This document shows, piece after piece, positions 1-64,000 of a DNA stretch of 64,000 bases. Position 1 is the first letter of the stretch, and each line of letters begins with the position of its first letter. Source of the stretch: Streptococcaceae bacterium ESL0687. Lineage in GTDB: Bacteria; Bacillota; Bacilli; Lactobacillales; Streptococcaceae. The translations under genes were made by a program, and so were the position numbers. Where the stretch lies: NCBI GenBank assembly GCA_029392475.1, contig CP113940.1:930001-994000 (forward strand), given 5' to 3'. The notes beneath the pieces were generated by a model, which saw only the letters and a program-made list of their open reading frames with translations, was not told where the DNA came from and did not search any database.

Positions 1-806
1 TCAATGGCATCATGACTATCAGCTACATATTGGATAAATTTCTTTTCGCCATCAGTTTCTTTGGCTTTTAAAGTATACATGTGTTCATAGGCCCAAATTT
101 TCCATTCATTTTTCTCAATGTTTTCTTCATTTGCTTGAACCTTATCGATTGAAAGCGGAGTAACACTTGAGTTTTTAATGTTTGAAAGAGCTACATAACT
201 AATTGCTCCTGGAATTTGTTCAACCATCTTAACAGCAGCACCTGATGAATCCTGCTCTTGAGATTTGATAACTTTAACCCCTTCACCAAGACCGTATTTT
301 TCAAAGTTGAAACGCGTTCCTGATCCTTCAGCACGGTTGATAACAGTAATTGCCTGATCAGCTCCTCCAACTTCCTTCCAATTGGTAATTTTACCTGTGA
401 AAATATCTTTAAGTTGGGCACTTGTTAGGTTTTCAACTCCACTATCCTTGTGAGCAATTGGAACAATTCCTACAACAGCAACCTTGTAATCAACTAAAGA
501 AGAGGCATCAATTCCATCTTTTTCTTCAGCAAAAAGGTCTGAATTTCCGATTTGAACAGCTCCATTTTGGACATTAGAAAGACCAAAACCAGATCCGCCC
601 CCTTGAACGGTAATTTGTGAACCAGAATTTTTTTCCATAAATCCTTCACTGGCACTTTCAACTAAAGGTTGAAGGGCAGTTGATCCAGCTGCTGTAATTT
701 TTATTTGTTCATCATTTGCTGTCTGCCCACTAGTTTTTGATCCGCATGCCGCAAGACCCATAAGTGAGATTGTAAGTAGACCAGCAAGTTTTATACTCTT
801 TTTCAT
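1..806 (-). CDS. pstS: Phosphate ABC transporter substrate-binding lipoprotein PstS (3' end outside window)
   Basis: This is the extracellular phosphate-binding lipoprotein that feeds the Pst high-affinity importer. Reading from the ATG at 806, the N-terminus is a short basic stretch, a hydrophobic core and a lipobox ending in Cys21 (GLAAC), so the mature protein should be lipid-anchored. The PstS phosphate-binding signature begins with AAGSTALQPLVESA, and later GGGSGFG and RAEGSGTRF segments fit the family. A GGGGGA ribosome-binding site lies 5 nt before the start. About 268 codons are present and the C-terminus runs off the window; pstC/pstA/pstB would be expected beyond position 1. It is divergent from phoP, and its promoter carries phased Pho-box repeats. 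Confidence 0.93.
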   Translation of the reverse strand, partial: MKKSIKLAGLLTISLMGLAACGSKTSGQTANDEQIKITAAGSTALQPLVESASEGFMEKNSGSQITVQGGGSGFGLSNVQNGAVQIGNSDLFAEEKDGIDASSLVDYKVAVVGIVPIAHKDSGVENLTSAQLKDIFTGKITNWKEVGGADQAITVINRAEGSGTRFNFEKYGLGEGVKVIKSQEQDSSGAAVKMVEQIPGAISYVALSNIKNSSVTPLSIDKVQANEENIEKNEWKIWAYEHMYTLKAKETDGEKKFIQYVADSHDAI

Positions 807-848
807 TTTTTCCCCCGAAAATTTTGTTTTAATTTTTACTACCCTTAT

Positions 849-914
849 ATTCTAACCCATAAGAGGCCTTTCGTGTGTAAAGTCTATATAAAGTAAATGT
901 AAATTTTATGTAAA
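849..914 (-). promoter_or_regulatory. pstS promoter with four phased Pho-box repeats
   Basis: On the minus strand the hexamer TTTACA occurs at 914-909, 903-898 and 881-876, with a one-mismatch copy TTTATA at 892-887. All four are spaced exactly 11 bp apart. A -10 hexamer TAGAAT lies at 854-849 and no separate TTGACA-like -35 is visible; the last repeat sits just upstream of the -35 position. This is the layout of a response-regulator-activated promoter. PhoP/PhoB-family regulators are known to bind direct repeats of about 11 bp period, and the phoP gene lies next door, so PhoP activation of pstS is inferred. Confidence 0.75.
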
Positions 915-972
915 TCAAGGGGAAAATCCTGAAATAAATTTTCTTAATCGAATTTATTTTTATGTGCTTATT

Positions 973-981
973 TGATAGAAT
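973..981 (+). promoter_or_regulatory. Extended -10 promoter of phoP, leaderless arrangement
   Basis: TGATAGAAT (extended -10) ends 6 nt before the phoP ATG, and no Shine-Dalgarno sequence lies between. The -35 region at the expected distance is only TTTATT. Initiation 6-7 nt after the -10 would place the transcript start on the A of the start codon. The position is seen in sequence; the leaderless nature is inferred. Confidence 0.5.
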
Positions 982-987
982 AAAAAT

Positions 988-1683
988 ATGAAAAAAATAT
1001 TAATTGCTGATGACGATAAATCAATCCGCTTCCTACTTGAATTTACCTTCAATCAAGAAAATTTTGAAGTTATAACGGTTGAGGACGGACTAATGGCCTA
1101 CGAACTTGCCCAGACTGGAGTTTTTGATGCTCTGGTTCTTGACCTCATGATGCCAGGACTCTCAGGAATTGAGGTCAGTCAAAAATTAAGGAAAAATAAT
1201 ATCTACACCCCTATCTTGATTTTAACTGCCAAGGATGATTCAACAACCATGCTCAAAGGTTTTGATTCTGGTGTTGACGATTACATGTACAAGCCGTTTT
1301 CAACACCTGAGCTTCTTGCACGGACTAAATCTCTAATTAGAAGGAGCCTTAACTACCAGAAAAAAGATGAGAAATTTGTTCAAATTGATGATCTTAAGGT
1401 CGATTTAATAAAAAAACAAGTCTATTTGGCTGACCAAGAGATTAATCTGACCAAAAGAGAATTTGACCTCCTTTCCTATTTAATTGAAAACCAAAATATC
1501 CCCCTATCAAGGTCTGAAATCTTAGACCGTTTTTGGGGTCAATCAAATGATATAGCCTATACGAGGATTGTCGAAGTCCACATTTCAAAATTAAGGGAAA
1601 AAATTGAAAAGGATCCTAAAAATCCCCAGTATATTAAAACAAAAAGAGGATTTGGTTACATCTTCAAGGAAGCTGACAAATAA
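988..1683 (+). CDS. phoP: Phosphate-type two-component response regulator
   Basis: OmpR/PhoB-type response regulator of 231 residues, normal full length. The N-terminal receiver has acidic pocket residues in IADDDKS and the phospho-acceptor Asp52 in LVLDLMMPG, with the conserved Lys in YKPF. The C-terminal winged helix spans roughly residues 130-228 and ends in the typical RGFGYIF. It is followed after 3 bp by its kinase gene, so the two are co-transcribed. Position beside pstS and the phased boxes upstream of pstS indicate a phosphate-starvation regulator (PhoP/PnpR type). The regulon assignment is inferred from context. The start has no visible ribosome-binding site. Confidence 0.9.
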   Translation: MKKILIADDDKSIRFLLEFTFNQENFEVITVEDGLMAYELAQTGVFDALVLDLMMPGLSGIEVSQKLRKNNIYTPILILTAKDDSTTMLKGFDSGVDDYMYKPFSTPELLARTKSLIRRSLNYQKKDEKFVQIDDLKVDLIKKQVYLADQEINLTKREFDLLSYLIENQNIPLSRSEILDRFWGQSNDIAYTRIVEVHISKLREKIEKDPKNPQYIKTKRGFGYIFKEADK

Positions 1684-1686
1684 AGT

Positions 1687-3276
1687 ATGAAAAATAAAAG
1701 TAAATTTACCTCCTACTCCCTAATTTATCTTTTAACTTCCTTTCTTTTAGTATATGCAAGCTACCAGGCCCTTCTTAATTCAGATTTAAATAGGCTAGAA
1801 GGGGAGTTAAATCAGGTTAGTTCAGATATTACTAGCAACAGTGATTTTATCCTACCTGCCAATGTTAAAATCTATAGTTCAACTGAAAAGCTGCCTTCTG
1901 ATGTCGAAAATGTCTTTAAGGGCAGTAAGCGTTCAAATCTACTTTCCGGAAACAAACTTTACCTGTCTGTTCCTCTTAAAGCCAGCCAAAATCAGTTTGA
2001 GGTAATTAGGATTAGCCAAACATTTGATTCTCATTTGGGTCTTCTAAGCCTGATTTTCTCTTATTTACTGGTCCTTTATCTAATTTTTTCCGCCTATTAT
2101 TTCAAGGTCCAAGCTAGGACAAGGCTAGAACTTAGGCAAAGTCAAAAGTTGATTGAAAACTTTAGGTTAAAACCTTATCAGGAACATACTATTATTAACA
2201 ACGATGACCCCGTTCTTGAACAATTTAATAGCTACTCCCAAGAGGTCCATGCAGTCCTTACCAGTAAAAAATGGGAGGATAAAAGCCTCCACAAGCTAAT
2301 TAATAAGTTTGAATTTCCGATTTTCACCTACGATAAGGAGGGAAAGCTTTTAGGTAAAAACGAGGCCTTTTTAAAAATCTTTCCTCATATTGAAAAAATC
2401 AGCTCCTTTGGTTCTGAAAGTGAATTTATCAGCTTTCTTTTAGCAAGTTTAATCAGTAAAAGTGAGGGGCAGGGGCAATTTTACTTTCAAGATTTGGATA
2501 AATATTATCAGGTTAAACTGGCCAAAATTAATAGTCCCCTTTCTGGGTCATCTTATAATTACCTAGCCAGCATGCAGGAGGTAACAACTCTTATCAAAGC
2601 AAAGATAAGCCAAGATAATTTTGTCGCCAATGTCTCCCATGAGTTAAAAACTCCCCTTACTTCGATCATTGGCTTTTCTAATTTAATAGCCAATCAGAAC
2701 CTTGACCAAAATCAGGTCAAGGAATTCGGTCAAATTATTGAAAAGGAAGCCAGAAGACTAGAAAACCTGGTCCAAGATACCCTTAAATTGACCAAAAATA
2801 CCAAAGAAATTGCCAAAGAAAAAATAAGAATTGATCTTTTAGTCCAAGATGTACTGGATAATTTATCCATTCAGATTAAAGACAAGCAGATGCTAATTAT
2901 TAAAAATTTATCCCCTCTAGAATACCTAACAAACTATGACCTTTTTTACGGGATTGCCAAAAATTTAATCGAAAATGCAATTTTTTACAGCCCACCTGCT
3001 AAGGAAGTAATTATTGATTTGCAGGAGTCAGATGGCAAGCTTCATTTCCAGGTAAAAGATTATGGTCCTGGAATTTCCCTTATCGACCAGAAAAAGATAT
3101 TTGAAAGATTTTACCGGGTTGATAGTGCCAGAAAAAATATAACTGAAGGAACTGGGCTTGGCCTACCAATTGTTCAACATAATACTTCCCTTCTCGGAGG
3201 CCAGGTGCAACTTACCTCGAAATTAAATGAAGGTAGTAGTTTTGAGGTAATTTTTCCAAGCAAAAAAGAGTCCTAG
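1687..3276 (+). CDS. phoR: Phosphate-type sensor histidine kinase
   Basis: Membrane histidine kinase of 529 residues. It has two membrane segments (about residues 10-28 and 118-138) flanking a short extracytoplasmic part, then a PAS-like region (about 205-300). The HisKA box VSHELKTPLTS carries phospho-accepting His318, and the HATPase domain has N (NLIENAIFYS), G1 (DYGPGIS) and G2 (GTGLGLP) boxes. It is translationally close to phoP and should phosphorylate it. The stop codon lies inside the inverted repeat of the shared downstream terminator. The identity as PhoR/PnpS follows from the PhoP partner and the adjacent pstS; the sensed signal cannot be read from sequence. Confidence 0.9.
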   Translation: MKNKSKFTSYSLIYLLTSFLLVYASYQALLNSDLNRLEGELNQVSSDITSNSDFILPANVKIYSSTEKLPSDVENVFKGSKRSNLLSGNKLYLSVPLKASQNQFEVIRISQTFDSHLGLLSLIFSYLLVLYLIFSAYYFKVQARTRLELRQSQKLIENFRLKPYQEHTIINNDDPVLEQFNSYSQEVHAVLTSKKWEDKSLHKLINKFEFPIFTYDKEGKLLGKNEAFLKIFPHIEKISSFGSESEFISFLLASLISKSEGQGQFYFQDLDKYYQVKLAKINSPLSGSSYNYLASMQEVTTLIKAKISQDNFVANVSHELKTPLTSIIGFSNLIANQNLDQNQVKEFGQIIEKEARRLENLVQDTLKLTKNTKEIAKEKIRIDLLVQDVLDNLSIQIKDKQMLIIKNLSPLEYLTNYDLFYGIAKNLIENAIFYSPPAKEVIIDLQESDGKLHFQVKDYGPGISLIDQKKIFERFYRVDSARKNITEGTGLGLPIVQHNTSLLGGQVQLTSKLNEGSSFEVIFPSKKES

Positions 3277-3287
3277 GACTCTTTTTT
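3262..3287. terminator. Bidirectional terminator between phoR and atpC
   Basis: A near-perfect palindrome with GAGTCC/GGACTC arms flanked by six A on the left and six T on the right ends both convergent transcripts. The phoR stop codon TAG is in the hairpin, so the stem is partly coding. Confidence 0.85.
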
Positions 3288-3290
3288 ATT

Positions 3291-3713
3291 TTATTCTAAA
3301 TGTTTTGATACATTAATACGGTTAAGGGCTCTGTGAAGAGCTACTTCTGCACGTTTGACTTCATCAATATCTTGTTTAGCCTTAGCTGCTTCAATAATTC
3401 TTTCAGCTCTTTGTCTTGCTCTTTCGGCACGACTAGTATCAATATCTCTTTCACGTTCAGCTGAATCGGCTACAATTGTTATCAGATTATCATTAACCTC
3501 AACAATTCCTCCGTTAACGGCTACCCAATCAACGTGTGAGTCATCATCAATCCTCTTGATTTTAACTTCTTCAATTTTTAAGGGTGCAATAATCGGAACG
3601 TGCTTAGGGTAAATACCAAGTTCCCCTGATTCTGTACTTAAAAGTACAAACTGAGCGTGGTGATCATAAATAATTCCTGCAGGCGTTATAACCTGTACTG
3701 TCATGTAGTCCAT
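3291..3713 (-). CDS. atpC: F1Fo-ATP synthase epsilon subunit
   Basis: The 140-residue epsilon subunit of the central stalk. It couples rotation to catalysis and inhibits ATP hydrolysis. The N-terminal beta-sandwich starts with the usual TVQVITPAG and includes [16 protein letters not shown]. The C-terminal helical hairpin (about residues 90-135) is rich in Arg, Glu and Ala. A GAGGTG ribosome-binding site 6 nt upstream supports the first Met; the family's usual start would be Met4 (MTVQV). It is the last gene of the atp operon, 32 bp after atpD. Confidence 0.96.
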
Positions 3714-3745
3714 AATTCACCTCTTATTTACTTTTCTTGAGAAAC

Positions 3746-6069
<2,324 letters not shown>

Positions 6070-6080
6070 TGTCTGCCCTC

Positions 6081-7595
6081 CTATTTAAAGCTTGTAGTAT
6101 TTTTAAATTCTTCAATTGCTCCGTCAAGCAAGGCTTGATCTGGTAAATCTTTTGTTTCAACAATTGTTTGTAAAAGATCTGCATGCTTGGTATCAAAGAA
6201 ATCAAATAATTGATCTTGGAATTCTAGAATGTTATCCACTGGAACGCTATCTAGGAAACCATGTGTTAAAGCATAAAGAACTAAAACTTCTTTTTCAACT
6301 GGAAGTGGTTCGTGAAGTGGTTGCTTCAAGATTTCAATCGTTCTGCGACCACGGCTTAGTTTAGCCTGAGTTGCAGCATCAAGGTCACTACCAAACTGAG
6401 TGAAGGCTTCTAATTCCCTATAACTTGCAAGGTCAAGACGTAAAGTTCCTGATACCTTCTTCATTGCTTTAATTTGTGCACTACCACCAACACGGGATAC
6501 AGAAGATCCGGCATCAATGGCTGGACGAATACCTGAGTAGAATAAGTCTGTTTCTAGGAAGATTTGTCCGTCAGTGATTGAAATTACGTTTGTCGCAATA
6601 TATCCTGAAATGTCCCCTGCTTGAGTTTCGATAAATGGAAGGGCAGTCATTGAACCACCACCAAGTTCATCAGAAAGTTGAGCAGCACGTTCTAGAAGAC
6701 GTGAATGCAAGTAGAATACATCCCCTGGGTAGGCCTCACGACCTGGAGGACGGCGAAGAAGAAGTGACAGTTCACGGTAGGCAACGGCTTGTTTTGTTAA
6801 ATCATCATAAACGATTAGGACATGTTTTCCGTTATACATGAATTCCTCACCCATAGCTGCCCCAGAGTAAGGAGCTAGATATAGAAGGGGAGCTGGTTGA
6901 CTAGCACCAGCTGTCATTACGATTGTGTAATCCATGGCACCGTATTTTTTAAGGGTTTCAACCTGGTTACGGACAGTTGATTCTTTTTGACCAATAGCCA
7001 CGTAGATACAGATCATATCCTTACCTTTTTGGTTAAGGATTGTATCGATTGCGATACTTGTTTTACCAGTTTGACGGTCACCGATGATAAGTTCACGTTG
7101 ACCACGTCCAATTGGAACAAGGGCGTCAATCGCCTTAATACCTGTTTGAAGTGGTTGGTTAACTGATTTACGTTGCATTACTCCAGGAGCTGGGTATTCA
7201 ACCGGACGAGCCTTATCAGTTTTGATTTCACCAAGACCATCGATTGGTTGTCCAAGTGGATTTACAACACGTCCAATCAGTGCTTCACCAACTGGAACTT
7301 CCATGATTTTACCAGTTCTTTTGACAGTATCACCCTCACGAATAGAGCTGTAATCACCAAGGATAATGATACCGATATCAGTTGACTCCAAGTTTTGAGC
7401 CATACCGTATGAACCATTTGAAAACTCTAATAGTTCACCACTCATCGCATTTTCAAGACCATGCGCACGAGCAATACCATCCCCAATATATGTAATTATA
7501 CCTGTCTCAGCAACTGAAAAATCTGGAGTAAAATTTTCAATTTGCTCTTTTAAGAGCGAGCTGATTTCATTAGCATTAATAGCCAAATTTTTCAC
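6081..7595 (-). CDS. atpA: F1Fo-ATP synthase alpha subunit
   Basis: Non-catalytic nucleotide-binding subunit, 504 residues. It has Walker A GDRQTGKT around residue 170, the conserved segment [12 protein letters not shown], and an N-terminal beta barrel. Together with beta it forms the F1 hexamer and contacts the peripheral stalk through its N-terminus. Only 6 bp separate it from atpH, consistent with translational coupling. Confidence 0.98.
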
Positions 7596-7601
7596 CGCCT
7601 C

Positions 7602-8129
7602 CTACATTATTTCCTGCGTTAATTTTAATAATTGTGCTTTAATACTTGAATCGATTATCTTACCACGGCTTTTTAAAACCATTCCGCCGATAATGCTTTG
7701 ATTCAAGGTATTAACAATTTCAACACCTTTTAGGTTAAATTTTTTGATTGCAATAGCTTGTATTTTCTCAAGTTGTTCACTTGTTAGAGGGACAGCTGAG
7801 ACAACCTCTACTTCTGCAATTCCCTTAAGGTCATCGATTTTTAAAAGGGTTTGTTTCAAAATCTCTTCTAATGAAGAAATTCTTTTATTTACTATTAATA
7901 GTTTAAGAAAATTAGCTAATTCTTTAGAAAAATTTTCACCAAGGCTATTAATAATCTCTTCCTTTTTAGTTTCTGAATATGAATTATTGAGGATGAAGGT
8001 CATTAAATCTGTCTGATCAATGATTTCAATTAAAGCTTTTACTTCCTCAGTAAGTTCATCAATTTTTCCAGCATCAGCAAAAGCTTCCAGCAAGGCTTTA
8101 CTGTACCTATTTGATACAATTAAACTCAT
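7602..8129 (-). CDS. atpH: F1Fo-ATP synthase delta subunit
   Basis: Peripheral stalk (OSCP-type) subunit, 175 residues. The N-terminal helical domain starts VSNRYSKALLEAF, and the C-terminal part contains the signature GGMVLKSRGKIIDSSIKAQL. It joins the top of F1 to the b subunit. It is poorly conserved compared with alpha and beta, as usual; its location between atpF and atpA makes the call secure. Confidence 0.95.
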   Translation of the reverse strand: MSLIVSNRYSKALLEAFADAGKIDELTEEVKALIEIIDQTDLMTFILNNSYSETKKEEIINSLGENFSKELANFLKLLIVNKRISSLEEILKQTLLKIDDLKGIAEVEVVSAVPLTSEQLEKIQAIAIKKFNLKGVEIVNTLNQSIIGGMVLKSRGKIIDSSIKAQLLKLTQEIM

Positions 8130-8137
8130 ACGCTCTC

Positions 8138-8647
8138 CTACTCGTTGCCTAGTTTTTCAAGGTAAGCATCAATCAGTCCTGATTGTGACTTCTCATCAAG
8201 CGAATTCCCAATTAGTTTTTCAGCAAGTCTAACTGAAATATCAGCAATCTCACCTTTAACATTTAAGAGGGCTTCATCATGTTCTCTTGAAATTTCCTCT
8301 GCCGCACGTTTTTTAAGGATTATAGCTTCCTCACGTGCTTCTGTAATTATTTTATCACTACTTGTATTAGCAGTAGCTGTCGCGTCCTTTAAAATTTGAC
8401 TAGCTTCTTTACGGCTAGTTGAAAGTTCAGCTTCACGACGCTTAGCAAGCTCTTCAGCTTTTGCTCTAGCTGCTTCTGCACCATCAATATCATCTGATAT
8501 TTTTTTAGCCCTTTGCTCGAAGATATTTGTAATCGCACCCCAAGCAAATTTCTTAATAAGGACCATCAAGATTAGGACAGCCCCAGTAGCTACAAAGATA
8601 TCTCCAAGCATGGTGCTTTTTTCAGTAGCTTCCAACATTATAAACAT
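8138..8647 (-). CDS. atpF: F1Fo-ATP synthase b subunit
   Basis: Peripheral stalk b subunit, 169 residues. One membrane helix near the N-terminus (about residues 15-35) is followed by a long charged helix with many Ala, Glu and Lys, typical of the coiled-coil dimer. The segment SVRLAEKLIG near the C-terminus is the delta-binding region common to the family. The start is supported by a GGTAGGT sequence just upstream of the Met. Confidence 0.95.
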   Translation of the reverse strand: MFIMLEATEKSTMLGDIFVATGAVLILMVLIKKFAWGAITNIFEQRAKKISDDIDGAEAARAKAEELAKRREAELSTSRKEASQILKDATATANTSSDKIITEAREEAIILKKRAAEEISREHDEALLNVKGEIADISVRLAEKLIGNSLDEKSQSGLIDAYLEKLGNE

Positions 8648-8659
8648 TTTACCTACCCC

Positions 8660-9376
8660 TTAATCTTTTAGCTCTATTTTATGTGAAATGTAAACCATTG
8701 TTAGCGTTACAAAGATGTATGCCTGCAAGCATGAAATAAAGATTGAAAAAGCAGTCCATAGAACTTCCAAAATAAGGGCAAGTCCTAACATGATTGGGTT
8801 TCCGTGTCCCATGCTAGTTAAGAGTCCTAGTAAAATTTCACCCGCAAAGATATTACCATATAAACGTAAACCAAGGGTTAAGAAATTTGTGAATTCTTCT
8901 AAGACATTAAAAGGTGATGTAACAATTGGAGTTAGGAAACTATTTTTGATATATTTCTTAAATCCAAAGTGCTCAACACCCATAAAGTTACTTAAAAGAA
9001 CAACCATTAAAGCCAAACCAAGGGTAATCCCTGGGTCAGCTGTTGGACTCTTCCAAAGGGAAACTCCATCTTTTGTAACTAATTTTGTGACCAGACCGAT
9101 GTTGTTTGCAACTAATAAGAAGCTGAAAAGAACGAAAGCTAGAGGACCAAATTTATTAACCTCACCTGCTCCTGCATTATCTTTTACTATCTTATTAGTG
9201 AAATCAACAACCCACTCAAGGACATTCTGTTTACCCTTGGGTTTGATTTTCATATTGCGGCTAGCCCAGAAGACTAAACCAAATACAATTGTACAAGCCA
9301 AGACGGTCATCAAAAGAACGGTACCATCAAAATAAATAGGGCCAATATTAAAGACTAGGTCTTTTTCGTCACCCAT
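8660..9376 (-). CDS. atpB: F1Fo-ATP synthase a subunit
   Basis: Membrane stator subunit forming the proton half-channels, 238 residues with five or six membrane helices. The essential Arg is in LGLRLYGNIFAGE. A GGAGG ribosome-binding site precedes the ATG. The c-a-b gene order (atpE, then atpB, then atpF) with no atpI is the arrangement of streptococci and lactococci, and supports the family assignment of the organism. Confidence 0.96.
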   Translation of the reverse strand: MGDEKDLVFNIGPIYFDGTVLLMTVLACTIVFGLVFWASRNMKIKPKGKQNVLEWVVDFTNKIVKDNAGAGEVNKFGPLAFVLFSFLLVANNIGLVTKLVTKDGVSLWKSPTADPGITLGLALMVVLLSNFMGVEHFGFKKYIKNSFLTPIVTSPFNVLEEFTNFLTLGLRLYGNIFAGEILLGLLTSMGHGNPIMLGLALILEVLWTAFSIFISCLQAYIFVTLTMVYISHKIELKD

Positions 9377-9403
9377 TACTGTACCTCCAGTTATACTTGA
9401 CTA

Positions 9404-9619
9404 TTAAAATTTACCTAGAAGTAAGAATGCAATAACGATCGCAATGATTGCAAGTCCTTCGACAAGGGCTGCTCCAATAAACATTGCTCCACGAAGCTTA
9501 TCTTCCATTTCTGGTTGACGTGCTGCTGATTGTATAAAGCTTGATGCAATCAATCCATTCCCAATAGCTGCTCCAAGAGCTGCAAGTCCAGCAACTAAGC
9601 CGACACCAATTCCTACCAT
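9404..9619 (-). CDS. atpE: F1Fo-ATP synthase c subunit
   Basis: Ring-forming proteolipid of 71 residues: two membrane helices joined by the polar loop ARQPEMEDKLRG. The ion-carrying carboxylate is Glu54 in AALVEGLAI; Gly follows it, as in proton-type rings. An in-frame upstream extension to 9667 exists, but an AAAGAGG ribosome-binding site about 9 nt before the ATG at 9619, and the family start MVGIGVG, fix the shorter form. It is the first gene of the operon, behind a strong promoter. Confidence 0.95.
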   Translation of the reverse strand: MVGIGVGLVAGLAALGAAIGNGLIASSFIQSAARQPEMEDKLRGAMFIGAALVEGLAIIAIVIAFLLLGKF

Positions 9620-9679
9620 GTGTAAAAACCTCTTTCTTTTATTTTTGATATAAGTGTAAGATATCAATTGAACAATGAA

Positions 9680-9708
9680 ATTCTAGACCTTTTTTTTCCT
9701 TTTGTCAA
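9680..9708 (-). promoter_or_regulatory. Promoter of the atp operon
   Basis: TTGACA (9708-9703) and TAGAAT (9685-9680) are separated by exactly 17 bp. This is a near-consensus sigma-A promoter about 60 bp upstream of the atpE start. Confidence 0.85.
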
Positions 9709-9765
9709 ATAGTTTTCTAGCTTTTATTGAAAATAATTTTGTACTTACTAAAAGTCGATTTTTTA

Positions 9766-9835
9766 AGACTATTTGGTCCTTTTTATCTCATTTTCACATA
9801 AGACTATTTGCCTTTTTTTATCTCATTTTCACAAT
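9766..9835. repeat. Tandem 35-bp duplication at the comEC 3' end
   Basis: The block containing AGACTATTTG and TCTCATTTTCAC occurs at 9766-9800 and again at 9801-9835, a 35-bp period with few differences. The right copy includes the last codons and the stop of comEC; the left copy repeats them outside the gene. Confidence 0.8.
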
Positions 9836-12046
9836 GGTAAAATGCCCCTCCTTCTCCTTCATAATTATTTGACCATCTAAATCTGTTCGAAAAATATCTA
9901 TACCATTTTTTTCAAATCGGTCCAAGGTTTCTAGGTTAGGATGTTTGTAAAGGTTATTTTTCCCGCAGGAGATCAGAGCCACTTGAGTTTTTATATGCCT
10001 TAAAAAGTCCTCAGATGAACTGGTTTTACTACCGTGGTGGCCGGCTTTTAAAATATCAACAGGAAGCTTTTTATAACTTTCCATCAAGGATTTCTCCTCT
10101 TCTCCTTCGGCATCCCCCATAAAAAGAAAGTTCTTGGATAAAAGCTTGCCGTAAAGGACGACCGAATCATTATTTCCCCCGTCTCCAGTCTTTAGGGGGC
10201 CAAGAACTGTCAAACGAGAACCAAAGATTTTAAAGTCGTCCCCTGGTTTTACCGGATGAATCCTTGTTTCACCACCGATTTTTTCTAGTTTTTCAAGTAA
10301 ATTCTTACTTTTTAGAGCTCCCTTGGCCAACCAAATTTCCTTGATTTTAAAATTTTCTGCTAGCTCCAAAAGATCTCCCATATGATCTTCGTGGGCATGG
10401 GTAATAACTAACTTATCAATCTTTCCTATCCCTTTACCGTTTAAATAAGGTATCAATGTTCTTTTAGCATTTGAATCTTTTTTTCTTATAGACCACTTTT
10501 CCTTGGAAGGAAGATCAAGCCGTCCTCCGACATCAATTAGGACATTATTCTGATTAAACCTATCCCTTAAAAAGATACTATCACCTTGCCCGACATCAAC
10601 AACTGAAATATATGGGATAAAAGAAAATTTAGTCAAAAAAAGGAGACAGACTACTAAAGGAGATAAAAACGTCAGCTTTCGCCAGCTGAAATAATCAATC
10701 AAATAAAAAAGAAGTAAAAATACAAGGAAGATAATAACAATGGAAGGTTTACCAAAAATGATAGGCTTCATGATCCTATCATTAAGTAGGCTGACAAGCC
10801 TTTCCAAATAAACAAAGAGATAGTTGGGAAAGCTAAGAATCTTCGGCAAGAAAAAACTTACTGGTAGACTGCAGGCTAATAGGGGCAGCAAGAAATGAAT
10901 AAAAAGATAGGAGAATACAGGCGTTAAAATAAGGGACAAGGGCTGAAAGCTATGAAAAAAGTAAATGGAAAGAGGAGCTGCCAGAACTGAAAGGAGGGTT
11001 GACTTAAAAAGATTATCCAGTAACTCATTTTTAAATTTTTTAGTCTGTGAAAGAAGGGTTATGGCAAATGATAGGAAAAAAGATAAGACACCAGCTTCAG
11101 TTAAAAGAAAACTAGGTCTTACAAGCATAAAAACCATAAGAGTTAGGGCAAAATTTTCAAGTCCTTTAATTCCATAATTTGATAAGTTTTTCTGAAGTAG
11201 GCTTCTACTTACAGATACTAAAAAACCTGTTAGAGCACCGTAGATAAGAGACAAAGGAATTAACAAAAGATTTGTTCCCTCAATGCTTAAGCCAAGCCTT
11301 AAAATCAACCTCCTTAAATTACTAATAAAAAAGTTAATATGCATGCCACTTAGGGCAAAAAGGTGTACCAGGCCAAGACCTGTGTAAATATCCCGAACCT
11401 CAGAAAAATCCCTACTATAAAAGCCCAAAAGAAGGCTTAGCATATACTTATTCATCGGTTCTGGAACAAGTCCTTCAATATGATTAATCAACTTCTTCCT
11501 CATAAGTTCCAACTTTTCCAGTGGATTAAATCCCTTTCTTAGTCTTACTTTCTTTATCTCCTGGATTTCAAGAAGCTGGTAAATTCCCTTGGTCTTTAAA
11601 TAATTTTGATAATCAAAGGTATTTTCATTGCGCCTTTTTTCAGGTTCACTCAGACTGGCTGAAATATCAAAGGATACATTAGTTGATAGTGATTTTAAGC
11701 TTTTTTGCTCAGCCTCGGACTTAATTTTGTAAAAGGCTTGATACTTTTGGGACTTATTTCGTCCAATAAAGGATAGCTGATCCCCGTTAATATCTAAGCT
11801 GTCAATCTTAACCCTTATGGTATCCACCGCTCCTGGGCTACTTGCTGCTCTTATTTTTATCTGATTATATTTATCTACCAGGAAAAAATATCCGCTGAAA
11901 AGAACCACCACCAAAAGATAGCGGTAGCCAAAATTCTTACAAATCAAAAAAAGAGAAAGAATTAACAGTCCCAGGCACAAAAAGTTAAAGGAAAAAATAC
12001 AGTAATAACTTAAGGTTAAAGGACAAACTAGATAAATCTTTTTCAT
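9818..12046 (-). CDS. comEC: Competence DNA channel ComEC/Rec2
   Basis: Polytopic protein of 742 residues that carries single-stranded DNA across the membrane during natural transformation. N-terminal membrane helices precede an OB-like soluble part, then the Competence domain with many helices (about 200-500). A C-terminal metallo-beta-lactamase-like domain has VVDVGQGDSIFL, VLIDVGG and the metal motif THAHEDHMGD intact. The length is normal and no frameshift is visible, so the gene is probably functional. It follows comEA by 11 bp. The 35-bp tandem repeat at its stop codon may mark slippage. Confidence 0.93.
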   Translation of the reverse strand: MKKIYLVCPLTLSYYCIFSFNFLCLGLLILSLFLICKNFGYRYLLVVVLFSGYFFLVDKYNQIKIRAASSPGAVDTIRVKIDSLDINGDQLSFIGRNKSQKYQAFYKIKSEAEQKSLKSLSTNVSFDISASLSEPEKRRNENTFDYQNYLKTKGIYQLLEIQEIKKVRLRKGFNPLEKLELMRKKLINHIEGLVPEPMNKYMLSLLLGFYSRDFSEVRDIYTGLGLVHLFALSGMHINFFISNLRRLILRLGLSIEGTNLLLIPLSLIYGALTGFLVSVSRSLLQKNLSNYGIKGLENFALTLMVFMLVRPSFLLTEAGVLSFFLSFAITLLSQTKKFKNELLDNLFKSTLLSVLAAPLSIYFFHSFQPLSLILTPVFSYLFIHFLLPLLACSLPVSFFLPKILSFPNYLFVYLERLVSLLNDRIMKPIIFGKPSIVIIFLVFLLLFYLIDYFSWRKLTFLSPLVVCLLFLTKFSFIPYISVVDVGQGDSIFLRDRFNQNNVLIDVGGRLDLPSKEKWSIRKKDSNAKRTLIPYLNGKGIGKIDKLVITHAHEDHMGDLLELAENFKIKEIWLAKGALKSKNLLEKLEKIGGETRIHPVKPGDDFKIFGSRLTVLGPLKTGDGGNNDSVVLYGKLLSKNFLFMGDAEGEEEKSLMESYKKLPVDILKAGHHGSKTSSSEDFLRHIKTQVALISCGKNNLYKHPNLETLDRFEKNGIDIFRTDLDGQIIMKEKEGHFTIVKMR

Positions 12047-12057
12047 GATTTCTCCCC

Positions 12058-12726
12058 CTACTTAATAAAAATACTATCCTTTAACTTTTCAAGGGATTTA
12101 GCTCCAAAGCCTCCAACCTTTTGTAGATCTTCAATACTTTTAAAGTTCCCATTTTCCTTGCGGTAATCAATGATATCTTGAGCCTTTTTCAACCCGACTC
12201 CTGGTAGCTTTTGAAGTTCGCCTAAATCAGCTGTATTTATATTTACCTTAGTAGATTCCTGCTTGTCATTATTATCGGTGGGTTGATTTTGAAGGTTCTC
12301 AAAAGAGGTGCTAGCTTCTCCGACCTTTGCTACATAAACCACCATTTCATCTGTCAACTTCTGGGCTAGATTCACAGATTTACTGTCGGCTTCCTTATTA
12401 AGACCTCCTGCAAGTTTTAGGGCATCATCAACCCTTGCATTAGAAGCTAGTTTATAGATTCCAGGATTCACAACCTCGCCCTTAACATCAACAACTAAAA
12501 ATCCATCCCCGTCCTCACCAACAAGATCATCACCATCACTGTCTTGTTCAAATTGCTCAATCTTACCAGAAAGATTGTACCCATCTTTACTTTCAAAATC
12601 AGATTTTTTACTGGGACTGATTAAAAAATAAGCAAAAAACCCCAAAAACAGCAGGCCACTAGCAATTACAAGGGGGATAAAATATCTCTTTTTTCTTAAA
12701 TTTTGCAGGTAATTTTTTAATTCCAT
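12058..12726 (-). CDS. comEA: Competence DNA receptor ComEA
   Basis: Membrane-anchored double-stranded DNA receptor, 222 residues. One N-terminal membrane helix (about residues 17-35) is followed by an acidic linker and an SLBB-type domain (VVDVKGEVVNPGIYKL). The C-terminal tandem helix-hairpin-helix has VNINTADLGELQKLPGVG. It hands DNA to ComEC encoded downstream. An AAGGAG ribosome-binding site lies upstream. A T-run followed by TTCGTATA lies just upstream and could be a weak competence sigma-factor site. Confidence 0.93.
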   Translation of the reverse strand: MELKNYLQNLRKKRYFIPLVIASGLLFLGFFAYFLISPSKKSDFESKDGYNLSGKIEQFEQDSDGDDLVGEDGDGFLVVDVKGEVVNPGIYKLASNARVDDALKLAGGLNKEADSKSVNLAQKLTDEMVVYVAKVGEASTSFENLQNQPTDNNDKQESTKVNINTADLGELQKLPGVGLKKAQDIIDYRKENGNFKSIEDLQKVGGFGAKSLEKLKDSIFIK

Positions 12727-12756
12727 CTTTTACAAAACTCCTTTTTAAATATATAC

Positions 12757-12788
12757 GAAAAAAATCCTCAAATTTCCTTGAGGATTTT
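12757..12788 (-). terminator. Terminator after the ABC permease gene
   Basis: On the minus strand AATCCTCAA and TTGAGGATT form a stem followed by seven T. It separates the ABC transporter operon from comEA. Confidence 0.85.
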
Positions 12789-12792
12789 ACTT

Positions 12793-14022
12793 CTATCTAT
12801 TTTTTTTAAAGTTATTAATCAGCTGACGGATAATCTTGTCATCGCTATAACTTAAAACATTTTTAGCATATATCTTTTCAGCTCCCTTGGCAATCAAAAC
12901 TACAGCAACTAGTTCAATTACAAGGGCCACAAGAGCTTCCTTCATGTCAGCATAGTGAATAGCAAGCCTAGTAGGCATTAAGGACTGTGAAATAAAAGGG
13001 ACATATGATAGAACCTTAATAACTAAGTTTCCAGGAGATCCAGAGACTCCTAGTCCAATAAGATAGCCGACCATTGAAAGATAGGTAACTGGAGTAACTG
13101 CCTGTTGGACCTGACTTTGATCATTAACTAAAGAAGCCACAATTGAAGCCAGAACTAGATATCCAAAGAGGGAAATCAGGACCATGGTAACAGTAACTGC
13201 AAGAAAACCTAAATCAACACCTGTTACAAACTTCATTCCCATGGCCACAAGTTCATTTTTCCTTAAGAGGAAATAGGCAGTAAATCCACTAAACAGATAG
13301 ATTAGAATTTGCGTGCAGGCCAGGGAGAAGACACCGATTAATTTTCCGTAATACTGAACCTTGGCACCTGTAGCTGCCAGAAGGATTTCCATAATTCTTG
13401 AAGATTTTTCATTGGCAATCTCCTGGGCAATCATTCCCACATAGATGGTCAAAAGGGTAAAGATAAAGATTCCTGCAATTGTCCCTACAAGAGAGTTGGC
13501 TCCGTTTGCCAGATCTCCTCCAACCGTATCATCTCCTTTTTTGTCTAAACTTTTCACAGTCAAATCAGCATTTTTTTCCAGGGCAGCAATTTGGTCACTG
13601 GTTAGATTAAGTTGGGCTGCTTGGGCCAAAAATTGATATTGATTTAAAATTTTTCGAATTGAACCCTCGTCCAGTTTGGCATTGGTTTCACTGGTAACTA
13701 TTAAGGTATACTTGTCATCAGATTTTTCAAGATAACCGTCAATATCACCCTTGTCTAGCTGCTCTTGAGCGACTTGAATATTTTCTAAATCCGAAAGGTC
13801 TAGATTTTGCATGCCGTCCTTCTTAATAAATTGAGTTAGGGCTGAGTCATTTACGATTCCAAGTTTTGGCGAACTTGAGTCCGATGTGGTCATAAATATA
13901 AAGACTAGTCCCACTCCAATCAAGGTAATAATTAAAGGAGATAAAACAATTCCCCAGTAACCAATGGTTTTAATTCTTGACTTATAGACCTGTCTTGCGA
14001 CAATAAGTGTTTCTCTAATCAT
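12793..14022 (-). CDS. ABC-2 type exporter permease (NatB/YhaP-like)
   Basis: Permease of 409 residues. One N-terminal membrane helix (about 20-45) is followed by a large extracytoplasmic domain of about 140 residues and then five or six helices (about 180-390), the layout of NatB/YhaP-type ABC-2 permeases. The EIANEKSSRIMEILL segment is typical of the family. It overlaps the ATPase gene by 8 bp and must form the transporter with it. The substrate is unknown; relatives export sodium ions or toxic compounds, so no specific function is claimed. Confidence 0.88.
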   Translation of the reverse strand: MIRETLIVARQVYKSRIKTIGYWGIVLSPLIITLIGVGLVFIFMTTSDSSSPKLGIVNDSALTQFIKKDGMQNLDLSDLENIQVAQEQLDKGDIDGYLEKSDDKYTLIVTSETNAKLDEGSIRKILNQYQFLAQAAQLNLTSDQIAALEKNADLTVKSLDKKGDDTVGGDLANGANSLVGTIAGIFIFTLLTIYVGMIAQEIANEKSSRIMEILLAATGAKVQYYGKLIGVFSLACTQILIYLFSGFTAYFLLRKNELVAMGMKFVTGVDLGFLAVTVTMVLISLFGYLVLASIVASLVNDQSQVQQAVTPVTYLSMVGYLIGLGVSGSPGNLVIKVLSYVPFISQSLMPTRLAIHYADMKEALVALVIELVAVVLIAKGAEKIYAKNVLSYSDDKIIRQLINNFKKNR

Positions 14023-14914
14023 TTACAGCAACCTCCCTACGAAAGATTTCATCAAGACTTGGCGGCGCCTGGACAAATGATTGAACATAGCCATTTCGAC
14101 TAACATAGGTGAAAACCCCGTAGCCTGCCTCTTCATCAGTTAATTTCAAAATTCTTCCCTGACCACTTCTTTCAACACTAGAAACACCGTCTAGGGCCAA
14201 AAGACTTTCGTCAGAATCAGGGGCTTCCAGATAAATTTCAGTTCGACCAAACTGATTTCTAATTTGACCAACCTCTCCTTGAAGTACTGGTCTTCCCTGC
14301 TTAAGCATGGTTAGATTATCTGATAATTTTTCAACCCCGTCCATATTGTGGCTTGAGAAAATAATAGCTGCCCCCTCTTCCTTAAGACGGTTAATTTCCT
14401 GCATCATAAGGGCTGTATTAACTGGATCAAGACCTGTGAAGGGTTCATCTAATATTAGAAATTCAGGTTCATGGATAATGGTTGCGATTAACTGGATTTT
14501 TTGGGCATTTCCCTTGGATAAACTCTGTACCTTATCCGTTACCTTGCCAACAACCTCAAGGGTATCCATCCATTTTAATAGTTTTTCCTTGGCATCAGCT
14601 CTTTTCATCCCATGGAGTTCCGCAAAATAAACAATTTGATCCTCAATACTTACCTTCTGGTAAAGACCTCTTTCCTCTGGTAAAAAACCAATCTTCTTTT
14701 TGACAGCTCCCGTAATTTTTTGACCCTGCCAGCTAATTTTTGACCCCTTATCGGCAGCTATAAAATCCAAGATTATCCTAAAGGTTGTTGTCTTACCAGC
14801 TCCGTTTTGTCCAATGAGCCCCATGACCTCACCAGGCCTTACTGTCATATTTAAATTATCAACAGCTTTTTTGGTCCCAAAGGTCTTACTTACACCTTCT
14901 AACTCTAAAGTCAT
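14015..14914 (-). CDS. ABC transporter ATP-binding protein (NatA/YhaQ-like)
   Basis: ATPase of 299 residues. It has Walker A GQNGAGKTT, the signature LSKGNAQKIQ (a variant of LSGGQ with Lys and Asn), Walker B FLILDEPFTGLDP and an H-loop in SSHNMDGVE. A C-terminal extension of about 80 residues (DUF4162-like) ends in DEIFRREV, common in NatA/YhaQ-type exporters. It is encoded first in a two-gene operon with the permease. A perfect hairpin (14951-14971) lies in its leader. Confidence 0.9.
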   Translation of the reverse strand: MTLELEGVSKTFGTKKAVDNLNMTVRPGEVMGLIGQNGAGKTTTFRIILDFIAADKGSKISWQGQKITGAVKKKIGFLPEERGLYQKVSIEDQIVYFAELHGMKRADAKEKLLKWMDTLEVVGKVTDKVQSLSKGNAQKIQLIATIIHEPEFLILDEPFTGLDPVNTALMMQEINRLKEEGAAIIFSSHNMDGVEKLSDNLTMLKQGRPVLQGEVGQIRNQFGRTEIYLEAPDSDESLLALDGVSSVERSGQGRILKLTDEEAGYGVFTYVSRNGYVQSFVQAPPSLDEIFRREVAVND

Positions 14915-14950
14915 TAAAGCTCCTCTTTTCTATTCATTCATCTCCCCAAA

Positions 14951-14971
14951 TAAAAGCTTGCAAAGCTTTTA
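14951..14971 (-). repeat. Perfect inverted repeat in the leader of the ABC exporter operon
   Basis: Arms TAAAAGCTT and AAGCTTTTA surround a 3-nt loop. It lies 37 bp upstream of the ATPase start. No run of T follows on the minus strand beyond TTTTATTT, so it is an inefficient terminator, an mRNA-stability element or an operator. Confidence 0.6.
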
Positions 14972-15032
14972 GATTTAATTTATCTTTATTTTTTTATCCT
15001 TAGGTCAATGTTGGGGACATTATAACATTATA

Positions 15033-15066
15033 AAATAAAAAAAAGAACACCCTAGGGTGTTCTTTT
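15033..15066 (-). terminator. Terminator of the hrcA-grpE-dnaK operon
   Basis: AAAAGAACACCC and GGGTGTTCTTTT form a perfect palindrome followed on the minus strand by a T-rich run, directly after the dnaK stop. Confidence 0.9.
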
Positions 15067-15074
15067 CAAGATTC

Positions 15075-16937
<1,863 letters not shown>

Positions 16938-16946
16938 TCAATTCTA

Positions 16947-16975
16947 ATTTTATAGTTTAAAGACATTTCAGTCAA
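16947..16975 (-). promoter_or_regulatory. Possible internal promoter for dnaK
   Basis: TTGACT (16975-16970) and TAAAAT (16952-16947) are 17 bp apart in the grpE-dnaK gap, about 50 bp before the dnaK start. No CIRCE lies here, so this would give heat-independent dnaK expression if active. Confidence 0.45.
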
Positions 16976-16987
16976 AAATTTTGTTGA

Positions 16988-17515
16988 TTACTGAGCTACC
17001 ACTACCATGCTTGGTCTTAACACACGGTCATGAAGTTTATAACCCTTCTGGAAGACCTGAACAATCGTATCTGCAGGGTGCTCATTATCTGCTGGAACAG
17101 TTTGGACTGCCATATGGAAGTTAGGATCAAAAGCTCCTTCAGTTGAAATTTCTTCAACTCCTTCTTCCTTTAAAGCATTTGATAGGCTCTCTTGAACCAT
17201 CTCAATTCCTTTTTTAACAGAGTCATCCATTCCTTCGACAAGGAGGGCACGCTCTAAGTTATCAAGACTTGGAATAATTTTTTTGGCCAAATCTTGTGAA
17301 CGATATTTTTGAAGAGTTTGACGTTCCTCGATACCACGGCGCTGAATGTTTTGCATTTCAGCTGCTGTTCTCAAGTATTTATCCTCAAGTTCATCAGCTT
17401 TCTTTTGAATCAGCTCAAGCTCACTTAGTTCCTCAACAAGTTCCTGGGCCTCTTCAGCTAAATTTTCTTCAACTTCTTCTGTTATTTCTTCGTTTTTTAA
17501 ATCTTCCTTAGACAC
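16988..17515 (-). CDS. grpE: Nucleotide exchange factor GrpE
   Basis: DnaK nucleotide-exchange factor, 175 residues. An acidic N-terminal coiled coil rich in Glu, Leu and Ala (about residues 5-65) is followed by the conserved core [13 protein letters not shown], and the C-terminal beta-domain ends [13 protein letters not shown]. It lies between hrcA (22 bp upstream) and dnaK, the usual heat-shock operon order. Confidence 0.96.
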
Positions 17516-17537
17516 ATTCTTCTCCTTATCTTTTCAA

Positions 17538-18581
17538 CTACCGCTGGACCTCATAATGGTTACCATCCAGGTACCTATAATAGTCAGCCAGCTTCATTGA
17601 TAAAATATTAGCTATTAAATCCACAATACCAACCACTCGGTCGTAATCAATATCAATCGGTGCGATAACAAGCGCTGTTCCCATACCCCGATAGGGAATA
17701 ATAAATTTTTGGGCTATAAGAGTTAAATTTTCAAATAAATCATCATCGCCTAATTTTATGGTCCTTGCATTGTCATCTTTTACGATTCCCCTAAGTTTTT
17801 GGGCTAACATTTCCCGGTCACTCAGGAGCTGATACAACTTCTCATTGTGTTTGGCATAATCAAGTAACTTGTACTCATCAACCATCTGAATATCTTCTTC
17901 ATATAAAACAGAGAAGATATAATCAAAGAGTTCTGATAAGTTAGCTGTTACCTGGAAAAATCTAGCCAAAATTTGAGGTATTTCAGTCCTTAAAGCATAA
18001 TGGATATCCAGTACTTTTTTACCGACCAACCTGCTTTTTACAATGGCTGAAATTTTTTTAACATCATCAACCGCCATACTACTTGGTAGAACAAACTGAT
18101 TAGTCTTGACCATTCCAGTACTTAAAGTCATAACTGCAAGTGCCGAATGATTATCAAGGACAACAATATCAAAATTTGTTAGAACTTGATCAATGGGTGG
18201 TATTCCCATGACAAAACTCGTAAGTCCAGTCCTACTAGCAAGTAAGCTAGCTGCTGTTTCAAAAATATCACTCAACCTGTAAAAATCATGGTCAAAAGAA
18301 TTCATAATTTCAAAAATTGCGTCCCGGTCAAGTTGATCAGGTTTTAGGAAATTATCAATAAAGTACTTGTAACCATCAACCGATGGTACCCTTCCGCTTG
18401 AAAGGTGCTCTTTCTTTAAAAAGCCAGCATTTTCAAGTACCTTCATATCATTTCTAATAGTAGCACTTGATGCCTTAATTGAATCCATCAAAACTTTGGA
18501 TCCAACAGGTATACGGGTAGATCCGTACCTAATTACAATCAGGCTTAAGATTTCCTCTTGTCTTTTTGTTAACATTAGCAC
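17538..18581 (-). CDS. hrcA: Heat-inducible transcription repressor HrcA
   Basis: Repressor of CIRCE-controlled chaperone genes, 347 residues. The N-terminal winged helix (LTKRQEEILSLIV, SSATIRNDMKVLE) is followed by a dimerisation domain containing LASRTGLTSFV and ending near the typical DYYRYLDG. Two starts are possible. GTG at 18581 lies 5 nt after AGGAGG; ATG at 18575 lies 11 nt after it. Spacing favours GTG. The ribosome-binding site and start lie within the CIRCE element, so the protein represses its own operon. GroEL-dependent activity is family knowledge. Confidence 0.95.
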   Translation of the reverse strand: MLMLTKRQEEILSLIVIRYGSTRIPVGSKVLMDSIKASSATIRNDMKVLENAGFLKKEHLSSGRVPSVDGYKYFIDNFLKPDQLDRDAIFEIMNSFDHDFYRLSDIFETAASLLASRTGLTSFVMGIPPIDQVLTNFDIVVLDNHSALAVMTLSTGMVKTNQFVLPSSMAVDDVKKISAIVKSRLVGKKVLDIHYALRTEIPQILARFFQVTANLSELFDYIFSVLYEEDIQMVDEYKLLDYAKHNEKLYQLLSDREMLAQKLRGIVKDDNARTIKLGDDDLFENLTLIAQKFIIPYRGMGTALVIAPIDIDYDRVVGIVDLIANILSMKLADYYRYLDGNHYEVQR

Positions 18582-18601
18582 TCACACCTCCTGACTGCTA
18601 A
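18575..18601 (-). promoter_or_regulatory. CIRCE operator overlapping the hrcA start
   Basis: TTAGCACTC, a 9-bp spacer and GACTGCTAA match the CIRCE consensus (TTAGCACTC-N9-GAGTGCTAA) with one mismatch. The spacer contains the hrcA ribosome-binding site AGGAGG on the minus strand. Confidence 0.88.
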
Positions 18602-18611
18602 CTATGAATAT

Positions 18612-18640
18612 ATAATACACCCTATTTTATACAAAGTCAA
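18612..18640 (-). promoter_or_regulatory. Promoter of the hrcA operon
   Basis: TTGACT (18640-18635) and TATTAT (18617-18612) are 17 bp apart, between the two CIRCE-like repeats. This is a strong sigma-A match. Confidence 0.8.
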
Positions 18641-18650
18641 GAAAAAAGCA

Positions 18651-18684
18651 TAAAAAATTAGCACTTGATTTAATCAAGTGCTAA
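18651..18684 (-). terminator. Terminator of the glucosaminidase gene, with a CIRCE-like sequence
   Basis: TTAGCACTT, 9 bp, AAGTGCTAA (18658-18684) is a perfect inverted repeat followed on the minus strand by six T, so it can end transcription of the gene at 18694-19299. The arms and 9-bp spacing match CIRCE except for the last base of each arm (C to T and G to A), so it may also bind HrcA upstream of the hrcA promoter. Confidence 0.7.
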
Positions 18685-18693
18685 TTTATCTAA

Positions 18694-19299
18694 TTAATTA
18701 TCATATTCATATAATTTATACTGCTCAATTAACTCTATTAACTTACTTGCATAGGTTGGATCAGTTGCATAGCCTGCATCTTGGATGGCCTGAGCCGCCT
18801 CCTTGTAGTCATCAGCTGCGACTACTTCTGCATACTTGGACTTGTCCCAATCAACCCCTTCACGCATAAGTTTTGCATGAGCAATGATTGAATCCCTCCA
18901 GGAATCGTACCAAGCAAAATCACCTGTGGCAGTAATCCATTCACCGTCTAGATACTCCTTGGTTTCAAGTTTAATATGTTTACCGCTGCTGTCTGCTTTT
19001 ACACCAAATAAATTTTTATACTTACTGGCTAGTTCACTTTGACCAAAATTTGACTCCAAACTAGCCTGGGCTATAATCAACGAAGCTCTTATCCCATATG
19101 CCTTTTGAACCTCTTCAGCAGAGGGAGCAATTTCTTTAATAAACTCCGTACGGTCAATTTTTACTATCTTATCTTCAACCTTAGTGGAAACTCCACTGGT
19201 ATGCACCAGGGAAAAATTTCCAATAAATAGGGTTACCAGCAGTTCTATCAAAATAAAAAAGATAAAAAATGGTAGCTTTAACTTCCGCCTCACCCGCAT
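18694..19299 (-). CDS. Membrane-anchored peptidoglycan N-acetylglucosaminidase
   Basis: Cell-wall hydrolase of 201 residues. An N-terminal basic stretch and one membrane helix (about residues 9-28) are followed by an extracellular glucosaminidase domain (PF01832 type) starting near residue 55. The catalytic-region motif is LIIAQASLESNFGQS, with NLFGVK and FAWYDSWRDSI downstream. No LysM or SH3 wall-binding repeats follow, so it resembles the short lactococcal AcmC/AcmB-like enzymes rather than AcmA. It lies alone between hrcA and the phosphatase gene, with a terminator after it. Confidence 0.88.
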   Translation of the reverse strand: MRVRRKLKLPFFIFFILIELLVTLFIGNFSLVHTSGVSTKVEDKIVKIDRTEFIKEIAPSAEEVQKAYGIRASLIIAQASLESNFGQSELASKYKNLFGVKADSSGKHIKLETKEYLDGEWITATGDFAWYDSWRDSIIAHAKLMREGVDWDKSKYAEVVAADDYKEAAQAIQDAGYATDPTYASKLIELIEQYKLYEYDN

Positions 19300-19333
19300 C
19301 CTCCGTAACTAATCTTTTTCCATAAGTCCTTAT

Positions 19334-20023
19334 TTATGACTTCTCTCCCATTAATTGACGTCCTTTAGTCCGGTAAGACATGTCTCCGACGCTTTCAATC
19401 TTAAAATCACCATCAAAGGTAAGTTCAGTAACACTTCCATTATCAAGGGCTTGAACTCTTGGTTGATCTGGATTAATCAGATGGATAAAGGTCGCTATAG
19501 TTAATCCGTGGCTAACAATGACAATATTTTCTGCCCCTGTATCCATTGCCTCAGTCGCTATATCCCTAAAGCCTGTAAGAATTCGTTCTCGTAAGAGTTC
19601 CCAAGGCTCTGCCCAACCGGCAGTATCAACTTCCATGATTCCATTAGCCATGTCCTCATAGCTCAACTTTTCAATATCTTGTCCCTTAAAGGCCTGGGTT
19701 CTTGGGAGAACTCCGCCAAACAACTCCCCGTCATAGGCTCCGTCCATACTTCCAAAGCACCACTCCCGAATACGAGGATCCATAGTATAAGGAATATCTT
19801 GATTTTCTGATCGACTTAAAATTAGATTCATAGTCTGAAGGGTTCGACCACTATCTGAAGAGTAGGCCCGGTCAAACTTAATTCCCTTATCCTTAAAGCC
19901 AAGTCCTAGTTCAATTATTCCAATTTCTCCGTCCTTGGTTAGGGGAGTATCTGACCAACCTTGAGCACGACCAATTGTATTAAACATGGTTTTCCCATGT
20001 CTTACCAAATAAATTTTAACCAT
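19334..20023 (-). CDS. Histidine phosphatase (phosphoglycerate mutase-like)
   Basis: Protein of 229 residues of the histidine-phosphatase superfamily. The catalytic phospho-His is in YLVRHGKTMFN, the second conserved His is in VIVSHGLTIA, and the Glu region is in REWCFGSMDGA. It lacks the long insert of the true glycolytic GpmA, so it is a GpmB-like or other phosphatase of unknown substrate. It has its own ribosome-binding site (AAGG) and is probably monocistronic. Confidence 0.85.
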   Translation of the reverse strand: MVKIYLVRHGKTMFNTIGRAQGWSDTPLTKDGEIGIIELGLGFKDKGIKFDRAYSSDSGRTLQTMNLILSRSENQDIPYTMDPRIREWCFGSMDGAYDGELFGGVLPRTQAFKGQDIEKLSYEDMANGIMEVDTAGWAEPWELLRERILTGFRDIATEAMDTGAENIVIVSHGLTIATFIHLINPDQPRVQALDNGSVTELTFDGDFKIESVGDMSYRTKGRQLMGEKS

Positions 20024-20130
20024 CTTTATCTTCCTTTCATAAACCTAAATTTAAACGCCCTGTTTGGCACATTATAGCATATTTTTTTTAATCTTGTTAA
20101 CTAGCTAGCATTAGGGCTGTTTTACCTAAA

Positions 20131-20154
20131 TAAAAAGCACCCCGCAGGGTGCTC
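20131..20154 (-). terminator. Terminator after the lysozyme-like protein gene
   Basis: GCACCC and GGGTGC with a CGCA loop, followed by TTTTTA on the minus strand. Confidence 0.85.
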
Positions 20155-20155
20155 C

Positions 20156-20767
20156 TTAAAACCAACTCATGAATCTTACAAGATATAGATTAATCCTTAC
20201 CTCCCAGGCATAGAAAATATTACCGCCATTAACATACAACTTACCTCCATTAAAAAAGAAAGAAATTGGAGTCAAATGCCTGTAAGTACTTGCATCTTCA
20301 TTACCTAAAGACTTGGCAAGAACATCAGCTGAATAACTTTCACTAAGCTTAAGGGTATTTTTCTTACCCCTTTGAGCCACATAGTCAATGTAGGCCTCAC
20401 CAAAATTATAGGCCTGGACACCTGTCCAAACATCAACTCCAGCAAGAGAAGCTTCCTGCAGGCGCTCTGATAAAGTCATAATCCCCTGCTTTATACTATC
20501 CTCCTGGCTGGAGATGGAGTTAGGTTCATAACCCAAACTTTCACTCGACTGCATAACATCTGCGGTCTTACCCTTTGTTTCAGTATAAATTATAGCCAAA
20601 GCAAGTTCAGTATCATTATTACCTTCTACTCCGTGATCCTTTAGGCTTTCTTCAATATAAGTCTTATAGGTCATAACCTGCTTAACATTCTTATGAACCT
20701 CAAAGAGATATATTCCCGAAAATACCAAAATAGCAAGGATTATTAATCTTCGAATTAGTTTAAACAT
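20156..20767 (-). CDS. Lysozyme-like peptidoglycan hydrolase (PvaA-like)
   Basis: Protein of 203 residues with an N-terminal membrane helix (about residues 7-24). A goose-lysozyme/transglycosylase-like domain follows (PF13702 type); the presumed catalytic Glu lies in LALAIIYTETKGK and the substrate-groove motif in TGVQAYNFGEAYIDY. The streptococcal counterpart PvaA is a surface protein, and its gene also follows glyA and the nucleoid-associated protein. The gene is 27 bp downstream of that nucleoid-protein gene and ends in a clear terminator. Confidence 0.85.
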   Translation of the reverse strand: MFKLIRRLIILAILVFSGIYLFEVHKNVKQVMTYKTYIEESLKDHGVEGNNDTELALAIIYTETKGKTADVMQSSESLGYEPNSISSQEDSIKQGIMTLSERLQEASLAGVDVWTGVQAYNFGEAYIDYVAQRGKKNTLKLSESYSADVLAKSLGNEDASTYRHLTPISFFFNGGKLYVNGGNIFYAWEVRINLYLVRFMSWF

Positions 20768-20794
20768 ACATTACCTGCCTTCTAAATAGCAGCT

Positions 20795-21775
20795 TTACCA
20801 CTTATTTTTTATTTCTTCAATATTTTTAATTAAAATTGAATAACTTCCGTCCTCTTCCTGGATGAATTCAACCGAATTTACATCATCATAAAGGCTTTGA
20901 GGAACCATGAGTTCAATCCCGTTTGATAAGGACAGTTTTTGATTGGATAATTTCTTTTCAAGTCCTTGACTAGGAATCTCTGAAAAATCAACCCTTTCAG
21001 GTAAAATTTCCTTAAGATTATCCTTGAATTCGAGGCGGGCACTTAGATTATCTGAAAAGAATTGATCTGCCAGGTTTTCTGGATCAAGGGACTGATTTTC
21101 TTCAATTGACGAATAAACCAAGTTTTGAACTTTTGAAGAAAATTCAAAGTCATCCTTATTGAATTCACCAGCAACAGCATGGGCTGTTTTTTTAATGGCC
21201 TTTATAGCATGATCAATTGACAGGTCAGGACTATCTGCTAGAAGATTTTCTGACAGATAGTTATAAGTTTTTCCGTTATATTTGATTCTCTTTTCGATTA
21301 AATGATACCTTCTAGAAGAAAGATTTATGATAAGAGCCTCATCAGCTGGACTACCTGCACCAGGTAGACTCTTCTGGGTTCTTTTAATTGTAATCGATTG
21401 ATTTTCAACCAGGTGGGAAAAATTTTCCCGCAGGGCCATCCTCATAAAGGCAAAATGATTAACGGCATCCTTTTCAAATTCAACAAAGAGCAAATCACTT
21501 AACCTGGGCTCTTCAGCCAACCTATATTCTTCCTGCCAAAGGTTTGCAATCTCCTTACTTGTTTGAAGGAAATCAGAACCGATAAGAGCTAGAAAATTAT
21601 TTTCAGCAGATAACTCACCTCTTTTTGCCTTGTCTGTATAAACCTTCTCCACTTTTTTACTGACATAGTCTAAAAGGGAGGGGGTTAAATCTAGTAGGTC
21701 TTCTGAAAAATCCAAATCCTCTTGGCCTGGATCAAAGGAATGAATAATTGCCTTTTTTACATATATATCTAACAT
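20795..21775 (-). CDS. Nucleoid-associated protein (NdpA/YejK family)
   Basis: Protein of 326 residues, full length for the 37-kDa nucleoid-associated family (PF04245). The N-terminus MLDIYVKKAIIHSFDP is typical, and the C-terminus ends in a beta-rich region. E. coli YejK binds DNA and topoisomerase subunits; in Gram-positive cocci the function is not established. It lies 7 bp downstream of glyA, so it is in the same transcript. Confidence 0.85.
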   Translation of the reverse strand: MLDIYVKKAIIHSFDPGQEDLDFSEDLLDLTPSLLDYVSKKVEKVYTDKAKRGELSAENNFLALIGSDFLQTSKEIANLWQEEYRLAEEPRLSDLLFVEFEKDAVNHFAFMRMALRENFSHLVENQSITIKRTQKSLPGAGSPADEALIINLSSRRYHLIEKRIKYNGKTYNYLSENLLADSPDLSIDHAIKAIKKTAHAVAGEFNKDDFEFSSKVQNLVYSSIEENQSLDPENLADQFFSDNLSARLEFKDNLKEILPERVDFSEIPSQGLEKKLSNQKLSLSNGIELMVPQSLYDDVNSVEFIQEEDGSYSILIKNIEEIKNKW

Positions 21776-21782
21776 TTACTTA

Positions 21783-23036
21783 TTATTTATATAGGGGGAA
21801 TTTATCAGTTAGGTTTTTAACCTCAACTTTTACTTGATCAAGAACTTGAGGATTATTCTTATTCTTGAAAGCTTTAATGATAAGTCTTGCTACTTCCCTT
21901 GATTCTTCCTCTTTGAAGCCTCGACTAGTAATAGCTGGGGTTCCAATCCTCACACCACTTGTAATAAAAGGACTTAGGGGCTCAAAAGGAATTGAATTTT
22001 TATTAAGGGTAATACTTACTTCATCTAGAAGATTTTGAGCTTCCTTACCATTGATATCAAGACCTGTAACATCTAGCATAAACAGATGATTGTCAGTACC
22101 ACCACTTATTACACGAAGACCTTCTTCTTGGTCAAAAACCTCAACCATAGCCTGGGCATTTTTAATTACCTGAGTTTGATAGTCAACAAAGTCTTGACCC
22201 ATCGCTTCTTTAAAGGCAACAGCCTTGGCTGCGATTACATGCTCTAATGGTCCTCCTTGAATACCTGGGAAGATGCTACTATTTATCTTCTTGGCTAAAT
22301 CCTCATCATTTGTAAGAATCATTCCTCCGCGAGGTCCCCTTAAGGTTTTATGGGTTGTAGTTGTTACAAGGTCAGCATACTCCATAGGATTTTGGTGAAG
22401 ACCAGCTGCAACAAGACCTGCGATGTGAGCCATATCGACCATAAGTTTTGCCCCAACCTCATCAGCAATTTTACGAAATTCCGCAAAATCAATGGCTTTT
22501 GAGTAGGCTGACGCTCCAGCTACAATAAGTTTAGGCTGAACCTCACGGGCCATGTTTAAAATAGCCTCATAGTCAAGTTCCTCTGTCTTTGGATCAACCC
22601 CGTAAGATGTAAAATCATAGGTCTTACCTGAGAAGCTTACTGCTGCCCCGTGAGTTAAGTGTCCTCCAGCTGCAAGGTCCATTCCCATTACCTTATCACC
22701 TGGTTGGATTAAACTCATATAAGCTGCCTGGTTAGCCTGGCTACCTGAATGAGGTTGAACATTTGCAAACTTAGCTCCAAAAAGTTCCTTGGCCCTTTCA
22801 ATGGCTAAATTTTCAACCACATCGACAGCCTCAGTTCCGCCGTAATAACGACGTCCTGGGTATCCTTCAGCATACTTATTTGTTAAAAGACTTCCTTGAG
22901 CAGCCATTACAGCTGGGCTTGCAACATTTTCACTGGCAATTAATTCAATGTTTTGTTGCTGGCGGTCTTCTTCTGCACGAACAGCAGCCCATAATTCAGG
23001 GTCTTGTAAAATATAGTCTTCTTCATTAAAAATCAT
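21783..23036 (-). CDS. glyA: Serine hydroxymethyltransferase
   Basis: PLP enzyme interconverting serine and glycine with tetrahydrofolate, the main source of one-carbon units; 417 residues, normal length. The PLP-binding Lys is in [15 protein letters not shown], and the N-terminal signature includes [12 protein letters not shown] and YPGRRYYGG. The start overlaps the tsaC stop by 4 bp. The operon tdk-prfA-prmC-tsaC-glyA links nucleotide salvage, translation termination and tRNA modification, as in streptococci and lactococci. Confidence 0.97.
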
Positions 23037-23641
23037 AATAGCTCCTCAATACTTTCTAATTTCACTGCTCCCTGCCTTAAAATCCTAGGACTTCCCTTTG
23101 AAAAATCAACGATGGTTGAGTCTAGCCCACTAATACTTGGATCATCCTCTTTAAGGGCCCTAATTTTTCCTGCAAAATCTTCCATGACCTGAGCGGCTTT
23201 TCTTGGACTAGGTTGCCCTGTTAAATTGGCACTTGGCCCTACCAAAACACCTACTTTTCTAATAACTTCTAAAGTAAAAGCATTGTCTGGCATCCTAAAG
23301 CCTACAGTATCCTTTCCTTGATTGATATAGGAAGGAACCTGATCACTTGATTCAAGAATAATCGTTAGAGGACCCGGCCAAAATTTTTTAATTACCTGCT
23401 TAAGATTTGCAGGTTGATTTTTAGAATACTTGTAAAGATCAGAAAGGCCTGAGATATTTAAATTTAAGGCATGATCTAACTTTCTTCCTTTGACAGCAAA
23501 TACCTGTCTGACAGCTTCTTCATTAAGAGCATCCGCAAATAATCCGTAGACTGTTTCAGTGGGCATGGCCACAAGCTCCCCTTCTTTTAAGAAGGTCGCT
23601 GCTAAATCGAGTTGATTGTCTGTTAAAATTTCAGTTTTCAT
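23033..23641 (-). CDS. tsaC: Threonylcarbamoyl-AMP synthase (Sua5/YrdC/YwlC family)
   Basis: YrdC-domain protein of 202 residues making threonylcarbamoyl-AMP from threonine, bicarbonate and ATP for tRNA t6A37. The core motifs [27 protein letters not shown] and [12 protein letters not shown] are all present. It lacks the C-terminal Sua5 domain, so it is the short TsaC form. It overlaps prmC by 11 bp and glyA by 4 bp, suggesting tight coupling. Confidence 0.93.
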
Positions 23642-24449
23642 CGACTACTACCATCCTATCAAGTCCAGCCAAATCCTTAAAAACTCTAATTCTTTTAGCT
23701 GGATAGACTTCTGAAAATATTTTTTTAACCTGACTTGCTTGCTTGAAGCCAATTTCCAAGTAAATTTTTCCCTGGTCCTTCAATAAATCAGGGGCACCCT
23801 GGGCGATTTTTTCATAGATAAGGAGGCCTGAATTTTCAGCATAAAGGGCCAAGTCTGGCTCATGCCTAATAACAGACTCATCCATATATACTTCTTCATC
23901 AAAGGAGATATAAGGCGGGTTGGACACAATTATATCAAAATTTCCCGAAAGATTCGAAAATACATCACTTTGGATAAACTCAACCTGGAGATTATTTGCC
24001 TGGGCATTGTCTGAGGCTAAATCAAGGGCATCTTGGGAGATGTCAGCTAGAACTAAATCCCAGTCTGGACGCGCCTTTTTAAGGGACAGACCAATGGCTC
24101 CAGAACCTGTACCCAAATCTAGCACCCGAAGCTTTGGTCCTTGATTTTCCCTAAGAATTAAATCAACAAGCTCCTCTGTTTCAGGGCGAGGGATTAAAAC
24201 CCTTTGATCGACTTTTAGGTTTAGGTCATAAAAATCAGTGTTACCCACTATATATTGGGCAGGCTCCATGTTTACAAGCCGCTGTGATATTTCTTCTAAA
24301 AGAAGGAGGTTATCTTCTGTAACCTCCTCGTTGAGCAATTTTACGTAATCCAAGGTATCAAGTTCCTTGAGGTAGCGAAAAACATAAGCCAGGTCTTCCT
24401 GATTTTTTACTTCGATTAATTTTTGCTCAAAGAACTCCCTATATTTCAT
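23631..24449 (-). CDS. prmC: Release factor glutamine N5-methyltransferase
   Basis: S-adenosylmethionine methyltransferase of 272 residues that modifies the Gln of the GGQ motif in release factors. It has an N-terminal helical domain with GNTDFYDLNLKV, then a Rossmann domain with VLDLGTGSGAIGLSL and the catalytic NPPY in IIVSNPPYISFDE. It directly follows prfA (15-bp gap), its substrate gene, the standard arrangement. Confidence 0.96.
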   Translation of the reverse strand: MKYREFFEQKLIEVKNQEDLAYVFRYLKELDTLDYVKLLNEEVTEDNLLLLEEISQRLVNMEPAQYIVGNTDFYDLNLKVDQRVLIPRPETEELVDLILRENQGPKLRVLDLGTGSGAIGLSLKKARPDWDLVLADISQDALDLASDNAQANNLQVEFIQSDVFSNLSGNFDIIVSNPPYISFDEEVYMDESVIRHEPDLALYAENSGLLIYEKIAQGAPDLLKDQGKIYLEIGFKQASQVKKIFSEVYPAKRIRVFKDLAGLDRMVVVDEN

Positions 24450-24464
24450 ACTTACTTCCTTAGA

Positions 24465-25538
24465 TTATTTATTTAATTCTTCTAGTTTTTGAGTTTGGTC
24501 ATAAATCACTAGAGCGTCAACAACTTCGTCCAGTTTACCAGCAATAATCTGGTCAAGTTTTTGCACAGTAAGACCAATACGGTGGTCGGTCACACGGTTT
24601 TGCGGGAAGTTGTAAGTTCTGATACGTTCTGAACGGTCCCCTGTTCCGACTGCTGACTTACGGGTTGCATCATACTCGCTTTGAGCCTCTTGGGCATAGT
24701 GGTCATAAACGCGGGCGCGGATGATTTTCATAGCCTTTTCACGGTTCTTTTGTTGGCTACGCTCGTCCTGCATCTCAACCTTAATACCAGTTGGAAGGTG
24801 GACGATACGGACTGCTGAGGCAGTCTTGTTGACGTGCTGACCTCCGGCACCTGATGCGTGGTAGATGTCTGTACGTAGGTCTGAATCTGGGATGTCGATT
24901 TGCACGTCTTCGGCTTCTGGTAGGACTACTACTGTGGCAGTTGAAGTGTGGACACGGCCTTGTGATTCAGTTGAAGGGATACGCTGAACACGGTGGGCTC
25001 CTGACTCATACTTAAGCTTAGAGTAAACAGAGTCTCCTGAAACCATGGCGATAACTTCTTTGTAACCACCAACACCTGTAATATTTGCTTCCATAACTTC
25101 AAACTTCCAACCTTGACCTTCGGCATAGCGTTGGTACATGTTTAAAAGATCTCCGGCAAAGAGTGCTGCTTCGTCACCACCTGCTGCTCCGCGGATTTCC
25201 ATGATGATGTTTTTGTCGTCATTTGGGTCTTTAGGAAGTAGTAAGATTTTGATTTCTTCTTCTAATTCTTCCTTGTGGGCCTTGGCATCTTTCAGCTCTT
25301 CCTTGGCCATTTCAATCATCTCATCGTCAAGACCACTTTCTCCTAGTAGTTCTTCACTGTCTGAGATTGTTTCAAGGGTCTTCTTGTAGTCACGGTAAGC
25401 CGCAACAGTTTGGCGAATGCTTGCCTCTTCTTTAGAAAGAGCCATGAAGCGTTTGGTATCAGAAACTACCTCTGGGTCACTTAAAAGTTCCCCAAGTTCT
25501 TCGTAACGGTCTTCTACCGCTTGAAGTTGATCATACAT
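24465..25538 (-). CDS. prfA: Peptide chain release factor 1
   Basis: RF1, 357 residues, ends translation at UAA and UAG. The peptidyl-hydrolysis motif is in [16 protein letters not shown]. The codon-recognition tripeptide in IPSTESQGR is PST, a variant of the PxT motif of RF1. Its GTG-free ATG start overlaps the tdk stop by 1 bp. The C-terminus has [16 protein letters not shown], typical of RF1. Confidence 0.97.
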
Positions 25539-26119
25539 TAGTTATTCTCCTTAATATCTGGGTTAAAGTAGTGCTTGCGGCAAACCGGTAGGTAGGATTC
25601 ATTACCTCCGATTTGAATGGGTTCGCCCTCATAGACAGGCTCTCCATCTAGAAAATGGAGAATCATGATCGCCTTTTTACTACAGTACCAGCAGATTGTT
25701 TTAATTTCTTCAATTTTATCAGCCAAGAGTAGTAGCTGCTTTGATCCTTCAAACATTTCATTTCTAAAATCGTTTTTTAGACCAAAGGCCATGACTGGCA
25801 CATTTAAATCATCAACAATTTTTGCTAAATCATAAACATTTTTCTTACTTAGGAACTGACATTCATCAACAAGAATACAGTAAGGTTTTTCTTCCATCTG
25901 ATTGATATAATCAAAAAGATCCATTTCATCTGTCACTGGAAGGGCTGGTCTGCTCATTCCAATTCGTGAAGAAATCACCCCTACCCCGTCCCGGGTATCT
26001 AGGGCACTGGTCATCAGAACCACTTTTTTTCCTTGCTCCTCATAATTATGAGCAACCTTTAAGATTTCAATCGTTTTGCCGGCGTTCATTGAACCGTAGC
26101 GAAAAAATAACTGTGCCAT
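25538..26119 (-). CDS. tdk: Thymidine kinase
   Basis: Type II thymidine kinase, 193 residues, phosphorylating salvaged thymidine. It has the P-loop GSMNAGKT, the Walker B-like LVDECQFL, and zinc-binding Cys pairs (CWYC and the C-terminal CRKH). It is the first gene of the tdk-prfA-prmC-tsaC-glyA operon. The leader contains a perfect 22-bp palindrome. Confidence 0.95.
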
Positions 26120-26145
26120 TGTTAATATTTATCCTTCCCAATCAT

Positions 26146-26167
26146 TTATAGCCTTCAAAGGCTATAA
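26146..26167. repeat. Perfect palindrome in the tdk leader
   Basis: TTATAGCCTT and AAGGCTATAA with a 2-nt centre, 27 bp upstream of tdk. It has no T-run on the minus strand. It could be an operator or an mRNA 5' hairpin. Confidence 0.6.
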
Positions 26168-26239
26168 TGAAGTCCTTTATGATTTTACCATAGAAGGGAC
26201 TTTTTTTCTAGCCAGGCTTTTTGTATTTTCAGACTAGCT

Positions 26240-26268
26240 TTTACTATTTGATAAATTAATGTTACAAT
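26240..26268 (+). promoter_or_regulatory. Promoter of the tautomerase gene
   Basis: TTTACT and TACAAT are 17 bp apart, followed by a purine-rich leader with TTAGGAGGA before the ATG at 26296. Confidence 0.6.
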
Positions 26269-26295
26269 AATCTTAAAAATTTTTAGGAGGATTTT

Positions 26296-26478
26296 ATGCC
26301 CTTTGTCCGCATTGACCTTTTTGAAGGCCGCACTGAAGAACAGAAAATAAATTTAGCCCGTGAAATTACAGAAGTTGTCACTAAAAATACTGGTGCCCCA
26401 GCTGAAGCCATTCACGTTTTTATTAATGATATGCCTGAAGGTACTTACTACCCACACGGCCAAATGAAGAAAAAGTAA
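26296..26478 (+). CDS. 4-oxalocrotonate tautomerase family protein
   Basis: Small tautomerase of 60 residues. After Met removal the N-terminal Pro (MPFVRIDL) is the catalytic base, as in 4-OT and its homologues. The spacing of the Arg residues, and the segment GAPAEAIHVFINDMPEG, fit the family. The physiological substrate in lactic acid bacteria is unknown. It has a strong ribosome-binding site and its own terminator, so it is monocistronic. Confidence 0.9.
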   Translation: MPFVRIDLFEGRTEEQKINLAREITEVVTKNTGAPAEAIHVFINDMPEGTYYPHGQMKKK

Positions 26479-26505
26479 TATGACCTAGGGTCGTATTACT
26501 TTTTT
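26474..26505 (+). terminator. Terminator of the tautomerase gene
   Basis: AGTAATA-T-GACC and GGTC-G-TATTACT form a stem with a 3-nt loop followed by T6; the stop codon TAA is in the left arm. Confidence 0.85.
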
Positions 26506-26525
26506 ATTATTATATAGGAGGAAAG

Positions 26526-27722
26526 ATGTCACTTATTTTACAGATATTAATTATTTTATCAGCCCTTTTTCTAGCTAGCCTACTAGCCAAAAGATGGGGC
26601 CTACCAGTTGTTGTTGGCCAACTTTTAATGGCCCTTATAATCGGCCCTCTTTTAGGTCTTGTAGAGGAGAGTCAGACCACCGATTTTCTATCAGAAGTCG
26701 GAGTTATTCTTTTAATGTTCTTAGCCGGTTTTGAAGCTGACTTAAAACTTTTAAAAAAATATGTTAAACCAAGCTGTTTGGTAGCCCTATTTGGTGTTCT
26801 CTTTCCCCTAGTAATTTTTTATACCTATGCGAGGGGGATTCAGGGATTTGACAATCAAAAGGCTCTCTTTTTAGGACTTGTTTTTGCTGCAACCAGTGTT
26901 TCAATAACCATTGAAGTTCTCCAAGAATACAAAAAGATGCATACTAGATTTGCTGCTGTCATTTTGGGGGCCGCCGTTCTTGACGACATCTTAGCCGTTT
27001 TCTCACTTAGCCTACTTTCACCAGATAGCCACTCAAACAGCCCTTCAAAGATAGGATTTCAAATTCTTGGTCAGCTACTATTTATCTGCTTTCTCTTTTT
27101 ACTTTCTAAATATCTACTAGATTTAATCTTTAAGGTAAGTAAAAAAATAAGTAAGAAAACTAATCTTTTTGCTAGCGATACCAGCCTATCTCTTATTATC
27201 TGCTTTTTCTTAGCCATTCTTGCTCAAAGTATTGGCATGTCTGATGTTATCGGCGCCTTCTTTGCAGGTCTTATTTTGGGCCAAAAAAAGGAAAGCTTGT
27301 ATGAAGGTTCGCATCATCATATGGTAGAAAATAATATATCAACCATGGCCCAAAGCTTCTTCATCCCAATCTTCTTAACCTCTATTACCCTACCTCTAGA
27401 ACTTTCTGGCTTGGACCAAAATATTCTACCCATCATCGTTCTTACAATCCTAGCCCTGCTATCAAAAATTATTCCAGCCTACTTGGCCGCAAGAATCTTT
27501 AAAATCACAAGACCCGAATCCTTAATTATCGGTACTGGTATGGTCAGTCGGGGAGAAATGGCCTTAATTATTGCAAGGGTAGGACTAACGGGTGGGATGC
27601 TTTCCACTGACCTTTATTCTCAGCTTGTTTTAGTTATAATTGCCACCACAATTTTAGCCCCTCTTATGCTTAAATTTTTATTTAAATTTTCCAAAACAAG
27701 TGACCTAGAAAATCTGGCTTAA
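26526..27722 (+). CDS. napA: Na+/H+ antiporter of the CPA2 family (NapA-like)
   Basis: Membrane protein of 398 residues with about 12 helices, of the monovalent cation:proton antiporter-2 family. The ion-binding double Asp is in GAAVLDDILAVFSL (helix 5), and the N-terminus has VVGQLLMALIIGPLLG. No C-terminal RCK domain follows, so it is the short NapA/GerN type rather than Kef. It has a TAGGAGG ribosome-binding site and sits alone between the tautomerase and coaB. The ion specificity is inferred from the family. Confidence 0.88.
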   Translation: MSLILQILIILSALFLASLLAKRWGLPVVVGQLLMALIIGPLLGLVEESQTTDFLSEVGVILLMFLAGFEADLKLLKKYVKPSCLVALFGVLFPLVIFYTYARGIQGFDNQKALFLGLVFAATSVSITIEVLQEYKKMHTRFAAVILGAAVLDDILAVFSLSLLSPDSHSNSPSKIGFQILGQLLFICFLFLLSKYLLDLIFKVSKKISKKTNLFASDTSLSLIICFFLAILAQSIGMSDVIGAFFAGLILGQKKESLYEGSHHHMVENNISTMAQSFFIPIFLTSITLPLELSGLDQNILPIIVLTILALLSKIIPAYLAARIFKITRPESLIIGTGMVSRGEMALIIARVGLTGGMLSTDLYSQLVLVIIATTILAPLMLKFLFKFSKTSDLENLA

Positions 27723-27785
27723 TTGCTAATTTGTCAAAATTTATATATAATTGTCTGACATCATCACAAACAAAAGGAGATTTTG

Positions 27786-28484
27786 ATGAGGATCCTAATC
27801 ACATCAGGCGGTACCACAGAAAACATTGACCAGGTTAGAGGAATTACAAACTTTGCAAGCGGAAGTCTTGGAAAAATACTTTGTGAAAAATTTTTAAAAG
27901 AAGATTGCCAGGTAACACTTCTTGCTGGTAGGAATGCTGTTTTGCCCCCAGATCACGAAAATCTTCAAATAATCACCATTGGTGATACCGAAGACCTTGA
28001 TCAGCAAATGAAAAAATTAGTCCCTACAGCCCAAGCTGTAATCCATACCATGGCCGTTAGTGACTATTCTCCTCTTTATATGACTGACTTTAAAGAAGTT
28101 GAGGAAAGTAATAATCTTGCTGATTTTCTGAACCTTAAAAATACTGACAAGAAAATCTCTTCTGCCTCTGACTACCAGGTCCTCTTCCTCAAAAAAAATC
28201 CCAAGATAATTAGTAAAATTAAAAACTACAAGGAAGATATCATTCTTATCGGTTTCAAGCTTCTTGTTGACGTTCCTAAGGAACAACTCCTAAAAGTCGC
28301 TAGAGAAAGCCTTAAAAAAAATCGTGCCGACTATATCTTTGCTAATGATTTACAGGATATTTATGCCGACAAGCACCTGGGCTACCTGGTAGATGACAAA
28401 GCTGAGTACCCAGCAAGTACCAAAAAAGAAATTGCTGCTTTAATCTTTGAAAAAGTAAAGCAATTAGCAGAAGGAGATAAATAA
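27786..28484 (+). CDS. coaB: Phosphopantothenate-cysteine ligase
   Basis: Stand-alone CoaB of 232 residues, condensing 4'-phosphopantothenate with cysteine in coenzyme A synthesis. The N-terminus ILITSGGTTENIDQVR and the segment AVIHTMAVSDYSP are typical. In most bacteria CoaB is fused to CoaC; separate genes are the streptococcal/lactococcal form. A TTG codon at 27783 is also in frame, but the ATG at 27786 lies 6 nt after GGAG and is preferred. The stop overlaps the coaC start by 1 bp. Confidence 0.93.
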   Translation: MRILITSGGTTENIDQVRGITNFASGSLGKILCEKFLKEDCQVTLLAGRNAVLPPDHENLQIITIGDTEDLDQQMKKLVPTAQAVIHTMAVSDYSPLYMTDFKEVEESNNLADFLNLKNTDKKISSASDYQVLFLKKNPKIISKIKNYKEDIILIGFKLLVDVPKEQLLKVARESLKKNRADYIFANDLQDIYADKHLGYLVDDKAEYPASTKKEIAALIFEKVKQLAEGDK

Positions 28485-29035
28485 TGGCTAACATAACTCT
28501 TGCCGTAACGGGAAGTATCTCAGCCTATAAGGCAGCAGATTTAGTCTCTTCCTTGAAAAAGGCAGGTCATGATATTACTGTTCTCATGACCCAAAGCGCC
28601 CAGCAGTTTATTACCCCCTTGACCCTCCAAGTTCTTTCAAAAAATACAGTCCATACAGATATTATGGATGAGGAGTCACCTAGGGTAGTAAATCATATTG
28701 AGCTGGCTAAAAGGACTGACTTATTTGTTGTTGCCCCGGCTAGTGCCGATACCATTAGTAGACTTGCCCAGGGACGTGCTCAGGACATTGTAAGTTCAGT
28801 CGCCTTGGCTCTAGATGGCTCGACTAAAAAATTAATTGCCCCAGCCATGAATACAAAAATGTATGAAAATCCTTTGACTCAAAGAAATATCGATATTCTA
28901 AAGTCAGTTGACTTTGAGCTTGTCGAACCCAAGGTTTCTTTACTAGCTTGTGGTGATTACGGCAAAGGTGCCCTTGCTGACCTATCTGATATTGAAAATA
29001 AAATTAAGGAGTTATTAACCAGTGAAAAAAAATAG
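28484..29035 (+). CDS. coaC: Phosphopantothenoylcysteine decarboxylase
   Basis: FMN-dependent flavoprotein decarboxylase of 183 residues, the step after CoaB. The N-terminus LAVTGSISAYKAADLV and the substrate-binding segments NHIELAKRTDLFVVAPASADT and PAMNTKMYENP (PxMNxxMW type) are clear. It overlaps coaB by 1 bp and panT by 14 bp, so the three are translationally coupled. Confidence 0.95.
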   Translation: MANITLAVTGSISAYKAADLVSSLKKAGHDITVLMTQSAQQFITPLTLQVLSKNTVHTDIMDEESPRVVNHIELAKRTDLFVVAPASADTISRLAQGRAQDIVSSVALALDGSTKKLIAPAMNTKMYENPLTQRNIDILKSVDFELVEPKVSLLACGDYGKGALADLSDIENKIKELLTSEKK

Positions 29036-29612
29036 TGCCTCAAATATTGCGATCCTGTCGATCCTGCTTGCTTCAATGATTGTAATTAATGTCCTAACTC
29101 AGATTATCTTTACCGTCTGGCCATTTCCAATAAGACCGACTTTAATCCACATCCCAGTTATTATTGGTTCAGTTATTTTAGGACCTAAAAAGGGAGCCTT
29201 TCTTGGATTTTCAATGGGTGTGATAAGTAGTCTAACCTTGACCATCATTACAACTCCAACAAGTTTTCTTTTTACCCCCCTTCAACCACTTCCTGGGACT
29301 AATCACGGAGATTTAAGATCTCTTCTAATCGCCTTTGTCCCAAGAATTTTAATCGGAATTATTCCCTATTACGTTTTTAAGGCCTTTAAAAAACATCCAA
29401 AATTTGGAGCTGGTCTTGCTGGTTGTGCGGGAAGTTTAACCAATACAATTTTAGTCCTTTCGGCCATTTATTTTATGTTCGGAGATGTCCTCGGCTGGTC
29501 CCTTAAAACGGTTCTTGCCTCAATCGTTGGAACAAACTCAATTGCAGAAGCTATTTGTTCAACAATTCTTACAGCAGCAATTGTTCCAACTCTTATGAAG
29601 ATTAAAGATTAA
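29022..29612 (+). CDS. panT: ECF transporter substrate-binding component PanT (pantothenate)
   Basis: S component of an energy-coupling-factor transporter, 196 residues with about six helices. The N-terminal region IRPTLIHIPVIIGSVILGP is typical of the family. It begins with GTG 10 nt after AAGGAG, inside the end of coaC. Pantothenate specificity rests on co-transcription with coaB and coaC; the shared EcfA/EcfA'/EcfT module must be encoded elsewhere. Confidence 0.88.
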   Translation: MKKNSASNIAILSILLASMIVINVLTQIIFTVWPFPIRPTLIHIPVIIGSVILGPKKGAFLGFSMGVISSLTLTIITTPTSFLFTPLQPLPGTNHGDLRSLLIAFVPRILIGIIPYYVFKAFKKHPKFGAGLAGCAGSLTNTILVLSAIYFMFGDVLGWSLKTVLASIVGTNSIAEAICSTILTAAIVPTLMKIKD

Positions 29613-29633
29613 GCGTGTAAAAACGCTTTTTTT
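29611..29633 (+). terminator. Terminator of coaB-coaC-panT
   Basis: AAGCGT and ACGCTT arms with a 6-nt loop, followed by T7; it starts at the panT stop codon. Confidence 0.85.
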
Positions 29634-29634
29634 G

Positions 29635-29656
29635 TGTTAGAATGTAAATGTTTACA
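29635..29656 (+). promoter_or_regulatory. pgm promoter with a cre-like palindrome
   Basis: The extended -10 TGTTAGAAT (29635-29643) overlaps ATGTAAATGTTTACA (29642-29656). That palindrome matches the catabolite-response consensus WTGNAANCGNWNNCW except for T in place of C at the centre. Its position over the start site would fit repression by CcpA or another LacI-family regulator. Binding is not shown by sequence alone. Confidence 0.5.
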
Positions 29657-29688
29657 CATAGTTTGTAGAAATAATAAAGGAGAATTAA

Positions 29689-31407
29689 ATGAGTTACAAG
29701 GATACTTATCAAGTATGGCTTAACAATGAAGATCTTGATTCGCATTTAAAAGAAGAATTAAAGAATCTTACTGATGAACAAATTGAGGATGCTTTTTACA
29801 CAAACCTTGAGTTTGGTACTGCCGGACAACGCGGTCTTATCGGAGTTGGAACCAACCGTATGAACATCTACACAGTTCGTCTAACTACTGAAGGACTAGC
29901 TCGTCTTATGGATAGTAAGGGTGAGGCTGAGAAAAAACGTGGAGTAGCTATTGCCTATGATTCACGTCATTTTTCACCTGAATTTGCCATGGAGGCAGCA
30001 AGTGTTCTTGCTTCTCACGGTATTCCTTCATACGTATTTGAATCATTAAGACCAACACCAGAACTATCTTTTGCTGTGCGTGATCTTAATGCCCTAAACG
30101 GAATCATGATTACAGCCAGTCACAACCCTGCGCCATATAATGGTTACAAGGTTTATGGTGAGGACGGCGGACAAATGCCTCCACATGATGCCGATGCTCT
30201 TACAAAATATGTTGATGAAATTGACGATATCTTTTCTGTTAAACCAGGAAATACTAATGACTACCTAAGAGAGGGTCTAATTACAATCATCGGAAAAACC
30301 ATTGATGATAAGTACCTAGAAAATCTTAAATCAGTCACTATCAACCAAAAATTAATCGATGAATTCGGTCGTGATCTAAACATCGTCTTCACACCTCTTC
30401 ACGGAACTGGTGAGATGCTAGGACGTGCAGGACTTGCCCAAGCTGGATTTGATAAGATTGCAGTTGTTGAAGAGCAGGCAATTCCTGACGGTGACTTCCC
30501 AACTGTTAAGTCACCAAACCCAGAAAGTCAAGCAGCCTTTGAACTTGCTGAAGAGCTTGGTCGTGAGGTTGGAGCTGAAATGCTTGTGGCAACTGACCCA
30601 GATGCTGACCGTATCGGAGTAGAAGTTCTTCTACCAAACGGAAACTACCAACCACTTTCAGGTAATCAGATTGGTGCCATCCTTGCTAAATACATTCTTG
30701 AGGCCCACAAACAGGCTGGAACTCTACCAGAAAATGCCGCAGTCCTAAAATCAATCGTATCAACAGATCTTGTTGCTCGTATTGCTGAAAGCTACAGTGT
30801 TGAGATGATGAATGTTCTTACAGGATTCAAGTTCATCGCAGAAAAAATCCAAGAATTTGAGGATACTGGTGACCACACTTACATGTTTGGTTTTGAGGAA
30901 AGCTTCGGATACCTTATCAAACCATTCGTTCGTGACAAGGATGCCATCCAAGCTTTACTTCTAATCTGTGAAGTTGCAGCCTACTACAAATCTCTTGGTA
31001 AAACTCTTTACGACGGAATCCAAGACATCTATGCTGAATATGGCTACTTCATGGAGAAAACAATCTCTGTAACCCTTGAAGGAATCAACGGAAGCGAACA
31101 AATCAAAGAAATCATGAGCAAGTTCCGCACTTCTGCTCCTAAACAGTTTGACGGAATGGACGTTGTCTTGACTGAAGACTTCAAGGAACTTACTGCTACT
31201 TCTAAAGACGGATCTGTAACAAAACTTACAACTCCGCCAAGTGATGTTCTTAAATACCACCTAGAAGATGGTAGCTGGATTGCCGTTCGTCCAAGTGGAA
31301 CTGAACCAAAAATCAAATTCTACCTGGCTGTAGTTGCTGATACTGAAGCTGCTGCTCAAGCAAAACTTAACAACATCGAAACAGAAATTAACAACTTTTT
31401 AGCATAA
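29689..31407 (+). CDS. pgm: Alpha-phosphoglucomutase
   Basis: Alpha-D-phosphohexomutase of 572 residues converting glucose 1-phosphate and glucose 6-phosphate, supplying precursors for cell-wall sugars and glycolysis of galactose and maltose. The phospho-Ser loop is in ITASHNPAPYNGYK, the metal-binding loop in ATDPDADRIG, the sugar-binding loop in FGFEESFGYL, and the phosphate site in RPSGTEPKIKFY. Length and motifs are of the PgcA type. It has an AAAGGAG ribosome-binding site and its own promoter and terminator. Confidence 0.96.
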   Translation: MSYKDTYQVWLNNEDLDSHLKEELKNLTDEQIEDAFYTNLEFGTAGQRGLIGVGTNRMNIYTVRLTTEGLARLMDSKGEAEKKRGVAIAYDSRHFSPEFAMEAASVLASHGIPSYVFESLRPTPELSFAVRDLNALNGIMITASHNPAPYNGYKVYGEDGGQMPPHDADALTKYVDEIDDIFSVKPGNTNDYLREGLITIIGKTIDDKYLENLKSVTINQKLIDEFGRDLNIVFTPLHGTGEMLGRAGLAQAGFDKIAVVEEQAIPDGDFPTVKSPNPESQAAFELAEELGREVGAEMLVATDPDADRIGVEVLLPNGNYQPLSGNQIGAILAKYILEAHKQAGTLPENAAVLKSIVSTDLVARIAESYSVEMMNVLTGFKFIAEKIQEFEDTGDHTYMFGFEESFGYLIKPFVRDKDAIQALLLICEVAAYYKSLGKTLYDGIQDIYAEYGYFMEKTISVTLEGINGSEQIKEIMSKFRTSAPKQFDGMDVVLTEDFKELTATSKDGSVTKLTTPPSDVLKYHLEDGSWIAVRPSGTEPKIKFYLAVVADTEAAAQAKLNNIETEINNFLA

Positions 31408-31414
31408 AAAATAG

Positions 31415-31439
31415 CCCCCTACTAACCTAGGGGGTTTTT
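31415..31439 (+). terminator. Terminator of pgm
   Basis: CCCCCTA and TAGGGGG with a 6-nt loop followed by T5. Confidence 0.88.
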
Positions 31440-31451
31440 GATTGAAATATA

Positions 31452-31492
31452 AAAAAACCACCCTATCCTGCCAGGCAAGTGGGTGGTTTTTA
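31452..31492 (-). terminator. Terminator of the small DUF4044 gene
   Basis: AAAAACCACCC and GGGTGGTTTTT arms enclose an inner CCTGCCAGG hairpin. It can work on both strands and follows the small minus-strand gene. Confidence 0.8.
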
Positions 31493-31523
31493 CTTACTAA
31501 TTTTAATATAACCAGTAAAAATC

Positions 31524-31649
31524 TTATAAAATAGCTGACAGGGCAGCTCCAAGAGCTCCTGCAAGGGTTAGGATAAGCATAATCCATGCCACAGCTATTA
31601 CCATTTTTTGAAAGGGACTTTTCGTTTTACTACGTTCTTGATATGCCAT
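31524..31649 (-). CDS. Small membrane protein, DUF4044 family
   Basis: A 41-residue protein, too short for most gene callers. The N-terminal 15 residues are charged and polar (MAYQERSKTKSPFQK). One membrane helix follows (VIAVAWIMLILTLAGALGAA) with a short C-terminus ending AIL. Size, single helix and the VAWIMLI segment agree with DUF4044 proteins of streptococci and lactococci, whose function is unknown. A GAGG ribosome-binding site lies 6 nt upstream and a strong terminator lies downstream, so the gene looks real. Confidence 0.75.
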   Translation of the reverse strand: MAYQERSKTKSPFQKMVIAVAWIMLILTLAGALGAALSAIL

Positions 31650-31736
31650 AACTACCTCATTTCATGGCTAGTTTATCAAAAATTTCCTTCTTTTGCAAGC
31701 TCTCCTAAATCCTTAAATTTTGAAGATAACTCGTTC

Positions 31737-32054
31737 TTAAGCTTCAAGTTCCTTAACAATAGCAAGGATTTGTTCTTTAGTGTGAACACCTGCTACTTGT
31801 TTAACAACTTCCCCATCTTTTTTGAAAAGAAGGGTTGGAATACTCATAACACCAAATTGTGAAGGTGTTTCAGAGTTTTCATCTACGTCCATCTTAACGA
31901 TTTTAAGTTCGCTTTCATCAATTTCTTCTGAAAGTTGATCAAGGATAGGACCTTGCATACGACATGGACCACACCATGCTGCCCAAAAATCAACAAGGAC
32001 TAAACCTTCTTTTGTTTCTTCTACGAAATCTTTATCAGTAACTGCTAATACCAT
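31737..32054 (-). CDS. trxA: Thioredoxin
   Basis: Thioredoxin of 105 residues. The active site is WCGPC in FWAAWCGPCRM, and the cis-Pro is in VMSIPTLL. A disulphide reductant for ribonucleotide reductase and repair enzymes. The mutS2-trxA neighbourhood is conserved in streptococci. It has an AGGAGG-like ribosome-binding site and may be read from the mutS2 transcript (91-bp gap). Confidence 0.96.
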   Translation of the reverse strand: MVLAVTDKDFVEETKEGLVLVDFWAAWCGPCRMQGPILDQLSEEIDESELKIVKMDVDENSETPSQFGVMSIPTLLFKKDGEVVKQVAGVHTKEQILAIVKELEA

Positions 32055-32145
32055 TCTATTTTCCTCCTGCTTACTTTTGCTTATGGATAGCTTTCCATCT
32101 GCTTTAATTCTACTAAATTTTTTTAAAAATTGCTCGCCTAAAGAC

Positions 32146-34482
32146 TTACTTTAAAATGGCTATGGTTGCACCACTACCACCTGCATTTTGCGGGGCATAG
32201 TCAAAGGACTTGATATGAGAGTTTCTTCTCAGGTATTTTTGAACCATCTCCCTAATTACCCCTGTTCCAATCCCGTGGACAATTGTAATTTGACCCATAT
32301 TGTTTAAGAGGGCCTGATCGATGTACTCTTCAAGGTCTCGTTCAGCTTCCTCATAACGCATCCCCCTGAGATCAAGTTGACCCTTAAGGGTTTTACCTTG
32401 GCTCCTTTTAACAACGTTCACCTTCTTGGAAGCCTTCTGCTCCTCTTTCTTGATAGGTTCAAATTCATCTTCTCTTAGGCGAGTATTAATAAGACCCATC
32501 TGCACCTGCCAGCGCCCATCCTTTTCAAGTTTAACAAGGGTAGCCTTTTGACCATATTCATTAACTATAACCTCAGCCCCAGGTTTAAGCCCCCGCGCCT
32601 TCTTGGCTTTTTTAAGCACCTTATTCTTTGATAAATCAACTATCTGAGGGGCAAGTTTTGAAAGTTCAGTCTTGGCATTTATAATCTCATGCGGTTTAAG
32701 TTGAGCTCTCTCATTTAAGTCCTTAAGGATTGAATCTGCTTCTTCTGTCGCAAGTTTAATGATATCTTGAGCTTCAACCCTTGCCTTATTTAGTTCCTGT
32801 TCCCTGTCCCGATTAAAGGCCTTGTACATCTTACTCAAATCATTATGGAGTTTTAAATTCTCAGCTTCAAGTTTTTTAATATTGCTAAGACTTTCAGTCA
32901 AAGCGTAGTTCTTCTCCTCTAGATTGGCAATCATAAGGTTTACGTCTTGATCATTTTGATCGGTCAAAGATTCTGCCTGCTCAATAATCTTATCAAAAAG
33001 TCCCAAGCGCCTTGATATTTCAAGGGCATTAGATCTTCCTGGAACCCCCATAACCAGGCGGTAGGTTGGCCTGAAATTATCTAGGTCAAATTCCATGCTG
33101 GCATTAATTACACCAGGATTTTCAACCCCGTAGGCCTTAAGTTCTGGATAGTGGGTTGTAGCCATGGTTTTAGTCTTAGACAGGCGGAGGAAGTCAAGAA
33201 TGGAGATGGCAAGAACCGCTCCTTCTTTAGGATCAGTCCCAGCTCCTAACTCATCCAAAAGAACCAAACTGTCCTTGTCAACATGATTTAAAATATCAAT
33301 GATATTTGTCATGTGACTTGAAAAAGTTGACAGGCTTTGTTCAACAGACTGGCCATCACCAATGTCTGCAAAAATTTCCCTAAAGATACCAATTTTACTT
33401 CCCTCTTCAGCAAGAATTGGAAGTCCTGATTGACCCATAAGTTGTGCCAAACCAAGGGTCTTTAGACTAATGGTCTTCCCACCGGTATTTGGTCCTGTAA
33501 TAACAATTGTATTAATACTTGCATCAAATTTTAAGGTATTTGCTACTGACATTTGATCGTCAATAAGGGGATGACGAACCTCATATAGCATGATATCCTT
33601 ATCTAAACTAAGCTCAGGAATGGTTCCCTTTCTGTCAAGCTTGTACCTGTATTTGGCATTAATTAAATCAAAGTGACCTAGAAGCCAGTTATTTTGCTTA
33701 AGATCCTGACTGTGAGGCCTTAAGGCGTCAGATACCAGACTTAAGATTCTTTCAATCTCATTTCTTTCTTCAATTTTATTTTGAGAAAGTTTATTGTTTA
33801 AAGCTAGGGCCTGCTTGGGTTCGATATAGACTGTTTGACCACTAGAACTCATATCATGAACCACACCAGGAACCTTGTTTTTACTTTCAACCTTGACCGG
33901 TAAAACCTGGCGGTCATTTCTGATGGTTATAATTGACTCACTCAGATTACTGGCATTTTTGGAAAGATTTTCCTGCATAATCTGCCTAATATCTGATTCA
34001 AGTTTTTTAGAAGACATCCTGAGTTCAAAAAGTCTATCACTTGCAGTATCAAGAATATGGCCTGTTTCATCAACGATTTGTAAGAGGCCATTTAACTTAG
34101 GAAGATCCCTAAATTTATCTAGAAGATTTTGCAGGCTATCAAAACTCACATTTTGGCAGTCGTAAAAATAATTTAAAAGCTCACTTACAACCCTGATAAC
34201 CCTTTTAATTTTGGCTAATTCTGGACCATTAAGATTGGCCTCAAGATCGAGTCTTCTTAGAATTTCTGTTAGGTCTTCTGTTTCACCAATTTTAAGGGGG
34301 CCATTTTCCTGGACGGCATCTGTAAGTTCAGAAAGCTCCTTAAACCATTCTAGGATTTTCTCCTCCTTGGTGGTCGGTAAAAGCTTAGTAAGTTCTTCAA
34401 GTCCTTGGGCCGTATTTAAAAAGGGTAAAAATTGATCCTTAACCTTTTGAAACTCAAGGGTTGTTAATATTTTTTTATTCAT
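32146..34482 (-). CDS. mutS2: Endonuclease MutS2
   Basis: MutS-like protein of 778 residues without the mismatch-recognition domain. Core and clamp helices are followed by the ATPase with Walker A in TGPNTGGKT, DELGAGTDP and TTHYPELKAY. A KOW-like segment and a C-terminal Smr nuclease domain follow (LDLRGMRYEEAE, IVHGIGTGVIREMV). Known roles of the family are suppression of homologous recombination and rescue of collided ribosomes; which applies here is not decided. It has an AGGAG ribosome-binding site and follows cvpA. Confidence 0.96.
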   Translation of the reverse strand: MNKKILTTLEFQKVKDQFLPFLNTAQGLEELTKLLPTTKEEKILEWFKELSELTDAVQENGPLKIGETEDLTEILRRLDLEANLNGPELAKIKRVIRVVSELLNYFYDCQNVSFDSLQNLLDKFRDLPKLNGLLQIVDETGHILDTASDRLFELRMSSKKLESDIRQIMQENLSKNASNLSESIITIRNDRQVLPVKVESKNKVPGVVHDMSSSGQTVYIEPKQALALNNKLSQNKIEERNEIERILSLVSDALRPHSQDLKQNNWLLGHFDLINAKYRYKLDRKGTIPELSLDKDIMLYEVRHPLIDDQMSVANTLKFDASINTIVITGPNTGGKTISLKTLGLAQLMGQSGLPILAEEGSKIGIFREIFADIGDGQSVEQSLSTFSSHMTNIIDILNHVDKDSLVLLDELGAGTDPKEGAVLAISILDFLRLSKTKTMATTHYPELKAYGVENPGVINASMEFDLDNFRPTYRLVMGVPGRSNALEISRRLGLFDKIIEQAESLTDQNDQDVNLMIANLEEKNYALTESLSNIKKLEAENLKLHNDLSKMYKAFNRDREQELNKARVEAQDIIKLATEEADSILKDLNERAQLKPHEIINAKTELSKLAPQIVDLSKNKVLKKAKKARGLKPGAEVIVNEYGQKATLVKLEKDGRWQVQMGLINTRLREDEFEPIKKEEQKASKKVNVVKRSQGKTLKGQLDLRGMRYEEAERDLEEYIDQALLNNMGQITIVHGIGTGVIREMVQKYLRRNSHIKSFDYAPQNAGGSGATIAILK

Positions 34483-34497
34483 TAGTTCTCCTACTAT

Positions 34498-34518
34498 CTA
34501 AAAAAGGGCTATAGCCCT
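34498..34518 (-). terminator. Terminator or attenuator between cvpA and mutS2
   Basis: AGGGCTATAGCCCT followed by T6 on the minus strand. The cvpA stop codon is in the hairpin and the mutS2 start is only about 20 bp downstream, so partial read-through is likely. Confidence 0.7.
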
Positions 34519-35080
34519 ATTTGATTGGATTCAGATGGATGATGTTTTCAAAGAAGCTTGTTAGTAAAAATTTTGAAAGAATCGGAGTATCAGTAATCAT
34601 AAATTTTACTAGTCCGCTTGAAGATAGCTTATCCTGGATGCTGTTAATGGGCACCATGGCAAGGATTGTTAGCCCTGTTTCTAGAATAAAGTAAGTAGTT
34701 AAGAGGGCTAGGATACCTGAGATAAGAGATCCGATCTTTCCAAGGGGCTGTGAATTTGACAAAAAGCCAAAGAAGATGCCAACCAACCTAGCTGCAAGAT
34801 AACCTGCAACTAAGATTAGTAAAAAGGCAATACCTGCATAATAGGTCTTATCGAGTTGGAAGATTATATCTTGCTTGAAAATTTTAAGCTGACTAGTCAC
34901 ACCCGCATTGGCAAAAGGTACCCACATAGAAATTTTTGCGGCTAGAGTCTGGTAATTTGATAGGGCAAAGGCTCCTGCTAAAATTATACCCAAGCTATAG
35001 AATAATTGGAGGTAAAGCCCCCTTGAATATCCCACATAAAAGGCCCAGGCTAAAAGTATCATAATTATAATTGAAATCAT
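34517..35080 (-). CDS. cvpA: CvpA family membrane protein
   Basis: Membrane protein of 187 residues with four helices (about 1-20, 25-45, 75-100, 110-140), of the colicin V production family (PF02674). The SRGLYLQLFYSLGIILAG segment is typical. The gene lies upstream of mutS2 and divergent from rnhC, as in streptococci. In some bacteria CvpA affects envelope homeostasis; its mechanism is unknown. Confidence 0.87.
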   Translation of the reverse strand: MISIIIMILLAWAFYVGYSRGLYLQLFYSLGIILAGAFALSNYQTLAAKISMWVPFANAGVTSQLKIFKQDIIFQLDKTYYAGIAFLLILVAGYLAARLVGIFFGFLSNSQPLGKIGSLISGILALLTTYFILETGLTILAMVPINSIQDKLSSSGLVKFMITDTPILSKFLLTSFFENIIHLNPIK

Positions 35081-35170
35081 AGTATACTCATTTCATATAG
35101 TTTAAGTGGCTAGCACTTTTAGTACATTATAACCCAAAATTTGCTTTTTTTAAACTTTTGTTCATTTTTG

Positions 35171-35179
35171 TGGTAAAAT
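35171..35179 (+). promoter_or_regulatory. Extended -10 promoter of rnhC, leaderless arrangement
   Basis: TGGTAAAAT ends 6 nt before the ATG, with no ribosome-binding site in between and only a weak TAAACT at the -35 position. Confidence 0.5.
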
Positions 35180-35185
35180 TAGCCC

Positions 35186-36106
35186 ATGAATATAGTTATC
35201 AAATCAAATCCTCAGGAATTAAAAGCTATCAGAGATAAATATGAAAAATTTTTAGTCCCTCCCAAAAACCCCTATGTTAGTTTTATGGCTAAACTGCCAG
35301 GCCTAGTCGTTACAGCCTATACTTCTAACAAGGTCATGTTCCAAGGCAATTTAGCTCAAGATGCAGCTAAAGCCTTTGGACATCAAAATGAAAGTCAGAT
35401 TGAGACCAGTAGTCAAATTACAGGCCAAGCTAATATGCAATCTAATATGATTGGTACTGACGAAGTTGGTAACGGGAGCTACTTTGGAGGTTTGGCTGTT
35501 GTAGCAAGCTATGTGGCTGATGAAGATATAGCTTACTTGAAAGAACTAGGTGTTGATGACTCTAAAAATCTAAGGGATGAGCAGATTTTAAAGCTGGCAC
35601 CAATACTTGAAAAAAAAATCAAGCATACTTCCATTTTACTTAGTCCTAGCAAGTACAACGAAGCCATCAGTGCAGGCTATAATGCTGTTAGTATTAAGGT
35701 ATCCCTACACAACCAGGCCATCTTTCTTCTAGAAAAAAAATTAAGTAGGGAGTTTCCCATCAAACAAGTTGTGGTAGATGCCTTTACCACTCCTTCCAAC
35801 TACCAAAAATATGCTAGAAAGGAAAGAAATCATCCTCAGATCGTTCCGACCCTTATTCAAAAGGCTGAAGGTCAGTTTTTAGCAGTTGCCGCAAGTTCCA
35901 TTATTGCAAGAAGCCTCTTTTTGAAAAACCTTGACCACTTGTCTAAGGAGTTTTCAATAAAGCTTCCAAGTGGGGCTGGCAGTAAAAGTGACCAGGTGGC
36001 TGCACAAATTCTTACAAGAAGGGGAATGACAGCCCTCGAAAAAACTGCTAAAATGCATTTTAAAAATACGGAGAAGGCTAAAAAAATTGCTGGCCTCAAA
36101 CAATAA
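35186..36106 (+). CDS. rnhC: Ribonuclease HIII
   Basis: Type 2 RNase H of 306 residues that cuts RNA in RNA-DNA hybrids. An N-terminal TBP-like substrate-binding domain (about 1-85) is followed by the nuclease domain. Catalytic Asp92 and Glu93 are in IGTDEVGNGSYFGG, and further acidic residues are in GVDDSKNL and VVVDAFTTP. It is divergent from cvpA and followed after 15 bp by lepB with a ribosome-binding site, so these two form an operon. Confidence 0.95.
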   Translation: MNIVIKSNPQELKAIRDKYEKFLVPPKNPYVSFMAKLPGLVVTAYTSNKVMFQGNLAQDAAKAFGHQNESQIETSSQITGQANMQSNMIGTDEVGNGSYFGGLAVVASYVADEDIAYLKELGVDDSKNLRDEQILKLAPILEKKIKHTSILLSPSKYNEAISAGYNAVSIKVSLHNQAIFLLEKKLSREFPIKQVVVDAFTTPSNYQKYARKERNHPQIVPTLIQKAEGQFLAVAASSIIARSLFLKNLDHLSKEFSIKLPSGAGSKSDQVAAQILTRRGMTALEKTAKMHFKNTEKAKKIAGLKQ

Positions 36107-36121
36107 TAAAGGAGTACAATT

Positions 36122-36709
36122 ATGAAATTCATACGAGAATGGGGACTTGTAATCTTCATAGGACTTGTCATGTTACTATCAAGAATCTACCTGTGGGCAC
36201 CGGTAAGTGTATCAGGTCACTCGATGGACCCAACCCTTGCTAATAAACAGTATCTAATCATGTTTCGTTCTAAGGACTTTAAACGCTCAGATATCGTAGT
36301 AGCCAAGGAAACAGATAACGGAGAAAGTAAGGATATCATCAAACGTGTCATTGGACTTCCTGGTGATAAAATTGTCTTTAAAGATGATGTTTTGACCATC
36401 AACGGGGAAGTTTTTAAGGAAAGCTACCTTGATGACTATCTAGCTGAATTTAAGAAGGATAAACTTCAATCAACCTACTCCTATGACAGTTTCTTCCAGG
36501 AAAGGGCTGCAAGTTCTAAGGCTTTCACGGTTGACTCTGAAGGAAATCCCGACTTTGAAATTGATTTAGGAGATGATCAGTACCTTCTTCTAGGGGACAA
36601 TCGGATTGTCTCAAAAGATAGTCGCCAGGTTGGAACCTTTAGCAAGGAAGAAATCCTAGGTAAGGCTAAGTTCAGACTTTTCCCCCTAAAATCAATCGGA
36701 TCAATTTAA
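36122..36709 (+). CDS. lepB: Signal peptidase I
   Basis: Type I signal peptidase of 195 residues. One N-terminal membrane helix (about 9-26) is followed by catalytic Ser34 in SVSGHSMDPTL and general base Lys74 in DIIKRVIGLPGD. The box LLLGDNRIVSKDSR is also present. It removes signal peptides from secreted proteins at the outer membrane face. It is the second gene after rnhC, with GGAG before the start. Confidence 0.95.
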   Translation: MKFIREWGLVIFIGLVMLLSRIYLWAPVSVSGHSMDPTLANKQYLIMFRSKDFKRSDIVVAKETDNGESKDIIKRVIGLPGDKIVFKDDVLTINGEVFKESYLDDYLAEFKKDKLQSTYSYDSFFQERAASSKAFTVDSEGNPDFEIDLGDDQYLLLGDNRIVSKDSRQVGTFSKEEILGKAKFRLFPLKSIGSI

Positions 36710-36712
36710 TAA

Positions 36713-36748
36713 AAAAGAAAAACTCTAATAAATATTAGAGTTTTTTCT
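36713..36748. terminator. Bidirectional terminator between lepB and ftsX
   Basis: AACTCTAATA and TATTAGAGTT with a 2-nt loop, flanked by A-rich and T-rich tracts, serve both convergent transcripts. Confidence 0.85.
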
Positions 36749-37693
36749 TTATATTTTAAGGAATTTCCTCATTGAGATGACTGAACCAAGAGATCCGATA
36801 ACGGCTCCTATAGCCACCATAAGAATTATAATCTGCGGGATGAAGGCGTCAGCTTTAAGCATGCTTAATCCTTGAGAGATTAGAGATGGTGTAAAGCTCT
36901 TATAAACAATCCTATATAGGTAGTGGATAAGAACACTTGGAAGAATAGCTCCAAGCATACCAACCCAAGCTCCCTCAAGGAAGAATGGCCAACGGATGTA
37001 ACCTTTTTTGGCCCCAACCAAACTCATGATTTGGATTTCTCGGCTCCTTGACATAATTGTAATTCTGATTGTGTTTGAGATCAGGAAGACTGCAACAAAT
37101 AAGAGTAGGGCTGCTCCTCCAAATCCCCAAGTTCTGATTGTACTTGCTATTTTAAAGATTCGGTCAGTGTTGATTCCACCATATTCGGTTTTTTCAACAC
37201 CCTCAATACCCTTAATGGTAGCAGCTAATTCCTTAACATTTTCAGGCTTATCAGCTTCTACGATGTAGACATCATAAAGAGGGTTTGCATCCCCTTGGAA
37301 TAATTTCCAGGTATCCCCTAGAGTATCAGTCAGCTTATTTAACTGGTCTTCCTTGCTTGAAAATGTTATCCCATCAACATGCTCAAGGGCAGAAATCTGA
37401 TCATAAATTTGGTGGTAGTTGGCATTTTCAACCATCTTTGTCTTGTCCTGCGGGTCAACATATTCCTTGTCATTGTCATGGCGATCAAGCTTAAGGTAAG
37501 TCATAACACGGACATTGTTTTCAATGTCTGTCGCAAGTTTTGCCGTATTCATAATTACAGATAAGAAGATTCCAAGAAGGGTTAAAGTTATCGTAACTGA
37601 GCTGACAGCTGCAATAGTCATCCACCCATTACGACGAAGGTTTTTTAAGGAATCAAGAAGATGCCTAAAAAAGTTTCTAATCATCATAACCAT
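36749..37693 (-). CDS. ftsX: Cell division ABC transporter permease FtsX
   Basis: Permease-like protein of up to 314 residues. An N-terminal cytoplasmic stretch and a first helix (about 28-48) are followed by a large extracellular domain (about 50-185), then three helices with SRSREIQIMSLVGAKKGYIR between them. With FtsE it activates peptidoglycan hydrolases (PcsB type in streptococci) at the septum. It overlaps ftsE by 17 bp. The first Met is only 3 nt after AAGGAG; Met3 (37687) or Met4 (37684, MIRNFF) are better placed. Confidence 0.94.
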   Translation of the reverse strand: MVMMIRNFFRHLLDSLKNLRRNGWMTIAAVSSVTITLTLLGIFLSVIMNTAKLATDIENNVRVMTYLKLDRHDNDKEYVDPQDKTKMVENANYHQIYDQISALEHVDGITFSSKEDQLNKLTDTLGDTWKLFQGDANPLYDVYIVEADKPENVKELAATIKGIEGVEKTEYGGINTDRIFKIASTIRTWGFGGAALLLFVAVFLISNTIRITIMSRSREIQIMSLVGAKKGYIRWPFFLEGAWVGMLGAILPSVLIHYLYRIVYKSFTPSLISQGLSMLKADAFIPQIIILMVAIGAVIGSLGSVISMRKFLKI

Positions 37694-38369
37694 ATTCTCC
37701 TTCCTGTTGGTCTCTTACAATACGCCCATTTTCAATGGCAATAACCCTGTGTCTAAGCGTATTTACAATCTGGCTATTGTGAGTTGCCATAAGGATTGTT
37801 GTCCCTTGAAGGTTAATTTTTTCTAAAAGATTCATTATCCCCCATGAATTTTCTGGGTCAAGGTTTCCTGTAGGTTCATCAGCGATTAAGACCTTAGGTG
37901 AATTGGCAATAGATCTAGCGATGGCAACACGTTGTTGTTCCCCACCAGATAACTCGTTAGGAAAAGATCTAACCTTATGTTTTAGACCAACTAAATCTAA
38001 AACTTCCATAACGCGCTTTTTAATTTCCCTAGGAGGACGTCCCACTACTTGCATAGCATAGGCTACATTCTCATAAACATTCTTCTTAGGTAGAAGTTTG
38101 TAGTCCTGAAAGACCACCCCAACTGACCTGCGAAGCATAGGAACATCACGTCCCTTAATTTTAGCCAGGCTAAAACCAGCAACTCTGGCGTCCCCTGCAT
38201 CAATCCCAATCTCCCTATAAAGTAGTCTGATGAAGGTTGATTTTCCGGCTCCAGAAGGTCCAACAATATAGGCAAATTCCCCTGCTTCAACATTCAAGGA
38301 AACATTTCTAAGGGCTGTCGTTCCATTGCTGTATTTTTTTGTAACATTTTTTAATTCAATTATACTCAT
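37677..38369 (-). CDS. ftsE: Cell division ATP-binding protein FtsE
   Basis: ABC ATPase of 230 residues. Walker A is GPSGAGKST, the signature is [14 protein letters not shown], Walker B is [13 protein letters not shown], and the H-loop is in MATHNSQIV. The segment [12 protein letters not shown] is highly conserved in FtsE. It follows prfB, the usual order prfB-ftsE-ftsX in streptococci and lactococci. The ribosome-binding site is weak: AAAGGAG is more than 20 nt upstream. Confidence 0.97.
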
Positions 38370-38517
38370 AAATGTGCTCTGTGTGGACAGATACTCCTTT
38401 CATTTTAGATTATATCATTTAAATGACTAGTAATTATTATTGTCTTTTACAAATAATTACAGTTTGATGATATTAATTTACTTTTCCGTGATAATTTTTG
38501 TAATAAATGGTAGGCAC

Positions 38518-39615
38518 TTACATGCTCCATTTGAGGTAGGCATCAATAAAACCATCAATATCTCCGTCCATTACTGCTTGAATGGCACCTGTTTCATAGT
38601 TGGTTCTGTGATCTTTGACCATGTTATATGGGTGGAAAACATAAGAGCGAATTTGGCTTCCCCAGGCGATTTCTTTTTGGTCACCCTTTAGCTCGTCAAC
38701 CTCAGCTTGTTTCTTCTGCATTTCAAGGGCATAAAGCTTAGATTTAAGCATTCCCATAGCTTCTTCCCTATTTTTTAGCTGGCTTCTTTGAGTCTGGCTG
38801 GCTACAACAACTCCTGTTGGAATATGAGTGATTCGGACAGCAGATTCGGTCTTATTGATGTGCTGACCACCGGCACCACTAGCCCTATAAGTATCAATTC
38901 TTAGGTCGTCTGAGTTAATTTCAACGTCAACTGTCCCGTCAAGTTCAGGCAAGACCTCAACTGAACAAAATGATGTATGACGGCGTTTGGCAGAATCAAA
39001 TGGCGAAATACGTACCAGACGGTGAACTCCCATCTCACTTCTTAGGAAACCATAAGCATTGTGGCCTGAGAATTTAAAGGTAACACTCTTAATTCCTGCC
39101 TCATCTCCTGCCTGGTAGTCAAGGATTTCTACCTTGAAGTCATGGGCATTACCCCAGCGCTCATACATTCGCATAAGCATGCTGCCCCAGTCTTGGGACT
39201 CAGTTCCCCCAGCCCCCGGATGAATTTCTAAAATGGCATTCATGTGGTCATATGGCTGGTTTAAAAGCATTTCAAGTTCGTAGGTTTGCATGCGGGCATT
39301 AAGCGTTTTAAGACCCTCTTCAAGCTCCTCTTTCATCATGTCATCTGCTTCTTCTGCAAGCATTTCAAGCATGACACAAAGTTCATCAAAAAGGTCTTGA
39401 ATACTCATAAAATCATCATATTTGGCCTTAAGGGCATTACTTTCATTAATGACCTTTTGGGCTGCTACATTATCATCCCAAAAACCAGGGACTGCCATAT
39501 CATTTTCAAACATGGCAATCTCTTCTTCCAACCTCTCTAGGTCAAGATTTGCACGAAAACTATCAATCTTCGTCTGGTTGTCATCCAGTTGTTTTTTTAT
39601 TTCAAATAATTCCAT
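38518..39615 (-). CDS. prfB: Peptide chain release factor 2, without programmed frameshift
   Basis: RF2 of 365 residues, ends translation at UGA and UAA. The codon-recognition tripeptide SPF is in [11 protein letters not shown], and the hydrolysis motif is in [16 protein letters not shown]. In most bacteria codon 26 is an in-frame UGA bypassed by a +1 shift at CTT TGA C. Here the sequence reads CTT GAC in one continuous frame (around 39540), so the autoregulatory frameshift is absent. AAGGAG lies about 12 nt before the ATG. Confidence 0.96.
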
Positions 39616-39645
39616 CTTTTAGTGTTTACTCCTTAGATTATCTAT

Positions 39646-40770
39646 CTAACTATACCATAATTCAAGGAGTTTTTCACGTTCGCTCTCGCTGACCTCATTG
39701 GTCAACTTTCTTTTAGAAACAAGGTTTACCATCTCCTGACTGGGCTCTTTGACAAGCTTACCCAGGCTCCAAAAGGCTGAAGCGACAAAAATTTCATTTT
39801 GGCTTTTTTCAATTATTTCTAAAAGTTTGGGAATGCTTGATTTGTCTCTTGCATTAGCTAGAGCATAGATGGCATTTCTCTGTAGAACATTCCTACCTCG
39901 CCAGCTACCGGCGAGTTCACCAAACTTTTCCTTAAATTCCTTGTTGGTTAAATCTAAAAATGGTAAAAGTTCTGGCTGAACAAGCTCCGGGTTTCCCTCC
40001 ATCTGAGGATGGAAATGTGAGTCAATCCCCTTATTATAAGGACAGACCATCTGGCAGATATCACAGCCGTAGATGACTGTCTTCATCTTCTCCCGGTACT
40101 CTTCTGCTAAAATCCCCTTATTTTGAGTTTGAAAGGATAGGCACCTTTGGGCATTCATCCGTCCGTCACCTAAAAGAGCCTTGGTCGGACAAAAATCAAG
40201 ACACCTGGTGCAATCCCCGCAGCCATAATCTACTGGACTGTCTGGAGCTATTTCAAGGTCAGTTATAATTTCACCCAAATAAACATAGCTGCCATATTCC
40301 CGGGTTACCAAAAGCCCATTTTTTCCAATAAAACCAAGGCCTGCCCTAGCAGCTACAGCAACGTCTATCAAAGGGCCTGTATCCACAAAGGCCTTATAGT
40401 CCAAACCACTTATTAAATCCTCAATTCCAGCTATCAACTGACCCAACTTCTCCTGCATGATATTGTGGTAGTCAATGCCCCAGCTGGCCCGAGCAAAAGA
40501 ACCTCTTCGATAGTCAGTTTTTTCAGGTTTTTCCAGTAACTTATTGGGATAAGCTAGGGCCACTGAAATAATGGTCTTGGCTTTATTCAAGGTCAGATTA
40601 GGATTTAGCCTCTCATCTAAATTTTTATGCTCAAAACCAGAGGTATGCCCCTTTTCCTTTTGTTCTTCAAGGCCTGGCCTCATATATTCGAAATCATCAG
40701 CACTTGTAAAACCAATCTTTTGGATATTTAGCCCCTCTGCTAATTTTATTATTTCTGTTTTTAAATCCAT
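39646..40770 (-). CDS. queG: Epoxyqueuosine reductase
   Basis: Cobalamin and Fe-S enzyme that performs the last step of queuosine synthesis on tRNA. Two [4Fe-4S] motifs are visible, GCGDCTRCLDFCPTKAL and YGCDICQMVCPYNKG, with the catalytic region IDYHNIMQEKL before them. HEAT-like repeats form the C-terminus (about 290-370). The in-frame ATG at 40785 would add five residues; the family start MDLKTEIIKLA favours 40770. It is divergent from the DUF402 gene. Confidence 0.93.
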   Translation of the reverse strand: MDLKTEIIKLAEGLNIQKIGFTSADDFEYMRPGLEEQKEKGHTSGFEHKNLDERLNPNLTLNKAKTIISVALAYPNKLLEKPEKTDYRRGSFARASWGIDYHNIMQEKLGQLIAGIEDLISGLDYKAFVDTGPLIDVAVAARAGLGFIGKNGLLVTREYGSYVYLGEIITDLEIAPDSPVDYGCGDCTRCLDFCPTKALLGDGRMNAQRCLSFQTQNKGILAEEYREKMKTVIYGCDICQMVCPYNKGIDSHFHPQMEGNPELVQPELLPFLDLTNKEFKEKFGELAGSWRGRNVLQRNAIYALANARDKSSIPKLLEIIEKSQNEIFVASAFWSLGKLVKEPSQEMVNLVSKRKLTNEVSESEREKLLELWYS

Positions 40771-40864
40771 TTCATTACCATCCACTTTAATTTCTTAAGT
40801 CCATTATACCCTATTGTCCTGGTAAGTTATTTGACAATTTGATACAGACAATTTCACAACACTA

Positions 40865-40873
40865 TGGTATAAT
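40865..40873 (+). promoter_or_regulatory. Promoter of the DUF402 gene
   Basis: The extended -10 TGGTATAAT has the consensus hexamer; CAGACA lies 17 bp upstream as a partial -35. Confidence 0.65.
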
Positions 40874-40913
40874 ATAAAGCGAGATCTTTGAATTCTAGAA
40901 AGTTGGTATTACT

Positions 40914-41444
40914 ATGAAAGCTCTACGTGAGGGCGACTTTATTACGATTCAAAGCTATAAACATGACGGAAGCTTGCATCGTACCTGGCGTGATACGATG
41001 GTGCTAAAAACAAATGAAAATTCTATAATCGGAGTTAACGATCATACCCTTGTTACTGAAGCAGACGAAAGACGGTGGGTTACCCGTGAACCTGCTATTG
41101 TTTACTTTCATAAGAAATACTGGTTTAACATCATTGCCATGATTCGTGACAATGGTGTTTCCTACTACTGCAACCTTGCTAGTCCATATACTCTGGATGA
41201 TGAAGCCCTAAAGTATATTGACTACGATTTGGATGTAAAGGTATTTCCAGATGGTGAAAAGCGTCTACTTGATGTTGAGGAATATGAACGCCACAAAAAA
41301 CAAATGGGGTATTCCCCCCAAATTGACTACGTTCTTAAGGAGAATGTTAAAATTTTAGTTGATTGGATAAAAAATGAGCGTGGCCCCTTCTCTGAAGAAT
41401 ACATTAAAATTTGGTACGATCGTTACAACCAATTAAGGCAGTGA
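40914..41444 (+). CDS. DUF402 family nucleoside tri/diphosphate phosphatase-like protein
   Basis: Protein of 176 residues of the UPF0374/DUF402 family. The N-terminal part has [19 protein letters not shown], and conserved acidic residues come later ([19 protein letters not shown], with [15 protein letters not shown]). Related staphylococcal and streptomycete proteins hydrolyse nucleoside tri- and diphosphates (Ntdp); that activity is inferred here. It starts with ATG after a weak AGAAAG sequence, and ends in its own terminator. Confidence 0.85.
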
Positions 41445-41456
41445 TTCTGCCTTTTT
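41435..41456 (+). terminator. Terminator of the DUF402 gene
   Basis: AAGGCAG and CTGCCTT arms with a 5-nt loop followed by a T-rich run; the stop codon lies in the loop region. Confidence 0.8.
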
Positions 41457-41503
41457 CTTTTGGGCTCATACCCCAGGAATTTTTTTATTCCCTAAAAAGC
41501 CAA

Positions 41504-41534
41504 CAAAAAAACTATCACCTAGTGATAGTTTTTT
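41504..41534 (-). terminator. Terminator of the purine permease gene
   Basis: AACTATCAC and GTGATAGTT with a 3-nt loop, flanked by A7 and T7, so it can act on both strands. Confidence 0.85.
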
Positions 41535-41540
41535 TATATC

Positions 41541-42986
41541 TTACATGATGGCAAGAATTCCGAAGTTAGCAATAAATAGTGCTACAACAATCCAAACAAT
41601 TGGATGGATTTCAGAGAATTTACCACGGATAAATTTAACAAGGGTGAACATGATGAATCCTGCTGCAATCCCGTATGAGATGCTGTAGGCTAGACCCATG
41701 AAGACACTTGTAAAGAAGGCTGGAATTGCCTCATCAAGGTCTGTCCAGTCAATATCAGTAAAGCTTGATAGCATCATCATCCCAACAATAATTAAAACAG
41801 GTGCTGTTGCTTGAGTAGGTACAATAGCAAGGACTGGTGAGAAAAGACTTGAAACCATGAATAAGATGGCAACAACTACAGCAGTAAGACCTGTACGTCC
41901 ACCTGCACCAATACCAGCTGCTGATTCCACGTAAGTAGTTGTATTTGAAGTACCAAATACAGCTCCAATTGAAGTTGCTACAGCATCAGAGATAAGAGCA
42001 CGGTCCATCTTAGATGAAACTCCGCTTCCTTCTTCAAGGGCTTTTTCATCCTCTTCAGAGAAGATACCAGTTTTACGTCCTGTACCGATAAAGGTTCCAA
42101 GAGTATCAAAAGTATCAGATAGGCTGAAGGCAAGGATTGTCATAAAGACCTGAGGAATTTTTGAACTATCAGAGAAAAGTGATCCCATTCCTTCATGACC
42201 AAAGGCTGCACCAAAAGTAGTTCCAAGTTCTTTAAAGGCTACACCGATATTGTTTTCCTTAAGAAGAGTTGATAGATCAACCTTAACAACTCCAGTTAAA
42301 ACAGCAAGAACTGTTGTCGCAAGAATTGAAAGAAGAACTCCACCTTTGATATTTTTTAAAACAAAGAACATAGTGATTGCAATACCAGCTAGAGCTAGAA
42401 GAACTGCTGGATCATTGAATTTTACAAGTTCAGGTACGATTCCACTATTTGAAATGATACTTGCTTTACCCTCGTCAGCTCCTTTACCAAGAACTGTATA
42501 AGTACCTGGGTCACTCAAGAACTGGAGAAGGCCTGCATTTTTAATCCCAACATAGGCAATGAAGATTCCGATACCCCCACCGATAGCATGTTGGAGGCTG
42601 ATTGGAATAGCCTTCATGATAGCCTTACGAATGCGAGTTACTGTGATTACAATATTTACAATCCCACAAATGAAAACCATGGCTAGAGCTTGTTGCCAGC
42701 TATAACCTAAGGCTGAAACTACTGTAAAAGTAAAGAAGGCATTAAGTCCCATCCCTGGAGCCTGAGCATAAGGAAGGTTGGCATAAAGCCCCATGATTAA
42801 GGTCCCAATAACACTTGCAATAATTGTTGCTAAAAAGACTGCTTGGGTTGGCATTCCTGTTTGACCTAGGACACTAGGGTTAACAAAGAGGATATAACTC
42901 ATGGCAAAGAAGGTTGTCATTCCGGCCATAATCTCAGTACCAACAGTGGTACCATTTTCTTTTAGTTTGAAAAATTTTTCTAACAT
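41541..42986 (-). CDS. NCS2 family purine (xanthine/guanine/hypoxanthine/adenine) permease
   Basis: Permease of 481 residues with about 13 helices, of the AzgA branch (PbuG/PbuO type). Typical segments are AGMTTFFAMSYILFVNP near residue 30, YAQAPGMGLNAFF and the TTYVESAAGIGAGGRTGLTA region. The in-frame extension to 43028 is unlikely because AAGGAG lies 6 nt before the ATG at 42986 (MLEKFFKLK, the family start). A promoter at 43027-43054 gives a leader of only about 34 nt, too short for a purine riboswitch. Confidence 0.9.
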   Translation of the reverse strand: MLEKFFKLKENGTTVGTEIMAGMTTFFAMSYILFVNPSVLGQTGMPTQAVFLATIIASVIGTLIMGLYANLPYAQAPGMGLNAFFTFTVVSALGYSWQQALAMVFICGIVNIVITVTRIRKAIMKAIPISLQHAIGGGIGIFIAYVGIKNAGLLQFLSDPGTYTVLGKGADEGKASIISNSGIVPELVKFNDPAVLLALAGIAITMFFVLKNIKGGVLLSILATTVLAVLTGVVKVDLSTLLKENNIGVAFKELGTTFGAAFGHEGMGSLFSDSSKIPQVFMTILAFSLSDTFDTLGTFIGTGRKTGIFSEEDEKALEEGSGVSSKMDRALISDAVATSIGAVFGTSNTTTYVESAAGIGAGGRTGLTAVVVAILFMVSSLFSPVLAIVPTQATAPVLIIVGMMMLSSFTDIDWTDLDEAIPAFFTSVFMGLAYSISYGIAAGFIMFTLVKFIRGKFSEIHPIVWIVVALFIANFGILAIM

Positions 42987-43026
42987 ACGTCTCCTTAAAA
43001 ATAAACATTTATAAACTATAATAACC

Positions 43027-43054
43027 ATTTTACGTTATTTTTTATAAATTTCAA
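43027..43054 (-). promoter_or_regulatory. Promoter of the purine permease gene
   Basis: TTGAAA (43054-43049) and TAAAAT (43032-43027) are 16 bp apart; transcription would begin near 43020. Confidence 0.6.
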
Positions 43055-43134
43055 GCAATTTCTTAAAATTAACCTATATTTTTTTGGCTATTGTTCACCT
43101 TTTACCCCTAGATATTTATAATTACTAATTAATA

Positions 43135-43143
43135 TGTTATAAT
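43135..43143 (+). promoter_or_regulatory. Promoter of the HAD phosphatase gene
   Basis: The extended -10 TGTTATAAT is followed directly by the palindrome TTACCGGTAA, which could be an operator. TTTATA lies at the -35 position. Confidence 0.55.
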
Positions 43144-43175
43144 TACCGGTAAATTGATATAAACAGGAGTTAAAA

Positions 43176-43985
43176 ATGAATAAAAAATTAATCGCCATCG
43201 ACCTTGATGGAACCACCTTAAAATCTGATAATACAGTCAGTGATTATACCAAAGATGTTTTTAAAAGGGTTCAAGATGCAGGGCATTCAATTGTTATTGC
43301 TACCGGACGCCCTTACAGGATGGCAATTGATATTTATAAGGAACTTGAGCTTGATACGCCAATGATTAACTTTAACGGATCAATGACCATAAAACCTGGC
43401 CATAAAAATTGGGCCCATAAAAAAGAAAGCCAAATTGAAAGGGAAATTGTCCATAGCCTGCTTGAAAATCAAAAAAGTTTCCAACTTGACTTCCTTGCAA
43501 CTGAGTACCGTAAGAAATTCTTTATTAATAACTTTGAGGCCGTGACGCCTGAACTTTTTGGAATTGAAAAATTTTACCCCCATCATAAATTAGAGGTAAG
43601 TAAGCTTACCAATAATCCTAATGCCCTACTTCTTCAAACAACAGCTGAAGATAAGGAAGAGGTAGCCCGTGAGATAAATGATTTTTATAAAAATCAAATT
43701 AGTGTGGCTGCCTGGGGTGGACCCAACTCCATCCTTGAAATTGTCCCTAAAAATATAAGCAAGGCCAGCGGACTTAAGCACCTACTTAATGTTTTAAATG
43801 TCGATAAAAATAATCTAATGGCCTTTGGCGATGAGCAAAATGATATCGAAATGTTTAAACTAGCAGGGGATAGCTACGCCATGAAGAATGCTAATCCAGT
43901 CCTTCTCGAATATGCTAAAAACCAAACTGAATGGACCAACAATGAGGACGGGGTGGCCCGGACCCTTGAAAAAATTCTTTTATAA
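43176..43985 (+). CDS. HAD family hydrolase (Cof/YidA type)
   Basis: Sugar-phosphate phosphatase-like protein of 269 residues. Motif I is IAIDLDGTTLKSDN with the nucleophile Asp, motif II lies near MINFNGSMT, and motif IV is AFGDEQNDIEMFKLAG. A C2 cap domain (about 85-190) places it in the Cof subfamily. The substrate cannot be read from sequence. An AGGAG ribosome-binding site lies upstream and the gene is monocistronic. Confidence 0.9.
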   Translation: MNKKLIAIDLDGTTLKSDNTVSDYTKDVFKRVQDAGHSIVIATGRPYRMAIDIYKELELDTPMINFNGSMTIKPGHKNWAHKKESQIEREIVHSLLENQKSFQLDFLATEYRKKFFINNFEAVTPELFGIEKFYPHHKLEVSKLTNNPNALLLQTTAEDKEEVAREINDFYKNQISVAAWGGPNSILEIVPKNISKASGLKHLLNVLNVDKNNLMAFGDEQNDIEMFKLAGDSYAMKNANPVLLEYAKNQTEWTNNEDGVARTLEKILL

Positions 43986-43990
43986 AAAAT

Positions 43991-44021
43991 AAAAAACCTA
44001 GGTATATGTCCTAGGTTTTTT
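43991..44021. terminator. Bidirectional terminator between the HAD gene and cmk
   Basis: AAAAAACCTAGG and CCTAGGTTTTTT with a 7-nt loop, shared by convergent genes. Confidence 0.88.
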
Positions 44022-44035
44022 ATTTTTCGCTAACT

Positions 44036-44704
44036 TTAAGCTGTAAGCTCACGAGCCTTATCTTCAATGAATTTAACCACATCCTCAATCGACATTCCTG
44101 TCGTGTCTAAGTAAATAGCATCCTCTGCTTGAACAAGAGGAGAAGTTTTTCTAGTGCTATCCTTATGGTCACGTTCAGAAATTTCAATTTTTAGGCTTTC
44201 AAGATCTGACGGAATTCCCATCTCAAGGTTTTGTTTGTGACGGCGCTCAGCCCTTTCATCAACACTTGCTACCAAAAAGATTTTAAGTTCTGAATCAGGT
44301 AAAACGACGGTTCCAATGTCTCGACCATCCATGACAATACCACCGTGGCTGGCAATAAACCTTTGAGCTTCAACCAGATATTCACGAATTTCAGGCATGG
44401 CTGCAATTTTTGAAACAGAGGCTGTAACATCTTTTTGCCTCACAGCATCTGTTACATCAACTTCTCCCAAATAAACCAGTTGACGACCACTGCCATCATT
44501 GCCAAAACTAATTGGATTTTCCCGCAAGAGACCGATGATTTGATCTACATCTTCTGTCTCATTATTTAAGGCCAGATAGGTTGCGGCCCTATACATGGCC
44601 CCTGTGTCTAAATAAACCAAACCAAGATCTCGACCAATAATCTTTGCTACAGTACTTTTACCACTTGAAGCAGGGCCGTCTATAGCAATCTTTATATCTC
44701 TCAT
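44036..44704 (-). CDS. cmk: Cytidylate kinase
   Basis: CMP/dCMP kinase of 222 residues. P-loop [12 protein letters not shown], the [12 protein letters not shown] segment and the substrate-binding [13 protein letters not shown] are all clear. It makes CDP and dCDP for nucleic acid and lipid synthesis. It follows the LysM protein gene after 8 bp on the same transcript. Confidence 0.96.
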
Positions 44705-44712
44705 TATTACTC

Positions 44713-45264
44713 CTATTTAAGCTTAATTACTTGACCTGGGTAGGCAAACCAAGTGTCTACAGTCATTCCATTTGCAGCAGCGATTTGACTTGCTGGAACC
44801 CCTGTACGAGCTGCAATCTGATTAATACCTTCTCCAGCTACAACTTCTGTTGTATTACCAGTTGCTACCTCACTTGAGCTTGAAGTTGCCTCAGCTTCTG
44901 AACTTGAAACTTGAGGAGCTGAACTTTCAGCCTCTTGACTTGTAGGTGTGCTTGATGCTGCTGGTGTACTTTCTGCAGGAGCTTGGCTAGATTCTCCTGC
45001 TGCTTGTGATGTACTTGCTGGTGTGCTTGCTACCAGTTCACTTGAGTCACTAGTATAGAAGGAATTTGAAATTTTTGAGTTATCAGTCACCTGATTACTC
45101 CACAGTAAAGTAGCGATTATTACACCAATAATCATAAAAAGTCCAATTACTAAAAATGTCAGAAACCTAGTACTTGCTGTCTTTTTTGAGGCAGTCTTTC
45201 CCTCTCCTTGATTCCCATCATTTTGATATACTTTTTTGTTCCATGGTTCTTTGTTGTTAGCCAT
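44713..45264 (-). CDS. Membrane-anchored LysM domain protein
   Basis: Protein of 183 residues. A short cytoplasmic part is followed by one membrane helix (about 32-52), a Ser/Thr/Ala/Glu-rich extracellular linker (about 75-135), and a single C-terminal LysM domain with [19 protein letters not shown] and AYPGQVIKL. The LysM should bind peptidoglycan. No enzymatic domain is seen. The order LysM protein-cmk, divergent from ferredoxin, is conserved in streptococci; the function is not known. Confidence 0.85.
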
Positions 45265-45286
45265 TGTGCCTCATCCTCTCTTTAAT

Positions 45287-45315
45287 TTGACTTTTTACAA
45301 TTTTACTATTACTAT
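45287..45315 (+). promoter_or_regulatory. Promoter of the ferredoxin gene, leaderless arrangement
   Basis: TTGACT (45287-45292) and TACTAT (45310-45315) are 17 bp apart, and the ATG follows after exactly 6 nt with no ribosome-binding site. A divergent TAAAAT (minus strand, 45305-45300) for the LysM gene lies between the two elements, so the promoters overlap. Confidence 0.65.
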
Positions 45316-45321
45316 CTTTAT

Positions 45322-45528
45322 ATGAAAATTAAAATATTACCTGATAAGTGCATTGCCTGCGGTCTTTGCCATAGCTTCGCCCCTACAATCTTCGACTACC
45401 ATGATAATGGAATCGTTAAGTTTTATAAGAACCAGTCAGATGAACTTGATAATCTTGAAGGACCTGAGGCCAATCAAGTTATTCAATCAATCAAAGAGTG
45501 CCCGACTCACGCAATCATTAGGCTTTAG
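45322..45528 (+). CDS. Ferredoxin, single [4Fe-4S]
   Basis: Ferredoxin of 68 residues. Cys10, Cys13 and Cys16 (CIACGLCHSFAP) and Cys60 (KECPTHAI) are the four ligands of one [4Fe-4S] cluster. The C-terminus lacks a second cluster. Electron partners are unknown. The 3' end overlaps the convergent EbsA-like gene by 11 bp. Confidence 0.93.
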   Translation: MKIKILPDKCIACGLCHSFAPTIFDYHDNGIVKFYKNQSDELDNLEGPEANQVIQSIKECPTHAIIRL

Positions 45529-46024
45529 GGCCTCTTTTTTTTGCAATTCTTGCCTCTTCATCTTCGTAGGCTGTGAAATAATCATCAGCATTTCCAATTA
45601 GATATGTTTCTCCCTTGAAGAAAGGATTGGAAACCAGAGCGTCAAGAAAATATTTTTTGGTCCATTTTTTCATATAAAAAACCCGGCCACTAGGCCAGCG
45701 ACCACAATATATTTTTATGCGGTGCTTAGATACTGCAATCTTAGAAATGCTTGTGATTCTAATTCTCTTAGGTAAACCAGGAAAGCTTGAATAGATTAAA
45801 AGTTCATCTTTTCCTTCAACAATCTCAAAATACCTATGAATTCCTGCTATGATTAAAACTAAAAAGGCCAAGAAAAACAGCAGGGAAGGTTCGGCACTTG
45901 TTGTATCTTCATACAAAAGCGCCATACTCAAAAACACCGGTATAAAGGCAAAACTCCAATAGATAATTAAAAGACTTAATTCAGGCTGCCAGTGGTACCT
46001 TAATTTCCCAAAAATTTTTATCAT
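45518..46024 (-). CDS. EbsA-like membrane protein
   Basis: Protein of 168 residues. Two N-terminal helices (about 17-37 and 46-65) precede a soluble domain of about 95 residues with FEIVEGKDELLIYSSFPGLP, of PH-like character. The start MIKIFGKLRYHWQPELS and the position between ferredoxin and pepT match the EbsA family of streptococci and lactococci. The enterococcal name refers to pheromone-binding surface properties; the biochemical role is unknown. Confidence 0.75.
   Translation of the reverse strand: MIKIFGKLRYHWQPELSLLIIYWSFAFIPVFLSMALLYEDTTSAEPSLLFFLAFLVLIIAGIHRYFEIVEGKDELLIYSSFPGLPKRIRITSISKIAVSKHRIKIYCGRWPSGRVFYMKKWTKKYFLDALVSNPFFKGETYLIGNADDYFTAYEDEEARIAKKRGPKA
45519..45542 (+). terminator. 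Terminator of the ferredoxin gene inside the EbsA-like gene
   Basis: AGGC and GCCT with a 6-nt loop followed by T8. The stem is short; it lies in the last codons of the opposite-strand gene. Confidence 0.5.
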
Positions 46025-46103
46025 TAATAAACAAAATCTCCTAAAACTTATAATTACGTTTATAATAACACAAAGTTAATCCTCCGGTTACTATAAACTT
46101 TAA

Positions 46104-47330
46104 TTATTCAGCATTTAATCTTGCAATCTCAATAATTGTCGCAACTGCTTGCTCCATGGTTTCAAGACTAACAAATTCAAAACGCCCATGCATGTTCTCT
46201 CCACCAGCAAAAATATTTGGTGTAGGAATTCCCATGAAGGAGATTTTACTTCCGTCAGTTCCCCCGCGAACTGCTTCAATTAGTGGTTTGATTTCAAGAT
46301 TTTCCATGGCCTTTTGGGCAAGGTCAATAATTGACATATCTTGTTCAATAATTTCTGCCATATTGTAGTACTGGTCATTTATTTCAACAGAAACACGAGG
46401 TGTATCATAGGCTTCATTCATCTTCTCAGCCAGATTAACCATCTCCTGCTTCATGCTTTCAAAAATCTTGCGGTCATGATCACGGATGATGTAAACGCTA
46501 GTTGCTTCCTCAGGAGCACCAGACATATCTGCCAGGTGGAAGAAGCCTTCACGACCTTCAGTTAATTCAGGACGAGCACCTTCTGGTAGGGCATTATGGA
46601 AATCAATGGCAAGCTGAAGGGCATTGACCATTTGATTTTTGGCAGTTCCTGGGTGGACATTTTTACCCTGGAAGTGAACCTTAGCTCCTGCAGCATTAAA
46701 GGTTTCATATTGGAGTTCACCAAGGGGTCCTCCGTCAATAGTATAGGCAAAATCAACATCAAAATCTTCAACGTCGAATTTGTTAGCCCCAATCCCAATC
46801 TCTTCGTCAGGACCAAAACCAACACGAATTTCCCCGTGTTTTACCTCAGGATGCTTAACCAGGTAGTCAATTGCTGTCATAATTTCAGCAATCCCACTCT
46901 TATCGTCAGCCCCTAAAAGAGTAGTTCCATCAGTTGTAATTAGAGTTTGACCCTCATAATTATTTAAGTTTGGAAAATCCTTTGGATCGAGCTTAAAGCC
47001 ACTATCTCCAAGATCAATCACACTTAGATCATAGTTTTCAATAATCTGCGGATTAACGCCTTCTGCATTGAAATCAGCCGTATCCATGTGGGCAATAAAG
47101 CCAATTTTGCGACTTTCTTTATCTGTATTTGCCGGAAGAGTACCAATAACATAGCCATTATTTTCTAGGTAATGAACATTTTGCAGTCCAACCTCTTCCA
47201 TCTCCCCAGCAAGTTTTTGGGCAAATGCAACCTGGCTCGCAGTACTTGGAGTTGTTTGGCTTGTTTCGTCTGAACGAGTATTAACTTTTACATAAGAGAT
47301 AAAACGGTCTAATAACTTTTCATATTTCAT
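46104..47330 (-). CDS. pepT: Peptidase T (tripeptidase)
   Basis: Zinc aminotripeptidase of 408 residues (M20B). Metal and catalytic residues are in [41 protein letters not shown] and [18 protein letters not shown]. It releases amino acids from tripeptides in the cytoplasm, part of the peptide-based nutrition of lactic acid bacteria. The frame extends to 47387, but [10 protein letters not shown] at 47330 with GGGAG 9 nt upstream is the family start. Confidence 0.95.
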
Positions 47331-47469
47331 ATTTAGAAACTCCCTTTTTCTATATTTATTATTGGATTTGTGCCATCTAAAAGACACATTAATAACTTGT
47401 AATCTACCTACTTATTTTAGCAAAAAATTTCCGTAAATACCTGAAAGTTTTGTCAGATTTCAAACTTTA

Positions 47470-48252
47470 TTACAGGTCCATAAACGGATTTGTCCGAGCC
47501 CTACTTTCAAAAATCTCAACTCCACTTGTAAGCTCCCTAAGTTTAGCCGCCACAAGAGGAATAAAGGCCTTCTCAATATAGTGTCCCGGATCAAGGGCTA
47601 AAAGTCCCTGGCTGAGCATGTCCTGACCAGTATGGTAGTAAATATCCCCTGTGATATAAAGGTCAGCCCCCTTTTTAAGGGCATCCTTATAAAAACTACC
47701 TCCACTACCTCCGCAGATGGCAACCCTTCTTATACTTGTTGACTGGTCTCCCGTATAAGAAACCAGGCGAATGGTCTCAAGGTCAAAGGCTTTTTTAGCT
47801 CTTTCAATGAAGGAAGCAAGGCTTTCTGCCTCAATGTCACCAATCCGGCCGATACCTTGATTTTCTGAAGTTTCAGTCAAATAAGTAGTATTTTTAATAG
47901 CTAGCTCTTGGCAGAAATAATCATTTAAACCACCATTAACAATATCAATGTTAGTATGGCTTACATAGACAGAAATTCCAGCCCTGACAAGATCTAAAAT
48001 CATTTTTTCTTGAGGATTTTTAGCATTAAGACTGGCCAAGGGTCTAAAAATTATGGCATGTTTAGCTAAGATACAGTCAACCTTAAGATCAATGGCCTCC
48101 TGAACAGTCTCTTCCCTGATATCTAAGGTTACAAGAACCCTTTTAAGATTACCATCAAGACTTCCAACTTGAAGGCCACAGGCATCGTCTTTCATGGAAA
48201 GCTCCTGGGGACAGAAGCTCTCATAGGCCTTGAAAAAATCACTAGCTATCAT
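47470..48252 (-). CDS. Nif3-like dinuclear metal-binding protein
   Basis: Protein of 260 residues of the NIF3/DUF34 family (GTP cyclohydrolase I type 2 homologue in some annotations). Metal-binding residues are seen in AKHAIIFRP, VYVSHTNIDIVNGG and the C-terminal DPGHYIEKA. Its function is not settled. It overlaps trmK by 4 bp, the usual pairing in Firmicutes. Confidence 0.9.
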   Translation of the reverse strand: MIASDFFKAYESFCPQELSMKDDACGLQVGSLDGNLKRVLVTLDIREETVQEAIDLKVDCILAKHAIIFRPLASLNAKNPQEKMILDLVRAGISVYVSHTNIDIVNGGLNDYFCQELAIKNTTYLTETSENQGIGRIGDIEAESLASFIERAKKAFDLETIRLVSYTGDQSTSIRRVAICGGSGGSFYKDALKKGADLYITGDIYYHTGQDMLSQGLLALDPGHYIEKAFIPLVAAKLRELTSGVEIFESRARTNPFMDL

Positions 48253-48935
48253 CTTACAACCTCCTCAAGTTGCTTAATCTGCTCTTCAATTAGCTGGGCC
48301 TTGTCCTGGTCCTTGCTATTTTCCTTAAGGTTTTTTAAGATTTTTTGATTTTTATCAAGTTCTTTCAACCATTTTTTCTTAAAAATAGCCGATTTTTCCT
48401 GAAGCAGGAAGGGACCAAATTTGATTTCTTGAGGACTTAGACTAGAATTTCCGTGGACGGCTACAAGAACCTCATAGATTTTATCATTTTCTTCCAAGAT
48501 TACCTCTTGTTCAATGGTAAAACCGTTAGCCACAAGCCAGGTCCTAAGATTATTCTCGCTATTATTTGGCTGGAGGACAAGTTTTGTAACTCCTGAAAGC
48601 TTTTCTTTACCGCCTTCAAGAATTTGAGCAATTAGGCTTCCGCCCATACCAGCAATACTTATGGCTGTAACCTGGTCCTCAGGCTCAAAGGCCGCAAGGC
48701 CATTGGCTAGTCTGACCTCAATTTGATTACTCAAACCTTCTTTTTTAACATTATTAAGGGCACTCTCATAAGGACCTTGCACAACTTCTCCTGCAAGAGC
48801 CTTCTGGATTTTACCTCTTTTAATTAGGTTAATCGGCAGATAAGCATGGTCGCTTCCCACATCCAAAAGGTGGGCATCTTGGGGGACAAAATCTCCCACT
48901 ACTTGTAATCTATAAGATAATTTATCCTTGTTCAT
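48249..48935 (-). CDS. trmK: tRNA (adenine(22)-N1)-methyltransferase
   Basis: S-adenosylmethionine methyltransferase of 228 residues of the TrmK family. The cofactor motif is LLDVGSDHAYLPINLI, and the family-specific ISIAGMGGSLIAQILEG and LVLQPNNSENNLRTWL are present. It methylates A22 in the D-loop of some tRNAs. It overlaps nth by 14 bp and nif3 by 4 bp: operon dnaD-nth-trmK-nif3. Confidence 0.93.
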   Translation of the reverse strand: MNKDKLSYRLQVVGDFVPQDAHLLDVGSDHAYLPINLIKRGKIQKALAGEVVQGPYESALNNVKKEGLSNQIEVRLANGLAAFEPEDQVTAISIAGMGGSLIAQILEGGKEKLSGVTKLVLQPNNSENNLRTWLVANGFTIEQEVILEENDKIYEVLVAVHGNSSLSPQEIKFGPFLLQEKSAIFKKKWLKELDKNQKILKNLKENSKDQDKAQLIEEQIKQLEEVVR

Positions 48936-49581
48936 TTAATTCTTTCTTTCCGTAAGCACAATAAGGGTAAACAGGGCAATTTAAGCATTTGGGATTTCTT
49001 GCTGTACAGTGGTATCTCCCAAAGAAAATTAACCTGTGGTGGTCAACAACCCACTCATCTTCAGGTAAAAATTCCATTAGTTTTTTTTCAACCTCAAGAA
49101 CACTAGCCGACTGCTTGATAATGGGCAGTCTTTTGGAAATCCGCTCTACATGGGTATCAACAGCAATACCAGGAACCCCAAAGGCATCTCCTAAAACAAC
49201 ATTTGCAGTCTTCCTTCCAACTCCAGGAAGGGTTTCAAGTTTCTTTTTATCAAGAGGAATTTCCCCGCCAAAGTCCTCAAGCAGCTTTTTAGAAGCCGCA
49301 ACAATGTTCTTGGCCTTGGTTCTATAAAGACCAATTGTCTTAATCAAGGCTTCAACATCAGATATGTCAGCTGCTGCAAGCGACTGGACATCAGGGTATT
49401 TGGCAAACAGGCCTGGTGTTGCCTTGTTAACTCCTTTGTCTGTTGCCTGGGCTGAAAGGATGGTCGCAATCAGTAGTTGAAAGGGGGTAGCTGCTACAAG
49501 TTCCCCGTGGGCATCGGGATACATCTGGGCAATAATATCCATCACTTCACGAAATTTTCTCTTGCCTATTGGTCTAGCCAT
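48922..49581 (-). CDS. nth: Endonuclease III
   Basis: DNA glycosylase/AP lyase of 219 residues for oxidised pyrimidines. The helix-hairpin-helix ETLPGVGRKTANVVL holds the catalytic Lys, and the catalytic Asp is in GIAVDTHVERIS. A C-terminal [4Fe-4S] site has four Cys with spacing C-x6-C-x2-C-x5-C (TARNPKCLNCPVYPYC). The start is supported by AAGGAG upstream, 20 bp after dnaD. Confidence 0.96.
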   Translation of the reverse strand: MARPIGKRKFREVMDIIAQMYPDAHGELVAATPFQLLIATILSAQATDKGVNKATPGLFAKYPDVQSLAAADISDVEALIKTIGLYRTKAKNIVAASKKLLEDFGGEIPLDKKKLETLPGVGRKTANVVLGDAFGVPGIAVDTHVERISKRLPIIKQSASVLEVEKKLMEFLPEDEWVVDHHRLIFFGRYHCTARNPKCLNCPVYPYCAYGKKELNEQG

Positions 49582-49601
49582 GGACTTTCTCCTTCCGAAA
49601 T

Positions 49602-50315
49602 TTAATCATCTTTCTTCCACTGGTGAATGGGAATAGGTGTAGTTTGAGTGGGCTGTTTGGAAGCCTGCTTACTTGCCTCAAGGGCTCTTGCGTCCTGCTT
49701 TCTACGAATGTCAGCTTCCGTTTTTATCCCCTCACTGCGCCAGTTTCTAAGGATGGCCCTGATATAATTAAGGCTGATTTTACGATTTAAAACAGCCTCT
49801 CTTAGGGCCAGCTTAATCAGATTTGGATCATACTTATCTTCAACAACCCAGTTTCTTATCTCCTCTACTTGGAAGGGGGTAATTGAACCCATTTCACTTT
49901 CAAAATTCTGCAAGAGTTCTCTGAAGGAATTATCCTGGGAAATATCTTGACCCGCTGGGTCACTGAGCCCATCTGAGAGATTTTGACTTTTAGAGTCTCC
50001 TTGGCTAGCAGCTAGGACTTGATCAAGTTTAGCAAAGGCATAGCTTGCATCAAACATGGTGTCAATACTTCCACCAGCTTCAAAAATAGTAACTTTCAGG
50101 CAACCACCTTCTTGAAGGTTTTTAATGGCACAGTTAACCTCAGAAGTTTGCTTGTTGAGGGCCCTTGCGATAACACTCGGGGCAACCTCTGCATTTTCAT
50201 AGAAAAACAACCATACTGCAAAGTCAAATTCATTTGCAAATAGTTGATGAAAATTACTTAGTAGCTCATGGGGGAGAACAATGTGTCCAGCCCGGTATTT
50301 ATTAAAATATGACAT
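49602..50315 (-). CDS. dnaD: Replication initiation protein DnaD
   Basis: Primosome protein of 237 residues. The N-terminal winged-helix domain (about 1-100) is followed by the DnaB/DnaD C-terminal domain with FQVEEIRNWVVEDKYDPNLI and YIRAILRNWRSEGIKTE. It loads the replicative helicase with DnaB and DnaI. First gene of dnaD-nth-trmK-nif3, with AAGGAGG before the start and a large hairpin further upstream. Confidence 0.93.
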   Translation of the reverse strand: MSYFNKYRAGHIVLPHELLSNFHQLFANEFDFAVWLFFYENAEVAPSVIARALNKQTSEVNCAIKNLQEGGCLKVTIFEAGGSIDTMFDASYAFAKLDQVLAASQGDSKSQNLSDGLSDPAGQDISQDNSFRELLQNFESEMGSITPFQVEEIRNWVVEDKYDPNLIKLALREAVLNRKISLNYIRAILRNWRSEGIKTEADIRRKQDARALEASKQASKQPTQTTPIPIHQWKKDD

Positions 50316-50342
50316 CCTGCCTCCTTAACTCATTCAAAAACT

Positions 50343-50378
50343 CACGCGCATCCCCAGAACATTGCGTTCTAGGGCGTG
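50343..50378 (-). repeat. Imperfect hairpin in the dnaD leader
   Basis: On the minus strand CACGC-CCTAGAAC and GTTCTGGGG-ATGC-GCGTG can pair with one G-U and a bulge around a GCAAT loop. No T6 run follows directly. It contains GCGCGTG, the lactococcal Chi heptamer. Confidence 0.55.
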
Positions 50379-50385
50379 TTATAGC

Positions 50386-50409
50386 AAAAAAAATCGCCAT
50401 TACAGCGAC
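50386..50409 (-). terminator. Terminator of apt
   Basis: TCGC and GCGA around a 7-nt loop, followed by eight T on the minus strand, ends the rnz-SDR-recJ-apt transcript. Confidence 0.75.
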
Positions 50410-50415
50410 TTATTA

Positions 50416-50928
50416 TTAATAGTGCATTAGAACCTTGTAGTCGTAGTCTCCAATTGCTTCACGTCCTTTAAGGTCGTCTAGCTCAATTAGGAAGGCACAT
50501 CCTGCAACGATTCCACCAAGAGACTCGATCATCTCGATTGTAGCCTTAACAGTTCCACCAGTAGCAAGTAAATCGTCAACGATTAGAACACGTTGTCCTG
50601 GTTTGATTGCATCCTTGTGCATTGTTAAAGTATCTACACCGTACTCTTTTTCGTAGTCAGCACTGATTACTTCACGTGGAAGTTTACCAGGTTTACGAAC
50701 TGGGGCAAAACCGATTCCAAGTTCTACAGCTACTGGACATCCAACGATAAATCCACGTGCTTCAGGTCCCACAATCATATCAATTTTCTTGTCAGTCGCA
50801 TATTGTACAATTTCACGCACTGCATAGCTATAAGCATTTCCATCAGCCATAAGAGGCGAGATATCACGGAAGGTGATTCCTTCTTGTGGGTAGTTGGGGA
50901 TACTTGCTATATAATCTTTAAGATTCAT
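50416..50928 (-). CDS. apt: Adenine phosphoribosyltransferase
   Basis: Purine salvage enzyme of 170 residues making AMP from adenine and PRPP. The PRPP loop is [16 protein letters not shown], and the N-terminus has [17 protein letters not shown]. Last gene of the rnz-SDR-recJ-apt operon, overlapping recJ by 11 bp. Codon usage looks highly adapted, as expected for an abundant enzyme. Confidence 0.97.
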
Positions 50929-53140
50929 TTTTTTCTTCCTTTAATTCTCTATAAATTTCCTTAACGGGACTTAGGGCAAACAATTCTTGCACCTTAACCT
51001 TACCCTGTAAATCCTGGTAGATTTTACTTTCAGAAATTTCCTTTTTCTTTGCTTCTTTATTAACAGTCATAATACCATCACGAATTTCAACAAATTCTAG
51101 TTCCTCAAAAATCTTAATCATCTTGATTAACAAAATGCCTGGAATTTTTAAGTAACTTGAAAGGGCTGAAAGTTTGTGGCGAACATCAAACTCAGGATGC
51201 TGGTAAATTGTTTTATAGAGCCTTGCAAACTGCTCACGAGAGCCAGCTCCTGTTAAATAAAACTCGTCCTTAATCCTATTTTCAAAGTAAATAGCCTCAA
51301 AATCATGGCTACTTATGAGCTTACTCAAAGCCTTAGGATTATCTGGAGTCGACTGCACATATAAGACCTTGTCTATTATACCACTATTATCCAAATTTTC
51401 ATCAAATAAATAAGCATTTGATGGAATTTTTATTTTTTTAGAACGAAGGTCAAAAAGTTGGACCCCTTGAGCTCTTGCATCCATAACCATCAGCTGGACG
51501 CTACTTACTCCGTTCCACTTATTTACAGATAGGGTAAAGGCAAGTTCTGTCTCAGCCTGCTCAAATTCAAACTTCTCTTGACCATGACCAAAAAAGACTG
51601 CATCAACCATTTTTTTATCCTGCTCAAGCTTAAGCTTCAAATGGCTACCGTCTTGACCCATCGATCTTGCATCCTTAACACTATAGTCAGTCAGTAAAAA
51701 TCTAGGGCGGGGATTATCCATCCCGTAAGGGCCAAGAAGGTCTAAATCCTTGACCAAATCAAGGGAGATATCTGAAAGCTTGAGGGCGCCGTCTAATTTA
51801 AGGGTGTCCTTGCGGCCTAAATCAACTTCCTGCTCTTCTATAAAGTCAATCATCCCCTCCTTGATTTGTAAAAGATTATCAAGGGAGAAGGTCATTCCAG
51901 CTGCCTGGGCATGGCCACCAAAGCTGATAAATAGGTCCCGCATGGGATCTAGGGCCTCAAAAATATTATAGGCTAGAGGACTGCGGGCACTTCCCTTAAG
52001 GATTCCTTCTTCATTATTTAAAATAATGATTGGTTTGCCTGTCTTTTCAAGTAGCCTTCCAGCAACAATCCCTAAAACTCCCTGGTGCCAATCTTCCTTA
52101 TATAGAATTTGAACAGGGGCGTCATCCATCATATCTAGGGCCTCTTTGGTAATTTTTTCAACCAAGGCCTTGCGCTCAGTATTCTTGTCATCAATCTCTT
52201 TGGCAATTTGGCTGATCAACTCATCATCCCAACCAATTAAAAGCTCGATGGCTGGATTAGGATCATCCAAACGACCCAGGGCATTAAGCCTTGGTGCCAG
52301 TTGGAAACCTACAGTATCCTCATTGACATCAGCTAGGTCTACCCCTGAAAGATTCATCAGTTCAAGAAGACCAAAGCGTTCTGTTTGAGCCAAAATCTGA
52401 AGGCCGTACTTAACTAAAATCCTATTTTCACCGGTCAGGCTGACCATATCAGCAATGGTTCCAATAGCAACAAGATCAAGCATCTCAGTTGGAATGTATT
52501 CCAAAAGGGCACAGGCCAGCTTGAAGGCCACCCCAACTCCTGCTAGATGCTTAAAGGGATAGTCAGCTCCCTTGTGTTCTGGGTGGACGATGGCATAGGC
52601 ATTAGGAAGAACTTCTGGCATGGCATGGTGGTCGGTTACAATGACATCAACCCCGCGTTCTTGGGCGTAAGCGATAGCCTCAAGACCTGCCACCCCGTTA
52701 TCAACTGTGATAATAAGACTTATGGCTTCATTATCAATATAGTACTGGTAGACGTCCTGGTTAGGCCCGTAACCATCTGTAAAACGGTTGGGCAGGTAGA
52801 CGACAGACTCAGCCCCAAGCTCATCTAGGGCTGTTTTAATAACAGAGGCCGAGGTCATCCCGTCAGCATCATAATCCCCGTAGATTAAAATATTTTCGCC
52901 CGCTTCAATGGCAGCTAAAATTCGGTCAACGGCTGGTCTCATATCATTGAGTAAAAAGGGATCATGAAGACCATCAAGACTTGGATTTAAAAAGTCAGCC
53001 ACCTTCTTTTCATCATCAATTCCCCTATTCCAAAGGATTTGACCGCTCAAACTATTTAATTTATTGTCCTTGATTACTTGTTCAAAGGCTGGATCATAGG
53101 ACTGACTGTCCAAAATCCAATCCTTACTTGCTTCTATCAT
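50918..53140 (-). CDS. recJ: Single-stranded-DNA exonuclease RecJ
   Basis: 5'-3' exonuclease of 740 residues for recombination and base-excision repair. DHH domain metal residues are in [27 protein letters not shown] and [13 protein letters not shown]. The DHHA1 motif is [14 protein letters not shown], followed by an OB domain. The extra C-terminal domain of about 190 residues (RecJ_C) is typical of Bacilli. It precedes apt, as in streptococci. Confidence 0.96.
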
Positions 53141-53163
53141 AAAACCCTCCTATTCCTTGCAGA

Positions 53164-53925
53164 TTATTTAAGGTTAAAAAGACCTCCTGCCAAAAAATCA
53201 CCTAATTTTGGAAAAAGATTATAGGCCTGGGCTCCAAGAGCCATGATTTTTGGAAGGTTAATTTCCCTCTTGTTTTTACCAATATTTTTAACAATTTTCC
53301 TGGCAACCTTATTGGGGTCTAGGATAATAAAGCCAACCTTTTTCAGGTAGTCCCCACTTTCATCAGCCCTTTCAAAGAACTTAGTTTTAATTGGTCCAGG
53401 ATTCACTGTTGTGACAATGACGTTTGAACCCTTAAGTTCAAGCCTTAGGGCATTTGAAAAGCCAATGACCGCAAATTTTGTTGCCGAGTAGATGCTTGAG
53501 TTGGCAGTGGCCATCTTACCAGCCATTGAGGCAATATTTATAATTTGCCCTGACTTCTGCTGCTTCATGCCCGGTAAAAACCTTCTGGTAATATTCATAA
53601 GGGCCAGGACATTGACCTCAAACATGGCATTTATCTCATCATATGAGTAGGCCATGAAATTCTTAAAATCCCCGTAGCCTGCATTGTTAATTAAAAGGTC
53701 AACTGGGCCAAACTGCCTGCTGACATTACTACAAACAATACCAACCTGCTTGTCGTCAGTAATATCACACTCATACATGTGGATATTAGACCTATCCTTA
53801 TAGCGCTCTAAAAGGGGCTCAATATTGCGAGATAAAAGAATAATATGACGGGCTTCAATTTGATCAACAAGAGAACTTGCAAGTCCACCTGATGCCCCTG
53901 TAATTACTACTGTTTCTAGCTTCAT
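53164..53925 (-). CDS. Short-chain dehydrogenase/reductase
   Basis: NAD(P)-dependent oxidoreductase of 253 residues. The cofactor motif is VITGASGGLASSL, the structural NNAG is present, and the active-site Ser plus Tyr-x3-Lys are in SIYSATKFAVIGFS. The substrate is unknown. The stop of rnz overlaps the ATG by 1 bp and recJ follows after 23 bp; this conserved neighbourhood does not reveal its job. Confidence 0.9.
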   Translation of the reverse strand: MKLETVVITGASGGLASSLVDQIEARHIILLSRNIEPLLERYKDRSNIHMYECDITDDKQVGIVCSNVSRQFGPVDLLINNAGYGDFKNFMAYSYDEINAMFEVNVLALMNITRRFLPGMKQQKSGQIINIASMAGKMATANSSIYSATKFAVIGFSNALRLELKGSNVIVTTVNPGPIKTKFFERADESGDYLKKVGFIILDPNKVARKIVKNIGKNKREINLPKIMALGAQAYNLFPKLGDFLAGGLFNLK

Positions 53926-54854
53926 TAGATTTCAACTTCCTCAAGATCTTTGACTACATGACTGTTTGCAAAATACTTCTTGGCTTCTGCCTCAAGCCTT
54001 TTGGCCTCAGGACCAACATAGCGGGCAGAAATATGGGTCAAGAGCAGTTTTTTAACCTGAGCCGCACTAGCAATTTCTGCAGCCTGTTTGGTGGTTGAGT
54101 GGGCATGATTTCTAGCAATCCTTGCTTCTCTTTCCTCATAGGTCGCCTCATGGACTAAAACATCTGAACCAATGGCCAGGCGAATGGTCGAATCACACCT
54201 TCTGGTATCACCTAAAATAGTCACGATTTTCCCAGGCTTATCAGCTCCGATAAAGTCTGCAGCTACAATTTTTCTACCATCGTCAAGAACCACATCTTGA
54301 CCATTTTTAATTTTTCCAAAAAGTGGTCCAAAGGGAACTCCTGCCTCACGGAGGGCATTAGCGTCTAATTCACCAACCTTATCTTTTTCGACCACTCGGT
54401 AGCCGTAGGAAATAATTCCGTGATCAAGTGGGGCCATGTAGACTTCAAAGGTCGCATCCTCAAAGATTAGACCCTCATCAGATGGTGTCAGCTCATGGAA
54501 GTTAATCCGATATGGAAGTTTAGTTTGCGAGAGTCTAAGGCTTGTCATTACATAGTCCTTAATTCCTGCTGGCCCGTAAAGGTCAAGGTCCACCTGCTCG
54601 TCCCCACTCAGAAAGCCCCTACTTGAAAGAAAACCAGGAAGGCCGTAAATATGATCTCCGTGCATGTGAGTAATAAAAATCTTATTGATTTTACGTGGTT
54701 TCAAGGGAGTTTCTAAAATTTGGTGCTGGGTTGCTTCCCCGCAGTCAAACATCCACATTTCATTACGCTCATCTAAAAGCTTCAAGACCATGCTTGTCAC
54801 ATTTCGCTGCCTAGAGGGCATTCCTGCCCCTGTACCTAAAAATTGTAATTCCAT
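53925..54854 (-). CDS. rnz: Ribonuclease Z
   Basis: tRNA 3'-processing endonuclease of 309 residues. The metal motif is [16 protein letters not shown], with later ligands in HEATYEE, NHAHST and LLTHISAR. The N-terminus [19 protein letters not shown] is the family signature. It trims tRNA precursors lacking an encoded CCA, such as the tRNA-Arg immediately upstream at 55163-55236. First gene of the rnz-SDR-recJ-apt operon. Confidence 0.97.
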
Positions 54855-55162
54855 TTTATCCTCTTTTACTATTGCTATCTTATACTATCTCATCACCTTA
54901 TTGGCTTTGAATTTCCCTGTAAGGCAAGCCCTACAAATAAAAGCACCTAGTCAGCAAGCAGCACTAAAGTCAACCACATTCAAGGATTTATCCAAGCTTT
55001 AGGGGTTGTAACTTATAGCTAGAGTTCTAAAGGTTTTCCTCCTGCCTACGACTAAGTTCTTTCAATTATTTGGCTGGCTTTACTGGATTTACTGATTTTA
55101 CTAGTAATTTTGCGCCAACAAGAATGTTTATAATCCTACCTAAGGATTCTGTCCGTTTTATT
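54855..55162. other. Intergenic region without a recognised gene
   Basis: About 308 bp between rnz and the tRNA. I see only short AT-rich direct repeats (GATTTACTG-like, near 55085-55105) and a weak AATCCT/AGGATT hairpin near 55132-55148 downstream of the tRNA, which lacks a T-run. Confidence 0.5.
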
Positions 55163-55236
55163 ATCCACCCTAACGGAGTCGAACCGCTGTCTCAAGAACC
55201 GGAATCTTGCGTGATATCCATTACACTAAGGGTGGA
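55163..55236 (-). tRNA. tRNA-Arg (anticodon CCG)
   Basis: Acceptor arms TCCACCC and GGGTGGA pair over 7 bp. The anticodon stem CAAGA/TCTTG encloses loop TTCCGGT with anticodon CCG. The T-arm has the TTCGACT loop, and the D-arm GTGTAATGGATATCAC is normal. CCA is not encoded. CCG reads the rare CGG codon. A promoter lies at 55258-55286 (TTGCTT, 17 bp, TAAAAT on the minus strand). Confidence 0.93.
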
Positions 55237-55257
55237 TGATTTTTTTGCTACCTGATA

Positions 55258-55286
55258 ATTTTACTAAAAATTAGGGCTAAAAGCAA
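55258..55286 (-). promoter_or_regulatory. Promoter of tRNA-Arg
   Basis: TTGCTT (55286-55281) and TAAAAT (55263-55258) are 17 bp apart, about 20 bp before the mature 5' end. Confidence 0.55.
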
Positions 55287-55390
55287 GATGGCTGAAAAAT
55301 TTTTGCCCCCTTGAAAATCATTTGCTTTTTTTATAATTTATGCATACTTTAAAGGCTATAAGGTTTATTTATGCTCTTTTGCTAAGATAG

Positions 55391-55399
55391 TGCTAAAAT
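55391..55399 (+). promoter_or_regulatory. Extended -10 promoter of the 284-residue protein gene, leaderless arrangement
   Basis: TGCTAAAAT ends 6 nt before the ATG with no ribosome-binding site between, and no good -35. It has the same spacing as phoP, rnhC and ferredoxin. Confidence 0.5.
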
Positions 55400-55405
55400 T
55401 AAGCT

Positions 55406-56260
55406 ATGAATAATATTGATAGAAAAACAATCGAGGAACTAACTCGGATTCTGGTGGAAGATCTACCTGAAGCAAGTATTTTAAGACTTTTACAAGAAGG
55501 AAACCTTATTAGTCAGCAGGATGAAAAAGATAGGTTCACAAATAACAGACAAAGGAGACTGGCAGAAACTCTTGTGACCATCTGTGACTACAGCAAGTCA
55601 CCCTATCCCGTCATCAAGTTGATTGAAAGGGCCAACTACCCTGGCCTTTATGCCCTCAAGGAAGACAGGTATTTGGAGGACAGGCTGGATAAATTAAATG
55701 AAATCCTAGCCCTCGAAGGATACCTTTTGGCAACTGACGGTAGAATTTCAGGACCAAGGCTAGAAGAGGAGGCACTTTCTAGCAAAATTCGTCTGGAAAA
55801 ACTTAGGGAAGCCCTGGCCACACGGATCATTAACCAAAGGGTTCAGGAAAAACTTACCGAAGACTACCTCCTTTACAACTACTACGGACTGGTTTCAAGC
55901 CTTGGAGCAGACGTCTTCGCCCACCTGAGGGAGCTCAGTCAAAGTAGACTTTCCGACCACATGCTGATTGAAGGGCTATTCAATCAAGAAAACCCAGTCA
56001 TTATTTTAAGGACCCAAGAAGGCGATAACAAAAAAGCTAAGAGGGACAGGTCAACCAAAGACCTAGTAAATGACCTCAAGCAGATTCAAAAGATCTATAG
56101 GCCAGCAGCCAAAAAAGAGGATAGGCGCTTTGACTTTTCAAACAGGCAGGATGCCGTAAATATTTTACTAATTATTTCAAATGTTCACGACCAGCTTGAT
56201 CAGGCCCAGGTCCTGGAAAAACTATTAAAGGCAGACTTTGGACTGGAAAATAATGTATAA
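55406..56260 (+). CDS. Uncharacterised helical protein, possibly defence-related
   Basis: A 284-residue soluble protein, highly charged and predicted mostly helical; I do not recognise a named family. The N-terminal part (about 1-75) has LLQEGNLISQQDEKDRF and NRQRRLAETLVTIC. A conserved-looking segment around residues 92-118 (LDKLNEILALEGYLLATDGR) resembles linkers seen in abortive-infection-type proteins. The C-terminal part (about 165-275), with GADVFAHLRELSQSRL and AVNILLIISNVHDQLD, recalls the Ymh/TIGR02391 layout but lacks its RNPxxH motif. That likeness is from memory and weak. It sits at the core-accessory boundary next to tRNA-Arg. Confidence 0.6.
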   Translation: MNNIDRKTIEELTRILVEDLPEASILRLLQEGNLISQQDEKDRFTNNRQRRLAETLVTICDYSKSPYPVIKLIERANYPGLYALKEDRYLEDRLDKLNEILALEGYLLATDGRISGPRLEEEALSSKIRLEKLREALATRIINQRVQEKLTEDYLLYNYYGLVSSLGADVFAHLRELSQSRLSDHMLIEGLFNQENPVIILRTQEGDNKKAKRDRSTKDLVNDLKQIQKIYRPAAKKEDRRFDFSNRQDAVNILLIISNVHDQLDQAQVLEKLLKADFGLENNV

Positions 56261-56338
56261 AAACCTGTTCTAGTCAAAACAGGAAGTAAAATTGAAAGCA
56301 AACAAGGCCTAAGGGCTTAGAACAAGGAGGACACTCCC

Positions 56339-57589
56339 ATGGAAAATAAACAGCACTTCTCACTTAAAAAATCGGTAACGGTTGCCCTTGTGGCAACTGC
56401 TATCGTTCTCCCCCTAGTTTTACTGGTCAGTCCGGGACTTAAAAAGTCAGAGACCATGGCTGAAAGTAAGGAGACGACTACCAACAAACAAAAAACAGCT
56501 AAGAAGAAAGACACCAGCAGCCAGAAAAAAGAGACAACAGAAAGTAAAAAAGCCAAAATCACCGCAAGTGGCGACATGCTCTACCACAATATCGTATACG
56601 GGAGTGCCTGGGACGGAAGTAGATATGACTTTGACAATGACTATGAGCTAGTAAAGCCTTTAATTTCATCAGCCGATTTGGCCCTGGGTGACTTTGAAGG
56701 AACCATCAACCCCCAAAGGGAACTTGCAGGCTATCCCATCTTTAATGCCCCAGAAGAAGTTCTCTCAAGTATTAAGGACGCAGGCTTTGACGTCTTAGAC
56801 CTCGGCCACAATCATATCCTTGATACAGGTCTATCAGGTCTTACCTATACCGCAAATGCCATCAAAAAAGCAGGCATGGACTACATCGGAGTAAGTCCTA
56901 ATGATGACCAAATCCTTGTCAAAGACGTAAACGGCATAAAAATTGCCCTTCTGGCCTATAGCTACGGCTTTAACGGAATTGAACAATCAATAAGCACAGA
57001 GGACTACAACAAGTACCTCAAGGACTTAAATCCTGAAAAAGTCCAGGCTGAAATCAAAAAAGCCAAAGAAATGGCAGATTTTGTGATTGTTATGCCCCAA
57101 ATGGGGGAAGAATATAGACTCAGTCCAACAGATGAACAAGTAAACCTTTACCATCAGATGATTGACTGGGGGGCAGATATTATTTTTGGGGGACATCCTC
57201 ATGTTATTGAACCAACTGAAATTATTGATAAAAACGGGGACAAAAAATTTATTATCTACTCAATGGGGAACCTCCTATCCAACCAACGTTATGAAACTCT
57301 TGAAAACTACTGGACAGAGCGCGGGGTTATAATGGATCTTGACCTTGAAAAAACAGGCGACAAGACAAGCATTACAAGTATTAAGGCCCATCCAACCTGG
57401 GTGTCAAGAGAACCCATTCCTGGCAGATACTTTGAAGGCTACCAGGCCTATGACTACCAGGTACTTCTAGCTGAGGACTATCTGCCTGGCGGCAAATATG
57501 CAAACTCCCTAGGAGAAGAAAAAAGAAGCCGGATTGAAACAGCCTACCAGGAAACCATGGATCTCTTAAACCTTAAGTGGCCCCAATAA
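56339..57589 (+). CDS. CapA-like surface phosphoesterase
   Basis: CapA/PgsA-family protein of 416 residues (PF09587). A membrane helix (about 12-32) is followed by a Lys/Thr/Ser-rich linker (about 35-75) and the calcineurin-like domain. Its motifs are TASGDMLYH, LGDFEGTINP, LDLGHNHILDTG, and IIFGGHPHVIEP with the YSMGNLLSNQ segment. Members act in poly-gamma-glutamate capsule synthesis, but no pgsB or pgsC partners are visible, so here it is a stand-alone surface enzyme of unknown substrate. AAGGAGG lies upstream and a terminator follows. Confidence 0.87.
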   Translation: MENKQHFSLKKSVTVALVATAIVLPLVLLVSPGLKKSETMAESKETTTNKQKTAKKKDTSSQKKETTESKKAKITASGDMLYHNIVYGSAWDGSRYDFDNDYELVKPLISSADLALGDFEGTINPQRELAGYPIFNAPEEVLSSIKDAGFDVLDLGHNHILDTGLSGLTYTANAIKKAGMDYIGVSPNDDQILVKDVNGIKIALLAYSYGFNGIEQSISTEDYNKYLKDLNPEKVQAEIKKAKEMADFVIVMPQMGEEYRLSPTDEQVNLYHQMIDWGADIIFGGHPHVIEPTEIIDKNGDKKFIIYSMGNLLSNQRYETLENYWTERGVIMDLDLEKTGDKTSITSIKAHPTWVSREPIPGRYFEGYQAYDYQVLLAEDYLPGGKYANSLGEEKRSRIETAYQETMDLLNLKWPQ

Positions 57590-57617
57590 TTCTATTAATA
57601 TAGAAAAAATAAAAAAA

Positions 57618-57640
57618 CCGAGAAGATTTCTCGGCTTTTT
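57618..57640 (+). terminator. Terminator of the CapA-like gene
   Basis: CCGAGAA and TTCTCGG with a 3-nt loop, followed by a T-run. Confidence 0.85.
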
Positions 57641-57770
57641 CATTTTTTAAGAGTTTATTTTTAGGAGTCTTTACTAGGAGTAACTTGACTATGGGTTAAA
57701 TGATAGCACAGTATATGAAGGTCATCATCAGTCTAAAGACCTATTTTCTAGTAAAGCAATAAAATTTTAT

Positions 57771-57800
57771 AAAAAAGCTAGAAATTATATCTAGCTTTTT
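57771..57800 (-). terminator. Terminator of the MBL-MoaF-DUF4357 operon
   Basis: AAAAGCTAG and CTAGCTTTT around a 9-nt loop, with six T following on the minus strand. Confidence 0.75.
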
Positions 57801-57817
57801 GCTTATCTTAATTAAAC

Positions 57818-58162
57818 CTAGTCCAGAAAATCTTCAAGACTTCGACCTGACTGGTCCTTCCATTCCTTAGGCCCGTCATAAGGGCTTCCCGCAACAATCT
57901 CTGCTGCTTCAGAAGGTGAGTTAAAGGTAAAATCCTTGAGGAAAAGACCAGCTTCATTAATGGTTCCAACCTCGATTAGCTGATCAAGGAGGTCATATTT
58001 AGTAAAACTTGCACTGGTAGGTTTGGGTGTCCTATGAGACCCTTCAAGTACCATCATTTCCTCACTTGTTGGCACAAAGACAGCCTCAGCATCAGCCCCG
58101 CGCGCCTTTAAGTAGAAAACTTGTTCTTCTATATCCTTATCTTTTGATAAATCCTTATTCAT
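57818..58162 (-). CDS. DUF4357 domain protein
   Basis: Protein of 114 residues. The first part has FYLKARGADAEAVFVPT and MVLEGSHRT; the C-terminal part has the DUF4357 signature FNSPSEAAEIVAGSPYDG followed by KEWKDQSGRSLEDF. The domain is often found at the end of GIY-YIG or restriction-type proteins; here it stands alone. The start at 58162 (MNKDLSKD) is 5 nt after GGAGG; the in-frame extension to 58192 lacks support. Last gene of a three-gene operon; function unknown. Confidence 0.75.
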   Translation of the reverse strand: MNKDLSKDKDIEEQVFYLKARGADAEAVFVPTSEEMMVLEGSHRTPKPTSASFTKYDLLDQLIEVGTINEAGLFLKDFTFNSPSEAAEIVAGSPYDGPKEWKDQSGRSLEDFLD

Positions 58163-58231
58163 CACAACCTCCTTTATTGAACAAGCAAGCAAGCCGGCTT
58201 ATCTTGTCCTATCTTATCAGTCTTATTAGTC

Positions 58232-58576
58232 TTACAGCTCACTTGTAAGTTTAAAACTTCCGTGGTAGTAAACAAGACCACGTCCCCCGTAAGACTTGTC
58301 GTCAGGCCAGTTGACAAAAGACCAAACCTTGCCTTCTTTAAGGTCAATGGTGTGAGACACGCTAGCTCCAGCCTTTTCAATCCAGTTGACCGCAATAACA
58401 CCGTCTCTAATATCAGCCGGATAAATCTTCTCAAGTTCAGTATTTCCCTTGTCCTGGTCAAGAGCAGTCCAGCGCATAGAGTCCTCAGTCAAATACTCAA
58501 GTTTAAAGGCAATCTGTGTTCCTTCAAACCTAACTTCTGCAGTCTTTCCAACTAAATCCTTAAAAGTCTTTACCAT
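58232..58576 (-). CDS. MoaF-related calycin-like protein
   Basis: Protein of 114 residues. The pattern LVGKTAEVRFEGTQIAFKL, then a MRWTA segment, GVIAVNWIEKAGASVSHTID and a C-terminal GSFKLTSEL resembles the MoaF/MoaF-like beta-barrel fold. No catalytic residues are obvious; such barrels bind small ligands. It follows the MBL-fold gene after 21 bp and precedes the DUF4357 gene after about 70 bp. Confidence 0.65.
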   Translation of the reverse strand: MVKTFKDLVGKTAEVRFEGTQIAFKLEYLTEDSMRWTALDQDKGNTELEKIYPADIRDGVIAVNWIEKAGASVSHTIDLKEGKVWSFVNWPDDKSYGGRGLVYYHGSFKLTSEL

Positions 58577-58597
58577 GTCTAGTCCTCCTCAGAACTC

Positions 58598-59404
58598 TTA
58601 GTCCCACTTCATTTCGCCAGTTACAACCTTGGCACTCATATCAAGGCTTCCTTCGGGAAGACTTGGGTAGATTTCCTTCATTTTATCAATAATCTCTTGG
58701 CTGGTTTGGCTTTCTTCCTCAACCTTGATGAATTTTTCAATATAGTCACGGGTTGCTTTGATATTTCTTTCAGAAAAATCAGCTCCCACTCTAAAGTGAC
58801 CAGGAATAACAGTCTCAGGCTCAAGAGATAATAAACCATCTAAATCCTTAATCCAAGCCTTTTGGCTCTCAATAGTCTTAGTATCAGCCATGAACAAATG
58901 ACTTCCCACAGCCACTAAAATCCCACCTAGAAGAATCTTATCCTGTCTTTCATAAAGGGTTTGTTTCTTAGGATCTGCCCCGTAAATTTCAAAGTCCAAA
59001 CCTTCAAGACTAACCTTATCCTTAACTTCCTCAGGAATAATAATCTTATCTGGTGCTCCGTCCTTTAAGGTATCAGCCCAAACGGTAAGCTTTGCCTCAT
59101 AAGAGTCTTTAATACGTTCAATATTTGACGCAGTCGCAAGAACACGCGCATTAGGAAAAGCCTTTTTAACCTGGTCTGTTCCAAAGTAGTAGTCTGGATC
59201 ACTGTAAGAGATATAGATGGTTTCAATCTCAATCCCTCGGTCACGAACAAGAGCTACAATCTTATCAGCATCGTGCTTTGAAAACTGAGTATCAACCAAA
59301 AGCCCCTTACCTGCCCTTTCAATAACAATGGCAGTTGACCCAAAAACAGGATCTGGATTCATCACATAATAAGTAGCTTCCTTACCCTTTAATTCCTTAT
59401 ACAT
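58598..59404 (-). CDS. MBL-fold protein with altered metal site
   Basis: Metallo-beta-lactamase-fold protein of 268 residues. The fold markers ERAGKGLLVDTQFS (beta strands and Asp38), GSHLFMADT and VIPGHF are present. The canonical HxHxDH motif is replaced: residues 66-75 read SYSDPDYYFG, so the His positions are Tyr67, Asp69 and Tyr72, and only Asp71 remains. It may bind metal differently or be a non-hydrolytic sensor. It has AGGATAAG upstream. First gene of the operon with the MoaF-like and DUF4357 genes. Confidence 0.85.
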   Translation of the reverse strand: MYKELKGKEATYYVMNPDPVFGSTAIVIERAGKGLLVDTQFSKHDADKIVALVRDRGIEIETIYISYSDPDYYFGTDQVKKAFPNARVLATASNIERIKDSYEAKLTVWADTLKDGAPDKIIIPEEVKDKVSLEGLDFEIYGADPKKQTLYERQDKILLGGILVAVGSHLFMADTKTIESQKAWIKDLDGLLSLEPETVIPGHFRVGADFSERNIKATRDYIEKFIKVEEESQTSQEIIDKMKEIYPSLPEGSLDMSAKVVTGEMKWD

Positions 59405-59477
59405 TACTTATCCTCCCTCTCTCATCTAACACAAACACAATAGTTACATTACTACATACACACTAGTCGCTAAGAAA

Positions 59478-59532
59478 CAAGAAAGATTCTTATGAAAACA
59501 CAGATATATTTTCATAAGGATAAATCTTCTTA
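59478..59532 (-). repeat. Imperfect inverted repeat in the leader of the MBL-fold operon
   Basis: CTTATGAAAA (59489-59498) and TTTTCATAAG (59509-59518) pair perfectly. Pairing extends outward through AGATT/AATCT and AAGAA/TTCTT with a small bulge. It lies just after the predicted transcription start at about 59534. Confidence 0.65.
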
Positions 59533-59540
59533 ACAATTAA

Positions 59541-59569
59541 ATCTTATACTCTTGTGGATTATAAGTCAA
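59541..59569 (-). promoter_or_regulatory. Promoter of the MBL-fold operon
   Basis: TTGACT (59569-59564) and TAAGAT (59546-59541) are 17 bp apart, giving a leader of about 130 nt that begins with the inverted repeat. Confidence 0.6.
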
Positions 59570-59606
59570 ATAAGAAAGCCCTAACATAAGCTTACTATAT
59601 ACTAGC

Positions 59607-60302
59607 TTAAGAGGCAGTCACAAGCTGGCTAAAATAAGACCTTAAAGCCTCATTTTCAGTCTCCGAAAGATTCAGATAGCTATTATCATTTCCCTGGTTT
59701 TGCATGGTCACAAAAACCTTAGGCACTCCCTCATTTATGGTAAAGAAGTAGACATGTTTTTTCAGATAAGGCATGGTAGCCGCATCAGAATAGACAGCAA
59801 CAAGGGCGTAAGCTCCGTCCGCATGACCACTTGTAGACCACTTAAGATTCAGAGGCTCATTGTCAAGAGCTGCCTTCCAGGAGCTAGCTCCCAAAATATC
59901 ATCAGGCAGCTTAAGACCATAGAGGTCAACATCATTACCAAGCCCGTACTCCTGGTAGGTCTGGTTCATCTCCTGCCCCCAAGTTACCATAAAGTCCCGT
60001 AAACCTTGAGCCTTGCCCTCATTCCACACGTCCTGGGCTACTGCTGCATCTTGTGTATCTTTTGAAGACTGAGAAGACTGACTGGATGACGCCTCATCTG
60101 ATTTAGTAGTCGATTCAGTAGTTGATTCAATAATAGATTCAATAATAGATTCAGAAGATATTTGACTGGACGACTTAATCTCACTACTTGAACTGGTTTC
60201 ATTATGACCAGCAGTCGACCGCCCGCACCCTATCAAAAGAGCAAGAGCAAGCAGACCCGAACTACAAAGACCAACCCTTAAAAATCTTTTCATACACATC
60301 AT
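59607..60302 (-). CDS. DUF4767 lipoprotein
   Basis: Predicted lipoprotein of 231 residues. The signal peptide is basic, with a hydrophobic core and lipobox LLIGCG. A Ser/Glu-rich linker follows, with the repeated units IIES and TTES. A C-terminal DUF4767-type domain starts at VWNEGKAQGLRDFMVTWGQ and includes DLYGLKLPDDIL. Function unknown. AAGGAAG lies 7 nt before the ATG at 60302; an inner Met (60293, MKRFLR) is a possible start and the longer frame to 60380 is not supported. Confidence 0.78.
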   Translation of the reverse strand: MMCMKRFLRVGLCSSGLLALALLIGCGRSTAGHNETSSSSEIKSSSQISSESIIESIIESTTESTTKSDEASSSQSSQSSKDTQDAAVAQDVWNEGKAQGLRDFMVTWGQEMNQTYQEYGLGNDVDLYGLKLPDDILGASSWKAALDNEPLNLKWSTSGHADGAYALVAVYSDAATMPYLKKHVYFFTINEGVPKVFVTMQNQGNDNSYLNLSETENEALRSYFSQLVTAS

Positions 60303-60333
60303 ACATACACTTCCTTTATAACTTATTAGGTTA

Positions 60334-60361
60334 ATTCTAGCAGAGCAGGTAGTAAATACAA
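60334..60361 (-). promoter_or_regulatory. Promoter of the DUF4767 lipoprotein gene
   Basis: TTGTAT (60361-60356) and the extended -10 TGCTAGAAT (hexamer at 60339-60334) are 16 bp apart. Confidence 0.6.
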
Positions 60362-60362
60362 G

Positions 60363-60387
60363 AAAAAGCATGCAGGGCATGCTTTTT
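60363..60387 (-). terminator. Terminator of the two-gene cassette
   Basis: AAAAAGCATGC and GCATGCTTTTT around a 3-nt loop, followed by T on the minus strand. It isolates the cassette from the lipoprotein gene. Confidence 0.85.
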
Positions 60388-60486
60388 GATAGAAATATTT
60401 TTTTAAAATTCAGTATGGGGTATAATTGGAATACTTTTCAAAGATACTAAAATAAAATATCAAACTATAATATTTTCATATTTATC

Positions 60487-61299
60487 CTAGTTGAATAAAG
60501 ATATTATTAAGCCATGTAATTTTTGGGCAGCCTCAGCTGCAGCAGCTGCCATTGGTACGCCCTTTAATACAACCTGGATTGTATTAATTGCTGTCTTAAT
60601 AATTTGCTTTTTGGGTTGCGTTTCCTCTCTCTCAGATTCTATGAGTCTAATATTATCCATTATAACACCTTGAATAACTACATTATCAGATAGTTCTTTT
60701 TCAACGTTAGCCTTTAATTCAGAAATACATTCATCAATATCTGACTGGTTTACCTGAATATTTTGCGTTGCCTTTAAAGTACTGTTATCATTAGAAATGT
60801 TTACTTGGGCTTGACCACCACTTACATTTATCACAAATTTATTCTCCTCATCATATCCCATGTCTATTGAAATCTCGGATAAATATTCCTCAACCATATT
60901 TACAAAAGGTGTAAAGACTCGATTCCCAAATTCTTTAACCATATCTTGATACTTCCTGGAAGATGTATAGCCCCGACCAAGAATATGAGTTTGAACAGAA
61001 TCATCTTCACTAATCACTTTCAAAATTTGGTAAATAGAACTAATTTCTTGTTCCGGTGTATCACCGGTATCCAAAATATAACCATAATATTGAGATGTCT
61101 CAAAAATTTCATTTCTCAAATTAGGACGTTCTACATAAACACTTTGGATGTATTCACTAATTATTGGTGTATTATCAATATATTCAACAAACATTTTAAT
61201 TTTAGAGTCAACCTCACCGTGATGAGCATTAATAACTCCCGAAGCCAGTAATCTAAATCTTTTGCTTATTTTTTTTAAATCTTTTTTGTTAATTTCCAT
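60487..61299 (-). CDS. Uncharacterised helical protein with Ala-rich C-terminus (cassette gene 2)
   Basis: Protein of 270 residues that I cannot assign to a named family. The N-terminal half is helical (KRFRLLASGVINAHHGEVD, FVEYIDNTPIISEYIQSV, then DTGDTPEQEISSIYQIL). The middle has GRGYTSSRKYQDMVKEFGNR. A polar segment FVINVSGGQAQVNISNDNST follows, with KATQN after it, a pattern I recall from other uncharacterised Firmicute proteins. The C-terminal 25 residues (KGVPMAAAAAEAAQKLHG and hydrophobic end) may be a membrane-active helix. The ATG at 61299 has GGAG 9 nt upstream, inside the preceding gene; GTG at 61314 is an alternative. Confidence 0.7.
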   Translation of the reverse strand: MEINKKDLKKISKRFRLLASGVINAHHGEVDSKIKMFVEYIDNTPIISEYIQSVYVERPNLRNEIFETSQYYGYILDTGDTPEQEISSIYQILKVISEDDSVQTHILGRGYTSSRKYQDMVKEFGNRVFTPFVNMVEEYLSEISIDMGYDEENKFVINVSGGQAQVNISNDNSTLKATQNIQVNQSDIDECISELKANVEKELSDNVVIQGVIMDNIRLIESEREETQPKKQIIKTAINTIQVVLKGVPMAAAAAEAAQKLHGLIISLFN

Positions 61300-61747
61300 T
61301 TTGCATTTCTCCACAAAAAGGACAATAGCCTCCTATCATTTTCAAACCTGGACTAATTTTAGCCTCTTTATGGCAACATTCATAAGTTTGAATTTCTAAA
61401 ATATCTATTCTCGAAACAAGTTGATCTGTAGGTTCCTCTTTTATTTTTTTACCAGCTTTATATTTTATACTCCCATCTTTGAATCTTTCTTCCAATTTTA
61501 TATTGAAACCATTAAAAAGATTTAATACATGATTCTTAGCAATTTTTAACGAAAGTTCTCTAATTTCCTCAGTAATTATACTATCAGGAATTAACCCACA
61601 GCTTGGGCACCAAATTTGAATTTGAGATTTATCTTCAAAGTCAGTAGGTGTTATCTTAAATAACTCGCTACACAATGAACATTGGAAAGCAGAATAACCA
61701 TCCAAATCTGTTGGAATTGGCACACTCAACATCTTTTCATTAGCCAT
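61289..61747 (-). CDS. Double zinc-ribbon protein (cassette gene 1)
   Basis: Protein of 152 residues with two Cys clusters. Cys23/Cys26 (QCSLCSE) pair with Cys47/Cys50 (WCPSCGL), and Cys124/Cys125/His126 (ECCHKEA) pair with Cys142/Cys145 (YCPFCGE). Between them is a charged helix (about 55-90). No catalytic motif is seen. It may act as sensor, adaptor or nucleic-acid binder for the protein encoded downstream, which overlaps it by 11 bp. ATG at 61747 lies 10 nt after AGGAGG; a TTG at 61753 (4 nt) is possible. Confidence 0.72.
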   Translation of the reverse strand: MANEKMLSVPIPTDLDGYSAFQCSLCSELFKITPTDFEDKSQIQIWCPSCGLIPDSIITEEIRELSLKIAKNHVLNLFNGFNIKLEERFKDGSIKYKAGKKIKEEPTDQLVSRIDILEIQTYECCHKEAKISPGLKMIGGYCPFCGEMQNGN

Positions 61748-61892
61748 ATACAATAATCCTCCTAAATCCTTTCATATTTCATATTTAACCTTTCTTTTTT
61801 TAAAATTTTAAAATTATTTTTATAACAATATCCCCCATATACTATATGATACCATGTGGATTTATTCCCACAAGACCGAAAAACCTGGCAAA

Positions 61893-61919
61893 CAAAAAAG
61901 CACGTAGTTACGTGCTTTT
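61893..61919 (-). terminator. Terminator of the hsd operon
   Basis: AAAAGCACGTA and TACGTGCTTTT form a stem that starts in the hsdS stop codon and is followed by T on the minus strand. Confidence 0.82.
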
Positions 61920-63117
61920 AAACAAACATTTTTTGTAAAAATCCTTTTTTAAGGGTTTTAAGCTGGTCAAGTTTTTTCTCTGCTTGATTAATTTTTTTAT
62001 CAAAATCTGCAAAGAAGGTTCCGATTTTTTCCTGTTCTGGGAGGGAAGGGAAAATTATTTTATATTGTCCCAACTGTGGGACCGTTAATTGAGGAACACC
62101 AGTAGATTCTATAAAAGGATTGCATATATTTATATAATTTTCTAAAAAGTAAATATTAAATTTTGATTTTATAGTCAACAAACGAACTACTGGAGTAAAA
62201 TTATTTATTTGAGCACGTGCAAAACCAACATCTCCCCTACCTGTTACTGTTACTGCTGGTGCTTCTACCTTGTAACTATCAGAATATCCAACGACACCAT
62301 TGTTCAATAAAGAGTTTGCAAGAATTGGGTACTTCCCTCTCTTTTTGGATGCTTTTTTAGGCATATCTCCACCTGCTGAAATAACGCTCTTATCTTTTAA
62401 TTTACACATCTCCCACTCCCCTTCAAATTCTTGGAATCTAAGTTGTGGGATTTTTTGTCCTGGGGCTGGGAACATTTTTTGGAGGTAGCCTTTTTTCATT
62501 TCTTTAAGGTCTGCCAGTCTCTTTTCATACAAGGCGATTAACTTATCCAGCTGGGCAAAGAAGGCTCCGATTTTTTCTTGTTCTTTATAATCTGGAAAAC
62601 AGACCGAAGTTTTAGATATATTTGTCTTACTCAATGATAAAACTTTTGTACCCTGCATCAATTTATATAATGATTCATGATAAATTTTACTATTAAGATA
62701 ATGCCCTAAATATAAGGGAGCAAAAATATTTTTTGGACGGGCTACAATAGTATGTAAACCTGCTACAATAGGATGTTTTTTAACATTACATACTTCTATG
62801 GATTTTCCAACACTCTCATCTTCGGCAGCATCCGCTATAACAATATCTCCATCTTTTAAAAAAGATTTTTTAAATTTATCTTCAGATGCTCCCCTTATAT
62901 ACGGAATCATCTTATCTGAAGCATCTAAAACAGAATTAAATTTTGTCAAAATATCACCATAATGGATATTTTTAATTTTTCCTTCATCATATACTAGATT
63001 TTCACGTGATAATGAATTAGTCGGAACTGACAAATCAAATAAATTATCAAATTTCTCTTCTTCCCACTCCCCTTCAAAGCCTTTAAATCTTAGTTGGGGT
63101 TTTTCTTTTTTGGCCAT
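61918..63117 (-). CDS. hsdS: Type I restriction-modification specificity subunit HsdS
   Basis: DNA-recognition subunit of 399 residues. Two target-recognition domains (about 20-165 and 225-365) are separated by conserved helical spacers. Both spacers carry EQEKIGAFFAQLDKLIALYE or the similar EQEKIGTFFADFDKKINQAE, ending in KKGYLQKMF and KKGFLQKMF. Each half begins with PQLRFKGFEGEWE or PQLRFQEFEGEWE. Each domain reads half of a bipartite target. The gene starts with ATG overlapping the hsdM stop by 1 bp (TAATG). Confidence 0.94.
   Translation of the reverse strand: MAKKEKPQLRFKGFEGEWEEEKFDNLFDLSVPTNSLSRENLVYDEGKIKNIHYGDILTKFNSVLDASDKMIPYIRGASEDKFKKSFLKDGDIVIADAAEDESVGKSIEVCNVKKHPIVAGLHTIVARPKNIFAPLYLGHYLNSKIYHESLYKLMQGTKVLSLSKTNISKTSVCFPDYKEQEKIGAFFAQLDKLIALYEKRLADLKEMKKGYLQKMFPAPGQKIPQLRFQEFEGEWEMCKLKDKSVISAGGDMPKKASKKRGKYPILANSLLNNGVVGYSDSYKVEAPAVTVTGRGDVGFARAQINNFTPVVRLLTIKSKFNIYFLENYINICNPFIESTGVPQLTVPQLGQYKIIFPSLPEQEKIGTFFADFDKKINQAEKKLDQLKTLKKGFLQKMFV
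62009..62584. repeat. Pair of direct repeats within hsdS
   Basis: A 30-bp segment at 62009-62038 and another at 62555-62584 are identical at 28 positions (core GCAAAGAAGG and TCCGATTTTTTC). They code the conserved spacer of each half and flank one target-recognition domain. Confidence 0.75.
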
Positions 63118-64000
63118 TAGTCTGCTCCTTTGTCTGGAGTTTTACTAGGGCTAAAGAGGTCAATCATCAAATCAAGCATGGCCTTGTTTTCTGGTGTTTC
63201 TTCAAGCTCTTCAAGCATGCCCTTAAATATTTCCTCTTGGGCCGTGATTTCTGCATCAAGCTCCTTCATACTTTGAGCCAGAGCCACCATATCAACAGGT
63301 TCTTCTTCTTCAAAAGTATCGACATATCGTGGGATATTTAGGTTGTAGTCATTTTCCTTGATTTCCTCAAAAGTTGCCAAATGAGCATATTTATCAAGAT
63401 CCTTGCGGTCGGTATAAGCCTTAAGGATTTTTTCAACCTGCGTATCATTTAAAGTATTTTGATTTTTCCCCTTGTCAAAGTCATTACTTGCATCAATGAA
63501 GAGGACATCGCGATTTTGCTTGTTTTTCTTAAAGACCAAAACTGAGGTTGGGATGGAAGTTCCATAAAAAAGATTAGCGGGAAGCCCAATGACAGCATCC
63601 AAAAAGTTCTTTTCAATCAAGGTCTCCCGAATCTTACCTTCTGCTGCCCCTCTAAAGAGCACACCGTGGGGGAGGACGATGGCCATGACTCCTTCACTAT
63701 TGAGGTGGTAAAGGCCGTGGAGGATGAAGGCGAAGTCAGCCTTGGTCTTAGGAGCAAGTTTTCCGTAGTCGGAGAATCTTGGGTCCTTGAGTTTTGACTC
63801 TGAATTGTCCCACTTGGCTGAATAAGGAGGGTTTGCGACAACTGCGTCAAAGCTTCTAGGCTGGTCTATCCCCTGAGCGTTAACTCCGTCAGGCCAGTCG
63901 GATTCAAGGGTGTCACCATTGTGGAGGGTCATATTATTATAAGAAACCCCGTGCATCATAAGGTTCATCCGGGCCAAGTTATAGGTTGTGGTGTTGAGTT
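63117..64000 (-). CDS. hsdM: Type I restriction-modification methyltransferase HsdM (5' end outside window)
   Basis: C-terminal part of the N6-adenine methyltransferase subunit. The catalytic NPPY motif is in VVANPPYSAKWDN, with the preceding LARMNLMMHG and NGDTLESDWP segments of the family, and IVLPHGVLFRGAAEGKIRE after it. The frame stays open to the window end, where the N-terminal part and probably hsdR lie. It forms a complex with HsdS and methylates the site that HsdS recognises. Confidence 0.94.
   Translation of the reverse strand, partial: LNTTTYNLARMNLMMHGVSYNNMTLHNGDTLESDWPDGVNAQGIDQPRSFDAVVANPPYSAKWDNSESKLKDPRFSDYGKLAPKTKADFAFILHGLYHLNSEGVMAIVLPHGVLFRGAAEGKIRETLIEKNFLDAVIGLPANLFYGTSIPTSVLVFKKNKQNRDVLFIDASNDFDKGKNQNTLNDTQVEKILKAYTDRKDLDKYAHLATFEEIKENDYNLNIPRYVDTFEEEEPVDMVALAQSMKELDAEITAQEEIFKGMLEELEETPENKAMLDLMIDLFSPSKTPDKGAD

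Follow-up and report, generated by a model that had tools for sequence, protein, structure and literature searches.

The 64,000-nucleotide stretch of Streptococcaceae bacterium ESL0687 that we analyzed (contig CP113940.1, positions 930,001 to 994,000; hereafter the window) contains two minus-strand genes, M14A and M14B, that adjoin hsdMS and have a terminator on each side (Table 1). The genes overlap by 11 bp, and the ribosome-binding site of M14B lies inside M14A; a GTG at 61314 is a possible alternative start for M14B. As flanking genes, the pair has hsdS on one side and a DUF4767 lipoprotein gene on the other, and hsdR lies upstream of hsdM beyond the window (PADLOC REase_I match on L068). 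The region of the pair is AT-rich, with a GC content of 0.32 compared with about 0.40 in its surroundings. An original prediction, made from the DNA letters, had described a compact two-gene cassette bracketed by terminators; the overlap and the internal ribosome-binding site agree with the first part, and a pattern scan, which found two terminators against 0.9 expected, agrees with the second. Both open reading frames have full-length homologues elsewhere, again as an adjacent pair, and thus are not chance frames.

Table 1. Features of the window and of related loci. Positions are those of the window unless preceded by a locus identifier.
Feature	Position or locus	Strand	Basis or remark
M14A ORF	61289-61747	-	ATG at 61747, stop 61289-61291; 152 aa
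M14A ribosome-binding site AGGAGG	61758-61763	-	from sequence
M14A zinc site 1 (Cys23, 26, 47, 50)	61598-61681	-	invariant in 14 homologues
M14A zinc site 2 (Cys124, 125, 142, 145)	61313-61378	-	142/145 invariant in 14 homologues, 124/125 at least 90%
M14B ORF	60487-61299	-	ATG at 61299, stop at 60487; 270 aa
M14B ribosome-binding site GGAG	61309-61312	-	inside M14A, 9 nt 5' of M14B ATG; from sequence
M14B N-terminal helical domain, residues 5-146	60862-61287	-	AF2
M14B flexible motif, residues 161-180, GGQAQVNISNDNSTLKATQN	60760-60819	-	Q-V-N-I-A...S-T-I-x-A
M14B C-terminal four-helix module, residues 185-269	60493-60747	-	AF2; AbiTi-like by transitivity
Left-end terminator	60363-60387		pattern scan; similarity with sister genome G003 stops here
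hsdS terminator	61896-61919	-	pattern scan; between hsdRMS and the pair
hsdS, type I specificity subunit	61918-63117	-	Pfam Methylase_S E=3.6e-32
hsdM	63117-64000	-	off window edge; PADLOC MTase_I match on L068
Type II set with truncated hsdR in G003	L122 6152-10891		occupies site of window hsdRMS-M14AB
Zinc-ribbon/HEPN members	L030 997-1956; L123 5953-6957; L124 5950-6939; L125 4953-5951; L126 4935-5969; L127 4989-5933; L128 1276-2334
Two-gene loci, membrane-segment protein and small AbiTi-like protein	L060 1411-3389; L063 1486-3302; L064 499-1890
C-module small proteins adjoining NACHT/STAND NTPases	L061 1486-3321; L067 1498-3354		motif clear in L061
Type I restriction neighbours	window, L015, L017, L020/L075, L021-L023, L073
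Type III restriction neighbours	L018, L019
DUF499/DUF3780/DUF1156/PLD-helicase set	L070
PtuA/PDC-M01	L074
SpbK and SIR2-like	L071
bSEFIR	L017
BnzB and PDC-M09A	L016
AbiD	L013		diverged pair, on a Lysinibacillus plasmid

In PADLOC-DB v2.0.0, PDC-M14 is represented by the models PDLC04447 (M14A) and PDLC04448-04453 (M14B). M14A matched PDLC04447 with E=2e-48 over residues 1-148 of 152, and M14B matched PDLC04449 with E=6.7e-87 over residues 1-268 of 270; the matched genes are adjacent to each other and to hsdR, hsdM and hsdS. As judged from these sequence matches, the pair is PDC-M14, an already catalogued candidate defence pair, and the earlier statement that neither protein belongs to a recognized defence family has to be withdrawn, since PADLOC-DB lists both. 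Neither protein rose above the curated cut-off of any family in Pfam or NCBIfam; searches of the PDB gave no significant match to either by sequence and no match under E 0.8 by fold (Foldseek), and an annotated phage collection yielded no match to M14A or M14B. We take the source of PDC-M14 to be Payne et al. 2024. A literature search, whose range did not include this presumed source preprint, found no paper naming PDC-M14 and no experiment on it. The preprint (doi 10.1101/2024.01.29.577857) is cited in PMC12255303 and PMC13092281, and PDC stands for "PADLOC defence candidate," a label that, according to PMC12813430, covers entries that are unvalidated or whose mechanism is unknown.

Strong M14B matches were found in seven sampled Bacillota genomes, including that of the window, and strong M14A matches in the six M14B-positive genomes besides G000. 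One further M14A-like protein, in G311, is a fusion without M14B. Weak PDC-M14A matches, which account for most of the 152 matching genomes, were mostly short, covered the first zinc ribbon and were left uncounted. In every M14B locus read, M14A adjoined M14B, usually overlapping or touching it, and in two cases (L009 and L057) the two genes were divergently transcribed, indicating that their link is more than an operon habit. Pairwise distances among M14A and among M14B proteins from 14 loci were correlated (Mantel r=0.90, with 0 of 9999 permutations as high), which indicates that the two genes travel together. Pairing is thus strict.

We examined the neighbourhoods of these pairs using PADLOC calls, or annotation together with homology. 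PADLOC itself called type I and type III restriction, the DUF499/DUF3780/DUF1156/PLD-helicase set, PtuA/PDC-M01, bSEFIR, SpbK, BnzB with PDC-M09A, and AbiD. Restriction, Septu, TIR or Abi genes were present in most M14 loci (Table 1), and in the L022 and L023 contigs the pair is embedded in the order hsdS-M14A-M14B-hsdR. Five loci (L069, L072, the short contig L076, L077 and L080) showed no recognized defence gene in the DNA read; most of these contexts are mobile elements or phages, with integrase- or recombinase-like genes in L069, L072 and L077. The pair in L080 is carried by a 126-kb viral contig (IMGVR_UViG_2868238732_000001) that distantly resembles 132-kb Clostridioides phages, and could possibly serve as a phage-borne defence against rivals. 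Genes for a ribonucleotide reductase and a DNA polymerase also seem to be present on this contig. As a control, none of 40 Bacillota 20-kb stretches, mostly from other Bacillota genomes, contained the defence probe genes at E 1e-8; the probes were drawn from the M14 loci with the own locus excluded, which makes the control a rough one and leaves the main weight with the PADLOC results. The two homologues were linked without exception, and most of the loci were defence or mobile ones, so the original prediction survives its own linkage test; the idea of a defence island is well supported. Separately, L018 11875-12987 encodes a 370-aa protein that matches nothing in Pfam or PADLOC; it has M14B/DUF4391 on one side and a type III restriction set on the other.

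The hsd genes that adjoin the pair in the window, L015, L017, L073 and L075 speak for the pair being a restriction accessory, which would modulate or back up the hsd enzyme, for example by sensing restriction products or the state of the DNA, and would be inactive without hsd. Many homologues, however, have type III, DUF499-type, Septu-like or TIR loci as neighbours, or occur on phages and plasmids where the DNA read contains no restriction genes, and in the window itself the terminator of hsdS stands between hsd and the pair. We consider this explanation quite improbable.

The site occupied by the pair proved to be exchangeable. In the sister genome G003, the same interval is bounded by the lipoprotein gene (73% identical) and a Nudix gene (89%), and is occupied by a type II set, made up of a restriction enzyme and two methylases, and by an hsdR remnant of 218 aa that is 90% identical to the N terminus of the window HsdR. 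DNA similarity between the two genomes stops just beyond the left terminator. The presence of different systems at the same site suggests, from these two genomes, a replacement between hsdMS-M14AB and the type II set, in either direction.

In an AF2 model of M14A built from a shallow alignment of 9 sequences (pLDDT 81.5), two small beta units are joined by a 29-residue helix (residues 60-88), and all eight cysteines lie in the beta units. The two predicted four-cysteine sites are conserved across 14 homologues; at the second, L009 has CxxC in place of the adjacent CC and L056 retains one of the two cysteines only. No catalytic motif was found in M14A or M14B.

A family of zinc-ribbon/HEPN fusion proteins is homologous to M14A in its N-terminal half, by hhalign at 99.4% probability (E=2e-21, 145 columns). 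The family, collected via L030, comes from Bacillota, Campylobacterota, Alphaproteobacteria, Actinomycetota and Bacteroidota, mostly on plasmids. In its C-terminal domain, R265, H266, H270, G273 and D276 are invariant, and we read the resulting RHxxxH as the HEPN RNase motif (Rx4H). The homology suggests that the zinc module elsewhere acts in cis with an RNase-like effector, and our best clue to the role of M14A is that it may be a targeting or sensing module that is elsewhere built onto its effector. Members of the fusion family are called "hypothetical protein" where they are annotated, and an AbiH gene directly follows the member at L128; the family is possibly an undescribed defence effector.

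An AF2 model of M14B from a similarly shallow alignment (10 sequences, pLDDT 76) agrees with the helical N-terminal half that had been predicted. The fusion of an M14A-like module to HEPN elsewhere, together with a weak alignment of the M14B N-domain with three entries of a HEPN toxin (for 7ae2, Z=6.8 and rmsd 3.3 over 106, a score within the level expected by chance for helical proteins), might suggest that M14B is a divergent HEPN-type RNase that M14A switches on. Rx4-6H is, however, absent from the window M14B and scattered rather than conserved among 15 sequences, and no link to the HEPN fusion family emerged when profiles were compared. HEPN activity of M14B was rejected on these two grounds, and we regard it as highly improbable.

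Between the N-domain and the C-module, residues 150-182 are disordered in the AF2 monomer model (pLDDT about 31) and enclose a conserved motif whose core, Q-[VILA]-N, occurs in 15 of 15 M14B sequences; the five-residue motif pattern is present in about 1% of shuffled proteins. The polar segment described in the original prediction is present, but it holds one conserved motif instead of a repeat. The C-terminal helix, which had been proposed to insert in membranes, is helix 4 of a packed bundle in the model, and the best 19-residue Kyte-Doolittle mean is 1.29 for the window M14B and ranges over 0.6-1.7 for homologues, most of which fall below the usual cut-off; membrane insertion is not supported by these values. 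Fold matches of the C-module (VIA) were helical-bundle look-alikes only, with Z about 10 (e.g. Avd and CSP3), and were set aside.

Profiles of the M14B domains were cut from the alignment and searched with E-values for a nominal 1000 targets. The N-domain profile matched the C-terminal part of L060 and L063 proteins, which are about 500 aa long with a membrane segment, and that of a shorter L062 protein. The membrane-segment proteins of L060, L063 and L064 begin with a Cas4-like region (L060, NCBIfam cas4 E=0.007, below the cut-off). The small genes neighbouring those of L060 and L063 encode the motif and a C-module-like tail, and since the two parts are separate genes there, M14B looks like a fusion of both. 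The C-module profile matched an AbiTii protein (L065), proteins of L058, L059, L061, L067, L064 and L066, and two TetR proteins. The latter are TetR-family regulators whose C-terminal module resembles that of M14B (L011 1486-2406 and L012 862-1779).

The PADLOC AbiTi model hit the C-module stretch of L065 (E=3.6e-11) and L066 (E=1.6e-4); it did not directly list the window M14B or two other M14B proteins, and the C-module is thus AbiTi-like by transitivity. The AbiTii domain (PF18864) gave no match in either window protein, and an AbiTi search of 299 genomes was uninformative, being silent even in its controls. Growth of E. coli is inhibited by the AbiTi of C. catus, whereas the L. lactis protein showed no toxicity there, and AbiTii does not neutralize the C. 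catus AbiTi (PMC3985639).

These findings bear on a toxin-antitoxin-like arrangement, in which M14B is a growth-inhibiting toxin that M14A neutralizes directly and that is set free on phage infection or when the cassette is lost. The overlapping genes with the putative regulator first, the strict pairing, the toxicity of an AbiTi homologue and the occurrence of the pair on plasmids, phages and integrative elements all fit such an arrangement. The divergent genes of L009 and L057, however, are unusual for a toxin-antitoxin operon, no antitoxicity was seen for AbiT (PMC3985639), and the fusion of the M14A fold to an effector-like HEPN suggests a targeting role rather than that of an antitoxin. 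We think this reading unlikely.

About equally doubtful, in our estimate, is a role for Q-V-N-I-A...S-T-I-x-A as a homotypic, possibly amyloid-type adaptor through which NACHT/STAND NTPases and other proteins recruit the C-module, with M14B as a self-contained version. Consistent with this proposal are the disorder of the motif in the monomer model, its presence in each of two neighbouring genes at L058 and at L060 (more weakly at L063), and the motif-bearing small protein of L061, whose NACHT neighbour has at its N terminus a stretch that is similar by eye; against it, the motif of M14B is internal, not terminal. On a broader and similarly uncertain version, the motif and the AbiTi-like module might form an effector cassette that plugs into Bacillota defence in general and is recruited via homotypic motif contacts, for which M14A pairs, NACHT/STAND proteins, membrane proteins and AbiTii domains would be the sensors. 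Such a cassette, if real, would be a bacterial counterpart of amyloid adaptor signalling that is not yet described.

Taken together, the PDC-M14 pair is very probably a real defence cassette, and this case for the catalogue entry, including the swap in the sister genome, is an independent one. We favour the following reading as a whole only tentatively, as a possibility somewhat short of even. The pair would be a mobile two-gene cassette of the abortive-infection type, carried within restriction-modification loci and other defence loci. M14A would recognize an infection cue, or bind nucleic acid or a phage protein, and would control M14B, which would stay inactive until signalled. The N-domain and flexible motif of M14B may serve in pairing or in oligomerization and assembly, and its AbiTi-like C-module would then halt the growth of the infected cell, so that the pair could act as a second layer once restriction fails. 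Which of M14A and M14B is sensor and which is killer is a guess. The original interpretation is thus partly supported: a linked cassette lies in a defence neighbourhood, adjoining type I restriction or embedded in it, and is plausibly composed of a sensor and an effector. What is new here, by sequence comparison, is the homology of M14A to the HEPN fusions and the C-terminal module that M14B has in common with AbiTii proteins of abortive infection and with small proteins adjoining NACHT/STAND NTPases. Through such shared modules, the pair is tied to the zinc-ribbon/HEPN family, AbiT and the NACHT-associated small proteins, which leads to testable roles.

Compared with PDC-M14 as catalogued, both window proteins match over their full length and show no difference, and the gene pair and defence context are the same, but the window pair follows hsdS behind a terminator and is not inside the hsd operon. 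The zinc-ribbon/HEPN family shares its N-terminal half with M14A by homology, and differs in that its own C-terminal HEPN-like domain replaces a separate M14B. The small proteins of L061 and L067 have the C-terminal module of M14B, and the motif, clear in L061; unlike M14B, they lack the N-domain and have a NACHT/STAND partner instead of M14A. In bacterial amyloid signalling (BASS), a similar short motif occurs at the C terminus of the effector and the N terminus of the neighbouring NLR; paired motifs occur in adjacent genes at L058, L060 and L063, for the NACHT neighbour of L061 by eye, and the M14B motif is internal. Finally, AbiT (AbiTi/AbiTii, Lactococcus abortive infection) is likewise encoded by two genes, and the C-module of M14B matches the C-terminal module of the AbiTii-domain protein of L065; the window pair is distinguished by its zinc-ribbon partner and the lack of an AbiTii domain, and the similarity between AbiTi and M14B is a transitive one.
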